The notes under the pieces were generated by a model that saw only the letters and a program-made list of their open reading frames with translations, searched no databases and was not told where the DNA came from. From assembly GCF_963259705.1 (NCBI RefSeq), contig NC_081842.1, positions 181,292,349 to 181,356,348 on the forward strand: a DNA stretch of 64,000 nt, given 5' to 3'. Numbering within the stretch: the stretch's first letter is position 1; every line of letters starts with the position of its first letter. The translations under genes were made by a program, and so were the position numbers. The stretch comes from Myotis daubentonii (lineage: Eukaryota > Chordata > Mammalia > Chiroptera > Vespertilionidae). Positions 1-64,000 of the stretch are shown in pieces.

Positions 1-185
1 TTCTTAGCACCCTCCATGAACCCTTTGGGTATGTGATATGCATCAGAGAGACAATTGGGGTCTGGGAGGGGGAAGGAGGGTGCCTACAGGCACACACAAA
101 TGCATCAGAGAATGCATGGATATTTCGTACTTTATCATATATAATTGTGTGCATACCTATTTTCATTTTTTAAAAAATTAGTGAA

Positions 186-390
186 GCCCTAACCGGTTTG
201 GCTCAGTGGATAGAGCATCAGCCTGCAGACTCAAGGGTCCCAGGTTCGATTCTGGTCAAGGGCATGTACCTTGGTTGTGGGCACATCCCCAGTAGGGAGT
301 GTGCAGGAGGCAGCTGATTGATGTTTCTCTCATATCGATGTTTCTAACTCTCTATCCCTCTCCCTTCCTGTCTGTAAAAAAAAAAAAAAA
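186..390 (+). mobile_element. Ves SINE (tRNA-derived, vespertilionid bat)
   Basis: The element begins with the Ves head (GCCCTAACCGGTTTGGCTCA) and has A-box and B-box remnants of a tRNA promoter (GGCTCAGTGG; GGTTCGATTC). The usual 'gtgcaggaggcagc' middle and a CT-rich region follow, ending in an A15 tail. The flanks ttagtgaag (left) and ttgtgaag (right) look like a slightly decayed target duplication. Ves SINEs are mobilised in trans by L1 machinery and are known from vesper bats, so this supports the host assignment. Confidence 0.93.
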
Positions 391-915
391 TTGTGAAGAC
401 CTGTTGTGTGTTAGGCTCTGTCAGAGGTGCTGTGGATACCAACCCAAATAAGACTGAATCTCTCCCCCCCAGAAGCTCGGGAGGTAGAGAGAAAAATACA
501 ATGCAGCACGGTGAGTGCTGAGCTAAAGGGAAGCCGGGGTGGCTACAGTGACACCATGGAGCAAGCCTCATTCCACCTGGGGATAAGGGGCAGTGGACTT
601 CCTGGAGGAGGGGCTGCCTAAGCCACATCTTGGCGGATGTGCAGGAGTGCGATGGCAAAGGAGGTTGGGCAGGACTTCTGAGCAGAGGGTCCAGTACAAC
701 TAAGGATCCAGTGGTTTGAGACAAAGAGCTATCATCATCTCAGTCACTGGAGATGGGGCTGTAGATGGAACAGGTAATAGACAAACTACAGAAATTTATG
801 AAGATTTTTAAGCAGGGAGAAAAGTGTTTATTTTACAAAGACAGTAAGTCTTTGTGTAAGACCAATAGAAACCAGTTTGGAGGGAGGAAGGGAGAAAGGG
901 AGGGAGGGAGGGAGG

Positions 916-969
<54 letters not shown>

Positions 970-1105
970 TTAGAAGACTGTTGCAGGAAACCATGGTAGA
1001 AAAGAACCCTGAACCTATGGTCAAAAGAGTATGGATAACAGAAATCTTTGAGAATTAAAAACTTATAAGATTTGGTTGGTGGAGGATATAGACAAGGATG
1101 ATATT
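391..1105 (-). mobile_element. Ancient L2 LINE fragment
   Basis: Read on the minus strand, this resembles the 3' half of L2. It has a 'gtgtgttaggctctgtcagaggtgctgtggatac' style segment (the complement of the L2 3' end), then 'cttcctggaggagg', and further out a 'tttttaagcaggg' segment. It is heavily diverged and interrupted by the 881-967 microsatellite. Assignment is by phrase similarity only; borders are approximate. Confidence 0.45.
881..967. repeat. (GGGA)n/(GA)n microsatellite
   Basis: An uninterrupted purine tract: GGGA/GGAA units to about 920, then a pure GA run of about 46 bases. The open frames across it on both strands are low-complexity artefacts. Confidence 0.97.
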
Positions 1106-1209
1106 CAAAAGGTTCAAATACCAGAACAGCACAGGCACTGGCCAATCAGAATGGACACCAGCCGAACACAACTGGCACAGCCAGCTCATGCATCCCAGTT
1201 GTTTATAAA

Positions 1210-1745
1210 TGTTCTTCCAACCAGGTCAACCCCCTGAGGGCACCAGGGTGAGGTATGTTCTTTTCACCAGGATTTCTTCTCTCCCCTGCTGTGCTAGATT
1301 GATTGCATTGATGGCCCCCATTTTTACTCCTCCCTGTCATTTCAGAATTGGAATTTTTCTCATAAAAGCAGAGTATATTCTGTACACCACGCGACTCACC
1401 TTAGCCAATATGACCAGGTAGAAGAAATGAGCCTAGCACCCAGAGGCCTACCTGTTTCTTCTTGCTCACTTGCACCTCTGCCATTGTCATAAGGCCATGC
1501 CCAGGCTAGTCTGCAAAAGAATGAGACACTCAGAGCAAAACAGTCACCCCACTGAGGCCGTGCTGTATCAGCCAACTGCCAGCCAACCTCAGACATGTGA
1601 TCAAGCCCAGATAAGATCAGCAAAACTACCCAGCTGATTCCCAGCTAGCTCCTGACAGAGAACTATGCTTATCATCAAATGCATTGATGTCTTTTGCATT
1701 GGTTGGTTGTTACACACACTGATTATGGTGATAGACAACAGATAT
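1210..1745 (+). mobile_element. MaLR/MLT-like LTR remnant
   Basis: The segments 'acccagctgattcccagc', 'ttggttgttacacac' and 'ttatggtgatagacaacaga' match, in order, the 3' portion of ancient mammalian MLT1-type LTRs (ERVL-MaLR). The 5' part is poorly recognisable and the borders are estimates. This is a non-coding regulatory relic of an old retroviral-like element. Confidence 0.42.
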
Positions 1746-2789
1746 ACCCTCTCTCCAACCCCTGCTTTTCAAAGTACTCATATCCATAACTGTTTTACAA
1801 AACACTCCTTGTATCATCCAACTCTCTTACCAACATTTTTTATACAAAGGAATCAAAAATATTTAATGGGGAAAATACCTAAAAATAAATCTTCAGGTGG
1901 CTTACAGGCTAAGGTCTCAAAATCCCTAGCTCCAAAAACCTTCTGGGAAACACACGGATAGCAGGAAATGCACAGGTGGGCACTTAACTAGAGCATCTCT
2001 GTCCTCCATTGCCTGAACACCCTGTGCCCACATTCAGCATCTTCTCATAAGTCAGAGTCAACTAAGAGAAACATGGGAGCCAGACATATGTAGAGAAAAA
2101 CATCAGCTTTCATGCGGATAAAAGCTAGATTGGAGGACTGGGCTTGAGATGTGGTCAAAAGGGCTAGTCAACCACACTTTATCCTAAGATTAAACTCACC
2201 CACCTGGCAGGGGGATACTGGACATTGCTGGCACCCAGAAGGGCAAGCTGCCTAGGTCTGGCTCAGGACAGACCAGAATATCTGCTCCCTGGAGGCAGGC
2301 CGATAGGCTCCACACCCACCATTAGAGGGCACTCTTCTCTCCCATGAAGAGAAGGAAGGAGTGAGAAGAAGCCAGGGTCTTGCTGCAGGCCCTCCATGTG
2401 GAAAGGTGAGGGGCGAGGAAAAATGTTCCCACTGACATCCTGGCAATATTCCCTTGCCCCAGGTCACAGCGGACTTTCCAGTGATGTTGCTGCTGATTTG
2501 CCTGGAGTGATGGCATCTTCCTGTCTCCCTGACAGCAACCATGCACCCCAGCAGGAAGATTCCCTTCCAATCCTGCTGTCCACGAAAGAAAGACTCTTCT
2601 CATGTAATCCAGCCACAGATGCCCCTGGGCACATACTCACACCCACACAGATACATCCCATGCAGGAAACAGGCCTTCACTCATGACAACTTCCTAACTC
2701 AAATTCTGAGGACCTCGTGAGATGCTCCCTGGCCAGAGCTAGGTACATCCTGATGAGGTTTAACAGCTATCCTGAGAGACCCATACTCT
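1746..2789. other. Unassigned non-coding stretch
   Basis: I recognise no exon, RNA gene or repeat here. Base composition is ordinary. A 20-bp phrase at 2118-2137 recurs at 6169-6188, but the match does not extend. Confidence 0.5.
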
Positions 2790-2960
2790 CAACTAAGTGA
2801 ATCTGAATCCTGCTCTGTTACCTCCTAGTCATTTGCCCTTAAGGAAATTATTCAATCTGCTTGCGCCCCCATTTCCTCATCTATAAAATGGGATAACAGA
2901 ACTCCATAAGTTTGTTGCGAAGCTTGAATGAAATAATTCAACTGCACAGGTCCTTGTAGT
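2790..2960 (+). mobile_element. MIR SINE fragment
   Basis: The MIR core is visible: 'cctgctctgttacctcctagtcatttgcccttaagg' then 'atttcctcatctataaaatggg'. MIR is an ancient tRNA-derived SINE shared by mammals. Confidence 0.75.
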
Positions 2961-3094
2961 TAAGTTACTAGTCTTCATTGAATTGCATATTGCATAACAA
3001 CACATGCAAAAAATGTGTAACTGCATCTTATCTGGGACAGTAGAGCACTGAGAGATATTCTAATCACTCAGCCTGGCTTCCATGGCCGAACTTG

Positions 3095-3347
3095 ACCTGG
3101 TCCCTGACTACCCCTCCACCTTCATATGCCAGCACTCCATGTTCTCCGTGCTATAGTTGTGCGGAATGCATTTCATTCTCACAAGTCTCCATGCCTTTCA
3201 TAGACTGTTCCCTTTGCCAGGACTACTTTAGCCAGCCTTCCTCCCCACTTCCACTCACCCTTAGCCTGGCAACTGCTAGCCATGGGAGTATCATTTTCAT
3301 TAACTTATTTACTCAATAAATATTGTTCAGTGTCTACTCAGTACCTA
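3095..3347 (+). mobile_element. L2 LINE 3' fragment
   Basis: The L2 3' end order is visible: 'tgttccctttgccaggact' (the 'crucial ... CTGGAA' motif of L2), a CT-rich stretch, and an 'actcaataaatattg' terminus. It directly abuts the Tigger-type element on the right. Confidence 0.55.
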
Positions 3348-3349
3348 TA

Positions 3350-4031
3350 CAATAGTCCTCCCTTATCTGTGGTTTTGTTTTCATGGTTTCAGTTACCTGC
3401 AGTCAACTGTGGTCTGAAAATACTAAATAAAAAACACCAGAAATAAATAATGCATTACTTTTAAATTGCATGCCATTCTGAGTAGCATGATGAAATCTCA
3501 AGTTGTCCCACTTCTTTCCACCCTGGACGTGAATCCTCCCTTTGTGCAGCGTATCCACACTGCCTGCCCATTTGTCACCTCAGTTATTGGATCAACTGTC
3601 ACAGTATCTTAGATGCTTGTGTGCAAGAAACCCTTATTTTACTCAAGAATGGTCCCAAAGTGTAACAGTAGAGATATGCCTAAGAGAAGTTGTAAAGTGC
3701 TTCCTTTAAGTGAAAAGGTGAACATTCTCAACTTCATAAGGCATTTTATCATCTCACATCATCATAAGAAGGATGAGTAAAGCACAATAAGATATTTTGA
3801 GAGAGAGACCACATTCACATAACTTTTATTACAGTATATTATTGTAGTTGTTTGACTTTATTTTTAGTTATTCTAATCTCTTACTGTGCCTAACATATAA
3901 ATTAAACTTTATCATAAGTATGTATAGGAAAAAAAACATAGTATAGATAGAGTTTGGTACTATCTGTGGTCTCAGGCATTCAATGGGGGCGGTCCTGGAA
4001 CGTATTCTCCATGGGTGAGGGAGGCCTACTG
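3350..4031 (+). mobile_element. Tigger-type (Tc1/mariner, pogo-like) DNA transposon, internally deleted
   Basis: Terminal inverted repeats start CAATAGTCCTCCCTTATCTG and end in the complement of CAGTAGGCCTCCCTCACCC. TA dinucleotides flank at 3348-3349 and 4032-4033. At about 3680-3740 a conceptual frame encodes a KRSxKVLPLSEKV-like start of the pogo/CENP-B-like DNA-binding region, after which most of the transposase is missing. It is a non-autonomous relic of an old family. Confidence 0.8.
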
Positions 4032-4033
4032 TA

Positions 4034-4412
4034 TTAGTTTGGTAGGGCTGCCATAACAAAGTACCATAGACTGGGTAGCTTAACAGAAACTCATTTTCTC
4101 ACAGGTCTGGAGGCTAAAATCCAAGATCACGGTGTTGGCAGGGCTGTTTCTTCTTAGGCCACTCTCCTTGGTGTGCAGATGGCTATCACTACCCCCTGAT
4201 TTCACATGGTGCTTCATCTGTTCTTGTGCATCTCTGTGTCCTGATATCCTCTTCTTATAAGGATAGAAGTTATAATGGATTAGAGTCCACCCATGTGACC
4301 TAAGTTTAATTACCTTTAAAAAACTCTATCTCTAAATACAGTCACATTCTGAGTTATTGGGGATTAGGACTTCAACACATAAATTAGAGGGAGACAATCC
4401 AACCCATAAAAG
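4034..4412 (-). mobile_element. MaLR-like LTR fragment, antisense
   Basis: On the plus strand it reads 'tattagtttggtagggctgccataacaaagtacc' ... 'ttctcacaggtctggagg' ... 'gaggatttcaacacata' ... 'caacccataa'. This is the complement of a common ancient mammalian solo LTR (TG...CA ends, polyadenylation region near the left border). Family name is uncertain; I use MaLR/MLT-like. It touches the Tigger end at 4031. Confidence 0.6.
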
Positions 4413-4734
4413 CCCCAGAATATAAAGTATTTCCTACTTCCCAAACCTGGATGAGAAGACACTTTTGTGTTCTCCTATGTATCTCCAATTCTGTCAGGAT
4501 CTTTCATTATGAAGTACCTCTCCAGCAACAATGAATTGTGTCTCCAGCCAGACTCCAGCCCAGTAAGGAAGGCTATGCATTGATCTTAGTCACTGTGGTT
4601 GGCTTTTCAGATACAGTGATGAGCAATATAGTAGATGACAATAGATATTTCTTGCATGAATGAATGTCCTTTGCAGCCATCTCTGCATGCCAAAACCACA
4701 TCCTTAATAAAAAAATAAAACATGGCCTAGAAGA
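4413..4734. other. Unassigned non-coding stretch
   Basis: No gene or confidently identified repeat. The sequence is AT-rich toward the right. Confidence 0.45.
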
Positions 4735-4910
4735 ATGTATGATAATAATCCCCTACATTTAAAGAGCCCTTTACAGTTTCAAGAGCCTTTACATCCCTTA
4801 TTTTATTTCCCCTTCTATGTGGCCCAATGTGTACCATTGTCTTCATTTTGCAGGAGCAGCTGAGGCTCAGCAAAAATAAGGATCTTGGTCAAGTTCCTTC
4901 TCCATGCAAG
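4735..4910 (-). mobile_element. MIR-like SINE fragment
   Basis: 'ccattttgcaggagcagctgaggctcagc' and 'aaggatcttggtcaag' on the plus strand are the complement of the conserved MIR core. The 'ccctttacag...' segment on the left fits the MIR 3' part. Confidence 0.5.
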
Positions 4911-5540
4911 TAGCTCCAATGCACCCAGGCTACCTCCGTGACTAACCACAGCTTTGGAAATTACAGTGAAATAAATTGTAGTAAATTGTAAGAAATTGCC
5001 TCCCTTGAGAAACTTGAAGCTACTTTGGTGACTGGGGGAACTAAGCATCAGGGCAACCAAGACAACGCATCCCAGCTCCCCTTGATATTGCAGCTCATAT
5101 CAATCATCCCTTCTTCCCAGGGTGACGGGGACTGTATGCATCCCACAAATTTGAATTCTACTCTCATCCTTTAAAGTTCGTAAGTCTAAAAACTAGTCTG
5201 AACTTCAAACAGCAACTTCAGAGCTTTGCCCTTTCAAGTAAAACATTTCTTGAAGAACAAAAAATAGTCCAAAAGCTTGTTGCTTTTGGAATCCAGTTCT
5301 TATTACTCATGTTTTTTTCCCTCAGAAGAAAATCATTTCACATTTTGGTAATGCCTCTTGGCAGCACTCGTAGGGAGCAGTCAACAAGCACCTCCGGGAT
5401 CCAGCAGAACCTGGCTGTGGAGAGAGGCGCGGGGCATGGGAAACTATGTGCCTTTTCAGAGCAGTCTTTTGAACGCAGCAGAGCCATCAGACAGGCTGCA
5501 AACAGCATGCTGTGACGCACGTGTACAAAGGAGGCATAAA
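4911..5540. other. Unassigned non-coding stretch
   Basis: No recognisable feature. Short overlapping open frames near 5.3-5.6 kb on both strands have no domain or homology signal and no start context that would support a gene. Confidence 0.45.
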
Positions 5541-5770
5541 GTCATGCTAACGAGCACGGACTTTGGCATGTGGAGACCTGCTTTAAGGCCTTGGCTCCAC
5601 CACTTTTGCCGTGTGATTTGGGGCAGGTAGCTCGGCTTTCCTAAGTTACAGTTTCATCATCTGTAAAATGGAAATTATAGTAAGGCATACTTCAAAATAT
5701 TGTGAGATTTCAAAAATTAATGCATATAAAACATTTACCCAGTGCCTGGCACATTAACACTGGCATTTAT
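5541..5770 (+). mobile_element. MIR SINE, nearly full length
   Basis: Most of MIR is in order: 'aacgagcacggactttgg', 'ttggctccaccact', 'gtgtgatttggggcagg', 'tttcatcatctgtaaaatgg' and 'acccagtgcctggcacatt'. Confidence 0.85.
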
Positions 5771-6818
5771 TTGGAGTTTACCTAGGCATGCCAGTCTGGG
5801 GAAGAGCGTCAAAAAAATGATTCAAGCTCCAGGATGGAAGCTCCATCCAGCCCTTCCTCTCTAATTGGGGCGAGGAGGGTTCCCCATGGTGGCTGTCTTG
5901 GTCCCAAAAGACAACAGCAGCCTTCCTCCTCAACTACTCATGGCATCTGCTCTCTGCCAAACTGTTCCTCCAAAACTCACCCTGTGCAGAAATCAAACTT
6001 CATTTCTGGTGCTCCAGCCCCCTGATGGATAGCCTTCCACCCCACCCCAAATCCTCACTCCAAGTTAGGGCTCTGCTTGTGAGGGCAATATGTCCTCACA
6101 ATAAACAAAAGAAAACAAAACCAGAGTAGTAGTAAAGTGGGTACGTGGATATTGCATGCAAACAAAACATAAAAGCTAGATTGGAGGATATGAACCTATA
6201 GAACATCAACAAAGACCAATACTGCCTTTACCTCTATGTGAGCCTGTTAGAGTCTCCCAGCCTCCCTGCCCTCCAGATTTCTCTGCTTGGTCACCACATG
6301 TACATAACTAGCCTAAAATTCAGCCGCTCATCACTGCTTGACTACATCCTTTGAGTCTCTTTCAAGGAACAATCTGGTTGTCTCAGCTCTCCTTCTGCAT
6401 GCAAACTGTCCTTGAGCCAGATGCTCACCAGGAAGATAACCAGAATTACTGTTTAGAGGTCCTGGGATCAGAGCCAAGAAAGTGGGGTCCAGTGTCAAAC
6501 CAGCCAAGTGAGGTAGGCAGAAAAAGTAGAACTTCATCAAGTCCAGACCAGGAGGATTATAAGCAGCTTGGAAGCAGGTACAACTAGTAGTCAAGGAACT
6601 GATCTAAGACAGGGAATGGCACATGTGGCTGATTCTTAGGCAGAATTTGATTGTCTTTCCAATGTGGGTATGTCATTCTAAGGTGACTGTTCGGAGCAGG
6701 TTATCCATCTCACTCTGACAGTTACTACTTACATGGCTCCTGTTCTCATCCTGGTGTGGGGAAAGTACTTTCCTCCCATGTGTATTAAACACCAGATTTT
6801 ACTGGGACACAATAGCAT
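5771..6818. other. Unassigned non-coding stretch
   Basis: No exon or clear repeat. The region ends at the target-site duplication of the next Ves SINE. Confidence 0.45.
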
Positions 6819-6838
6819 CTCTAGTGACTCTACTCTTT

Positions 6839-7056
6839 TTTTTTTAATATATTTTATTGATTTCTTACAGAGAGGAAGGGAGAGAGACAGAGAGTTAGAA
6901 ACATCGATGAGAGAGAAACATCCATCAGCTGCCTCCAGCACATCTCCCACTGGGGATGTGCCCGCAACTCAGGTACATGCCCTTGACCGGAATCGAACCT
7001 GGGACCTTTCAGTCCGCAGGCCTACGCTCTATCCACTGAGCCAAACCGGCCTCGGC
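6839..7056 (-). mobile_element. Ves SINE, antisense, with 18-bp target duplication
   Basis: The element runs from a T-run and 'tttattgatttctt' (complement of the 3' tail) to 'ccactgagccaaaccggcc' (complement of the tRNA head). An exact direct repeat, ctagtgactctactcttt, lies at 6821-6838 and 7059-7076. The pre-integration site CTTT/AA fits L1 endonuclease priming. The intact duplication suggests a young copy. Confidence 0.96.
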
Positions 7057-7076
7057 ATCTAGTGACTCTACTCTTT

Positions 7077-7454
7077 AACCTGATTCCATCTTTCAGTTCC
7101 CCACAGTCCCCATCTCCCTTGGAACGTCACACAATTCCCTTAACTCACACCAGAAGGTAGTTTCAAAGATCCTGTGCTGAACTTTGCTCAGTCCGTCAGT
7201 CCCCACTGACCACCAACCTGTGTTGAAGACCAGTTTTATGCACCAACTTGCTTTCCTTGAAGTGAGTTCCTTTTCTATCCAGTTTTCACACTTCTCTGCA
7301 GGATATGAAGTTGTTATTATTCATATTTCTCACTAAAAGGGACCTTGGTCCTGGATCAGCCATCAGACCAGATGGCATCAGTCATTGTTTCTCCTAAAGG
7401 AACACTATTTACTGTTGAGTGATGCCTTCCACGTCCTGTGGTTCAGGGTTCAAT
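7077..7454. other. Unassigned non-coding stretch
   Basis: No recognisable repeat or coding signal between the Ves SINE and the LTR-like element. Confidence 0.45.
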
Positions 7455-7886
7455 ATCTGGAAGAGGAGCCGCACACAAATGAAATAGAAAAGACAAGAGA
7501 TAATTTTGCAATACCGGGGGACCAGGCGGGCAAGTCCGGAAAGACTTCCTCCGCCGTGCTCAGGTCTCACCAAGCTTTTATTCATCTGGAGTAGCCCTTA
7601 GGGTAAGGAGGTTTTAATGACACACAGATCAGCAGACAATTTTCTGATTAGCTTATCAACAGATCTCCAGGAGTATCTGATCAACAACAATCAGCAAAGA
7701 TCTATATAAGCACCTAAGAAATTAAGTGAACTAAGGTGGAGATGCTTCAACTATTATTACTTAAATTAACTGGGTAGTTCACAGTTCTGACCTTTTACTA
7801 GAACTTCAAAGGTTACTAGCCTTTTTGGGGGGTCTCTTTCTAAACTCTGCTAATAAAGACAATGAATGGACTCCGGCAATTTACAT
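7455..7886 (-). mobile_element. Probable solo LTR of a class II (beta-like) endogenous retrovirus
   Basis: On the minus strand, a TATATA element (around 7703-7710) is followed about 120 bases later by AATAAA (around 7580-7585). Next comes a GC-richer stretch with 'tgagcacggcgg' and 'ccgcctggtcccc', then a T-rich 'tctcttgtcttttct' and a terminus near '...cctcttcca'. This U3-TATA-R-AATAAA-U5 order is typical of retroviral LTRs. There is no internal gag/pol/env next to it, so it would be a solo LTR. I could not find an unambiguous 6-bp target duplication, so ends are approximate and family identity is inferred. Confidence 0.5.
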
Positions 7887-8014
7887 CTTGTAAATAGCAC
7901 CCTTGCTGACCCTGGTCAGTGGGCCTCTTCATTTGTTCAACATTACCCACCCTATCTCTCCCCAGCTCCTTTCCTGCATTTTACACAACATCCAGGCTCC
8001 CTTCACTTCTCTTC

Positions 8015-8420
8015 AACTAATTTATTTATTTAATAAGAATATTTACCCAGAACCTGTGTCAGGCACTCTATTAGGCACAATGACAGCATTTTTACTTTAG
8101 TTTCCAAGAGTTTATACTCTGCAGGGAAGACAAGATCTGTAAATCAACAATTACAATAAAATGTGAAACAAGTGCTTGGATAATGGGGCAAGAGGACACA
8201 GTGAGAATAAGAAATATTGGAACTTATCCCAGGCTGGGAGAGTCATGGAAGGCTTCCAGGAGGAAGAGAGACAAGCAGAATTTTGAAGAGTCATACTGAG
8301 CTGACTACCTGAGGAAGCATGAGGAGGGAGGGGAATGCAGGGATAGAACATTTCAGACAGAAGAACCTGACCCTCAAAGTAGAGGACTGGAAATGAAGTG
8401 TCATGTGTGAAAAATCACAC
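8015..8420 (-). mobile_element. L2 LINE 3' fragment, antisense
   Basis: On the plus strand: 'aacctgtgtcaggcactctattaggcac', 'gagtttatactctgcagggaagaca', 'ggaaggcttccaggaggaag'. These are the complement of the L2 3' end in the correct order. Confidence 0.7.
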
Positions 8421-9159
8421 AACTTTCCAGTTGTATGGCATTTTTCTCCATGAATCTGTAGTCTGAGAAATAAGGTTAGAGAACAAAACAGGAACAGCAC
8501 CCTGAGGACTGACTCCACAAACTGGAAAGTTTTGTGGAGCTTTCTGTTGATCTTCAGTAGGAGAATGCTACGATCAGAACCATGTGAAGGAAGCTCCAAT
8601 GAGGATAGAGGTATAATCCTGGCTCCCTCCAAAGGCCACGGTGGGAGACCCCTCCACCCACCTACATCTACTGCAGGGTCTCCAGAGAGAGGTGCCAAAG
8701 GAGGCAGGGGGCTGGGAGGACATGATTGGAGGGCAGGGGAAAGAGTTGCTTGACCTCTCAAATAAGTTTCCAGTCTCTACTTTCCTGAGCACAACAAAGA
8801 AAAATAAATCATCTCTCAAATGGCAGGGGCCAGGGCTTGCTGCATGATTGTCTAATTAGGTGTAAGATTACACCACAGGTCTGGTTACTGGGAGGCCCAC
8901 AGGGATGAAATCCAACAGCATCAGACCAGACAAGAATAAATGAAACCTTGCTCAGAATGAAAACAGGAAAGATATAAAAGCCTTCCACCAACCCTTACTC
9001 ATCCTCCAGCTACCAATTTGACTAGCCAGATAATGAGGGGTTTCAGAGGAGAAGAGAAATGATCTGCTAAGATTTTACACTGTTTCTTGTCTGATGTGGA
9101 TCTCTGATGACATACAGATAAGTTATGAAAGAATCAAGGAAGTGGGAGATGACCAAAAG
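8421..9159. other. Unassigned non-coding stretch
   Basis: It may include more diverged L2 upstream sequence (around 8560), but nothing I can defend. No exon structure is visible. Confidence 0.4.
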
Positions 9160-9320
9160 CACATCTTATTCTTCTAATAAACATTATTGAAAGATAATTG
9201 TCTGCTATGTGTAAGACATTGCACTATCTTCAGGGTACCTGGAAGTGATTATGACATGGCCTCTTTGCAAGGAGCTCACAATGTAGTAGTGATGAATGAC
9301 TCAAAAACTCGGAACAGTTA
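9160..9320 (-). mobile_element. L2 LINE fragment, antisense
   Basis: 'tgtctgctatgtgtaagacattgcac' and 'caaggagctcacaatgtagtag' on the plus strand match the complement of the L2 3' end. Confidence 0.55.
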
Positions 9321-10009
9321 TTTCTGTAAGGATTTATTTTTCTTATTGATAGTGTGGGTTTTATGAGTACATGGAGGACATTCAGAGAGTTGTCACAGAA
9401 GACACTAATTTGAACTGTGTCTTAAAAAGAAGTAGAAGTTCATCAGGCAATGAAGAAAGAGAGGAAACTACTCAAAAGGATAGAGATGAGAAAAAATAAG
9501 GCATTGTCATGAATAACAAAGACCATATTTCCTTAGTTCTAAGAGGTCACTGGTGCTGAGGCATACCACTGATTAATTACACCTTCTTGAGGGGGAAAGA
9601 AAGAAAGACATATTACATTAAATAAACACATAAAAATCATCTACCTATAATAGCCTACATGTGCCCCCACCCTATTGACCACTTATTATATATCATAATC
9701 AGTTTCCCTATGTCTGTATAGATTCTACATCCAAAGATTCTTCTGACTCGTTTTTATACATTTAGAAGTTATACGTAGGGTGAGAGCGACTCACAACTTT
9801 TTGTGACACGTCCCACATCTTGACTTTACGTGTACCTTTATGATTGATAATATAATTCTTAGAGGTATCTTAGAATACCAGGATTTCCTTTTCTATTTGA
9901 TAATACTCATAGATTTCTTCCCCTTAATTGAAGTATGCAATGCTAAAAATTAACCTCCTTTTATTTTTATATTTCTTAGGTACTCATTCATTTTGTCTGA
10001 CTCAAAATG
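9321..10009. other. Unassigned AT-rich stretch
   Basis: No gene or confidently named repeat. The sequence is A/T-rich. Confidence 0.4.
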
Positions 10010-10407
10010 AAATAAAAAGCCTAAATACTATCATAACCATTAAAGAAATTGAAAACTGGTTTTAAATCTTCCCACAAAGAAAATTTCAGGCTCCAATGGA
10101 TAGTTTACAAGTGAATTCTACCACTCAAGGAACAGATAATTCCAACATTACTCAAACACTCTTCTAGAGAACAGAAAAAGGAATACCCTCCCAACTAGTT
10201 TATGGAGCTATAATCTTGGTGCCAAATCCAGATAGAAATAGAATAAAAAATAAAAATTACCAGCTCTTGTCATTCATGAATGCCACATTTTCAAATTGGT
10301 TCCATCAATGAATGAAAAATATAATAAAACTTGACAAAGTTTTCTTAATCCCATGAAAACAAGTTTGATTTAGCATTTTAAAAATTCATAGCATAATTCA
10401 TAGCATA

Positions 10408-10411
<4 letters not shown>

Positions 10412-10455
<44 letters not shown>
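10412..10455. repeat. (AG)n microsatellite
   Basis: About 22 uninterrupted AG units immediately left of the HeliBat-like sequence. It may be part of the Helitron or mark its left border. Confidence 0.97.
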
Positions 10456-10456
<1 letters not shown>

Positions 10457-11087
10457 CCATCACAATGGAACAGGCTGAGTGGGGTGACAAGGCCAGCAGG
10501 GGGGTTAGTGATAGACTACCAAATGACTGAGCAGCAGGCTGTGTGGGGTAACTGGGCTGGCAGGGGGAGCAGTGAGGGATGACCAAATGACTGAATAGCA
10601 AACTGTGTGTGGAGCGACCAGGCCAGCGGGGGGGGGGGGGGGGCCATTTGGGGGTGACCAGGCCAGCAGAGGGAGGCAAAGGGGCAACCAGCCTGGGAGG
10701 GAGGGCAGTTGGAGGCGACTAGGTCGGCAGCGGGGTGCAGTTAAGGGCGACCAGGCTGGCAGGGGGCAGTTGGGGGCGACCAGGCTGATGTGGGGGGGGC
10801 AATTGAGGGCAACTAGGCCTGCAGGGGGCAGTAAGGGCGACCAGGCTGGCAGAGGGGCAGTAAGGGGTGACCATGCTGGCAGGGGGGAGGGCAGTTAGGG
10901 GCAACCAGGTTGGCGGGAGGGGGCAGTTGGGGGCAACCAGGTCAGCAGGCAGAGGCGGTTAGGGGTGATCAGACAGGCAGGCAGGTGAGCAGTTAGGACC
11001 CAGGTTCCTGGATTAGAGAGGGTGCAGGCTGGGCTGAAAGGACCCCCCTGCACCCCCATGCATGAATATCGTGCACCAGGCCTCTAG
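10456..11087 (+). mobile_element. HeliBat-type non-autonomous Helitron 3' end with internal minisatellite
   Basis: The right end reads ...cgtgcaccaggcctCTAG followed by T, matching the HeliBat terminus (CTRR, then host T). An imperfect 7-bp hairpin (TGCATGA at 11059-11065, TCGTGCA at 11069-11075) sits 12 bases before the end, as expected for Helitrons. A second perfect 9-bp stem (GGGTGCAGG 11020-11028, CCTGCACCC 11047-11055) lies just upstream. The body, about 10485-10975, is a degenerate ~30-bp tandem repeat (core GGGCGACCAGGCTGGCAGGG). There is no Rep/helicase coding. The 5' end is not recognisable, so it may be truncated. Confidence 0.85.
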
Positions 11088-11225
11088 TTAATAATAAAAA
11101 TCCTAACACTTCTTGTTATTTTTTAAATGTTCAGTAAAGTTTGAAATTTTATAATTTAAAATTCTTATTAAACTAGGAGTAGAAGGGAACTGATAAATAG
11201 TATCTTTCAAAAACTTATAGTAAAA

Positions 11226-12375
11226 GTTCCTTCTTTTTCATGGCCAAGTAATATTCCATTGTGTAAATGTACCACAGCTTTTTTTATCTACTCATCTACT
11301 GATGGACATTTGGGTTGCTTCCAAATCTTGGCTATTGTAAATAATGCTGCAATGAACATAGGGGTGCATATATTCTTTCAAATTAGTATTTCAAGTTTTT
11401 TTGGATAAATTCCCAGAAGTGGAATCACTAGGTCATTTTTAATTTTTTGAGGTAACTCAATACTGCTTTCCACAGTGGCGGCACCAATCTGCATTCCCTC
11501 CAACAGAGAACAAGTGTTCCCTTTTCTCCACATCCTGGCCAACACTTGTTTGTTGATTTTTATTTTTATTTTTTTGATGGTAGACATTCTTACAGGTGTG
11601 AGGTGATATCTCATTGTGGATTTGCATTTCTCTGATGACTAGTGACATTGAGAATCTTTTCATATGCCTATTGGCCATCTGTATGTCCTCTCTAGAGAAG
11701 TGTCTATTTAGGTCTTTTGCCCATTTTTAAATTAGATTATTTGTTTTTTTTTTGGTGTTGAGTTTATAAGTTCTTTATACATTTTGGATAATTGGCAAAT
11801 ATGTTCTCCTATTCTATGGGTTTCATTTTGTAATAGCTTCCTTTGCTGTGCAAAAACTTTTTAGTTTGATGTAGTTTATTTTTTTGTTTATTTTTTTCTT
11901 TTGTTTCCTTGCCCGAGAAGATATATCAGAAAAACAATATTAATATGAGAATTGTCCAAGATTTTACTGCCTATGTTTACTTCTGGGATTTTATGGTTTT
12001 GAGTCTAACATTTAAGTCTTTAATCCATTTTTAGTTTATTCCTGTGTATGGTGTAAGAAGATGGACCTGGAGAACATTATGCTAAATGAAATAAGCCAGT
12101 CAGAGAATGACAAGTACCATATGATTTCACTCGTGTGTGGAATATAATGAACAAAATGAAGTAACAAGCAAAATTGAGACAGACTCATAGATAGAGAGCA
12201 GGCTGACAGTTGTTGGGGGTGGGTTGGGGTCTGGGTGGGGATAGATGGAGGATTGAGCAAAAGAGAAAGAACTCATGGACATGGACAACAGTGTGGTAAT
12301 TGTGGCAGAGTGGTGATGGAAGTGTAGGAGCTTATAGGGAAGGTTAATGGTGATGGAAAAAATAGCTATTAAAAC
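11226..12375. mobile_element. Young-type L1 3' end with 5' inversion (twin priming)
   Basis: Bases 11226 to about 12056 are L1 ORF2 in minus orientation (e.g. 'cttctttttcatggccaagtaatattccattg'). From about 12058 to 12375 the sequence is L1 3'UTR and ORF2 end in plus orientation ('ttatgctaaatgaaataagcc'), ending in an A-rich tail. Direct repeats aaaaacttatagtaaaa (11209-11225) and aaaaacctatagtaaaa (12376-12392) differ at one base and bracket the whole unit, so it is a single insertion. An inverted 5' segment followed by a forward 3' segment is the classic twin-priming product. Confidence 0.88.
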
Positions 12376-13615
12376 AAAAACCTATAGTAAAACATACTTA
12401 AAGGTAAAGTGTTAGAAGCATTTTCTTTGAGGAAGGAACAAGATGATTCCTTACTCAGTATTGACCCTAGCCAACATAAGTCAAGGAAAACAAATAAAAA
12501 GAATAAGAATAGGAAATACTCATAGATGTTTTAATTGTCTGTATCAAAAAATGAAAAGAAAAATATTATCACTAATTAAAGAGCAAGATGAATGGATAAA
12601 ACATCAATATGCAAAATCCAATTGCATATTTAGATTAAAGAAACATTTAGAATAAGTGACTTCTTAAAAGAGAACCAAATAAATAAAAATGTTACTGTGT
12701 TCATGAATAGGAAAACTTGATATCATAATGATGTAATTCTCCCCAAAATAATCTATAGTTAAATTATTCCAACCAAAATTTCAACAAGAACTGTTTTGTG
12801 AAACTTGGAAAGATTTACACCTATCTTAAATGAATTTTTGCCCTACCAGGTGCCTTATAAAACTATAGTATTAAGACATTAATGTAATGGCACAAGAATA
12901 GACAAATAGATCATTATGACAGAATTTAGAACCAAGATACCTTCCTGAATATACAGAAACTTGGTTCATGGCTAGTGCAGCATTGCAGAGATGGGGAAAA
13001 GATGGGCTATTTAATAAATGGTGCTAGGAATATTGGTGTCCATTGTGGGGGGAAATATAAAATATATACTGCCTCACACCATACATAACACTATATTCTA
13101 GAGGATTAAGTACTTCAATGGAAAAAGTAAAACTTTAGAAATATACAAGAAGGTCTTTATAATTTTGGTATAAGGAAAGGTTCCATAACAAGCCAGAGGG
13201 CACTAATCACATACACACTCACACACAATTGATAAATGTAATTACATTAAAAATAAAAGCTTCTGTTTACCAAAAGAACTTGTAAAAATGTTTTTAAAAA
13301 GCCATAAGCCAGTAGAGAAATTTGGCATATAATAGCTAACAAAGCATTATTATCCAAATATATTAAAGAATTCCCTCTTAGCCAATAAAAAAAATAATAA
13401 CCCAATAAAAAAATGGGCAAAAGACATAAGCAGACATTTCACATAAAAGTAAACAGAGGAATACAAATGATCTATAAACATATAAAAATGCTCAACCTCA
13501 TTAGTGAACAGAAAAATTGCTAACTAAAACCACAGGAAGATACTATTTTCTACTCGCAGGCTGGCAAAACTTAAAAGAAAGACAATAGTAAAAGCTGGCT
13601 AAATGTGGAGCAAAA

Positions 13616-13994
13616 GGTCAGTTTCAAACCTGAGAACTTGAAAAGTCTACAGGACATCCAGTGTCTGGACCAGAGCACAAGAGAGGGAGCAGGGATAGAG
13701 GGTCTTGACTGCTATCTGTGATAAAACACTTTTACAAGGCAAGCCAGGTCACACATTCTCAGGCACCACTGGAACATGTGTGTGTACAGAGAACTGAAAC
13801 AGAAGTTTCACAAAACAACGATTGTTCTTATTATGTGAAATGTACTCTAATATTTTTACTTGATTCTGTTATTTTTAATGCCAATAGCAATTCATAAAAT
13901 CCCTTTCATCACTTCAGAGTTTGAAAAACAATAGGCTAGAGAAATTACTTAAATAGAACAGTTCACTCTAATCACTCAAACATCATGTTGTGAA
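13616..13994. other. Unassigned non-coding stretch
   Basis: No recognised feature between the L1 relic and the next MIR. Confidence 0.4.
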
Positions 13995-14195
13995 AAGATA
14001 CCCGACTATGGAATCTGATGGGCTGCGGTTTGAATTCCAGAATTACCACCTAGGAACTGGGTGACCTTGTACCATCTCAGTCTCAGATTCCTCATCTGTA
14101 AAACCTGAAATCATAGTATTTGCCTCATAGGCCTTGGGTGATGATTAAATAAAGGAGCAGTACCTGACGCCTGACACATGGCTGATACTGAATCA
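13995..14195 (+). mobile_element. MIR SINE
   Basis: 'gaatctgatgggctgcggtttgaattcc', 'aactgggtgacctt', 'tcagattcctcatctgtaaaa' and 'cctgacacatggctgat' give MIR in order. Confidence 0.8.
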
Positions 14196-14699
14196 CCTTT
14201 TACTTCTCCAGCCCTGACAGACAACACAAACTGCTAAAAAAAATTTCCTATGAAACCCACCAATTTCCTGACAATGAATATCACAGCTTAACGACTGAAC
14301 CCAAAAATTAGAGCAAGAATTAAGACTGAGCTGACCTTGTTTTACCCAGAGATTTAAGGATGATTTATGCTGATATATGGATGCCTTGAAATCCTGCATA
14401 ATCTGGGTGTCCTATGACCCAGTAAGGTAATTCTTGGTCAGAGGAAATTGCCCTTTATTGCAAAAACACTTGAGACCACTGTTGTATTGAAGTCATGGCA
14501 CAATGAAAGGTCAGCATGGCCCCAGAGGGCAGATTGAAAAAGAATACTTGTTGTTGAGGGATGTTTTAAAAGCATGATGATTAAACACATAAGCCAAAAA
14601 AATAATAGTCGGATAGCTTCAGAAAATAAAAACACAGGCCCTGGAAATAAAAACAGTAAATGTTAAATAGGAGCAAAGAAGGAATGTTGCTGTTAATAA
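14196..14699. other. Unassigned non-coding stretch
   Basis: No gene or named repeat seen. Confidence 0.4.
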
Positions 14700-14890
14700 A
14701 ATGAGCTTTGGCATCAAGTAGACTCCTCAGATTCCTGCTATGGTACTTAATCACATAACCTTAAACAAGTACTCAACCTCTGTGCCTGAGTTTCCTCATC
14801 TGTAAAACAAGGATACACAATGCCTGGCTTACCCGTATGTGGGACTCTTATAGTGCTGGACACACAGTTCAATAATAGTGCAGCAAGTGG
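14700..14890 (+). mobile_element. MIR SINE
   Basis: 'gagctttggcatcaagtagac', 'gcctgagtttcctcatctgtaaaac' and 'tggacacacagttcaataata' match MIR landmarks. Confidence 0.8.
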
Positions 14891-15434
14891 TAGCTTCGAA
14901 CAAAAAAACAATGGACAGACTGAGTTAAACATGTTAGATTCATATTCTCTCACATGGACTAATATAATTTATACTGTCTGGTAATTAGAGAGAAGACACA
15001 TTCCTTTGTCTATGCTGAAAAAATGTAATCTTTTTAACCATTTTAATTGTATTTTTGCAACTTCAGGCATCTATGTTTTAGAAACCATTTTAGCAGTGAT
15101 TGAATTCAGGTTTCAGAAAAGCAGGTTTGCAGTTCAATCTACTACTTGGAGCCCCTTAACTAAGAACATTCAGGCATTTTTCAAAGAATCAAACATTTTT
15201 TATAACCTTGTGGATATCATCTTTGAAATCTTTGGAACTATTAATAACAGTATGTTTAATTTCAAAGCATACATTGATTTTTTTACTATACCATATTTCC
15301 CACATTCAAAAATATAAAATCAGATTGAGATCATTAGAATAATGATTTAAGACTACATCACTCTCTTTCATGTCTTCATGATTACAGAGAATTCAAATAC
15401 ACACACAACAACAACAACAACAATAACACAAAAT
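14891..15434. other. Unassigned AT-rich stretch with a (CAA)n run
   Basis: There is a short CAA microsatellite at about 15406-15423. A 103-codon plus-strand frame at 15006-15317 lacks any domain signal and is probably chance. Confidence 0.4.
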
Positions 15435-15700
15435 AGCCACTTTCATGCCTCAGGACTTTTATTCCATCTGTGACTTCAGTTTGGAGTTCCCTTTCCCCTC
15501 TCTTCCCCTAAAGTGAATTCTTGTTCATTCCTCTAAACACAGCTCAAATATCATCATCTCCTTTATCATACCTTTCCCAACTTGACCCTAACACACCCAC
15601 TGCTGAAAGAATTAAACATTCCTTTCCCTGCTACCATCACTTTCTTTCATGTGACTAAAATATAGCAATCAGCCATGTACTTAAATAAATATTATTTAGT
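15435..15700 (+). mobile_element. L2 LINE fragment
   Basis: 'tcatgcctcaggacttttattcc', 'cagctcaaatatcatcatctcctt' and 'taccttt ccc' style phrases match the L2 3' region upstream of the terminus. Confidence 0.55.
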
Positions 15701-16139
15701 TTTAAAGATACAGTCCAGGAGTGCTGCATAAATTAGGTAACTGCTATAGCAACTAGACCCCCCCAAAATAGCATAGCCCTAAAATGATAGTTTCTATATT
15801 GATTTCTCACTTAATATTCCAGATGGGTATTTCAGGTCAGTGGTCATTCAAGGACTCAGAGGTACTGTGGATCTGGTACCTGCAACACCTGCCTTCCAAG
15901 GTGGCTCTGGTATTACTCATTCCAGCCCAAGAAAAGGTGTGGTATAAGAGCTCGAGTATAAAGCACTCCCTGGTGTGACCCATGCCACCTCTTTCACACT
16001 CCACTGGAGAAAGCTTAGCCCCAGGGCCGTACCTAATTCCAAGATGGGACTGGGAAATGTAGAGCTTGCCTTGGAAGCCACATCTGTCCCAACTATGATC
16101 TCATTACCATAGAAAAAGGAAAGAATACATTTTGGTGGC
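15701..16139. other. Unassigned non-coding stretch
   Basis: No recognised feature. Confidence 0.4.
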
Positions 16140-16490
16140 CAGTCCACAGCTCCCACCACACTCCCACGAGGGCAGTGGCTGCCCCATTCATCTCCATATC
16201 CCAGCGTCCAGTAGAGTGCTTGGTAAATTTCAATCCTCTCACCACCATCATGGCCATCCCAATGCCCACAATACCAGCCCCAGCAATTTATAACCCCCGC
16301 CTGCTTAATTTTTTTCTTAATGCTTACTACTATCCAGCAATTATTACTTTATTTAATTTCTGCCTCCCTCTCTAGCTCTATAAGGGCAAGATTTTTTGTC
16401 TATTTGTTTCTTATTTTATTTTTAGTGCCTAGAAGAATGCTTGGCATGTAATAGTTGCTCAATGAATATTTGTCAAAAGGAAGACTAATG
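16140..16490 (+). mobile_element. L2 LINE 3' end(s)
   Basis: Two L2-like 3' signatures are present: 'gagggcagtggctgcc...agtagagtgcttgg' at about 16168-16222 and 'agtgcctagaagaatgcttggcatgtaatagttgctcaatgaatatttg' at about 16425-16475. They could be two fragments or one rearranged copy. Confidence 0.65.
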
Positions 16491-17389
16491 TAGCAAACCT
16501 GTTCCTTTAAGGGCTGATATGTCTAGTACTCTGAGCGCTTATTCTTCTTGTACTGACCTCTCTGGTTGCTTGTGCTCTTGGTGCTTTAATGATTTCAATT
16601 AATTCCTGAGTTTAAATCTGGTGAGTAAATTGGCAAGATCCTTTTTTTGAGGACCAGGCATTTTAACACATAACTGTATGTTCCGATACTGGGTATTATT
16701 TAGCAACTGTAGATAAGTAGATCTGCTTATAAAATGATGAGTGATGGGAAGGAACTTTTAACAATATAAAGCCATACACAAAAGTTAGAGAGTTCCTACA
16801 CTAAAACTAGTACTTACTTTTGTATAGAAAATCTACTTTAGTCTAAAAGCCTAGTGACAGACTGAGCTACGGGCAGCTGTTCATAGCTTTGGCAAATAAT
16901 CTGCAACAGAATGGGCTCTGTCTCAACAACCCTGAGATGGACCAGGGAAATGGCCAGGGGTGGCATGTCCAGCTGAGGTCACACAGGGCCTAGGTCAATG
17001 AGAAACTGCAGCTGCTCATGTGCAAATCACTGAGGGTAAGAGGCAGTGCTGCTGGCAAGTCTGTGGGAACCTACAAGGGGCTGTCTGCACTGCTTCAGGG
17101 AAGTCGTCCTGGGCACTGTAGAACCAAAGAGCCAAGGAAACTCAGTTTGTCACTGTACTGTGAGCTAGAGATGGAGTGTGTAGGCCTTTGTAAGCCTAGC
17201 CCATTACTGGCAACAGCACCAACCTCAGGGAAAAGGTAAGCAGCCCAATGTGGAGGCGGGGGAGGGGAGGAGAGGACAGATGCAAATATTTATTATGAGC
17301 CTATTTCGTACCAAAATAACAAATATAAATCATCTCTTTTACTTCTTACAAAAATCCTATTTCATAATAATACACATACTAATATCCAC
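16491..17389. other. Unassigned non-coding stretch
   Basis: No recognisable gene or repeat. The 73-codon frame at 17018-17239 has no supporting signal. Confidence 0.4.
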
Positions 17390-17600
17390 TTCAAAACATT
17401 CTGTTTATTGAATATCTACTGAGATCCCCATACTGTACTAGGGTTTGTACAGCATTATCTCATTAGTTCTTCGAAAATATTAGGGGGTAGGCACATTCTC
17501 CCTATTTTATGGATGATATCCCTCCTAAAGCTCAAAGTGGTTAAAAAAAACTTGCCTGAGGTCACCAAAGTCAGTACACAAATGTGAATCTGAAAGAAGG
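17390..17600 (-). mobile_element. MIR-like SINE, antisense
   Basis: 'ttgaatatctactgagatccccatactgtactaggg' leads into 'ttatctcattagttctt' and 'gcctgaggtcaccaaagtcag', the complement of MIR landmarks. Confidence 0.6.
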
Positions 17601-18969
17601 CTATTTCAAAGTCAAATCTGAGGTGAGAAGGTATAAAAAGCTGGAGCACAGGTGTGGAAATGAATTTTGAGAGAGCTTTGGCCAAAAGGAGAACATAATA
17701 CAGCTGGCTGAAGTTACCAGTAGGGTGTCCTTCCAATGATTCTGGAGTCAATGTCTAGCTTGAGCACATGGAAGTTGTTGATAGAAACAGGGACATAGCA
17801 ACAACATAAATAAAGGAAGTTGAAATCCTCTGGTATTAGTAGAGGAAGGAAGCCAAAGTTTCTGGATGCTTTGTCTATTTGACCACGCACCCCCTACCAT
17901 TGAATGATCTGCACAAGAATGCTAGAGTGGATTCATCATTATTGACCACTCACTACCCACCATTGATTGATCTGTGCACACTCTTACCAAGAACTTAACA
18001 CTGGTTGACACTGATGAAAAGAGAGATGGCATTTCTCTGAGTGGAGGATGCTGATGGGGAAAGTTGCAAGTGAAATGGAATCACTAATTTTATTGGAAAA
18101 AGCAAACTCTAGTGAGTCCAAGGCCAATTAGAAGCCTTTCACCTGCAGTTGTAAACTAGGTGTGGTCACCATAATGGGCAGCAACATTGTAGTGTTTCAC
18201 CTGCATGGACAAGAGTGGAAAGTACAATTGACCTTGGGGTACCCTAGGCCCTCAGTGGACTGGAAACTCATCAAAGATCTACTTGATTTGCATAGCTCTA
18301 AGTTTTATAGACAAAGATATGATGTCACTAATATTCTTGTAATGCCTATGGCACTTTCCATGTCTTAAAAAACCCAAAGCTCCTTGAATAGAGGGAAGGA
18401 TAGCCAAGTATCCTTGAAAAGGGAACCATGAGCCATGTAAAAAATATTGTAAGTATGAACTATACCTGTTTCTCCAAGCTTTCCCCATAGGGACATGTTT
18501 CTTTTAACAGAGTAAATATACCTCTGAGGAATTACTAGGCACTGACCTTAATCAAATACTAAATCCTGGCATCCAGAACCCATCACAGCCCAGCAGGCAG
18601 AGTGAGGACTTATAAAGATCAAGTGATAAATGAAATATTTTGACTCTGTTTTATGGTAAGCTCAGTTGGAACTCTACATCAGTGCTGAAATTTCTGAATA
18701 TAGTGTTGGAAACAAATTCTCAGAAACTCACAGAATTCACACACTGGCTTCCTAATCCATGAAGAAGGGGCCAAGTAGGAAAGGCCAAGGGAAACCCCCT
18801 GCAGTTCCCCTTCCCTTGAAAAATATACATAAAAAATATGCATGTCCCTGGAGGCAGGAATCACTGTGATTAGAGTCTTCATTAAAGAAATGGAAGATAC
18901 AGAAATAGTGATTCCCACCACATCTTCAGTACTTGCCAATTTGCGTAACTCAGGAACATCATTTATGTG
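17601..18969. other. Unassigned stretch, possibly an old ERV interior
   Basis: I recognise no named repeat or exon. The phrase pair 'accattgaatgatctgcacaag' (about 17898) and 'accattgattgatctgtgcaca' (about 17959) is a degenerate local duplication about 60 bases apart. The texture resembles a decayed long element, but no motif allows a call. Confidence 0.3.
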
Positions 18970-19356
18970 TATAGGGTGTCCCAAAATTCACGCAAGAAGT
19001 AGTTTTGATATAAAACACAGGTTTATACTTAAAATTGTAATTTTTTTATTGACTCATAAAGTATACAGTATAGGGTTATGTATGGAATAGTACATTGGGT
19101 AAATGGCCTCCACAGCTTTGCTGGCACATACGCAAAGCCGTGGTCTTCATTGGTCTTCATTGTCCCTGCTCCTGGGCCATAATTGGTACTTGGTAATGCT
19201 TATCAAATTGAAGGGATTGAAATCAAAGCGCAACAGATATTAGAATCTTATTCAATAAACCAAGTAAAATTAGGCTTTTATTTTTTGTTGTTGTTGTTGT
19301 TGTTGTTAATGCTCACGCAAAATTCAAATCTTGTGTAAATTTTGGGATACCCTATA
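18970..19356. mobile_element. mariner-type DNA transposon, non-autonomous
   Basis: Inverted termini are TATAGGGTGTCCCAAAATT at the left and the complement of TATAGGGTATCCCAAAATT at the right. Beyond these 19 bases similarity continues through about 28 bp (left ACGCAAGAA, right complement ACACAAGAT). TA flanks are consistent with Tc1/mariner insertion. The interior (about 340 bp) has no intact transposase frame and contains a (GTT)7 run at about 19284-19306. Confidence 0.75.
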
Positions 19357-21179
19357 GATTATAGCATGATCCACTCTCCAAGAGCTGTTTAATGTGGTGA
19401 CTTTGCAGAGCCCTTCAATTATCTAGTTTGGCTGATATAGAAGATATAGGACATTTTAAATCATCCTACACTGCTAAGTTTCCCAGTGACATCTAGAGTA
19501 TGAGGTAGTACATTGTAGAAAAACAGAATCACTAGTTGTCTGGGAGAAAGCAAACTCCTTCCCATCAGAATGTGGAGGATTCATGATTGGGCTTTCTACC
19601 TTCACTCCACATGTGGGGAAAATGAAGACCAGAGCAATGACCCATCCAGGTTCACTTAGCCATCAAAAAACAAAGACAGGTCTAAACCTCTTTCAGTTCC
19701 TTACCTTACAGCAAAAGCACCTAGAGTTCACTAAGTTCATGCTGAGGTGGGAAATGCAGCTTCTATAGACTTAGAGCCATGATCAGAAGAGAATATGCTT
19801 CCTGGGAAAGACAAGAGACAAAAAAGGAAATTAATAACTAACTGCTGGCCATGAATGATACTCAGGATGCAATTCCTTCCCAACTCTGACATCATTTGGG
19901 AGCTTACTTTCAACTGAATGTTTAATCAGTGGGGGCTAGTGCCAAGGGAATACAATTGACAGATGCCTTTTTCTCTTTAGTTTCCAAGAAAGCAGGTGGC
20001 TCCATCCAAGTCCCCAGGTCCCATGTTCAGCCTAAAGTTCTCTGGGTTTGGGAACAGCCCTGATCCCACAGATTCATCATCTGGATAGGGAGATGATTCC
20101 AATGACATTGACCATAACCATTTGAGAGTCTTTTATAATGTGGTCCAACTGTACAGAAGGGACTTGGCCAAGATGTAAAGGGATTTTTTAAAAGATTAAC
20201 CCCTCTTGCTTTCAAATAAGAACATTTGAAACCACCTGGGCCCTGGAATTGAATTTCATGATGTACTTTGGAAAATATAAGTCTTAGAAATCACATACAA
20301 TGTTAGAAACTAAAGATTTGTTCAAAAAAAAAAAGATTTGTTCAGATCTTAGGGCAAATGCACTCTCAGGTAGGTGTGGGGGTGGTAATGGGGAGGAAGT
20401 GTTTGCAGGGGCTCTCTGAGTTTACATATGAATAGAGAGAGAAATAGGATTTCTGTGAAGGCTGAAAGGAGTCTCAGAGCATGTTCTAAAGTCAATGTGT
20501 TTGGGCTACTTCTTATGTCTAATAATATAGGAGTGGGGAGAGGATCAATGTTAGCACCAATTGTCCCAATCAACCATAGAGATGATTGATATTGCTACAA
20601 CACATTGCCTTTTGGGGATAAGCTTGAATTGTGAGGAACCCTAGGGTGTGGGGAACCCCAGAGTGACACAGAGTATCTCCCAAATAGAATGTGTCTTTAT
20701 CTTCTCCAGTCTCATCTGCTGCTTTGTTGCAGTCCCTCTCCTGCCCAGCTCACATCCTACTCCTTCTATTATGAATCTTTCTGTCCAAATAAATCCAGAA
20801 GGTCTCATGACCCTGATCTATAAGATACCACATCAAAGAAACATTGGTCTTACTCTGAAAGATTTGAATAATAATGGAGAGTTGTATTGTTGATTTTGTC
20901 AAAGGCACAACACTGGACAATTTACACAGCGTCCAACCCAGAAATCCTTCTGAAAAATGACCTTAAATATTTACCCTTAAAGTTTTATTCTCATGGAAAA
21001 TACTGAAAGGCCATCTCTTTCTCTTTTCCCCTCTTTCTCTCTGCACCCAAACCCTTCTCCCGTTTACTGTTGGCTCAGTCCCATACCACTCATGGTGCTT
21101 TAACCTGTCATTTAAAGAGCCACTACAGGAAGTCCTGTGGGAAATGTGGACTGGATCCATGCTCTGCTTTTTCTCGTCT
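19357..21179. other. Unassigned non-coding stretch
   Basis: No exon or confidently named repeat, apart from the poly(A) micro-insertion at 20312-20344 listed separately. Confidence 0.35.
20312..20344 (+). repeat. Direct repeat around an A-run (tail-only retro-insertion candidate)
   Basis: A 13-bp sequence aaagatttgttca is duplicated exactly (20312-20324 and 20332-20344) with only seven A bases between the copies. It looks like a target duplication around a poly(A) tail with no body, though replication slippage could give the same picture. Confidence 0.5.
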
Positions 21180-21340
21180 GTAAGCAACCATCTTTTTCAT
21201 CTGTGCTTGCTCTGTCTGCCTGCTTGTAGGCTCCATGAGGTCAGGACTGTGTCTAAAGGCTCTCTATATCCTCCATCACACCCTGCACAACAATTAGTGT
21301 ACAATAAAAGCATCATGAATGTTTATATACTGCCTATGTT
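21180..21340 (+). mobile_element. L2-like fragment
   Basis: 'taggctccatgaggtcaggactgtgtct' and 'acaacaattagtgtacaataaaa' match the L2 3' end. Short and diverged. Confidence 0.5.
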
Positions 21341-22479
21341 GCAGCATTAGTGATCATTTTAGGTACCATTTCTTCTGGAACAAGAATGTGAGAACCAGAT
21401 GTGTCAGATACATTAAGTCAGGATCTGACACTTTGAGATACAAAAGACATGAGCCTTCAGTCCGACGTACTCACTGCTGGTGGTACTGATGCCTGTGAAT
21501 TTCGAGAAGCTCAGAAACTCTATTTCATTAAGTTAATGTAAGGGACATTTATAACTGTGCATGCTGGCTTGCTGAGTATATTCCCAATAGGAGAGAATTT
21601 CCATTTTTACTAAATGATAAGAAGAACCAAATCTGCCATGTATAATCTTAAATATCTGATCATTGTAAATATTTTCTACAGACTAGCTTCTGGACCCATA
21701 TATTTCAAATATTGTTTCTCCTCCACTATCCACATATTTCTTCTGCCATGGAACAGTATGTGCTCATATTGGGATCCTGCCTTTGGCCCTGGTAGAAATA
21801 TACCAGCACAACTTATCAACTTAACTATACAGAGAGTACAGTGATTCACATCAGTACATCTCACTAAACCCAAACCTAATGCATTCCCAAACAAACTTTC
21901 CCTCAAATAAGTCCCAGCAATGCCTCCAGCCCTCCAACATCAGCCAACACCAACCAAGACAAGGGGAGGTGTGACATATTGTAAATTGGAGCAAAGAGGC
22001 AGTGGTCTGGACTGATTTAAGTAAAATCATTTGAACATTGTGCAGATTTATCTGACCACACAGGCTCATTGCTAGAGCCTTTCTTAGAGTGTTGGAAGAC
22101 ACCTGGACAAGTGAGGATCTCTAAAGCTTAAGTGTCATTAACTCGAGATAAATTCACATCATCTTCGCAGTCATAAATATTCTTCTTAACTTGGATTCCA
22201 GGGTAAAATTAGAATGCTTTGGTCCACTCCTTTCCTGGCTTAGCATTTATCTACAAAAAATCTCTTATATATTAAACCATTGGGAGTTATTAGGAGGCAG
22301 GAAAGCTCCTCATCATGTGTTCTGGTCTTTTTTATAAATGACTGAACCCAGTGGTTACACCCAATCCATTCAGTCTACATTGCTCAGTTACCATACATCT
22401 CCCAACCATCATATGCTCCAATGAGAGCTGGTAATGAAGACACAGAAACAAAGGTTTTTTTAAAAAAAAAAATTATTCA
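21341..22479. other. Unassigned non-coding stretch
   Basis: No recognised gene, RNA or repeat. Confidence 0.4.
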
Positions 22480-23040
22480 AAACATTTATTGGTCCTCTAC
22501 AATGTGCCAGGTGCTGTTTCATAAGCTGGAAATAGAAGGGAAGAGTGAACAAAAGTGAGTTCCTGCTCTCACGAAGCTGGCATTTTTGTGAGAGAATAGG
22601 AGGCACTGGGAGAGGGGAGACAATAAATAAACAGGGAGGTAAACAAGCACCCAATACAAATAAGGATATGAGTGAAAATAGTTTCAGATAATAATAACTA
22701 AGGAAAAAATAGAACATGGAAATCAGTGGATGGGGCGGTACAACATTACGTAGTATAGTTGTAGAAGATGTCTCTGAGGGAATGACAATTGAGATGAATT
22801 TGAAGAAATCAACCATAAATAATCAGATACAAGGATATTGACAACAGAGAAAAAATCAAGTACAAAGGTCCTGAAGCAGGAATAAGTTTCATGTGGTCAA
22901 AACACAGAAAGAAAGCCAATGGGGCTGGAGCAAAGTGAGGAACAGTGGTAACACATGACCTCAGAGAGGTAGGCAGGGACAGGTCCTGGAGAGCTGTGCA
23001 GACCACCATATGCGACTGAATTTATTCAGAGTGTGTCAAG
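22480..23040 (-). mobile_element. L2 LINE 3' half, antisense
   Basis: A long ordered match to the complement of L2 is visible: 'ttattggtcctctacaatgtgccaggtgctg', 'gagttcctgctctcacgaagctggc', 'agacaataaataaacaggg', 'gtcctgaagcagg' and 'gagaggtaggcagggacagg'. It is one of the longest L2 copies here. Confidence 0.78.
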
Positions 23041-24329
23041 GAACCATTGGGAAGAAGGGTTTTGAAAGGAAAACCCTCCTGGTTTGGTTTATGTTTCCAA
23101 AGCTCACTTTGGTTCACTGTTTGGATTCTTTATTATAAAAGAGCAAGTATAAAAGATGGAGATCAGTGCACTGATTATTTCAGTAGCCCTGTAAGAGATT
23201 ATAATATTCTGTTTATTTACTTTTTGTTTTAAGAAGAGGGGTAACCAAACATTTTAAATGGGTAAACTTGACTCCAGGAGGGAATCTGTATCATTCCTGG
23301 AAGTTTTCAAACTGTAGTTGCTGTTGGAGAAAAGAATAATCTAATCTCCCCATCACCATACACCTTCTCTTTCTTTGTCCAAATAAAGCTAATTCTTCTG
23401 TGGCTATTCCATCAACCCTCCCCAACCTGTCAGGAGTGTGCCTCCCCAGGACTTTCCTAATCTACTCAACTAACAGTTCCTGACAGCCAGCTCTGTGTCT
23501 GTTGGGGTATGTGTGTTGCTCCCTTTGGGGCTACTAAGATGGCTAAGACAACACCCCAGTTGGAGAGGCAGATGCATAGAAAAGTGAGAACACCAAGAGC
23601 TTTTACTTCTTGCTCTTTGAGTCCAAGAAGAAGTAGGAGGTCAGGACCTGGGAATCAGACAGGGAGTTGGTGTTCATATGTGACAGGCCCACTGACTGGG
23701 GGTTCAGGGACAAGATCAGGCCTTGGGGAGGAGACAGCCTGAAGTACAAAGGACCCTGGGTCATCAGGGCCCCAATCTTGGGCTGGGGGTGAAGGCTGAA
23801 CCCTGTCCTGGCTCAAGACTAGGATGCTGGGTGGGGCTGCAGATCTTGATCCAGGAGGAAGGACCAAGGCAGAGCCCCAGACCTATAACACAAGATAGAA
23901 AAACTCAGCTCAGAGCTTCTTGGGTGTTTGACCTTGACTGTGATGCAGGGAACAAGAGTCCCTTTAGCTCTAAACAAGCCTAAGTTGTAAAGAAACAGAA
24001 AAGGAAAGCAGAAAACTGGCCCAGGATTTTTATCAGTTGCTACATGTGGGAAGAGAGGGGAAGATGGAGAGGTGGAGCCTGAAAACTATTAGCCATCAAA
24101 CAAATCAGATTCTTGATTATAATATCTAACTGCCTACTTGACATCTTCCCAAGGCTGTCTAATAAACATTTCACATTTACCATGATCAACCCAAAACTTC
24201 TGATTTACAACACTTTTCACCCTTCAACTTGATCCTCCCTTGGTCCTCCCCATTTCACTAAATGGCACCATTATCCATGCATGAGCTCAAGCCAAAATCC
24301 TAGGAATGGTGGCTTAAACATCAAGTGTA
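23041..24329. other. Unassigned non-coding stretch
   Basis: GC content rises at 23.5-23.9 kb, and short open frames occur on both strands there, but no motif or splice pattern supports an exon. Confidence 0.4.
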
Positions 24330-24430
24330 ACAACGGAGATGGAGGGAGGAGGGTAGTTTTAGAATATGTGTTGGTAACCTAGCTGGATATGGGGAATAAG
24401 TAATGAAGAGAAATCAAAGGTGACTCTTAG
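24330..24430 (-). mobile_element. L2/L3-like fragment, antisense
   Basis: 'ggatatggggaataagtaatgaagagaaatcaaaggtgactc' follows the complement of the upstream L2/L3 region. It is probably part of the same relic as 24850-25010. Confidence 0.35.
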
Positions 24431-24552
24431 AATTTAAATTATTTTTAGTGTCTCTCTATTTTATAGCACTGTCAACATAGGCTTTATCACATTTTTCCTC
24501 CTTCCCTTGAAGAAGGAAAAAAAGAGGCCCTTGGTGGTTTTAGACAAATGGT

Positions 24553-24800
24553 AGTGGAGAGGCAGCCTGGCCCACTAGAGAGAACACAAATTTTATGTCA
24601 GACAGATCTAGGTTGAATGGCTTTCTCTACCATAGCTAGGTGATCTTACAGAAAATTTTTGTCCTGTCTAACTATTGCCTCTGCAGCTACTATAGAAGAA
24701 TTGCTACTGCACAAAGTTATGGTGAGATTTAAAATTAACTACCATATGTAAAGCAATTAGGATTCTGTCTGATACGTGACAGGTAATAGTCATGTAAAGA
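24553..24800 (+). mobile_element. MIR SINE
   Basis: 'gcctggcccactagagagaacac', 'gatctaggttgaatggc' and 'agctaggtgatctta' follow MIR order. The 3' part is weak. Confidence 0.6.
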
Positions 24801-24849
24801 AGAAGTCTTATTCTTCCACAAATAAGGCTGGAGGAAGTGTGCACCCAGA

Positions 24850-25010
24850 CCATGCAGCTTGGAGGTTGGGCTTTAGTCTTTAGGAGCTACAGGGTTTTGA
24901 ACAGGAAGACATGTGATTAGAAGCTCAACCAAGAAGATGATTCTTGCAACATATACATGTTAGAGAAAGGAAAGATGAGGCAAAGAGACAAGTTAGAAGG
25001 CTAATGCATA
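24850..25010 (-). mobile_element. L2/L3-like fragment, antisense
   Basis: 'ttttgaacaggaagacatgtgattag' and 'gacaagttagaaggctaatgca' follow the complement of L2 upstream sequence. Confidence 0.45.
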
Positions 25011-25124
25011 GTGCAGACAAAGCCTGCTCAAACTCAAGGATGTTACATGAAAAAGAGTCCCAGAAAATATTGTACATTTTCTATAATTCATCCCAAGGAA
25101 ACCCTTGGATGACCTTGAGTCAGT

Positions 25125-25230
25125 GATGCAGATTGCAGTCTAAGCCATAACCTACTACGTGACTTTGGCAAGCCACTTCACCTCTCTGGGCCTCCCTTTC
25201 CTTATCTATGTAATAAGGGCTTGGATCAAA
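25125..25230 (+). mobile_element. MIR SINE fragment
   Basis: 'ctacgtgactttggcaagccacttcacctctctgggcctccctttccttatctatgtaa' is a strong MIR core. Confidence 0.8.
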
Positions 25231-25964
25231 GGGTCTTTCAACTCTGCATTTCCATCTGCTTTTCCCAAATTCATGTTTACATTTGCAAGTGCTTGTGAGA
25301 GACTGATAAGGCACTTTGATTGAAACCAGAGAGCCAAGGTGTCCAGGGAGACCCCACCAGGCTCCTCCAGCTGTGGGCCATTGCCAGGGAGCACTACGCA
25401 CCGCCAGGCAGCTAAAACAGACGTTCAGGGAAATGACTCTGTAACTGGCCATTTCTCCTTGTAAGTTTAAATCAAAGCACTATGGGAGGACACTGTTCCC
25501 ACAAGGAGGTAATGTTGTTTCTCTGGCCTGGCAACACCATGGATGTGGTGCTTCTGCTGGTTCTGCCCCTGTTGGCCAATACATTTCCAAAGGTAGCCAG
25601 CTGTCAGGTGACTGAATAGGAGTGGATGGAGCCTGATACTTCCCTCCTACTAGGTGTCTCCTTGACTCTTTGATGAAACCAGCAGCTGGGAAGACAAAAG
25701 CCAAAAACAAATAAGCAAACTCCAAACCAAAATAGGGAAACAGGAAGATGTGAAAGGCAGAGCCCATGACATGGGAAGAGGCAGTGTGGTGCAGTAAACT
25801 GTGAGGAGTGGATCGTCAGGTTCCTGGCCACCTCTGTCCTGGTGCACAGGGCCAGCTTGTCTCCTGGGAGCTTCTCAGCTCACGCATTCTGGGTCTTAAC
25901 CTCCCCAGTGTGGGTCACATGGTGACCACCCCCTTGGGTCTCCAGGGGGGAAAGCAACAAGTTT
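25231..25964. other. Unassigned non-coding stretch
   Basis: Overlapping short minus-strand frames (about 25206-25847) have no domain signal and are treated as chance. Confidence 0.4.
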
Positions 25965-26090
25965 TGGAATCTTAAAGACTGTACTCTACACCAGGCTCTA
26001 CACTCACCAGCGTATGAGGCCAGGCAGCTTGTTTGGCCTCCTAGAGTCTCTTTTCTCATCTGGGAAGTATGGAGAGTAGCATCTACTGTA
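25965..26090 (+). mobile_element. MIR-like SINE fragment
   Basis: 'gaggccaggcagcttgtttggcctcctagagtctcttttctcatctggg' follows the MIR core, with divergence. Confidence 0.5.
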
Positions 26091-26915
26091 TTTCATCAAA
26101 TCTAATACACCCTGAATTGTAATATCCACCATTGTTTTATATATATTTTTTTAAATACTAACAATTAAACCACTCTGTAAGGCTCTCTTATAGATGACAA
26201 GATGCACCTTGTGCATAAATGTGGAGTCTAAGAATTTATGAAGTAGGACACTTGCAAGGTTATTATAGCTCTAAAAATGAGACCATCTGTGGGGAAATGC
26301 CTACCTAGTTCAGTGTAGAGTCAAATATATATTTATGATCATCATCTTTATTATGATCGTAAAAATATCATCTGAGCCCTCTGCACTTTCCCAGGAAGTG
26401 GAGTTTGACACTGTGGCTGTGCTGTATCTCCTCTTGCTTCTCTCCACCTGTCAGCTAATCCTTTAGGACACTGAGCAAATATTCAGTACATGCCATCGGA
26501 TGTGTGCCTGGGAAGAATGCTAAGACCAAGATGACCACAGCTCGAATCCTCTGCCCAAGGTTTCTGGCACCACTGACTGGTTAACAGAAGTGCTGCCTGT
26601 GGCTCATGGAAGGCTGGCAGGGTTATGGCCATCATTTGGACTTTTGCCCATCAGAATTTCTGCTGCTTTTTAACAGGCAACCAGAAGATGCCCAGCCTCT
26701 CCGATTTGGTTTTAAAGATTCATATACTTGGCTTTTGATCTCCTCCACTTCTCTCATGTAATATTTATTTTCTTTTAAAAATATTTTTCTTAATAACTTG
26801 CCTATATAAATATAGGTACAGTTTTAACTTTTTACTTTTATGTTTTTAGTTTTTAATTTTTATTTTTACTTTTCAAAAAATAACATTTTACATTTTAATT
26901 TTTCAGCTCCTAGGT
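26091..26915. other. Unassigned stretch, AT-rich at the right
   Basis: At about 26090-26170, 'tgtatttcatcaaatctaataca' resembles the end of an old mammalian DNA transposon, but no matching inverted end was found. The last 150 bases are strongly AT-rich. Confidence 0.35.
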
Positions 26916-27150
26916 CAGTGATGGCGAACCTTTTGAGCTTGGCGTGTCAGCATTTTGAAAATCCCTAACTTAACTCTGGTGCCGTGTCACATATAAAAAT
27001 TTTTTGATATTTGCAACCATAGTAAAACAAAGATTTATATTTTTGATATTTATTTTATATATTTAAATGCCATTTAACAAAGAAAAATCAACCAAAAAAA
27101 TGAGTTCACATGTCACCTCTGACACACGTGTCATAGGTTCGCCATCACTG
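26916..27150. mobile_element. 235-bp hAT-type MITE, copy 1
   Basis: Perfect 16-bp terminal inverted repeats (CAGTGATGGCGAACCT / AGGTTCGCCATCACTG). The 8-bp flanks tcctaggt (26908-26915) and tcctaggc (27151-27158) differ only at the last base. An 8-bp duplication and CAG...CTG ends indicate hAT mobilisation. There is no coding capacity. It is about 96% identical to the copy at 42622. Confidence 0.92.
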
Positions 27151-27158
27151 TCCTAGGC

Positions 27159-28719
27159 TATGGCCTAGGACATCATCCTTTACCTCTCTTATTTTCATAT
27201 TTTTATTCATTATTTTTTAGCCTTTTACCTTAATTTTATTCTCATTCAGACTCTCATTATTATATTTCAACTCTTAGCCTTTCATTTTACTAGATTTTTA
27301 ATTCTCTGTTTTTACTTCTCATAGATGTTCTTTCATTTAAAAAACAGATCATTATCATAGACACTTAAAATTATATTTTTTCCTACTTAATTTTTTTTTC
27401 ATTTATCTCTCCCTCAATTTTTTTTTATCTTTTAAATGTGCTCTTATAATGACTTATGAGAAGTCAAAAAAAAGTGGACCTCATTAAACAGAAAATGTAT
27501 TTATATATTACATAATTTACAAAAGTAGGCAGGATTAATATATGCTGTTGGGTCAAGGTAATGATTACACTGGTTGGGGGATAAGGGACAATTCCTATCA
27601 CTGATGGTCACTGGATGCCTTCAAGAGGCAGCTGGAGGGGAATGGCCTTAACTCTCCCTATGCTATTAAGGATGGTTCACTCTCCTGATTCCTCAAACCT
27701 CTGAATACTCCAAAATGTGTAGGTTAATCTTCCCCAGGGTCTTAATTCCTTCTGTGCAAACAATACACCCAACCTTCTTGCATTCCCATTCATTCATCCA
27801 TCTCACAATATTATTAGCTGTCTGCAGTACTTTGAACAATGTCTGGCATTCAGACATCGAAGTAAATAACATATGTAAAGAAGATGTGTAGTGTTCTAAC
27901 AGCCCATTTCCTTTCCCCTCTTCCCACGAGACCTTTCGCTCTGGAAGGGGCTGGGCATCATCTGAGATGGGAGGGGGCGTGCATTGAAAGCACATGGGAG
28001 GGCAACCCAATACTTGAAGGTGTGTTGGGGGAGAACTGTCTGGAAAATTTTTCATCTTAAGTCGGGATCTCTAGGACCTAGGTAAATGGAGTGGGCAAGA
28101 ATAGAGAGAGTACTACAAGCTGAGATAACCACGTGGGCAAAGGCCCACAGGAGAAGAGCTTGAAAGTCTTGAGGAACTAAAAGATAGTCTGGAAGGTTCT
28201 CAATATTTCACACCACCAGCACTTTCAATCTGATAAGTTTTGTCAACAATGCCAGCACATGCCTCATGCATGGTTGGGCAGACGGGCAGGAGGTTTCACC
28301 TGAGAAGCAAGTCCCCTTTTGAGCCAGGGGGTAGCTATGACCCTCCACATGAAAGGAGCTCGGGGCAGGTCTGAGCCACATTCCTGGCACCCTTGCCTGC
28401 TATTACTTTGTATGTCCAGGGTGCTCCATCGGCCTTCCTGGTAGATTTCCAGGCGCTGCCTCTTGATGTGTGGCTTCTCCCATAACCTCCCTCTCCTTAC
28501 ATAACAGTCACAGAGAAACTGACAAGAGTTTTACAAACGGTAAACGGACAGAGCCACTAAATACAAAACTGATAGTGAGCGTATTACACAGATTTGAAGT
28601 AACAGAACACAAAGCCTCTAGGGGCCCAGGGAAGAGATCAAGACTGTCCTTCTCTACGTCTTGTCCAAGTTGCCCAAGGGCGGTGGTAAGCTCTTCTGTA
28701 TACTTGAAACCCTAAAGCA
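27159..28719. other. Mostly unassigned; T-rich tract and possible L2 piece
   Basis: 27180-27440 is very T-rich. About 27760-28190 may hold diverged antisense L2 ('gtgggcaaaggcccacagg ... gaggaactaaaagat'), at low confidence. No exon is recognised. Confidence 0.35.
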
Positions 28720-29594
28720 GCCATTAAAATAACAAGACAAAGAGATACAGCTATTGAGTCAAAAAGGAGATAAGATTAAATCATAAAAAATACTCAGTCC
28801 AAAAGAAGGCAGACATAAGGGAAAGGGGAATGAAGAACAGATGGGACAAATATAAAACAAATAGCAAGATTATAGACTTAAGCCCAAGCGTTATAAACTT
28901 ACATTTGATGATCACATTAAATGTAAACAGCTACAAAAACATAGATGCAAAATTATAAATAAAATTTTGGCAAATTGAATTAAACAATATTTTTTAAAAA
29001 GGTCAATGTACCATGACCAAGTTGGGTTGATCCCAGGAATACAAGGTCATTTAGAATTCACAAAAAAATAAATCAATGTAATTTACTATATGAATAAACT
29101 AAAATATCTATACTCATCTCAATAGATGCAAAGGAAAAAAGCATTTGACAAAATTTAACATCCACTTCTGATAAACACTCTTAGCCAACTAAGAAAAGAA
29201 TGGAACTTCCCTCAATCTGATAAAGGGTATCTATGAAAAACCTGCAACTAAGATTATACTTAATGATAAAAGACTGAATGTTTTCCCTCCTAAGATCAGA
29301 AACAAGACAATGACATCTACTCTTACTGCTTCCATTCAACATTGTACTGGAAGTTCTTGGAAGTAAAATAAAGCAAGAAAATGAAATAGAAGGCATCCAT
29401 ATTGGAAAAGAGAAAATAAAACTATCTTTGTTCACAGATAACATAATCATCTATGCAGAACATCCATATACTATACAAAAATACTACTGGAACTACTGAG
29501 TTTAGCAAGGTGGAAGGATACATTATAAATATTCAAAAATCAATTGTATTTCTATGTATTAGCGATGAACAAGCAGAAATGGAAAGTTTTTTTT
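28720..29594 (+). mobile_element. Ancient L1 (L1M-like), left part of a split element
   Basis: Decayed plus-strand L1 sequence. It includes the ORF2 start region ('atcacattaaatgtaaac', encoding an ITLNVN-like stretch) and then, after an internal deletion, RT-domain phrases ('aacatagatgcaaaattata', 'ccatgaccaagttggg', 'ttcacagataacataatc', the decayed FADD region). Its continuation lies at 36705. The interruption is the young L1-A. Confidence 0.8.
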
Positions 29595-29885
29595 ATTTTT
29601 TTTTTATTTATTTATTTTTTTTTATTGCTTAAAGTATTACAAAGGGTATTACATATGTGTCCATTTTATCCCCCCGCCCTAGACAGTCCCCTAGCCTCCC
29701 CTATCACCCAGTGTCTTATGTCCATTGGTCACGCTTATATGCATGCATACAAGTCCTTTAGTTGATCTCTTACCCCACTACCTCCTGCCCCCCAACCCTC
29801 CCCGGCCTTCCCGCTGCAGTTTGACAATCTGTTTGAGGCAGCTCTGCCTCTGTATCTATTATTGTTCAAAAGTTTATAATGGTCT
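29595..29885 (-). other. L1-A 3'UTR and poly(A) tail
   Basis: The tail is a T-rich complement with TAAA-type interruptions (29595-29620), preceded in sense by AATAAA at 29621-29626. Sense sequence further upstream is G/A-rich (the plus strand is C-rich at 29670-29700 and 29770-29810), like the G-rich tract of other mammalian L1 3'UTRs. The same 3'UTR recurs in the fragments at 41449 and 58047. Confidence 0.85.
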
Positions 29886-32800
29886 CTATTGTCCATGAAT
29901 GAGTGAGATCATGTGGTATTTTTCCTTTATTGACTGGCTTATTTCACTTAGCATAATGCTCTCCAGTTCCATCCATGAAGTTGCAAATGGTAAGAGTTCC
30001 TTCCTTTTTACAGCAGCATAGTATTCCATCGTGTAGATGTACCACAGTTTTCTAATCCATTCATCTACTGATGGGCACTTAGGCTGTTTCCAGATCTTAG
30101 CTATGGTGAATTGTGCTGCTATGAACATAGGGGTGCATATATCCTTTCTGATTGGTGTTTCTGGTTTCTTGGGATATATTCCTAGAAGTGGGATCACAGG
30201 GTCAAATGGGAGTTCCATTTTCAGTTTTTTAAGGAAACTCCATACTGTCTTCCATAGTGGCTGCACCAGTCTGCATTCCCACCAGCAGTGCACAAGTGTT
30301 CCTTTTTCTCCACAACCTCTCCAGCACTTGTCGTTTGTTGATTTGTTGATGATAGCCAGTCTGACAGGTGTGAGATGGTACCTCATTGCTGTTTTGATTT
30401 GCATCTCTCGGATGATTAGTGACTTTGAGCATGTTTTCATATGTCTCTTGGCTTTCTGAATGTCCTCTTTTGAAAGGTGTCTATTTAGGTCCTTTGCCCA
30501 TTTTTTGATTGGATTGTTTATCTTCCTTTTGTTAAGTTGTATGAGTTCCCTATAAATTTTGGAGATTAGGCCCTTATCAGATATGTCATTGGCAAATATG
30601 TTTTCCCACACAGTGGGTTTTCTCGTTGTTTTGTTGATGGTTTCTTTTGCTGTGCAGAAGCTTTTTATTTTGATGCAGTCCCATTTGTTCATTTTTTCTT
30701 TAGTTTCAAGTGCCCTAGGAGCTGTATCAGTGAAGAAATTGCTTCGGCATATGTCTGAAATTTTCTTGCCTTTGGATTCTTCTAGAATTTTTATGGTATC
30801 CTGTCGTACATTTAAGTCCTTTATCCATTTTGAGTTTATTTTTGTATATGGTGAAAGTTGGTGGTCTAGTTTCATTTTCTTGCATATATCTGTCCAATTT
30901 TCCCAACACCATTTATTGAAGAGACTATCTTGGCTCCATTGTATGTTCTTGCCTCCTTTGTCAAATATTAATTGAGCATATTGGTTCGGGCCGATTTCTG
31001 GGCTCTCTATTCTATTCCATTGATCTATATGCCTATTCTTGTGCCAGTACCAGGCAGTTTTGAGAACAGTGGCTTTGTAATACAACTTGATATCTGGTAT
31101 TGAGATCCCACCTACTTTGTTCTTTTTCAGGATTGCTGCAGCTATTCGGGGTCTACTTTTATTCCAGATGAATCTTTGGAAAGTTCGTTCTAGATCTCTG
31201 AAGTATGCTGTTGGTATTTTAATGGGAAGTGCGTTGAATTTATAGATTGCTTTGGGTAGTATGGACATTTTAATGATGTTGATTCTACCAATCCATGAAC
31301 ACGGTATGTTCTTCCATCTGTTTATGTCTTCCTCTATGTCTTTTTTCAACGTCCTGTAGTTTTCTGAGTAGAGGTCTTTTACCTCTTTAGTTAAGTTTAT
31401 TCCTAGGTAGCTTAATTTTTTTGGTGCAATGGTAAACGGGATTGTTTTTATAATCTCTCTTTCTGAAAGTTCACTATTGGTGTATAGAAATGCCTCAGAT
31501 TTCTTGGGGTTAATTTTGTATCCTGCTACATTGCCAAATTCATGTATTAAGTCTAGTAGCTTTTTGATGGAATCTCTAGGGTTTTGTATGTATAATATCA
31601 TGTCATCTGCAAATAAGGACAGTTTTACTTCCTCTTTTCCAATTTGGATGCCTTTTATTTCTTCTTCTTGCCGAATTGCAATGGCTAACACTTCCAGTAC
31701 TATGTTGAACAGGAGTGGTGAGAGGGGGCATCCCTGTCTTGTTCCTGTTCTTAGGGGAAATGGTGTTAGTTTTTGTCCGTTGAGTATGATGTTGGCTGTG
31801 GGCCTGTCATATATGGCTTTTATTATGTTGAGGTATGATCCTTCTACTCCCACCTTGCTGAGAGTTTTTATCAAAAATGGGTGTTGAATTTTGTCAAATG
31901 CTTTTTCTGCATCAATTGATATGACCATGTGGTTTTTTTCTTTCAATTTGTTTATGTGATGTATCACGTTTATTGATTTGCGGATATTGTACCATCCTTG
32001 CATCCCTGGGATAAATCCTACTTGGTCATGGTGTATGATCTTTCTGATGTACTGCTGGATCCGATTTGCTAAGATTTTGTTGAGGATTTTGGCATCTATG
32101 TTTATGAGGGATATTGGCCTGTAATTCTCTTTCATTGTGTTGTCTTTACCTGGTTTTGGTATTAGGGTGATGCTGGCTTCATAGAATGAGCTTGGAAGTG
32201 TTCCTTCCTCTTGGATTTTTTGTAGTAGTCTGAGGAGGATAGGTTTTAGTTCTTCCTTGAATGTTTGGTAAAACTCCCCTGTGAAGCCGTCTGGTCCTGG
32301 GCTTTTGTTTGATGGAAGCTTTTTGATGACTGCTTCAATTTCTTCCATAGTTATTGGCCTGTTGAGGTTTTTAGATTCTTCCTGATTGAGTTTTGGAATG
32401 CTGTATTTTTCTAGGAATTTGTCCATTTCCTCCAGGTTGTCTAGTTTGTTGGAGTAGAGCTGTCCATAGTATTTTTTAACAATCATTTGTATTTCTGTGG
32501 GGTCTGTTGTTATTTCGCCTCTATCGTTTCTGATTTTATTTATTTGGGTCCTCTCTCTCTGCTTCTTGGTGAGTCTGGCTAGAGGTTTATCAATCTTGTT
32601 TATCCTTTCAAAGAACCAGCTCTTGGTTTCATTGATTTTCTGTATTGTTTTTTTGGTCTCTATGTCATTTATTTCTGCTCTAATCTTTATTATCTCCTTC
32701 CTTCTGCTCACTCTGGGCTTTTCTTGTTGCTCTCTTTCTAATTCTTTGAGTTGTAGAGTTAGATGATTTACTACCATTTTTTCTTGTTTTTTGAGATAGG

Positions 32801-33707
32801 CCTGTAGAGCTATAAACTTCCCTCTCAGGACTGCTTTCAATGTGTCCCATAGGTTTTGGATTGTTGTGTTTTCATTGTCATTAGTTTCCAGGATGTTTTT
32901 AATTTCTTCTTTGATCTCGTTGGTAACCCAATCAATATTTAATAGCATGCTATTCAGCTTCCAGGTGTTTGAGTATTTTGGGTTGTTTTTATTGTAGTTT
33001 ATTTCTAATATTATGCCATCGTGGTCTGCGAAGACGCTTTTTATGATTTCAATCTTCTTGAATTTGGGGATACTTTGCTTGTGACCCAATATGTGGTCTA
33101 TTTTTGAATATGTCCCATGAGCACCTGAGAAGAACGTATATTCTCTGGCTTTGGGGTGAAGTGTTCTGAAGATGTCTATTAAGTCCATCTGATCTAGTGA
33201 GTCATTTAGGATTGCTATATCTTTGCTGGTTGTTTGTCTATAGGACTTATCCAGTGCTGTCAATGGTGTATTAAAGTCCCCTACTATGATTGTATTGTTG
33301 TCGATCTCTCCTTTGATATTTTCCAGGAGTTTTTTTATGAATTTGGGTGCTCCTACATTGGGTGCATATATGTTTACCAGGGTTATATCTTCTTGTTGTA
33401 TTGATCCCTTTAGTATTATGAAGTGGCCTTCCTTATCTCTTGTTAAGGCCTTCACTTTGAGGTCTATTTTGTCCGATATAAGTATTGCTACCCCAGCTTT
33501 CTTTTCCTTTCCATTTGCCTGAAAGATATTTTTCCATCCTTTCACTTTCAGTCTGTGTGAGTCCCTTCTAATGAGGTGGGTTTCTTGTAGACAGCAGATG
33601 TATGGGTCATGTTTTTTTATCCATTCAGCCACTCGATGTCTTTTGGTTGGAGCATTTAGTCCGTTTACGTTTAAAGTTATTATTGAAAGGTACTTGTTTG
33701 TAGCCAT
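29886..33707 (-). CDS. ORF2: L1 ORF2p: endonuclease / reverse transcriptase
   Basis: A 1273-residue intact frame, against about 1275 in human L1. It performs target-primed reverse transcription: the endonuclease nicks target DNA and the RT copies L1 or SINE RNA from the nick. The N-terminal APE-like endonuclease (about 1-239) keeps N13, E42, D144, N146, D204, D228 and H229, the counterparts of the known catalytic residues shifted by one. The RT domain has [11 protein letters not shown] (D599), [11 protein letters not shown] and FADDMILY (residues 699-706, coordinates 31602-31613 for FADD), so the metal-binding aspartates are intact. The C-terminal Cys-rich motif (CX3CX7HX4[19 protein letters not shown]) is present near residue 1130. 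No frameshift or premature stop is seen. It starts 49 bases after the ORF1 stop, consistent with unconventional reinitiation. This protein probably also drives Ves SINE mobility. Confidence 0.96.
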
Positions 33708-33756
33708 TTCTTTTTTTGTGTGGCTGTTTTCTTTCTGAGCTTTTTATTTCTTATTT

Positions 33757-34707
33757 TTATATCAGTCCCTTTAGCATTCCTTGCAATGCTGGCTTGGTGG
33801 TGACAAACTCCCTTAGCCTTTTTTTGTCTGTGAAGCTTCTTATTTCCCCTTCAAGTTTGAATGATAGCCTTGCTGGATAGAGTATTCTTGGATTCAGTCC
33901 TTTGCTTTGCATCACTTTGTAAATTTCAGTCCATTCTTTTCTTGCCTGATGTGTTTCTGTTGAGAAGTCATTTGACAATCTAATGGGAGATCCCTTGTAT
34001 GTAACTTTCCGTCTCTCTCTTGCAGCCTGTAAGATTCTCTCTTTGTCCTGAACATTTGCCATGGTGATTATGATGTGTCTTGGTGTGGGTCTTTTCGGGT
34101 TCACCTTGTTTGGGACTCTCTGGGCTTGTGTGACTTTTTTCTTCCCCACCTCAGGAAAGTTTTCTGATATTATTTCTTCGAGTAGGTTTTCTAATCCTTG
34201 TTCATCCTTCTGTTGTTCTGGTACTCCTATTATTCGTATGTTGTTTCGTTTCATGTTGTCCCAAAGCTCCCTTAGGCTCTCCTCCTGTCTTTTAATTTTT
34301 TTCTCCAATTGCAGTACATTTTGGGTGTGTTTTGCTTCCTTGTCTTCTAATTCACTTATTCGGTCCTCCGCTTCTCCTAGTCTACTGTTGATACTTTCAA
34401 TGGAGTTTTTCATTGCAGCTATATCACTCTTCATTTCTTCTTGGGTCTTACTTAGGTTGTTGATTTTTTCATCTGTTTCTTCTAGCTTCTTCCATATGTT
34501 ATCGATTTTTTCATCTGTTTCTTCTTGCTTCTTGAAGAGGTTGTCGATTTTTTCCTCCATCCGGTTTATGCACTCTAGGATCCTTATTCTGAATTCTTTA
34601 TCTGTCATGTTGCATGCCTCTGTATTACTTAGCTGCTTTTCTGGAGAGTCCTCCTTCTCTTTCCTTTGGGGGTTTCTTTGTCTACCCATGTTTGATCTCA
34701 CTGACAT
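33757..34707 (-). CDS. ORF1: L1 ORF1p: trimeric RNA-binding chaperone
   Basis: A 316-residue intact frame (human ORF1p is 338). It coats L1 RNA in cis and acts as a nucleic-acid chaperone in the L1 ribonucleoprotein. Visible order: a basic N-terminus; a long coiled coil (about 38-150) rich in E/K/I/L; an RRM-like region starting NIRIIGVPE (156-163) and including RHIIITMANVQDKERIL; then the C-terminal domain with LSNDFSTETHQARKEW and ILYPARLSF. Residues 52-93 are three 14-aa repeats (consensus EKIDNxxKKxEETD), two heptads each, so register is kept. Two in-frame starts exist, 34707 and 34689. The second (MGRQRNPQRKEK) is the one matched by L1-B and other L1s, so it is likely the true start, six codons shorter. 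Confidence 0.95.
   Translation of the reverse strand: MSVRSNMGRQRNPQRKEKEDSPEKQLSNTEACNMTDKEFRIRILECINRMEEKIDNLFKKQEETDEKIDNIWKKLEETDEKINNLSKTQEEMKSDIAAMKNSIESINSRLGEAEDRISELEDKEAKHTQNVLQLEKKIKRQEESLRELWDNMKRNNIRIIGVPEQQKDEQGLENLLEEIISENFPEVGKKKVTQAQRVPNKVNPKRPTPRHIIITMANVQDKERILQAARERRKVTYKGSPIRLSNDFSTETHQARKEWTEIYKVMQSKGLNPRILYPARLSFKLEGEIRSFTDKKRLREFVTTKPALQGMLKGLI
34429..34557 (-). repeat. Three 42-bp tandem repeats within ORF1 coiled coil
   Basis: DNA units of 42 bp encode residues 52-65, 66-79 and 80-93 of ORF1p. The corresponding area of L1-B (about 62880-62965) shows only two recognisable units, so the number varies between copies. Confidence 0.85.
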
Positions 34708-36690
34708 ATCTAGACGTTGAGTTGTTCAGTGGTTGCTCCCTTGGTGGCAGTGACTCCTTGGTCTGTGGTTGCTCTTCGGGCGGTTGCGGTAGCAGCTGCT
34801 CTTCAGTTGTCAGCAGCTCCTCTGGTGGGTGCTGTTCACAGCTGTGGTGGCTCTTCTGGCTGGTGGGGCGAGGTTTCACGTACAGCTGCTGTTCCTCAGC
34901 AGAGGATGTGGTGCTCAGGAGGTTGCTGTTCCTTGGATCTGCTGCGTTGATTTAAAGGCACAAAATACAACACAACAAGGCACCACGTACCAGGCACTAT
35001 ACACAAATATATTTACGATATTAATAACCCCAATTAAAGGTGACCACCTGAATTAAGAGAATTAGGGGATAAGGAAGAAGGAAGAGAAAAAGATAAAAGA
35101 GAGAAAGGAAAAGAAAAGTAGGGACCAAAAAAAGGGAGTGCAAAAATGAAATTGGGAAAAAGGAAGGGGGAAAATAAAAGCGAGAAAAGAAAAGAAAAAA
35201 AAAAAGAGCGAAAAGAGAGAATGAAGTGGAAGAGGGGAAGAGACTTTTTATATGAGGAGAATACTCCTATAGAACAGCCATTAAGCCCAACAAATTCCAG
35301 CAACAGCTCCCTGGATATGAATGCAAACTAGAAACAACCAATAATATAACGATGAAAATAGAATGGTGAACACTAATCCCAAAATAAAATAAAGAAAAAA
35401 TAAAATGGCACTTTAAAAAATGGTAAAATGGTAGCAGTAATAATACTGGTTAAAAATAAGAAGGTAGTAATTAAAAGGGTAAAATCAGGTGATGGAAAAA
35501 GAAGAAAAAAAAAAAAGAACAGAAAAAAAAATTTAAAAAAAAATTGGTTTCTTAGTTAAAAAGTGAAAAAAGAAAAAAAAATTGCAGTAGTGAATGTCCT
35601 TCGTTTCTTCTATTCTTCAGTGTGGCTCGCCTTAGACCTTCCAGGTATTCAGGAGAGTGTTGAGATTCCCTGCGATATACTGTTCCTCTGTGTTGTAAAC
35701 CACAGTCCTTATTTTAAAGCATGCCGCATTTATTTCCCAGACTGCCTTATTTTGTGTTTAGCAAAGAGTCAGTTTGTGGGTCAGCCTCTGGGTGGCAGTG
35801 TTCTGGGGTTGGCCTCTGAGGCTATAGGGCCTCTCTGTCCAGTGGAAGTTCACTGCCCAGAGCTGACTGCGTAATAGTTAGTTACCAGCGCTATGTTGTT
35901 GCTGGGATTGAAAATCCCCCTATAGGCCAGACCCTGTTAACTCCCAGGGACTGATCAGGTTATCTTAATCCTTGATCTCGTTCAGGGTGGAATCTGGGTG
36001 TGGCTGTGCTCCTTGCCTGGGGGCTGGGGGGAGGAGACTCACTCTCAGGAGCGGGTGGCTGCCCCAGTCCTGGCCTCAGGGGTGTCTCAGCACTCAATTC
36101 ACTACCACCTCTCCCGGCTCCCCCTCTTTCCCCAGTCTCTCCCCAGATTCCACTCCTCAGCACACTCTCCCTCTCTTCAGCACAGGTGAGTGTCTGTATC
36201 CGAAATGTCCCATGAACAGGATTCAGTGTAAACAAACAAACAAATGCCGGCCGCGGAAATGGGGAAGGCTTGGTTTCTGTAAGCTTCTTCTCTTACCGGG
36301 ACTGCATGGTCAGGTCAGCTCTTCAGGCTGCCCCCTTTAGGCTCAGTCCTCCGTGATCACAGAACCCAGCTCTCAATTTCCCTGGCGGCGCCAGGAATCC
36401 CGCGGTTCTCCTTTCCCCTGTCAGGGGCTGTGCCTGTCCCAAGGGACGCGGCTGTCTGCCACGCGGTCTCCCTCCGACTCTCTGGGCTCAGAGGTCAGGC
36501 AAACTTTCCTGCCCAAATCCCTGGGGTTTTTTTACCTTTCCAGGGGAGTTCTGCTCTTCCCGGCTGCAAACCCTCTCACCAGCTGAGCAATTTCGCCAAT
36601 TCGGTGTGAGTGTTACTAGCTTCAGCTTCCATTTGCTCCGGGACACGACCTGGGACACGTCTGCCTATATCGCCGCCATCTTGGTTCTCC
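34708..36690 (-). promoter_or_regulatory. L1-A 5'UTR / internal promoter region
   Basis: About 1,983 bp, roughly twice the human L1 5'UTR. In sense order: a GC-rich, CpG-containing promoter-proximal part (about 35900-36690); a strongly pyrimidine-rich tract (plus strand A/G-rich, about 35046-35600); then a Q/E/P-coding-like GC repeat zone (34730-34950) just before ORF1, the short version of the minisatellite seen in L1-B. It should contain the RNA polymerase II internal promoter that starts transcription at the element's first base. That role is established for L1s generally and inferred here. Confidence 0.8.
36671..36684 (-). promoter_or_regulatory. YY1-like site at L1-A 5' end
   Basis: The sense strand reads CCAAGATGGCGGCG starting 7 bases from the 5' terminus. 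A YY1 site in the same place (CAAGATGGC) directs accurate transcription start in human L1. Confidence 0.75.
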
Positions 36691-37990
36691 GGAAAGTTTT
36701 TTTTAAATGTAACTTGTAATAACATAAAAAATATGAAACACATGAATAAGTCTGATGAAACTTGCAAAGAACCTATATACTTAAAACTACAAAATATCAC
36801 AGAGGTTGAAGAAGAACTAAATAAGTGGAGACATACCCTGTTAAGGGTTCAAAAGACTGAAAGTTTTTTAGATGTTAATTCTCTCATTTTGTCTCATTGA
36901 TTCAATACATCCCAGCAGCATTTTTTGCAGAAATCTAGAGATTTGAACATATATTGCACAAAAGAAAATATGTTTATGTCAAATAAGCTCATGAAAAGAT
37001 TCTCAAGCCCTAACCGGTTTGGCTCAGTGGATAGAGCATCAGCCTGCAGACTGAAGGGTCCCAGGTTCGATTCCGGTCAAGGGCATTGGCTGTGGGCACA
37101 TCCCCATTAGGGGGTGTGCAGGAGGTAGCCGATAAATGTTTCGCTCTCATCAATGTTTCTAACTCTCTATCCCTCTCCCTCCTTTCTGTAAAAAATCAAT
37201 AAACTATTTTTTTAAAAAAAAAAAGATTCTCAACATCATAGTCATTGGGAAATAAAATTAAAACCCAATAAGATACCACTACACATTGATTAGAATGGCT
37301 AAAATGAAAAAGACTGACTATACCAAGTGCAGGAAAGATTTGAAACCCTCATAATGGTGGGAATGTAAAATGCTATGACCACTGTGGACAACAGTTTGGC
37401 AGTTTCTTAAAACGTTAAACACACAGCTGTCATATGATCCAACCATTTTACTCCTGGGTTTTTCCTCAAGAGAAAATAGAGCATAAATCCATACAAAGTC
37501 ATACACCTGAATGTTCCTAGCAGTTTTCTCTGTAATAACCAAAAAATAGAAGGAAAAAAAAACACAAATGTCCATCAACAAACAGATCAATGGATGTAAA
37601 AAATGTGGTATGTCCACACAGTAGACTACTGATAAAAAGAAACACACAACATGGGTGAATCCTAAAGTAATTATGCTGGGTAAAAATAAGCCAGATTATT
37701 TTTAAAAGAACATGCACTATCTGATTGCCTTTATGTAAAGCTCTTTATGTAAAATAACAAATGTATAGTGACAGGGAGCAGGTTACTGGTGGTCTGTGAT
37801 GATGGAAAGTTGAGATGAGAAGGTCCAGGAAGAAGAGTATGAAGGAACTGTGGGTGGTGATGATACATCCACTATCTTGGTATAGAAATGGGTCTATGGG
37901 TGCATGTGTATGTCAAAACTTAAAAAAAAAATTATAGTTTTAAATGCATGCAGTTTATTCTATGTCAGCTATACCTCAATAAAAAAAAAA
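36691..37990 (+). mobile_element. Ancient L1 (L1M-like), right part of the split element
   Basis: It continues the relic at 28720-29594: 'aactaaataagtggagacataccctgtt', 'ataagataccactacacattgattagaatggc', 'tttggcagtttcttaaaacgttaaacac' and an ending 'gctatacctcaataaaaaaa'. It is heavily mutated and further interrupted by the Ves SINE at 37007. Confidence 0.82.
37007..37220 (+). mobile_element. Ves SINE with 13-bp target duplication
   Basis: Full-length head (GCCCTAACCGGTTTGGCTCA), B box GGTTCGATTCC, AATAAA-like 'caataaac' and an A-rich tail. The exact duplication aaaagattctcaa is at 36994-37006 and 37221-37233. A small deletion in 'gggcattggctgtggg' relative to the other copies marks this copy. 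Confidence 0.96.
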
Positions 37991-38039
37991 ACATGCAAAA
38001 AAATTCTCCAGTGGTTTCACATCATCACATAGTCATTTG

Positions 38040-38510
38040 AACCTTATTCTAAAACTTTATTGTGTTTATTTTGGCCCTGCCTGCCTCTCTTTCTTATCTG
38101 ATAGGTTCTCTTCTCTCCTCTACTGCCCCACAATGGCCTTCCTTCTTCTCCCTGTAAGCCCTTTACACACCAAAGTCTTTCACTTGATTTTTCTTCTTCT
38201 CCAAGACATTCCCTTGGCTGGCTCATGGCTTCAGTGCTTAGCACACCCATCACCCTTGAGAGAGGTCTTCTGGATGACCTGGACCAAAGAGGTACCACTG
38301 CACACTGTTCCTCTCTGCCATACAGGATTTCCTCCCTTCATAACATTTATCACCTACTTGTTTATGTATCTCTCCTTCCTAAAAAGCAAATGCTTTAAGG
38401 GCAAATACCTTCTCTATCTTGCTCATTACTTTATCCCCAGTGTCTAGAGCACCCCCTGGCACATGGTAGAAACTTAGTAAATATTTTTGAATGAATGGCT
38501 AAATGCAGTA
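38040..38510 (+). mobile_element. L2 LINE 3' half
   Basis: 'cttccttcttctccctgtaagccc', 'agagaggtcttctggatgacc', 'cttatcc ccagtgtctagagcacc' and 'cctggcacatggtagaaacttagtaaatatttttgaatgaatg' give L2 order to its terminus. Confidence 0.82.
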
Positions 38511-39061
38511 AACCGTTGAAGTCTTGAAAGTAAAAGCCACTGAAGTGTTCACTTTTCATTAAGTATTAACATCCTATACATGTGAGAGAGCTTGGTTTTA
38601 AAGCATTTACTTTCCTAATTCATATTCTTAATCCATTCATCTTTCTGACTTTCAGGAATGATTACTTTTCTCTGTTTACAAGCCAAGATCAGCTTCTTTG
38701 ACATATATAAACTCCAGGCTGCTTTCCAACTGGGTTCTAATAATGCCCCCTCTGATATTGTAATTCATCAAAAACTCAAGCATAAAATAAAGAATTTAGG
38801 ATAAATTCCTTGTCTCAAAAATTCAGGGCATAGGAGGCAAAAGCAAGTATTCCAATGTTGTTGAAGTGTTGGGGTGAAAGAAAGAAATGAAAAAATATGT
38901 TGACCTACTATGAGCCAAGCAGAACCATTGGATATGGCAAATATTATTTATCTCCTTGTTCTAAAGATGAAAACTGAGCAAATCTTCTAATGTCAAAAAT
39001 CCATGTTCTCTCCAGTAAGGAAAGTACCTACAAGTAAAACTAGAAGAGAAAGAATTGTGTT
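38511..39061. other. Unassigned non-coding stretch
   Basis: No recognised feature. Confidence 0.4.
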
Positions 39062-39700
39062 ACCAGTCATGATAAGCTAAATTATGCTGTAATAACAGTC
39101 CAAGATCTCAGTGATCAAGCCCAAAACAAGCTTATTTCTAGCTGACAGAAAGTACCTTGTCAGTCCAAGTGCCTACCTAGGCAGCCGTGGGCAAACTACG
39201 GCCCGCGGGCCGGATCCGGCCCATTTGAAATGAATAAAACTAAAAAAAAAAAAAAAAAAAGACCATACCCTTTCATGTAATGATGTTTACTTTGAATTTA
39301 TATTAGTTCACACAAACACTCCATCCATGCTTTGCTTTTATTCCGGCCCTCCGGTCCAGTTTAAGAACCCATGGTGGCCCTCGAGTCAAAAAGTTTGCCC
39401 ACCCCTGTACCTAAGGCAGCGTTCCTCCATGTTGGTTCAGTATTCAAAGATTCTTCAATTCTACGGCCCCTCCATTGCAATACTTACTTCCATGATCTTG
39501 GAGCAAGGGGAGAAGAACCATGAAGAACTGCACTCCATCTCTTAAATGTTCCCACCCAGAAATGACCTATGTCAATTCCACTCACATTTTAATGGCCAGA
39601 TCAAATCTAATGACTTTGGCTAATGTTAAGAGAATGAAAGGACAATCACTCCATGTGCCTGGAAGGAGGAGATCAGATATACTAGTGGATGGCATAAAGG
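39062..39700 (-). mobile_element. Old LTR-like (MaLR-like) repeat, antisense, split by a hAT MITE
   Basis: Left piece: 'tatgctgtaataacagtccaagatctcagtg...gcttatttctagctgac'. Right piece: 'ttcctccatgttggtt...acttccatgatcttggagcaagg' and 'tatgtcaattccactcacattttaatggccag'. In order these match the complement of an ancient mammalian LTR. The family is not certain. Confidence 0.5.
39182..39407. mobile_element. 226-bp hAT-type MITE (second family)
   Basis: Ends are CAGCCGTGGGCAAACTACGG and the complement of CAGGGGTGGGCAAACTTTTT. The 8-bp flanks tacctagg (39174-39181) and tacctaag (39408-39415) differ at one base. There is an internal A19 run and no coding capacity. The family is different from the 235-bp MITEs. 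Confidence 0.9.
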
Positions 39701-41448
39701 TCTTCCTCAGGTTTCAATCATGGAGGACCTTGAGCTTCAACTGAAGAAAGTAGACTTATAGTTAGCCAGTGTACAACCATGACAGGTTTCGAACATTGAA
39801 TGGTAGTATCAGAATTAAGGCTCTATTAAGGCCTCATGTTATCCCCTGAGGCTTGATTTCAACCTATGAACACTTAGAAATGTTAATCTTGTCTATGCCT
39901 GCAAGCACATAGGCCTGTATGTCTAAGCATTTGCATTTAAGGTAAAGGGGACTTAGATCCATCTAATCTTGATGTAAATATGGATTAGCTCATGTCTATT
40001 TGTCCAACACTGCAGGTGGGAACTTTCTAATCATATCCCCATCTCTTGTCAGTTATTACTGCCCCACACCCTCAGCCCTGACAAAACATCATCTAAACAG
40101 CTGGAACTTCTACTTGCTGACTTTGCAAAAGCTTCTCTTAAATTCCTCTTTTCTTAGAAAGTGGCTCTGGCCAAGTGCTGAGAAGTTCACACCAGATGGG
40201 ATACATTTACACATAAGCAGGGCCAAAGAACGCTCGTCTCTTTGTGCATGGCCACAGGCTGGAGAGAAAGCATTGTCTGAATGCTCTGTTTTTCACACCT
40301 GTCAGATGTAACAATTCTGTGTGTGCCTGCTTTCTGGTGAAGGAGACTTCCCCAATAAATAAAATATTTTTAAATATACAGTTATACTTTCCACCACCAC
40401 CACCCCCCACTCTAATGCCCTTCCCTTCACATGCTTGTGATCTTGAATCAAAGCCAAAAAGATGTTCTTTAGTCATGTGTCTAAAAGTTGGAGCGTGGGT
40501 CTGTCCATTTCCTATTTAATTTATGAGAGGAACATGTTCTGAATACAATCACATGCCAGATATAGTCATTTTTTCCAGGTCCTTTCTCTGTAGAGTTGGA
40601 ATGTGTGTCTTCAAGTTCAGTCCTCTTCTACTTGGAAGATACGTGCATGTTGGATTCCCTGGAAAGTGGGCCCTGAGATGGAAAGTAGCATGCAAGAAGT
40701 TTATTAGGGCGCATGAGAAATCTACAACTGTGGAAGGGAAGGAAAGGATACAGGAGGAGGCAGAAGGAAAAGCCAGGCTGCAAAAAAAGGCTTTGGCTGA
40801 CCCTACAGGCAGCTCAAAAGCTAGAGAGGCCCTTCATAATGAACCACTTTACAGCAAAAGGCGCAGGATTTCTGCATTGAGCACTCATGGGATGCAGGCT
40901 ACTCCAGAAAGTAGGCCCAGATTTGGGTAAGGCAGCTCTCTCCAGTCCAGGGTAATTTCTAGAGAAGATCCGAAGCATTTTCAGCCACTAAGGAGAAAGG
41001 AGGATCAAGATGGCAAATTACAGCATCTACCACATATTTTATATCCACAGCTGGAATTCAAGTTAGGCAGTGTGATGGCCCCCTAGACCCGATGAGCACT
41101 AGACCTAGATCAGCCTCCAAAATCTGGGTGACCTTTAGTCAAGCAGAACTAAGTAACTCAGGCAGTCACATGGGCTTTGAACCCCAGTAAATACCAGGCC
41201 TCCAGTCAAGCTCTTGGGGTATCTGATCCTGCCCTAAACCCATAGAACACAGTCCAGGACAAATTCCCAGATTGCACCAGCCTGTAAGGGGAAGCTGGGA
41301 ATAGATGTGTCTCACTCCCCCACTTAGTTTAGTTCCATTCCTGAAAGGCTGATATTGGCTGAGAAAGAGCCCACTGCTATAGATCATCCTATGTCTTTAA
41401 ATCAAACCAAGTCACCCACATGGAGGATAGCAAGTACACAAGCTCCTT
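39701..41448. other. Unassigned non-coding stretch
   Basis: Possible LTR-like phrases around 40650-41050 ('gcaagaagtttattagggcgc') cannot be assigned. The 135-codon frame at 40523-40930 lacks supporting signals. No gene is called. Confidence 0.35.
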
Positions 41449-41650
41449 TTTTTTTCTTTTTCCCCCCTCATTATTAAGATATTAAAAATGTATCCTTATC
41501 CCCCCAATGTCCCTTAATCCCCCCAATCCTACCCTCACCCTCACCCCCTGTTGTCCACATCCATCGCTTATGCTTATATGCATGCATACAAGCCCTTTGG
41601 TTGATCTCTCCCCCTCACCCCCACACTCCTCTACCTTCCCTCTGAGTTTT
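41449..41650 (-). mobile_element. 5'-truncated L1 3'UTR fragment, same family as L1-A
   Basis: A T-run followed by 'ccacatccatcgcttatgcttatatgcatgcataca' and 'ttggttgatctctccccctc' matches the L1-A 3'UTR in the same orientation. Only about 200 bases remain, so this was a very short insertion. No clear target duplication was found. Confidence 0.85.
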
Positions 41651-41861
41651 GAGCATTACTTTGCTCAAGATCTTATTCTCCTTCCCACATCCAAGCATTG
41701 CCTGGCGTAGAGTTTCTTTCATCCTGCTGTCCTGGGAAGAGTTGAAGGAATGTGATTTCCCAGCTGGGTTCCTACTCCTCTGTGCTTCCAGCTTTCCATC
41801 AGCCTCTGACTCTTCGGCCGCTGGATGTTTCAGGTAACCTACATGCAAGCTAGGAGATGCT

Positions 41862-42290
41862 TGGTATTGTGGCATGAATTGTATCTCCCCCTCCACCCCC
41901 CCCCCCCACCTCCCGATGAAATGAAATTGTAACCCTCCATTACCTAGAATGTAAACTTACATAGAAATAGGTCAATAAAATGAGGTCAATAATCCAGTAT
42001 ACACTAGTGTCTTTATGAAAAGGGGAAATGGTCACCCAAACAGGGAAAATGCCATGTGAATTTGAAAGCAGAGATTGGGGTAAAGTATCTGTAAACAAAA
42101 TAGCACCAAAGATTGCCAACAAGTCATCAGAAGGTCGGGGCAAGGCATAGAATGTATTCTCCCTCTCACAGACCCTACTGATAACTTGATCTTGAACTTC
42201 TAGCCTCCAGAACCATGCGACAATAAATTCTATTATTTAAGCCACCTAGTGTGGGGTGCTTTGTTATGGCAGCCCTACGAAACTAGTACA
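41862..42290 (+). mobile_element. MaLR-like solo LTR
   Basis: It begins TGGTATTGTGGCATGAATTG and ends 'ttgttatggcagccctacgaaactagtaca', the forward version of the LTR seen in antisense at 4034 and 56922. Contains an internal C-run. Confidence 0.65.
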
Positions 42291-42467
42291 CCTGGGAACC
42301 TGGTCCGTCCATAGCCCACATCCTAGTCATCACACTACATAGGCCTACCACAGGCCTCCTTGAAGTAAGGAAACGACATTATATCATGGTCATAAAGCCG
42401 TTAAATGAAAGGTAATAGCAGGACATTAGAAACTGTGTCGTCTGCAAATCAAAACCACAATAAAATA

Positions 42468-42599
42468 CAGGCATACCTCATTTCATTGTACTTGGCTTTA
42501 TTGCTCTTCACAGATATTGCATTTTTCACTAATTGAAGGCAAGATTCTTCACAAGCAATGGTCTAAAACCAAACTTGCAGTACCTCTGAAGTATGCCTG
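42468..42599. mobile_element. Tigger-type MITE, 132 bp
   Basis: CAGGCATACCTCA at the left and the complement CAGGCATACTTCA at the right form the inverted ends. TA flanks sit at 42466-42467 and 42600-42601. Sequence next to the left end ('tttcattgtacttggctttattg') matches Tigger1-like ends. Confidence 0.85.
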
Positions 42600-42621
42600 T
42601 ATCAGCTCACACCCACGAGTC

Positions 42622-42856
42622 CAGTGACGGCGAACCTTTTGAGCTCGGCGTGTTAGCATTTTGAAAAACCCTAACATAACTCTGGTGCCATGTCACATAT
42701 AGAAATTTTTTGATATTTGCAACCATAGTAAAACAAAGATTTATATTTTTGATATTTATTTTATATATTTAAATGCCATTTAACAAAGAAAAATCAACCA
42801 AAAAAATGAGTTCGCATGTCACCTCTGACACACGTGTCATAGGTTCGCCATCACTA
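42622..42856. mobile_element. 235-bp hAT-type MITE, copy 2
   Basis: Same length as the copy at 26916. Direct comparison shows 9 differences in 235 bases (about 96%), several at CpG-type positions. The 8-bp flanks cacgagtc and cactaggc match at 6 of 8 bases. Inserted in an ancient L1. Confidence 0.92.
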
Positions 42857-43560
42857 CACTAGGCTGACTACTATCAAAAAATAAATAAATAACAAGTGTT
42901 GGTGAGAATGTGGAGGTTTCTCAGAAAACTAAAAATAGGAGACTGACACACTACCTACTATGCTAATGAGGCACCTAAAAAAAAACAAACAAACTGAAAC
43001 TAGAATTTCCATGCAATTCAGCAATCCCACTTCTGGGTATATATCCAAAAGAATTGGAAGAAGGAACTTGAAGATATATTTGCACACCCATGTTCATTGT
43101 AGCATTATTCACAATAGCCAAGAGGTGGAAGCAGTTCAAGACCCATCCATAGATGGATGGGTAAAGAAAATGTGGAATATACATACAATGGAATATTATT
43201 CAGCCTTAAAAAAGAAGGAAATCTGTCACATGCTACCACATGGATGAGCCTTGTGGACATTATGCTGAGTAAAATCAGCCAGTCACCAAAGACAAATCCT
43301 GTCTTATTCCACTCTGAGCTATTGGGAGTAGTGAAACTTGTAGAAACAGAAAGCAGAATGGTGGTTTCCAGGGGCTGTGGGGAGTGGGTAGTGGGGAGTT
43401 GTTCAATGGATATAGAGTTTCAGTTTTCAAGGTGAAAAAGTTTTAGAGACCCTTTACACAATAATGTGAACATAGTTAACACTACTACACTGTACGCCTA
43501 CAAATTGAGAGGATAAACTTTATATTATGTGGTTTTTAAACCACAATTAAAAAGAAAAAG

Positions 43561-44659
43561 GGGCCAGAGGCTAGGTCATCTGGCTCCAGGCCCAGCACTC
43601 ACTTTTTCTACAGCATGCCACTTCTCGCTGCCTACAGCATCCACACCGTGCTTCGTAGAAGGACAAGGACAGGCTGGTCACTTGAGAAGAGCACTGCCCA
43701 TCATTGGAGCCAGTAAGTCAGGAAAGAGGGGCATGCATTGAGCATCTATTTGGGGAGCTCCAAGTATGTATACATTATTTCACATGATCTCATCCGCAAC
43801 ACTGGGAAACAGTCATCATTTCTCCATCTTGCAGATGATGGAGCTGAAGCTCAGAGGGTGAAGGTGTCTGTTTAAGTCCTGTTGCTGAGAGGAGGCCAAC
43901 CTGGGCTTTACACCCACCACTCCAGACTCCTGACATGGTTAATAGAGATTTTAGGAGCTTTTCTGAGGTAACTGGAACTCTCCCTCTCTGCCACACACGC
44001 TCTCATTTCTGTGTTCATCTGATTTTTTTCTTTCCTTTTTCTTTTTTTCTGTAAGGGAAAACTGATCATCTAGTGAAAAATATTTTCCTTAGAGATCACT
44101 TAAGGTTTTTGGCAATTTGGATTGCCAAATATCGCAACAGAGAAAGAAGTAAGATGTGGGACTGAGGGGGAAAAGTAAACATTCAACCAGTCCTGAAAGG
44201 CTTGGGAAATGCTTCAGGCACGTCTCCCTCACCACCCCCCCAGACAGTCACAGAACCTTTCAAGTTGGCAGGCCCTCGGGAGGCTGTGCTAGGGTGGCCT
44301 AGGCCAGCACTTGCCAATCTCAGGAACCCTCTCAAATCCTGCCCACTGAAAACAAACCAGCCACCCCCACCCCCAAGTCTTGGTGTGTTTGAATTTCTTT
44401 CCCTCTTGCCAAAACCTGATTTCCTGTTTCTAAGAAAAAAACTTTTAAAATACCCCTTTAAAAGAAAAAAAAAATGTCTCCTTAAGGCAGTTTAAACATC
44501 AAAGAGCTCTGAGAAAGTAGGGTTCTGTTTGGCTAAGTGCACATGAATCGGGAAAAAAAAATTCTGATTAAATTTTCCCTTTTAAGTACTAAGGATTTTG
44601 CTGGACTTGGGCAAAAGATTTACGGACAAAACATAGATTCTTGGGGGCTGTAAGAACAT
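43561..44659. other. Mostly unassigned; MIR-like piece at about 43770-43930
   Basis: 'ccatcttgcagatgatggagctgaagctcagagggtgaagg' at about 43822-43862 is an antisense MIR core. The rest holds nothing recognised. Confidence 0.5.
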
Positions 44660-44760
44660 TCACCGGGTCCAATGGCTCATTCTAGAGATGAGGAGTGTGA
44701 GGCCCAGAGAAGGAAAGTGACTTTCCTAAGGCCTCACAGCAAGGAAACATCCAGTCTTCT
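44660..44760 (-). mobile_element. MIR SINE fragment, antisense
   Basis: 'gagatgaggagtgtgaggcccagagaaggaaagtgactttcctaaggcctcacagcaa' is the complement of the MIR core. Confidence 0.8.
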
Positions 44761-45040
44761 GCTGTTTCCACACATCTCCCAAATTTTCTTGACATTGGAA
44801 GTGGTAAGACTTTTTTCAAAGTCAAAGGTAATTTAGTTTGAAACATTCAGAAGGAAGCTAACACCTGATCTCACTTTTTTATGACATCAGATTTTTAAAA
44901 ATAGACATAAATACCTTTACTGAGCACTCACTGTGCACATACATTATTCATTTAATCACCACGACATTTCTATGAAATATTTATTGTAGTCTCTCTATTA
45001 AAAAAAAAAAATGAAGGGGAAGAGAAAAGATTCAAATTCT

Positions 45041-45240
45041 GTTTAAAATATATGTTTATTGGCTTTAGAAAGGAAGGTAGAGGGAGAGATAGAAATATCA
45101 GTGATGAAAAAGAATCATTGATTGGCCATCTCCTGCACACCCCCTCCTGGGGATTGAGCCCTCAACCAGGCCATGTGCCCTGACCAGAATCAAACCATGA
45201 CCTCCTGGTTCATAGGTTGACACTCAACCACTGCCAGGCT
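45041..45240 (-). mobile_element. Diverged Ves-like SINE, antisense
   Basis: On the plus strand: 'gtttattggctttagaaaggaagg', 'attggccatctcctgcacacccc', 'ccaggccatgtgccctgaccagaatcaaacc' and 'acactcaaccactgccaggc'. These are the complement of an older Ves subfamily (head CAGTGGTTGAGTGTCAACCT-like), the same type as 53797. Confidence 0.8.
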
Positions 45241-45284
45241 TGTTGTGTTTTTTGAGTGGCCAAAAGGTGCCAGGCTCTTTCCAA

Positions 45285-45480
45285 TACCTCATATCAATTC
45301 TCCTCAAAGCAATCCTAAGAAATACGTATTATCATCTTCATCGCACAAATTTAAAAAAATCAGATCTTTAAGAAATTTGTCAACTTTCCCAAGCTCTCAC
45401 CACCAGGAAGTGGTAGAACTGGGGTTGGAACCTACACCTGGACTCGAAAGCCCATTCTCTTTCGTTAACCCACTTTGCAG
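45285..45480 (-). mobile_element. MIR SINE, antisense
   Basis: 'caattctcctcaaagcaatcctaag' and 'aggaagtggtagaactggggttggaacc' follow the complement of MIR. Confidence 0.65.
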
Positions 45481-46107
45481 GGTAGTTATAAAAGTAAAAG
45501 CCCTCTGTAAAAAACTGTAAAGAATATAACAAATTGGAAGAATTATCATTTTTAAGTCTAAGTTGTATTTTCTGAAATTTCCACTCTGGCTTTTAGCAAC
45601 AGGATCCTAGAGCCAGGCAACAACAAGGCGCCCAGGTCTCTCCACTGAAAAACATTTTCCAAATAAAAGGTTTGATTGAGCACACTTTTGTTTTCCTTGG
45701 GTGGGCCCCAACCACCCAAATGTTTAATTGGGTTGGAAAGGTTTAATCCCAATGGCCATTGTTGCAAGTACGTGAGAAACATGGAGCCTTGCTCTACTGA
45801 CCCTGCCCAGGGGACAATGGCCCGGACACCACAAAGAGCAGTTATCCTGTGAGCAGCTATGCTGTCCAAACAGCAGCATTATTAGATCAATGCCAGTTCA
45901 TTCATCTCCTTGTTCATTTGTTTATTCAAAGCTGTCTTCGGGGCATATTTCGCAAACTGCACGCTGCTTTAGGCGTGCAGAATACAGGGAGGAATAGCCA
46001 CAGTCTTTCCCCCAAGGAGCCCACAGTCCTGAGGACTTCCGCTAACATCCCCCAGGAATGGTCCCCTGCCCTTCCTGGTCAGAATTTATTCTTCCCTCTT
46101 CTCTGCT
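45481..46107. other. Mostly unassigned; possible antisense L2 near 45905-46045
   Basis: 'ttcatttgtttattcaaagctgtc ... ccaaggagcccacagtcctgagg' hints at antisense L2. Nothing else is recognised. Confidence 0.4.
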
Positions 46108-46451
46108 CCACAACAATTCATGGGGAATGCCTAACCCCCTGTTCCTCAGAATGTGACTGTACAGGCCTTTAAATAGATAAATACGCTAAAATGAGGTCCC
46201 ATAGGTGGGCCCTAATCCAATACGACTAGTGTCTTTATAAGAAGAGATTAGGACACAGACACACACAGAGGGAAGATTATATAAATGCATGGGGAGCCAT
46301 CCACAAGCCAGGGTGAAGGCATAGGAAGAAAGAACCCTGCCACACTTTGATCTTGGACTTGTAGTTTACAGAATTGTGAGAACATCAATTTCTGTTGTTT
46401 GAGACACCAGGCCTGTGCTACCTTGTAATGGCAGCCCTAGTGAAGTAATAG
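46108..46451 (+). mobile_element. MaLR-like LTR, 5'-incomplete
   Basis: 'cctcagaatgtgactgtac', 'gtgggccctaatccaatacgactagtgtctttataagaagag', 'ggacacagacacacacagaggg' and 'ggcagccctagtgaagtaata' match the same LTR type as 41862, in order. Confidence 0.68.
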
Positions 46452-47189
46452 AGCCAGCTAAAGCATTGACTGAGCTGCCGATTATGAGTTATTTGTGTTT
46501 ACTGAATTAAAGAAACTATAAGTTACAAGGAAAAAAAAACACCATCGGCCAACTCTCAAAAAGTTTGCAGTATATTCTGGTGGAGCAGCCAAGCTTATTT
46601 TGATGTGTAGTAATTTCAGTACTGTGATAGGAGAATGCAATGCCCAAGGACACAGAGGAATCATGGGAGAGACGGGGTCAGGGAACTCCTCCTGAAAATG
46701 GGTCTCCCCAACCAGCAGGAAGTTCAAACACCTGTTATCCAGGAAGGACAGACCATTCCAGGTCAGGGGTGAGTGGCCCAGCCAAGACAAATCAGTGCAA
46801 GTGAAGCCATAGGAAGAAAGAAGGCTCAAGGCCAAGGCCGAGTGAGGTACTTTGGTTATAGGTGATTCAGACACTAAAGTGTTTCAAGCACGTTGCTTCT
46901 CATGTTTAACAATGCATCTTCCTCCAAACTCCACCTTTCACAGAAGTGGCACTCCAGAAGTGTTTGTTGATTTGAACTGAAGTGACTAAACCTAAAGATG
47001 GCTTTTAGACCCACCTGCAAGGAAGATATGATCACATTTCCCTTTCTCCCCTTCTCCACCTAACCAGTCCTCCCCTTTTCCTCCTTCTGAACCCCTCTTC
47101 TGTGAAATCTGCCCAGATAGCTTGGACTCATAGTAATCTTTCTCTTAGTTATAGCTTTTATTACTGGTCATACCCATGCCATTTACTGA
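46452..47189. other. Unassigned non-coding stretch
   Basis: A 130-codon minus-strand frame (46482-46874) has no domain signal. No repeat is named. Confidence 0.4.
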
Positions 47190-47330
47190 GAGGACCTGTA
47201 GGGCACTAGAAAGTCTTCAAGTTAAGCATACCTGGGAGCCAGTCCTGACAAGTTCTGGGACTCTGAGGCAAGTCACCTCAGTTCCCCAAGCCTAGTTTCC
47301 TCATCTTTAAACTGAAGGTAACAATTCCCA
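47190..47330 (+). mobile_element. MIR SINE fragment
   Basis: 'ttctgggactctgaggcaagtcacctcag' and 'ctagtttcctcatctttaaactg' give the MIR core. Confidence 0.75.
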
Positions 47331-48224
47331 CCAATATCCATCCTTTTTTCCCCTTTATGATCAAATTCCCATCCCTTCCACCACTGGACACATATCAACT
47401 CCTTCCTCCTTCCATTCCCCCTCAAAAAGTCCACGAGTATTAGCTCCAGCAAAGGGAGCCCTAGGAGGATCACCATGCCACAGGCTCTGCCACCAGCCCT
47501 ACTCCAGCACAGGCTCAGGCTCTGTTGAAGCAGCCCTGCTATATGGGACCTTAAGGAAAATCTTAGCAGGGTCTTAGAGTGGCCTCCACCCTCTTAGGGT
47601 GGAGGGATGGGGGCACTTAGATCCAGGACACCAGCTACTCTAATTTTCCACTAGTAACTCACAGTGCCCTGCCCAGAAAGGTCATGAGGCCCCAGACCAT
47701 CACAGTTTAGAATGCCAGCATTTAGTAAGTGTGTTTTCATATGCAGGATGAGCCAAAGAATGTAAATTCTGGCCCCACCAAGAGGGAACACCCATAAAAA
47801 TCCTGCTTTCCCTGAAATAACTTAATAGCAAAAGTTGGGAAGGGCAAGAGCTGGGGGAGAAGAGATGGTAGTCTCCTGTCATAAATACACAGAGAAAGCA
47901 ACCAGGGCCACCACCCAGAGGAGGGTAGAGCCATGACAAGGCAAAGCAGGCTGCACAGTTAACTTGATACATCACTATTTTACAGGGGTTTAGCAACCAA
48001 GGGTTTATTTTATAGAAAGTGGAAAAGCACAAGTTCAAAGATTTGAGCCCTCCTGCAAACTGGTTCCAGCAGGTCCAGTCAAGTCAGAAATGAAAGAATT
48101 AACCCCAAGAAAAGCTAGGAAATTCAGAATGTATTCTAATTTGGCCTGGAAAAATCTTCTCCCTGCCTTGAACTCCATCAGTTGTTTTCATTTGCTATTC
48201 TTAGCTCTGAACCATTCCAATAAT
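47331..48224. other. Unassigned non-coding stretch
   Basis: No recognised feature. Confidence 0.4.
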
Positions 48225-48545
48225 CTTTTAAGAGATGCCTTACTATTTCCATTATTCAGATGAGGAAACTGAGGCTCAAAGAAGTGAAGTGATTTATTGA
48301 AGACCATATGACAGTAAGTGGCACAGGTAGAATTCTATCCCAGGTCTGTCTGAACCTCGGATGACTAACCAGCATACCACATGCCTCAAAACAATCTAAT
48401 GAAGCAGGGATTTATTATAGCTCAGATTCAAAGAGGTTGGGTGATTTGCCCAAGTTTGCACAGAAAGTAAATTCAAATAGTAGGAGGTGAACCCAGGTTT
48501 CTTAGCAACAGAATGGGGGCTCATTCCACTACGCCACGCTGTTCT
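48225..48545 (-). mobile_element. Two antisense MIR fragments
   Basis: First core: 'cagatgaggaaactgaggctcaaagaagtgaagtgattt' (about 48258). Second: 'gattcaaagaggttgggtgatttgcccaagtttgcacagaaagtaa' (about 48424) with 'gaacccaggtttctt...cactacgccacgctg'. They lie in tandem and may be separate insertions. Confidence 0.8.
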
Positions 48546-49139
48546 AGTCAGCTCTCTCTGGCCTGATCTCTCTCTCCAAATTGCCAAACTGCCATCAGGC
48601 ATGTAGTAGGTGATGAGTAAATATTTGATGGATGAACAAGTTTTTCTTTGATGGTCTTAACTGAGCAAGGTAGTCAATAGTTCATTTGCTGAAGGCTTAA
48701 CTCTAAACTTGGGGGCAAGCTCTTAACTGTGAAATATGTCCCTGGGCTCCTTACCCGTTACAGACTGGGACAACTGGAGAAAGAACCCACTGTTCCTCTC
48801 TGGAATGAGAATAAAACCATAAATAAGGCTTTTGTGTTTTTCTTCTCTAAGACAATCAGGGACTAAAGATGTTACTTGACTTACATTGTGACATTACGTT
48901 CGAGAGAACAGGCCTCTTAGCAGCTAACCTCTATTTTTCCCTTCATTATCTGTCATTTTGTGAAGGTATAGTGAAAATTGTAGGACAAGAAACTGCTATG
49001 CTCAGCTCTAGGAAAAATTCACTCATACATCTATCTCATAGATTGTCTTGAGTAATAGAAAAGGACAAATGCCTAAGGGTTGGGGAAGGGGCAGGGAATG
49101 GAAAGGTTCTGCCATATGCATGTGGGTTGTCTTCCAGAC
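48546..49139. other. Unassigned non-coding stretch
   Basis: No recognised feature. Confidence 0.4.
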
Positions 49140-49310
49140 AGAACCTCACTTAATGCTCACGGTGTGCCTGCCCAGGAGGGATCCCCATTTTACAAGGGAG
49201 AAAACTAAGGCTCAGAGAAGCTCTTGAATTAGCTAATTGCCCATGATTAATAAGGGGCAGTGCCAGGATTTGAACCCAAGACTTCCTGAACTTGGAGTCT
49301 GTGTTCTTTC
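49140..49310 (-). mobile_element. MIR SINE, antisense
   Basis: 'cccattttacaagggagaaaactaaggctcagagaagctc' and 'cagtgccaggatttgaacccaag' are the complement of MIR. Confidence 0.85.
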
Positions 49311-49342
49311 CCATAGAGGAGCATGATTAGAAAATATAGAGG

Positions 49343-49572
49343 TGCCGAAACCAGTTTGGCTCAGTGGATAGAGCGTCGGCCTACGGACTGAAAGGTCCCA
49401 GGTTCAATTCCGGTCAAGGGCATGTACCTGGGTTGCGGGCACATCCCCAGTAGGAGATGTGCAGGAGGTGGCTAATCGATGTTTCTCTCTCATCGATGTT
49501 TCTGACTCTCTCTCTCTCTCTCTCCCTTCCTCTCTGTAAAAAATCAATAAAATATATTTTTTAAAAAAAAAA
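49343..49572 (+). mobile_element. Ves SINE with 14-bp target duplication
   Basis: Head GCCGAAACCAGTTTGGCTCA, B box GGTTCAATTCC, (TC)n-bearing 3' part, 'aaaaatcaataaaatata' and an A tail. The exact duplication agaaaatatagagg is at 49329-49342 and 49573-49586. Confidence 0.96.
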
Positions 49573-49586
49573 AGAAAATATAGAGG

Positions 49587-50789
49587 AGAAAGAGACAGAC
49601 TCAGAGGTTCAGGTGAGCTGAGCCGCCACCTCCTCATGACCTAAGAGGTAAAGAGCAGACGCTCCAAGACCTAGCCCGCCGGGAACATTGCCCTGGCCGG
49701 GCACTGGGGAGTGCCTTATGCAGAATATCTCACTGGACCCCAGGATCTCCCTTGCAGGATTGTTGCATTACCCAGTTTTTCCCAGAGAGAAACCAAGGCA
49801 GATAGCCAGTTGCTCAATAATTCGATGCAGAGACAGAGGTGAGAGAAGAGGGGAGAACCTGGAGGACGCAGCCTTTTCAGGGCAGGAAATGGTTTGGGGG
49901 CCCTTAAGGAGAGTGAGGAGGAGCCAGGGCAGGGCCTGAGGAAGGAGAGAGCAACCAGACAGCCCCACCGAAGGCATCCAGCTCCCTGAGCACAGGAGAC
50001 TTCCCACATGTCTCCAATTGAAGGTCTGGCTCACTTTGTATCCTTTTAAAGTAAAAACTCAGGGTTGTGCCCAAGCCATCTGTGTTTACCAGAAAGGGCC
50101 ATTTTCCACCCTCCTGACGTCTAGGAAAGGCGCTCTAAGAAAGAACAGAGCAGGCCTCCCCGACCTTGGCCTCCTCCCTGCCAGCAGGCCCAGCGTGGCT
50201 CCACGCACGTCCAGCCAGATGATCGATGTGTGTTGTGAAGTGCTCTGGAGAAGGGAGACATGAGTATCTGGTGCATCTTAAGTACTTCTGGAAATACCCA
50301 GATGGTGCTGCCATCTGAGCATCTTTCTTTTTAAATGAAAATGGTGTCCCCAAGAGTAACTGTACATATATCATTGTGTGTCTTCTCCAGAAATCAAGCA
50401 ATCATATAAGAAATCTTTCAGCAACAAGTACAGTAATAAGAGGATTTTTTTAATCAACTGCTAAGTTTTTGCCTCATTTCCAACTTAATTTTGGTGTTTA
50501 ATGTTATATAAATATAAAAATATCTGTGGCTTAAGCATTTAAGTGAAACAAATAACCCTAAATTTTTTATTAAAAATAATGCAGAATTCATCTATTGACA
50601 ATGTTGTTCTATCTGGAATTATGCTTTTCTATGGTAATAATCATACCTCATAAGGGTGTAATTGTATGTATTTTGCAGTTTGCAAAACAACAAGCTTAAC
50701 CTTTGCACCACCTGTGTCCAGCCATAGGACAAGGTCATCACCCCTTTGCTAAGGAAGGAACTGCAGAGCTGGGAGGAAGATGGCAGTAT
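49587..50789. other. Unassigned, moderately GC-rich stretch
   Basis: Several overlapping short frames on both strands at 49.7-50.4 kb, none with a domain or splice pattern I can support. An unrecognised exon cannot be excluded. Confidence 0.35.
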
Positions 50790-50945
50790 GGGCAGGTGTG
50801 GCTTTGAAACTGGACAAGCCCAGGCTGGGATCTGGTTTTTGCTACATGTTGGCCTGAGTGGGTTTCATAGGCTCTCTCAACCTCAATTTCCTCATCTGTA
50901 TAATGGGCATGATAACAGTACCAAATACAACACGTTAAAATTCTT
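50790..50945 (+). mobile_element. MIR SINE
   Basis: 'gtgtggctttgaaactggacaagcccaggctgggatct' and 'ctcaatttcctcatctgtataatgggcatgataa' follow MIR order. Confidence 0.85.
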
Positions 50946-51250
50946 CTCACAGTACTTAAAACATAATTGGTCAGTGAGCAAATGACACCTTTGTATTGTT
51001 GCTATTGTCGAGACTTGAATCTGCATATAAGTCTGTGAGGCTCAGAAGCAATGTTTATAAAGATGCTGCCCCAAACACAGAGGCTGTTAATATTGAAGAG
51101 GTAGAGCTGGGATGGTGAGTCTGGCATTTCTAATTCCTTAAGAATTTATCTTGCTCTGCATCCCAGGTACCTGGGCATGGGATCAATGAGACACCTCTAT
51201 TAGTTTTGAAAATAAGTAGATTAAATCTTTGTTGTAAAAAAAAATAGAAA

Positions 51251-51780
51251 TATGAGAAGGAGGAAAGGAAGGAGTGGGGGGAAGGAGAGAAGAAGGAAGG
51301 AAAGGAAGGAGGGAAGGAAAGGAAGGAGGGAAGGAAGGAAGGAAGGAAGGAAGGAAGGAAGGAAGGAAGGAAGGGAGGGAGGGAGGGAGGGAGGGAGGGA
51401 GGGAGGGAGGGAGGAAGGAAGGAAGGAAGGGAGGGAGGGAGGGAGGAAGGAAGGAAGGAAGGAAGGAAGGAAGGAAGGAAGGAAGGGAGGGAGGGAGGAA
51501 GGAAGGAAGGGAGGGAGGGAGGGAGGAAGGAAGGAAGGAAGGAAGGAAGGAAGGAAGGAAGGAAGGAAGGAAGGAAGGAAGGGAGGGAGGGAGGGAGGGA
51601 GGGAGGGAGGGAGGAAAGAAGGAAGGAAGGGAGGAAGGAAGGAAGGAAGGAAGGGAGGGAGGAAGGGAGGAAGGAAGGGAGGAAGGAAGGAAGGAAGGAA
51701 GGAAGGAAGGAAGGAAGGAAGGAAGGAAGGAAGGATAGAAGGAAGGGAGGAAGGAAGGAAGAAGGAAGGGAGGAAGGGAA
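51251..51780. repeat. ~530-bp (GGAA)n/(GGGA)n microsatellite
   Basis: The tract is essentially pure purine on the plus strand. It alternates between blocks of GGAA and blocks of GGGA (long GGGA blocks near 51372-51412 and 51581-51613), with rare interruptions (AGAA, a TAGA at about 51735). The frames of 150-265 codons running through it on both strands are artefacts. Confidence 0.98.
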
Positions 51781-53097
51781 ACATTGTACTGTCTGCCCTA
51801 AAATGATGCCTGGCTGTACCCATGGTTTTGAAGATTCAACACCTTTTCCCATATGAGCCCTGAGTGAAACAGAGATCATGACTTTTAATATTTCAGTATC
51901 TTTCCATCCCCTAAAGGAGAAATCCACTCCTTATCCCTGTTCAAGCCCTAAGTGGCTCCTGCCTCCCTTTCCAGCCATGGTCCCTCTGGGGACTGTCCTA
52001 AATTGCCACACCTTTGCCCTTGCTGTGGCCTCTGGCTGAAGTGCCTTCCCTTTCCCCACTTAGGGAGAGTCCCCCCTCTTCTCAAGCTTGGACAGAAGGC
52101 CTAACTTTTCTGTTGGACCAGCAGATGGAGGCATCTTGGAGGACAGGGGCACAGCTCCTCATCTCTGGCCCCTCAGCACCCAGCCCAGGCCTGGTTCTGA
52201 GGAGCTGCTCTGGTGGGAATGAAGCAGGGGACCTAGTTCTCTCCTGGCAGCATAGCAGGAGCAGCAGCCTCCCAGCCCCAGGCCTGCTGCTCTGGAGGGA
52301 ACAAGCACCTGGGAGAAGGTGGTGGAGAGCAGGCACATAACCCCATTCCTCTGCTTTGCTCCTCTCCCGGCTGTCAGGGTGTCAGAAAAAGAGGACCTTA
52401 TCCTGGTAATCACAATTCATCCGGGCATTGCTTCGGTTTTTCTGTAGAGGTATTAAAAGGGAGGAACCCTCCCATTATGGCCATGTGGAGAAAGCATCAT
52501 ACATTGCCAGATAGGTCGTTTTAGAGAGAAGAAAAAGTTCACTTGTAACTGGCCTGGCTTTGGTCCACAGCCCCTCTCTCCAGGTCCTAGCAATGATGTC
52601 ACGGTGAGGAGGAAGGCTATAGTCACAAGTGATAGGCAAGTGACATGCATTGGCAGCTACCAGAGCCAGACTCTAAAGCCCCATGGAGAAGCTCCCCCTC
52701 AGGACTCCTGCCTCCACTCCTTGCAGACCTGAGTTCAGGTCCCAGCCTCCTGGCCAGCACACTTGGTGGCCTTCTCCATCCAGAGGGTCTCTGTTTGATT
52801 CACGGGCTCCTTCATTCATGAGCACCTGTTGTGTGCCGGGCTCTAGGGTAGGCCCTGGCTCTCTGGGTCATCATCAGATCTGGTCTCTGGGTCTGAGCTG
52901 CTCACAGCTCAGGTCACTGGGCTCTTCTCATCCATCTGTGTGCAGGACAGAGCACAGCCTGTAATCCTATAGCTCTCAGCTCTGGACCGCTGTAGTTCTA
53001 ATAGTGCTCAAGCTTTATACCTCCCTAGCTCTAGGCCTCATAGCTCTAGGCCTCTATATATATTTATCTAGATATTTCTCTAGAGCCTGTGGAGGAA
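51781..53097. other. Unassigned, GC-richer stretch
   Basis: Contains a small duplicated phrase 'tagctctaggcctc' (about 53026 and 53041). No gene or named repeat. Confidence 0.4.
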
Positions 53098-53215
53098 GCA
53101 TAGCCCTGTTGACACTTTGATTTCAGACCTCTAGCCTACAGAACTGTGAGAAAGTACATTTCTGTTGTTTTAAGCCACTCAGTTTCTGATACTTTGTGAG
53201 AGGACCATGGAAAAT
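53098..53215 (+). mobile_element. MaLR-like LTR 3' end fragment
   Basis: 'gttgacactttgatttcagacctctagcctacagaactgtgagaaa' and 'ttctgttgttttaagccactcag' match the 3' third of the LTR type at 41862. Confidence 0.7.
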
Positions 53216-53426
53216 GAAGGCAGCAACTTACCTGGATGAAGTAAGATGTGCTTCTCTGCAGGACAGGCAAGAAGAAAGCAAGTGGGAAGAAGGGCAGGGC
53301 AGAAAATAAAAGATGAACTCATAAATCATAGTTAACCCTTGAAGACCCAAAGATTCCACTACATAGTTTTAGAAAGTTCATATTTTTACCAACACAATCA
53401 AATGATATCAGCAGAGAACCTTATGA

Positions 53427-53427
<1 letters not shown>

Positions 53428-53464
<37 letters not shown>
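53428..53464. repeat. (TG)n microsatellite
   Basis: About 18 uninterrupted TG units. Confidence 0.98.
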
Positions 53465-53467
<3 letters not shown>

Positions 53468-53589
53468 TTACATTTACACAATTAGGAAATAGTGTTCTCT
53501 TCAGACTAGGACCATCATCTGGCCTGTTTGTTCACAATTTGTAGAAAGGTCCGTCCGGTTAATCAGTCACAAGTGTCACTGAAACCCAC

Positions 53590-53780
53590 TCCATGATACT
53601 GATGTACAGAGATGCAAGATATGTGAGGTCCCTGCTCAAAGGGCTCACAGTTCAGCCCGGGAGAGATGACATTGAGTCCAGCACACATACAAGCACTTGA
53701 CAGAACACCAGGGGCACACAGAGGAGGCGGGCAGGAAGGATTGACAGAGAAGGTGTTCATTTGAGCTGAGCCACTGAGCT
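53590..53780 (-). mobile_element. L2-like fragment, antisense
   Basis: 'gatgtacagagatgcaag', 'gtccctgctcaaagggctcacagttcag' and 'agcacttgacagaacacc' match the complement of L2 3' sequence loosely. Confidence 0.5.
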
Positions 53781-53796
53781 AAGGTGCACCAGGGGG

Positions 53797-54012
53797 CCTG
53801 GCCAGCATGGCTCAGTGGTTGAGTATTGACCTATGAATCAGGAGATTACAGTTCAATTCCTGGTCAGGGCACATGCCCAGATTGTGGGCTCAATCCCCAG
53901 TGTTGGGCATGCAGGAGGCACCCAGTCAGTGATTCTCTCTCATCATTGATGTTTCTATCTCTCTCTCCCTCCCCTTTCCTCTCTGAAATAAGTAAAAATA
54001 TTTTTTTTAAAT
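53797..54012 (+). mobile_element. Older Ves-type SINE with target duplication
   Basis: Head GCCTGGCCAGCATGGCTCAG, B-box-like 'gttcaattcc', 'tcagggcacatgcccagattgtgggc' and a CT-rich plus A/T tail. The flanks aaggtgcaccaggggg (53781-53796) and aaagtgcatcaggggg (54013-54028) differ at two bases. The tRNA-like head differs from the young Ves copies. Confidence 0.9.
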
Positions 54013-54028
54013 AAAGTGCATCAGGGGG

Positions 54029-54639
54029 GCTGCCTAAATGCCATCCATGTGACAAAGGTAAAAGCATTCATGAAGGAAGGAAGCACACGTGCAAAACCCA
54101 GAACCCTGGTCCATGGAGGAACCAAAGGTGTCCTTTGATTTGGCTGGACCTGGAAAAAAGGAAAGAGGCAGATAAGATTTATTGATTACCTATTTAGTAT
54201 ATGTGAATTTCTCACTGTCCATACTCCAGTGTATGAGAAATTCAACTTATTTTTCTCTATTCTAAGCCCATATTCTGCATAAAGGGCTTAGGCAGAAATC
54301 CTAATGTAATCAAATTGAAGTTTTTCTTAAACAAGCCAGGGTTTTCTCAAGTTAGAGTTTTCGTCATCATGGACCAACTCCAAAGTTGCATTTCAGTTCA
54401 CAAGATTGCACCGTAGTCCTGCCGGGAACGGAGGGGCTGGTGCATGGTATCAAGGAGCTGGAGAGAGAGGTGGGGAGGCAGAGACATCTAAGCCTCAGCA
54501 GCAACATCCACTGAAGAACAGTATTGTCCCAGGCACCATGCAGAACCTGCTGCTCTTATCCCCTGCCCCCCAGCCCTGCAACCCCCAGATCTGCTCCATC
54601 TCAATGTTATGGCAACCTTCACTGCTCTCAACAACATGA
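54029..54639. other. Unassigned non-coding stretch
   Basis: No recognised feature. Confidence 0.4.
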
Positions 54640-54800
54640 ATATGGTGGTTTGTAACTGTATCAACTGGGCTAAGCTAGAACTACATTTCCCAGAATTCCT
54701 TTCCTATACAATTCTAGGTTGGAGTTGATCAAAGAGAAACTTATGCAAAATTTAGGAGCAGAAGTGAAGCAACAGCCATTGTTTTCTGAAGGCTATTGTA
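54640..54800 (+). mobile_element. LTR-like ancient repeat (family uncertain)
   Basis: 'tagaactacatttcccagaattcc' and 'gatcaaagagaaacttatgc' are typical of an old mammalian LTR class. Low certainty. Confidence 0.4.
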
Positions 54801-55159
54801 TTTAGATGAGGTAAGCAACAGATGCAGACATGCCAGCCTGTTCTCCTCCCACATTTGTCTACCTGCACTAGCCTCAGAAGCACTGGTTAGAGACATTTCT
54901 CTGACCCCCAACTGCTCCATTCGAACAATTCTTTTTCCAACTTCTCATCCACTGTGTTCAGTCTTAGTTCTGTAATAACTTCTTTATTCCATAATAGTCA
55001 CAAGGGTTCTGCTTCCTTGATTGAACTCTTCCTGATCCAGTGGGGAAATACTTGTCCTATGTTGGTTCTCAATAGCAGGGTTACTACTTATCCACAAATA
55101 GTCATTCTATCTTGATGCCTATTAATTATAAAGTTCCACTCCTATAAGTTTCATCTGAT

Positions 55160-55500
55160 CTCATGGCCATGCAGCTAGACATTCCATTTCCAAGCCTTCT
55201 TGCAGCTGGAGATGACTATGGGACAAAGTTCCAGGCAACAGGATGTGAGAAGTGTGAAATGACTGGTCATGCCCTGAAAAGGAAGCAGTTTGCATCCTTT
55301 GTACCCTGCCTTTCTCCCTTCCAGCTCACTGAAATGCAGATGTGGTAGATAGAGCTAACTGCAGCTGGGGACACCAAACCACCTAGGGATAGTAGAGTAA
55401 CAAAGAAACCACAGCCCCAGGGGACTTGTGGAGCAGAGCTGCCCACAGAAATCACCTTCTAGCTTATTTAAAGTCACTGTTACTTCGAGCTCAGTTAAAG
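55160..55500 (+). mobile_element. LTR-like ancient repeat (family uncertain)
   Basis: 'cttcttgcagctggagatgactatggg', 'aggcaacaggatgtgagaag', 'catgccctgaaaaggaag' and 'agcttatttaaagtcactgttac' follow the order of an old mammalian solo LTR. Name not assigned. Confidence 0.5.
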
Positions 55501-56099
55501 AAGCTGAGTACCCTTCCCGTGTGGCCATTGTCACCTTACTCATCCAGGACAGGGTAGGGTAAGATACTTTTGAGGCTCATGACACCCCTGACCAAGGTAC
55601 TCACAGCATTCCAGATGCTGGCCAGAGGCTCCCCAGTCCCTCTTCTTTGGAAGTCATCAAGCCTATCTGGGGATTCCTTCACCTTCTTTCTCATATCTCC
55701 AAGGGTGACACTTGCATCAGAGACCTCGTCTATTGCCCTCCTCCCCAAACTCTTCATTTTCCTAACTCAGAAAGGTTTGAGCTCTTCTTAAGCCAGAGGA
55801 CAAGCGTCATCCCTGGGCCCTCGGTTGTTTAAGGCATGAACTTCTTGCTGTCAGTTGGCCCAGGTTTGGTCTTCTGTACACACTGCTGCTAGGAGCTTCA
55901 AATGCCTACTTAGACATCCTAAAGCAGCCTTTTAAAAATCAGTGTTTCTGCCCTCACAGCCATGCCCCATGAGCAGTGGGTCTACAACGTGCCTACTGCT
56001 ATGGGAAGGAAGAGGGCACAGCATTTAATATTGACAACATCATCTCCAAAACTTATGATGCAGTGTCATGCTGGGCATGGTTCATTTCCTCTGCAACCC
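55501..56099. other. Unassigned non-coding stretch
   Basis: No recognised feature; short frames on both strands at 55536-55832 are not supported. Confidence 0.4.
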
Positions 56100-56225
56100 A
56101 GCCCTGAGAATTAATTTCCTCATTTATGAAATGGATATATGTGGCCCAGACCAATGAAGTGACTTGTCTAAACTCACACAGGCAGGAGGTTATGGAACAG
56201 AGTTGTTCTCAAATTCATGCTTTTT
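56100..56225 (-). mobile_element. MIR-like fragment, antisense
   Basis: 'gaagtgacttgtctaaactcacacaggcagg' is the complement of a MIR core piece. Confidence 0.5.
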
Positions 56226-56340
56226 CAGCTGCACGCCTTTGTGCAGAATAGGGGGGACAGTGGCAGATGTGGAAGGAGCACTGGGCAAAGACTAAGCGAT
56301 GAGTAACCTTGAAAGTCAGGCTTTAAAAAATGCACTTTGG

Positions 56341-56362
56341 TCTCTGTTTCTCTCTCTCTCTC

Positions 56363-56414
<52 letters not shown>
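56341..56414. repeat. (TC)n microsatellite
   Basis: TC units with three TGTT interruptions near the left, then about 42 bases of pure TC. Confidence 0.97.
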
Positions 56415-56418
<4 letters not shown>

Positions 56419-56921
56419 GCTGGCTGTTGTAGAATTTTGATGCTTGATTTTCTTTGTTTCTGAAGGGGTCTTACATTACATTTATGTTTAACACTATCCT
56501 TTAATGTCTAACTTTTTATGTATTAGGCAGAAATCTAACTATTATAAAAACACAAACATTAAAATTATGTTCTCTTTCAGAATAATGAAAGATTAAAATA
56601 AGCATGGAGATTATTTTAAAAGACATGCTTTTTAAATATTTTTTGGTTTTCTAAACTAGTATATATTGTATCACATTGGTAAATTTGATGATTTAACTAT
56701 AAATATTGGAATATTTCCCCTGCACACTAAATGAACCTCAAAAAAGGAATCTTGCCTTTGAAAACCTGTGATTTCTACAATTATATGTAAATGTTATGTA
56801 AATGTTTTCAATGTTTTTTCTGTGAACTAGAGTTCTATTTATCTTCCCCAATACCACCAGAATGATTTATTTTTCTTATGCAGATTTAAAGGTGAGACCA
56901 GGAGGGAGGCCTGGAAAGAGG
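56415..56921. other. Unassigned AT-rich stretch
   Basis: No recognised feature. Confidence 0.4.
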
Positions 56922-57382
56922 GTATATTTGTTTCCTGTTGCTGCTATAACAGATTACCACAAAGTTAGTGGCTTAAAACACAGATTTATTCTTTTTCAAC
57001 TCTGGAGGTCAGAACTCCAAACTCAGTTTCACAGAGCTAACGTGAAGAGTAGGCAGGGCTGGCTCCTTCCAGAAGCTCTAAGGGAAGAATCCATCTTCTT
57101 GCCTTTTAAAGCATTTAGAAGCCACTTGTAATTCTTGGTAAACAGCCCCTTTCTCCATTTTCAAAGCACCTCACTCCCATCTCTGTTCTGTCATCATGGA
57201 CTTTTTCTTTGACTTTAATTCCTCATGTATCCTTCTCATAAGGAGCACTGTGACTACATCTCCCACCATAATCTCCCCATTTCATGATTAATTCAATCAC
57301 ATCTGCCAAGTCCCTATTACCATATCAGGTTCGAGGGATTAGAACATACACATCTTTGGGAGCCATTGTTCAGCCTACCACA
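56922..57382 (-). mobile_element. MaLR-like solo LTR, antisense
   Basis: On the plus strand from 'ttgtttcctgttgctgctataacagattaccacaaag' through 'cttctcataaggagcactgtgac' to 'gggattagaacatacacatctttggg' and 'cctaccaca': a near-complete complement of the LTR. Confidence 0.68.
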
Positions 57383-57619
57383 ATGGGGAGACAAGTTCAG
57401 AGGCTGAAGCTGCAGGCATGGATGGAGACCGAGGATGTGTGTGGGTAGTGATGCTGCAGGTGATGAAAGAAAGTGCAGATATTTGGGGACCTGAGAGACC
57501 TGGTCAAATTAAAGGTGTAGGGCCCCAAAATGCAGTTGTTCAAAAAGTATTGGGAATTTCAAGAAGGCCAACAGCAGAGCATTGAACAAGCATGGGCCCT
57601 TCTGAGGCACAGACTGTGT

Positions 57620-57755
57620 ACCATGCAGCCAGACCTCGAGCTGGGTTAGAATTAGATAGAATCCAATCCAGTGCACTTGCTAACTCTGTGACCTTGGACA
57701 AAGTCATAAACTCTTCCTCAGCCTCAGTTTTCTTATCTTCAAAATAGAACATAAC
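57620..57755 (+). mobile_element. MIR SINE fragment
   Basis: 'gcacttgctaactctgtgaccttggacaaagtcataaactcttcctcagcctcagttttcttatcttcaaaa' is a long MIR core. Confidence 0.85.
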
Positions 57756-57757
57756 TT

Positions 57758-58022
57758 CTGTACTATGGGTGTAACAAATTACCAAAAACTTGCTGGCTTA
57801 ACACATTAGAAAGTCATCCTCTCACCATTCTGAAGACCAAAAATTCAAAATCGAAGTGTTGGTAGGGTTAGCTCCCTCTGGAGGCTCTTAGGGAGAATCA
57901 TTCCATGCTTCTCTCAGACCTCCTGTTGACCATTGGTAATCCTTGGCTCTTCTTTGCCTGTAGCAGCTCACTCCAACCTCTGTCCCCATCTTCACATGGT
58001 CTTCTCTGTGTCTCCTCGTTTG
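57758..58022 (-). mobile_element. MaLR-like LTR, antisense, cut by L1-B
   Basis: 'gtactatgggtgtaacaaattacc', 'gtgttggtagggttagctccctctggaggctcttagggag' and 'catcttcacatggtcttctctgtgtc' match the same LTR type. Its remainder should lie beyond the L1-B 5' end, outside this window. Confidence 0.65.
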
Positions 58023-58046
58023 TTTGTGTTTGTTGTTGTTGTTGTT
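58023..58046. repeat. Short (GTT)n run at the L1-B junction
   Basis: TGTT/GTT units sit at the border between the interrupted LTR and the T-rich L1-B 3' end. It may be part of the tail. Confidence 0.7.
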
Positions 58047-58337
58047 TTTTTATTTTTTTATCTTTTTATTTTATTCTTTAAAATTTCTTTATTGATTAAG
58101 GTGTTACATATGTGTCCTTATTCCCCCATTCCCCTGCCCCATTCCCCCCACTCATGCCCTCACCCCCCTGTTGTCTGTGTCCATTGGTTAGGCTTATATG
58201 CATGCATACAGGTCTTTTGGTTGATTTCCCCCCCTTACCCCCACCCTCCCCTACCTTCCCTCTGAGGTTTGATAGTCTGATTGATGGTTCTCTGTCTCTG
58301 GATCTATTTTTGTTCATCAGTTTATGTTGTTCATTAT

Positions 58338-61300
58338 ATTCCAAAAATGAGTGAGATCATGTGATATTTATCTTTCTCTGACTGGCTTATTTCACTTAGC
58401 ATAATGTTCTCCAGGTCCATCCATGCTGTTGCAAATGGTAAGAACGCCTTCTTTTTTACCACAGCATAGTATTTGATTGTGTCGATGTACCACAGTTTTT
58501 TAATCCACTCATCTGCTGATGGGCACTTAGGCTGTTTTCAAATCTTAGCTATTTTAAATTGTGCTGCTATGAACATAGGGGTGTATATATCCTTTCTAAT
58601 TGATGTTTCTAGATTCTTGGGATATATTCCTAGAAGTGGGATCACTGGGTCAAATGGGAATTCCATTTTTAGTTTTTTCAGGAAATTCCATACTGTTCTC
58701 CACAGTGGCTGCACCAGTCTGCATTCCCACCAGCAGTGAAGGAGGGTTTCTTTCTCTCTGCATCCTCGCCAGCACTTGTCATTGGTTGATTTGTTGATGA
58801 TAGCCATTCTGACAGATGTGAGATGGTACCTCATTGCCGTTTTGAGTTGCATCTCTTGGATGATTAGTGACTTTGAGCATGTTTTCATCTGCCTCTTGGC
58901 CTTCCTTCTGTCTTCTTTCGAAAAGTATCTATTTAGGTCCATTGCCCATTTTTTGATTGGGCTGTTTATCTTCCTTTTGTTAAGTTGTGTGAGTTCCCTG
59001 TAAATGTTGGAGATTAAACCCTTATCAGTGATAACATTTGCAAATATGTTATCCCATGCTGTGGACTTTCTTGTTGTTTTGTTGATGGTTTCTTTTGCTG
59101 TGAAAAAGCTTTTTATTGTGATGTAGTCCCATTTGTTTATTTTCTCTTTAGTTTCCATTTTCCTAGGAACAGTATCAATGAAGAAATTGCTTCAGCATAT
59201 GTCTAAGATTTTTCTGCCTGTGTATTCCTCTAGTATTTTTATGATTTCCCATCTTATGTTTAAGTCCTTTATCTATTTTGAGTTTATTTTTGTGTATGGT
59301 GTAAGTTGGTGGTCTAGTTTCATTTTTTTTGCATGTATCTGTCCAATTTTCCCAACACCATTTATTGAAGAGACTTCCTTGACTTCATTGTATGTTCATG
59401 CCTCCTTTGTTGAATATTAATTGAGCATAGTGGCTTGGGTCAATTTCTGGGTTCTCTATTCTATTCCATTGGTCTATATGTCTGTTCTTGTGCCAGTACC
59501 AGGCTGTTTTGAGAACAGTGGCTTTGTAATACAGCTTGATATCTGGTATTGAGATCCCACCTACTTTGGTCTTCTTTCTCAGGATTGCTGCAGCTATTTG
59601 GGGTCTTTTTTTATTCCAGATGAATTTTTAGAAAGTTCGTTCTAAGTCTGCAAGATAATGCCATTGGTATTTTAATGGGGAGTGCATTGAATCTATATAT
59701 TGCTTTGGGTAGTATGGACATTTTAATGAAGTTGATTCTACCAATCCATGAACACAGTATGTTCTTCCATCTGTTTATGTCTTCCTCTATCTCTTTTTTC
59801 AGTGTCCTATAGTTTTTCGCATATAAGTCTTTTACCTCCTTAGTTAAATTTATTTCTAAGTAACTTAATTTATTTTGGTGCAATGGTAAATGGGATTTCT
59901 TTTATAGTCTCTCTTTCTGTAAGTTCATTATTGGCATATAGAAATGTCATATATTTCTTCGTGTTAATTTTGTACCCTGCTACATTGCTGAATTCATTTA
60001 TTAAGTCTAATAATTTTTTGATGGAGTCTTTAGGGTTTTCTATATACAGTATCATGTCATCTGCGAATAAGGACAGTTTTACTTCTTCTTTTCCAATTTG
60101 GATGCCTTTTATTTCTTCTGCTTCTTCTTGTCTGATGGCAATGGCTAGTACTTCCAGTACTATGTTGAACGGGAGTGGTGAGAGTGGGCATCCATGTCTT
60201 GTTCCTGTTCTTAGGGGAAATGGTTTTAGTTTTTGCCCATTGAGTATGCTATTGGCTGTGGGTTTGTCGTATATGTCTTTTATTATGTTGAGGTATGAAC
60301 CTTCTATTCCCACCTTGCTGAGAGTTTTTATCAAGAAAGGGTGTTGGATTTTGTCAAATGCTTTTTCTGCATCAATTGATATGACTATGTGATTTTTATC
60401 TCTCAATTTGTTTATGTGATGTATCACGTTTATTGATTTGCAGATATTGTACCAGCCGTGCATCCCCGGGATAAATCCTACTTGGTCATAGCATATGATG
60501 TTTCTGATGTACTGGTGGATCTGATTGGGTAGAATTTTGTTGAGGATTTTGGCATCTATGTTCATGAGGGATATGGCCTGTAATTCTCTTTCATTGTATT
60601 GTCTTTATCTGGTTTTGGGTTAGGGTGATGCTGGCTTCATAGAATAAGCTTGGAAGTGTTCCTTCCTCTTGAATTTTTTGCAATAGTCTGAGGAGGATAG
60701 GTTTTAGTTCTTCCTTGAATGTTTGGTAAAACTCCCCTGTGAAGCCATCTAGCCCTGGGCTTTTGTTTGCTGGAAACTTTTGGATGACTGCTTCAATTTT
60801 TTCCATTGTTATCGGCTTATGGAGATATTTAGAATCTTCCTGATTGAGTTTTGGAAGGTTGTATTTTTCTAGGAATATGTCCATTTCCTCCAGGTTGTCT
60901 AGTTTGTTAGAATAGAGTTGTTCATAGTATTTTTTAACAATCCTTTGTATTTCTGTGGGGTCTGTTATTATTTCGCCTCTATCATTTCTGATTTTGTTTA
61001 TTTGGGTCCTCTCTCTTTGCTTCTTGGTGAGCCTGGCTAGAGGTTCACCAATCTTGTTTATCCTTTCAAAGAACCAGCTCTTGGTTTCATTGATCTTCTG
61101 TATTGTTTTTTGGTCTCTATGTGATTTATATCTGCTCTGATCTTTATTATCTCCTTCCTTCTGCTCACTCTGGGCTTTTCTTGTTGTTCTCTTTCTAATT
61201 CTTTGAGTTGTAGAGTTAGATGATTTATTACTATTTTTTCTTGTTCTTTGAGGTAGGCCTGTAGCGCTATAAACTTCCCTCTCAGGACTTCTTTCATTGT

Positions 61301-62149
61301 GTCCCATAGATTTTGAATTGTTGTGTTTTTATTGTCATTAGTTTCCAGGATGTTTTTAATTTCTTCTTTGATTGCTTTGGTAACCCAATCACTGTTTAAT
61401 AGCATGCTATTCAGCTTCCAAGTGCTTGAATTTGGGGGGCTGTTTTTATTGTAGTTTATTTCTAATATTATGCCATTGTGGGCTGAGAAAATGCTTGCTA
61501 TGATTTCAATCTTCTTGAATTTGGGGAGACTTTGCTTGTGACCCAATATGTGGTCTATTTTTGAAAATGTCCCATGTGCACTTGAGAAGAACATATATTC
61601 CATGGCTCTGGGGTGAAATGTTCTGAAGATGTCAATTAAATCCATCTGATCTAGTTAGTCATTTAGTATTGCTGTTTCTTTGCCAATTTTTTGTCTAGAG
61701 GATTTATCCAGTGATGTTAGTGGTGTATTAAGGTCCCCTACTATGATTGTATTGTTGTCGATCTCTCCCTTGATATCTTCCAGGAGTTTTTTTTATGTAT
61801 TTGGGTGTTCCTGCATTGGGTGCATATATGTTTATCAGGGTTATATCCTCTTGTTGTATCATAATACTAATCCTTTAGTATTATGAAATGGCCTTCCATA
61901 TTTTTTGTTATTGCCTTCACTTTGAGGTCTATTTTATCAGCTTTTTTTTCATTTCCATTTGCCTGAAAGATATTTTTTCATCCCTTCACTTCCAGTCTGT
62001 GAGTCCCTTGTTCTGAGGTGGTTCTCTTGTAGACAGCATATATATGGGTCATGTATTTTTATCCATTCACTCACTCTAAGTCTTTTGATTGGAGCATTAA
62101 GTCCATTTACATTTAAAGTTATTATTGAAAGATAATTGTTTGTAGCCAT
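58338..62149 (-). pseudogene. ORF2: L1-B ORF2 (endonuclease/RT), broken
   Basis: Fragments in different frames line up with L1-A ORF2. N-terminal endonuclease (61949-62149, ITLNVNGLN and LQENH, with N in place of T after the catalytic E); mid endonuclease and spacer (61058-61645, keeping SKIDHILG); spacer and RT start (60591-61307); RT core with [11 protein letters not shown] and FADDMILY (59870-60565); thumb region (59611-59883); Cys-rich end (58538-59158, [18 protein letters not shown]). At least five frame breaks are visible. TGTRHGC replaces the usual TGTRQGC in the RT. Not functional. Confidence 0.93.
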
Positions 62150-62199
62150 TTTTATTTTTTGTGCCTGTGTTCTTTCTTACCTTTTTATTTCTTCTTTTT

Positions 62200-63088
62200 A
62201 CACCAGTCCCTTTAGCATTTCTTGCATTGCTGGCTTAGTAGTGATTAATTCCCTAAGCCTTTTTTTGTCAGTAAAGCTCCTTATTTCCCCTTCAATTTTG
62301 AGTGATAGCCTTGCTGGATAGAGTATTCTTGGACTCAGTGCCTTGCTTTGCATTACTTTGTAAATTTCCTTCCATTCTTTTCTGGCCTAATGTGTTTCTG
62401 TTGAGAAATAATTTGATAATATAATGGGAGCTCCTTTGTATGTAACTTTCTGTCTCTCTCTTGCAGACTTTAAGATTCTTTCTTTGTCCTGAACATTTGG
62501 CATCATAATTATGATGTGCCTTGGTGTGGGTCTTTTCGGGTTCATTTTGTTTGAGACTCTCTGTGCTTGTGTGACTTTTTTCCTCCCCACATCAGGGAAA
62601 TTTTCTGACATTATTTCTTCAAATTGGTTTTCTAACCCTTGTTCCTCTTCTGTTGTTCTGGCACCCCTATTATTCGCATGTTGCTTTTTTTCCAGTTGTC
62701 CCATAGCACCCTTAGGCTTTCCTCCTGTCTTTTAATTTTTTTCTCCAATTGCAGTTCAGTTTGGGTGTGTTTTGCTTCCCTGTCTTCTAATTCGCTAATT
62801 CAGTCCTCTGCTTCTCCTAGTCTACTGTTGAAACTTTCCATGGTGTTTTTTATTTCGGCTATATCACTCTTCATTTCTTCTTAATTCTTACATAAGTTAT
62901 TGATTTTTTTTCATCCATTTCTTCTTGATTCTTACATAGTTATTGATTTTCTCCTCCGTCTGGTTTATGAACTGTATGACCCTTATTCTGAATTCTTTCT
63001 CTTACATATTGCTTGCCTCTGTTTCACTTAGCTGCTTTTCTAGTGATTTCTCCTTTTCTTTCCTTTGGGGGTTTCTTTGTCTACCCAT
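62200..63088 (-). pseudogene. ORF1: L1-B ORF1, broken
   Basis: The start MGRQRNPQRKEKEK at 63088 aligns with L1-A, but the frame stops after about 28 codons (…ETEASNM, then TAA). RRM-region fragments (62387-62704, RHIIIMMPNVQDKERIL) are in another frame. The coiled-coil repeat zone holds two rather than three units. The 5' alignment supports 34689 as the L1-A ORF1 start. Confidence 0.88.
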
Positions 63089-63122
63089 TTTTGGTCTCAC
63101 CAACTGATCTAGATGTCGAGTT

Positions 63123-63870
63123 GTGCAGGGGCTGCTCCTTGGGTGGCAGTGGCTCCTCGGGCTGTGGTTGCTCCTCAGGCAGTCACTGAAGTGGCTGCTC
63201 CTCAGTTGGCAGTGGCTCCTCTGGTGGATGCTGTTCGCAGCAGTGGTGTCTCCTCTGGCTGGTGGGGGAGGCTGCTTGCACAGCTGCTGTTCCTTGGACG
63301 GGGATGGGCTGCTCACATGGCTGCTGCTCCTTGGATTGGGGCTGGCTGCATGCTGATGCTGTTCCTCAGATGGGGCGGGCAGCTCATGAGGCTGCCGCTA
63401 CTTGGACAGGGGCAGGTTGCTTGCCAGGCTGGTGCTTCTCCTACAGGTGTGAACTCCTCATGCAGCTGCTGCTCATCGGACAGGGGATGGGCTGCTTGCG
63501 TGGCTGCTGCTCCTCAGGTGGGAGTGAGCTGCACGTGTGGCTGCTGCTCTTCAGATGGGGGCGGGCCGCTCACCCAGCTGCTGCTCGCTGGTCAGGTGCA
63601 GGCTGCATGTGGCTGCTGCTCCCTGGACCAGTGTGGGCTGCACAGGACTGCCACTCCTCGGGTGTGGGTGGTATGCTTGTTTGGCTGCTGCTCCTCAATC
63701 TGGTGCAGGCTGCACAGGAGGCTGCTGCTCCTGGAATAGGGGAAGGCTGCTCGCGTCGTTGCTGCTCCTCGGACGGGGGAGTGGGCCACTTATACAGCTG
63801 CTGCTCCTTCAACAGGGGCAGACCATGTGAGGCTGCTGCTCTTAGGCCTGGGGCGAGCTGCTCACATGTC
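63123..63870. repeat. ~37-bp minisatellite in L1-B 5'UTR
   Basis: About 16 degenerate units from about 63284 to 63868. On the plus strand each begins near CTGCTGCTCCT and continues TGGACxGGGGxxGGCTGC, with further degenerate copies at 63123-63283. Because 37 is not a multiple of three and stops are absent, long open frames appear on both strands. L1-A has only a short equivalent (34730-34950). Confidence 0.85.
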
Positions 63871-64000
63871 TGCTCACACGGGGAGTGGAGACAGACACTC
63901 AGGTTCTCCAAGAGACCATGGCAAGCTTGACCCCGACTGTGAGCCCACAGCCCCTAACTGGATCCAGGAGAAAGTGTGGCTCTCCCAGTAGGTGGACAAG

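Follow-up and report, generated by a model that had tools for sequence, protein, structure and literature searches.

Human LINE-1 (L1) elements carry a YY1-like site near the 5′ end and insert at TTTT/AA targets. Among bats, Myotis myotis, M. lucifugus and Rhinolophus ferrumequinum are reported to possess intact LINE ORFs; the source (PMC10239488) gives their presence per genome and not for the copy described below. Moreover, full-length L1 consensus elements with an intact ORF2 are described from Miniopterus natalensis (PMC4971623). Here we analysed a 64,000-nucleotide stretch of the Myotis daubentonii genome (the window) containing a 7096 bp L1 that lies on the minus strand and runs from its 5′ end at 36690 to 29595. 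Coding capacity is intact in this vesper-bat copy, as in the bats of the former report and unlike the M. natalensis consensus elements, in which ORF1 is reported to contain stops. We are highly confident that this is a full-length L1 with both frames open. It belongs to a young family, and its insertion, into an older L1 of opposite direction and by target-primed reverse transcription, likely dates to roughly the past million years. The find is real and mostly ordinary.

The ends of the element are shared with its siblings and are flanked by a perfect 14 bp target-site duplication (TSD), GGAAAGTTTTTTTT, whose 3′ copy lies at 29581–29594 and whose 5′ copy lies at 36691–36704. When scored as a 14-mer ending at one point and recurring no more than 24 bases after the other, such duplications arose by chance in 50 of 200,000 random point pairs drawn from elsewhere in the window. 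The first nick would fall between 36704 and 36705, at TTTTTTTT/AAATG, a TTTT/AA target as in human L1. An AATAAA signal (29621–29626, minus strand) is followed by an A-rich tail to 29595, giving the full LINE-1 hallmark of TSD, tail and target. In the 3′UTR, a G-rich tract at 29788–29812 (minus strand) is a putative G-quadruplex by pattern match. The ends, the duplication, the signal with its tail and the structural completeness described in an earlier note are thus all confirmed. By analogy with general L1 biology, the 5′UTR would drive an RNA, ORF1p trimers would coat it, and ORF2p would nick 5′-TTTT/AA-3′ and then reverse-transcribe the RNA from the nick.

The host site is an older plus-strand L1, to which the new copy is antisense. 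The new copy interrupts the older ORF2, part of which lies at 28934–29522 in the left flank and which continues at 37268–37629 in the right flank (about residues 1108–1229), both on the plus strand. The second L1 of the window was considered as a close sibling and rejected, since it is 86% identical and broken. A Ves-like SINE sits at 53800–54006. tRNA and Rfam scans of the window gave no matches, and a search against viral contigs returned a pattern match in one stretch and no confirmed relatives.

ORF2 (33707–29886, minus strand) comprises 1273 codons with no internal stop, as had been claimed. Pfam identifies an APE-type endonuclease (Exo_endo_phos, 2.1e-20) and a reverse transcriptase (RVT_1, 9e-47). 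The two-ORF architecture is that of human LINE-1 (PDB 8uw3, 2ykp), and human ORF2p (8uw3) aligns almost without gaps to residues 3–1272 at 1965 bits, with catalytic residues in common. The alignment includes the Cys-rich C-terminus, CWRGCG...HCWWEC, which bears out the motif noted earlier. The further claim that all endonuclease and reverse transcriptase catalytic residues are present holds at the positions checked, but the adjoining serine of the SDH motif is replaced. Codon 227 (GCA, 33027–33029, minus strand), at the position of human S228 and two residues from the catalytic histidine, encodes Ala, the most striking departure of this copy. At 42 other loci this codon is Ala in 40, Thr in 2 and Ser in none; for the copies among them that were sampled by 5′ end, the part of ORF2 read was that around residue 227. 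Ala is therefore the family's own state. In human ORF2p, S228A is reported not to alter endonuclease function significantly (PMC4837594). We therefore rejected A227 as a private disabling lesion. A further departure from human ORF2p is Leu at residue 495, the F496 position, where Phe is near-invariant elsewhere.

The size of the family was gauged from the 5′ end: a 39-mer from this end matches 734 places, with at most 2 mismatches, in the 2.13 Gb genome from which the window comes, compared with none for the reversed 39-mer. Both ORFs are open at full length in 11 of the 20 loci next closest by ORF1, and 8 of these 11 are also 5′-complete (beginning no more than 5 bases from the element end) with an unspliced 5′UTR; because the 20 were picked by ORF1 similarity, these counts should not be read as rates for the whole genome. 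The other 24 aligned copies are about 98–99.5% identical to the focal L1, the nearest differing at 34 of 7056 sites (0.48%). The focal copy's own clade consists of L009, L010, L014 and L015, all 5′-complete with open ORFs. In a scan allowing small offsets, a different TSD of 11–20 bp, mostly at TT/AARA-like sites, was found at 18 of the 24 and none at the other 6, so that 19 of 25 copies have a TSD when the focal one is included.

Substitutions private to the focal copy number 12 of 7046 sites (0.17%) and its terminal branch is 0.24%. At a rate of 2.366e-9 applied to vesper bats (PMC4436864), printed per site per my and taken here as per year, 0.17–0.24% corresponds to an insertion age of about 0.7–1.0 My. 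The complete lack of stops and frameshifts provides a separate 95% bound of 0.33–0.69% divergence, assuming indel:substitution ratios of 0.15–0.05. Across the ORFs, pN/pS is 0.27 for variants in at least 2 copies and 0.45 for singletons. The family has likely moved recently, and a recent age of the element is supported.

The 5′UTR (34708–36690, minus strand) is 1983 bp long, the length of about 2 kb being a difference from human LINE-1. Its CpG observed/expected ratio is 0.40, against 0.14 in the remaining window (to 57990). As noted previously, a YY1-like site near the 5′ end, CAAGATGGCGGC (36672–36683, minus strand), begins at element base 8, leaving 7 bases before it as a counterpart to the human arrangement; we presume its identity as a YY1 motif, and it is the sole sign of a putative internal promoter. 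An antisense ORF0-like frame was rejected, as just one antisense ATG frame of at least 50 residues lies inside the 5′UTR, one of 61 residues with many K, E and R. Two longer antisense frames (219 and 113 residues) extend over ORF1 or its border.

The 5′UTR also contains a predicted GT-AG intron (34942–36535, minus strand; donor at element position 156, acceptor at 1749) that is missing from three copies, L011, L018 and L073, with exact loss at one identical junction. This junction occurs at 78 places genome-wide, against 734 for the 5′ end. L011 and L018 have TSDs of their own, of 13 and 14 bp and different from each other, and both ORFs are open in the two spliced copies that were fetched. 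GT-AG splicing of the 5′UTR followed by reinsertion with a TSD is what has been reported for human SpIREs (PMC5860796), from which the bat copies differ in the donor and acceptor positions, the 78 junction places and the open ORFs of the two fetched copies. Taken together, we consider it probable that this vesper-bat L1 family has exchanged the SDH serine, conserved across mammalian L1s and reportedly back to APE1, for Ala or sometimes Thr, and the near-invariant Phe at 495 for Leu, and has still produced hundreds of 5′-complete copies, with spliced reinserts at roughly 1 per 10–20 of them.

ORF1 (33757–34707, minus strand) is open for 316 codons when counted from the first ATG, as had been stated. 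Relatives begin at the second ATG (M7, MGRQ..., codon at 34689), which is probably the start here too and would give 310 aa; the 316-residue product was rejected on these grounds as the true protein. Pfam matches to Transposase_22 and Tnp_22_dsRBD, together with human ORF1p (PDB 2ykp) aligning to residues 105–314 and heptads read by eye, define a coiled coil followed by an RRM and a C-terminal domain. The nearest named ORF1 matches are from Myotis myotis and Cnephaeus nilssonii which, with the Ves-like SINE, accord with the bat host that had been suggested. The coiled coil contains 42 bp tandem repeats (34434–34554, minus strand), each encoding 14 residues or two heptads, a feature that sets it apart from human LINE-1. 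The focal ORF1 is one such repeat shorter than the commoner form: among 20 copies sampled by 5′ end, the extra repeat was present in all 19 that were readable and the short form in none. The focal copy is a minority ORF1 form and not the commonest of the family. Shifts of coiled-coil length in whole 42 bp units are also reported from the ORF1 length-polymorphism region of mouse L1Md (PMC3600994), a likeness that does not imply homology of the bat and mouse repeats.

Whether this copy is itself a source is a separate matter. The earlier note had proposed a candidate active source element, one that may also power Ves SINE spread; the complete structure, open ORFs and young branch of the copy are consistent with a source role. 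It had also suggested a comparison for private substitutions at conserved residues, and two were found: codon 535 is ATA (Ile; 32103–32105, minus strand), a position occupied by Met in 121 of 122 relatives and by Val in one, and codon 851 is AGT (Ser; 31155–31157, minus strand), a position at which all 62 relatives carry Lys or Arg. The focal-private variants also include a pair in the 3′UTR, at element positions 6959 and 6961. A retrotransposition-competent L1 should have no such private changes. Moreover, none of the focal-private variants occurs in the 24 other aligned copies, and thus no offspring is seen among them. These observations, along with the minority ORF1 form, make current activity a tentative reading, somewhat short of even, and we are similarly doubtful of the copy's own competence for retrotransposition.

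The same private changes suggest a recently inactivated offspring, outwardly complete yet disabled by its private ORF2 changes or by silent chromatin, while other siblings drive the family. The private ORF2 changes comprise 5 replacements against 1 silent, and the lack of progeny among the 24 aligned copies fits as well. Yet each private change is a single substitution, the examined catalytic positions are intact, and the four clade copies are all 5′-complete with open ORFs; we regard this reading as evenly balanced. At 90% conservation, the focal copy departs at 11 of 374 columns, which falls inside the span of 0.5–20% for the other 25 rows, counting rows that had over 200 such columns. We found nothing in favour of an assembly or segmental-duplication artefact in place of an independent insertion, and this is very improbable given flanks within a decayed L1, a TSD without mismatch, no fewer than 34 differences to every one of the 24 compared copies and different TSDs at the siblings that bear them. 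The focal L1 is a candidate source copy, and one of many, since many siblings are intact.

The natural serine-to-alanine change in the endonuclease of this family matches the human bench result and, if the family's history is as we propose, would amount to testing, in the germ line, a mutation familiar from laboratory work. In ORF1, the coiled coil seems to change by gain and loss of complete 14-residue units, as that of mouse does, and the spliced copies provide a countable record of 5′UTR splicing beyond primates. With many intact copies in a young family, bat L1 activity is open to study at defined loci.

The earlier note had described a structurally complete LINE-1 (L1) at 29595–36690, and our analysis confirms it; the sequence places the element on the minus strand, with its 5′ end at 36690 and the end of its A-rich tail at 29595. 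It is bounded by a perfect 14-bp duplication (TSD), readable as 15 bp because the tail ends in T. When pairs of points were drawn at random from the rest of the window, and a match was scored if the 14-mer before the first point was found ≤24 bases after the second, 50 of 200,000 pairs matched. The claim that both ORFs are intact also held, with zero internal stops, and Pfam and PDB sequence searches identified ORF1 as L1 ORF1p and ORF2 as L1 ORF2p. The left flank resembles ORF2 residues about 539–710, and the right flank residues about 1108–1229, of an older plus-strand L1. Both look like pieces of one such element, so that the young copy would be nested in it in antisense.

The window also holds another L1, from an older lineage, which lies on the minus strand at 58042–63336 and on to 64000; it is 86% identical to the focal element and broken by many stops. 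One more repeat unit seems to be missing from the ORF1 of this second copy. The region on its 5′ side is rich in GC and includes a 71-bp tandem at 63285–63424, with self-similarity continuing to 63865. Six SINE-like repeats of one superfamily, which we take to be Ves-like, lie at 184–391, 6834–7060, 37005–37226, 45042–45233, 49327–49575 and 53800–54006, one of them ~300 bp away from the 5′ end of the focal L1. A 244-bp repeat pair (26916–27159 and 42622–42865; 95.5% identity) has inverted ends like CAGTGATGGCGAACC and resembles a non-autonomous hAT element. Both the SINE-like copies and this hAT-like pair are in keeping with a vesper-bat host. At 51256–51777 the tetranucleotide GAAG is repeated about 130 times in an array.

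The window is at 181292349–181356348 of contig C4 in a 2.13 Gb assembly. Across this genome, an ORF1 search scored 126 places of 65,667 candidates at 96–100% identity (25 with a stop, by our own count from the listing), and the element's 5′ 39-mer matched 734 places at ≤2 mismatches (reversed control, 0). Siblings were sampled as the 20 next-closest by ORF1 (125 others scored), together with four copies of a longer ORF1 form (123 scored). In 11 of the 20, neither ORF is interrupted and ORF2 has all 1273 codons; eight of these start ≤5 bases from the element end and have an unspliced 5′UTR, the other three being the spliced copies L011 and L018 and the 5′-truncated L012. L012 has both ORFs open, yet one RT catalytic Asp (residue 701) reads as Val; an open frame alone is therefore not equivalent to a working enzyme. 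The nearest sibling differs from the focal copy at 34 of 7056 sites and the remaining copies by up to 2.1%. In a tree built from the ORFs to the 3′UTR, the focal copy clusters with L009, L010, L014 and L015 (support for the separating branch 99%), and all five are 5′-complete with open ORFs. Most siblings end at element bases 7075–7096; L010 and L022 align only to base 7028, possibly representing alternative 3′ ends or 3′ transductions.

The focal ORF1 carries 2.9 copies of a 42-bp repeat coding for two heptads. A long form with one unit more was read in 19/19 readable copies of a 20-copy sample of 5′ ends, picked from 100 listed exact matches to the 39-mer on contigs C1, C3 and C4; in one of the 19, a substituted unit was missed by the strict motif and is visible in the sequence itself. 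The long form is thus commoner than the short form of the focal copy. On the tree, the short-form L026 and L027 fall among long-form copies (support 90–92), a placement by which repeat units appear to be gained and lost within the family. Mouse L1 ORF1 likewise changes in length, by 42-bp and 66-bp units (PMC3600994). Among named ORF1 matches, the closest are those to Myotis myotis, one at 86% covering 69% of the query and one at 90% covering 43%, and to Cnephaeus nilssonii, at 59–66% over most of it. The very closest of all was a public ENA contig of 7507 bases, whose long-form ORF1 is matched at 100% (rounded) by 123/123 scored places in the genome.

L011 and L018 lack element bases 156–1749 at a single common junction, and the missing segment has GT-AG splice signals (donor AAAG/GTAAAA, acceptor GCAG), both of which the focal copy retains. 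The TSDs of the two copies differ from each other, and a third spliced copy, L073, was 1 of the 20 in the 5′-end sample. When ≤2 mismatches are allowed, 78 places carry the junction, 42 of them exactly, while the reversed control gives 0. Set against the 734 5′-end places this yields only an approximate ratio, since the search patterns are not the same and 5′-completeness was shown for only some junction places. Coordinates compared by eye put it beside 10/126 short-form and 2/123 long-form ORF1 places. Human SpIREs (PMC5860796) are the known parallel.

ORF2 residue 227, which aligns with human S228 of the SDH motif, is Ala in the focal copy; among aligned relatives this position is Ser in 218/225 and Ala in 0/225. 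As a private damaging change telling against the element, Ala 227 is ruled out, since it is common to siblings: Ala was read in 19 of the 20 ORF1-closest copies (Thr in one), in two of the three long-form copies read (Thr in one) and in 19/19 readable copies of the 5′-end sample, giving 40 Ala, 2 Thr and 0 Ser over 42 other loci. Kines and colleagues (PMC4837594) state that S228A does not significantly alter human endonuclease function. Target sites in the family are still mostly TT/AARA-like, and a TSD was found at 19 of 25 copies. Leu at ORF2 residue 495 is similarly the family state (20/20 siblings), the residue being Phe in 121/122 outside relatives.

Over 7046 sites, 12 substitutions are singletons of the focal copy, whose terminal branch length is 0.24%. 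At a rate of 2.366e-9, which PMC4436864 prints as per site/my and which we take to be per site per year, its age would be about 0.7–1.0 My. The zero stops and frameshifts give a divergence bound of 0.33–0.69% (indel rates assumed), which is biased because the copy was noticed for being intact. Two ORF2 changes are private at conserved positions: M535I (Met in 20/20 siblings read and 121/122 outside relatives) and R851S (Lys or Arg in 19/19 siblings read and 62/62 outside relatives). Five of six private ORF2 changes are amino-acid replacements, and no focal-private variant was found in any of the 24 other aligned copies. Judged from these sequence comparisons, M535I, R851S, the share of replacements and the lack of shared private variants would count against the focal copy as a source.

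Intact LINE ORFs have already been reported in Myotis (PMC10239488); the element is an L1 of a known kind, to which the focal copy adds one more member. The family's endonuclease change, coiled-coil length change and spliced copies may be of interest to specialists.
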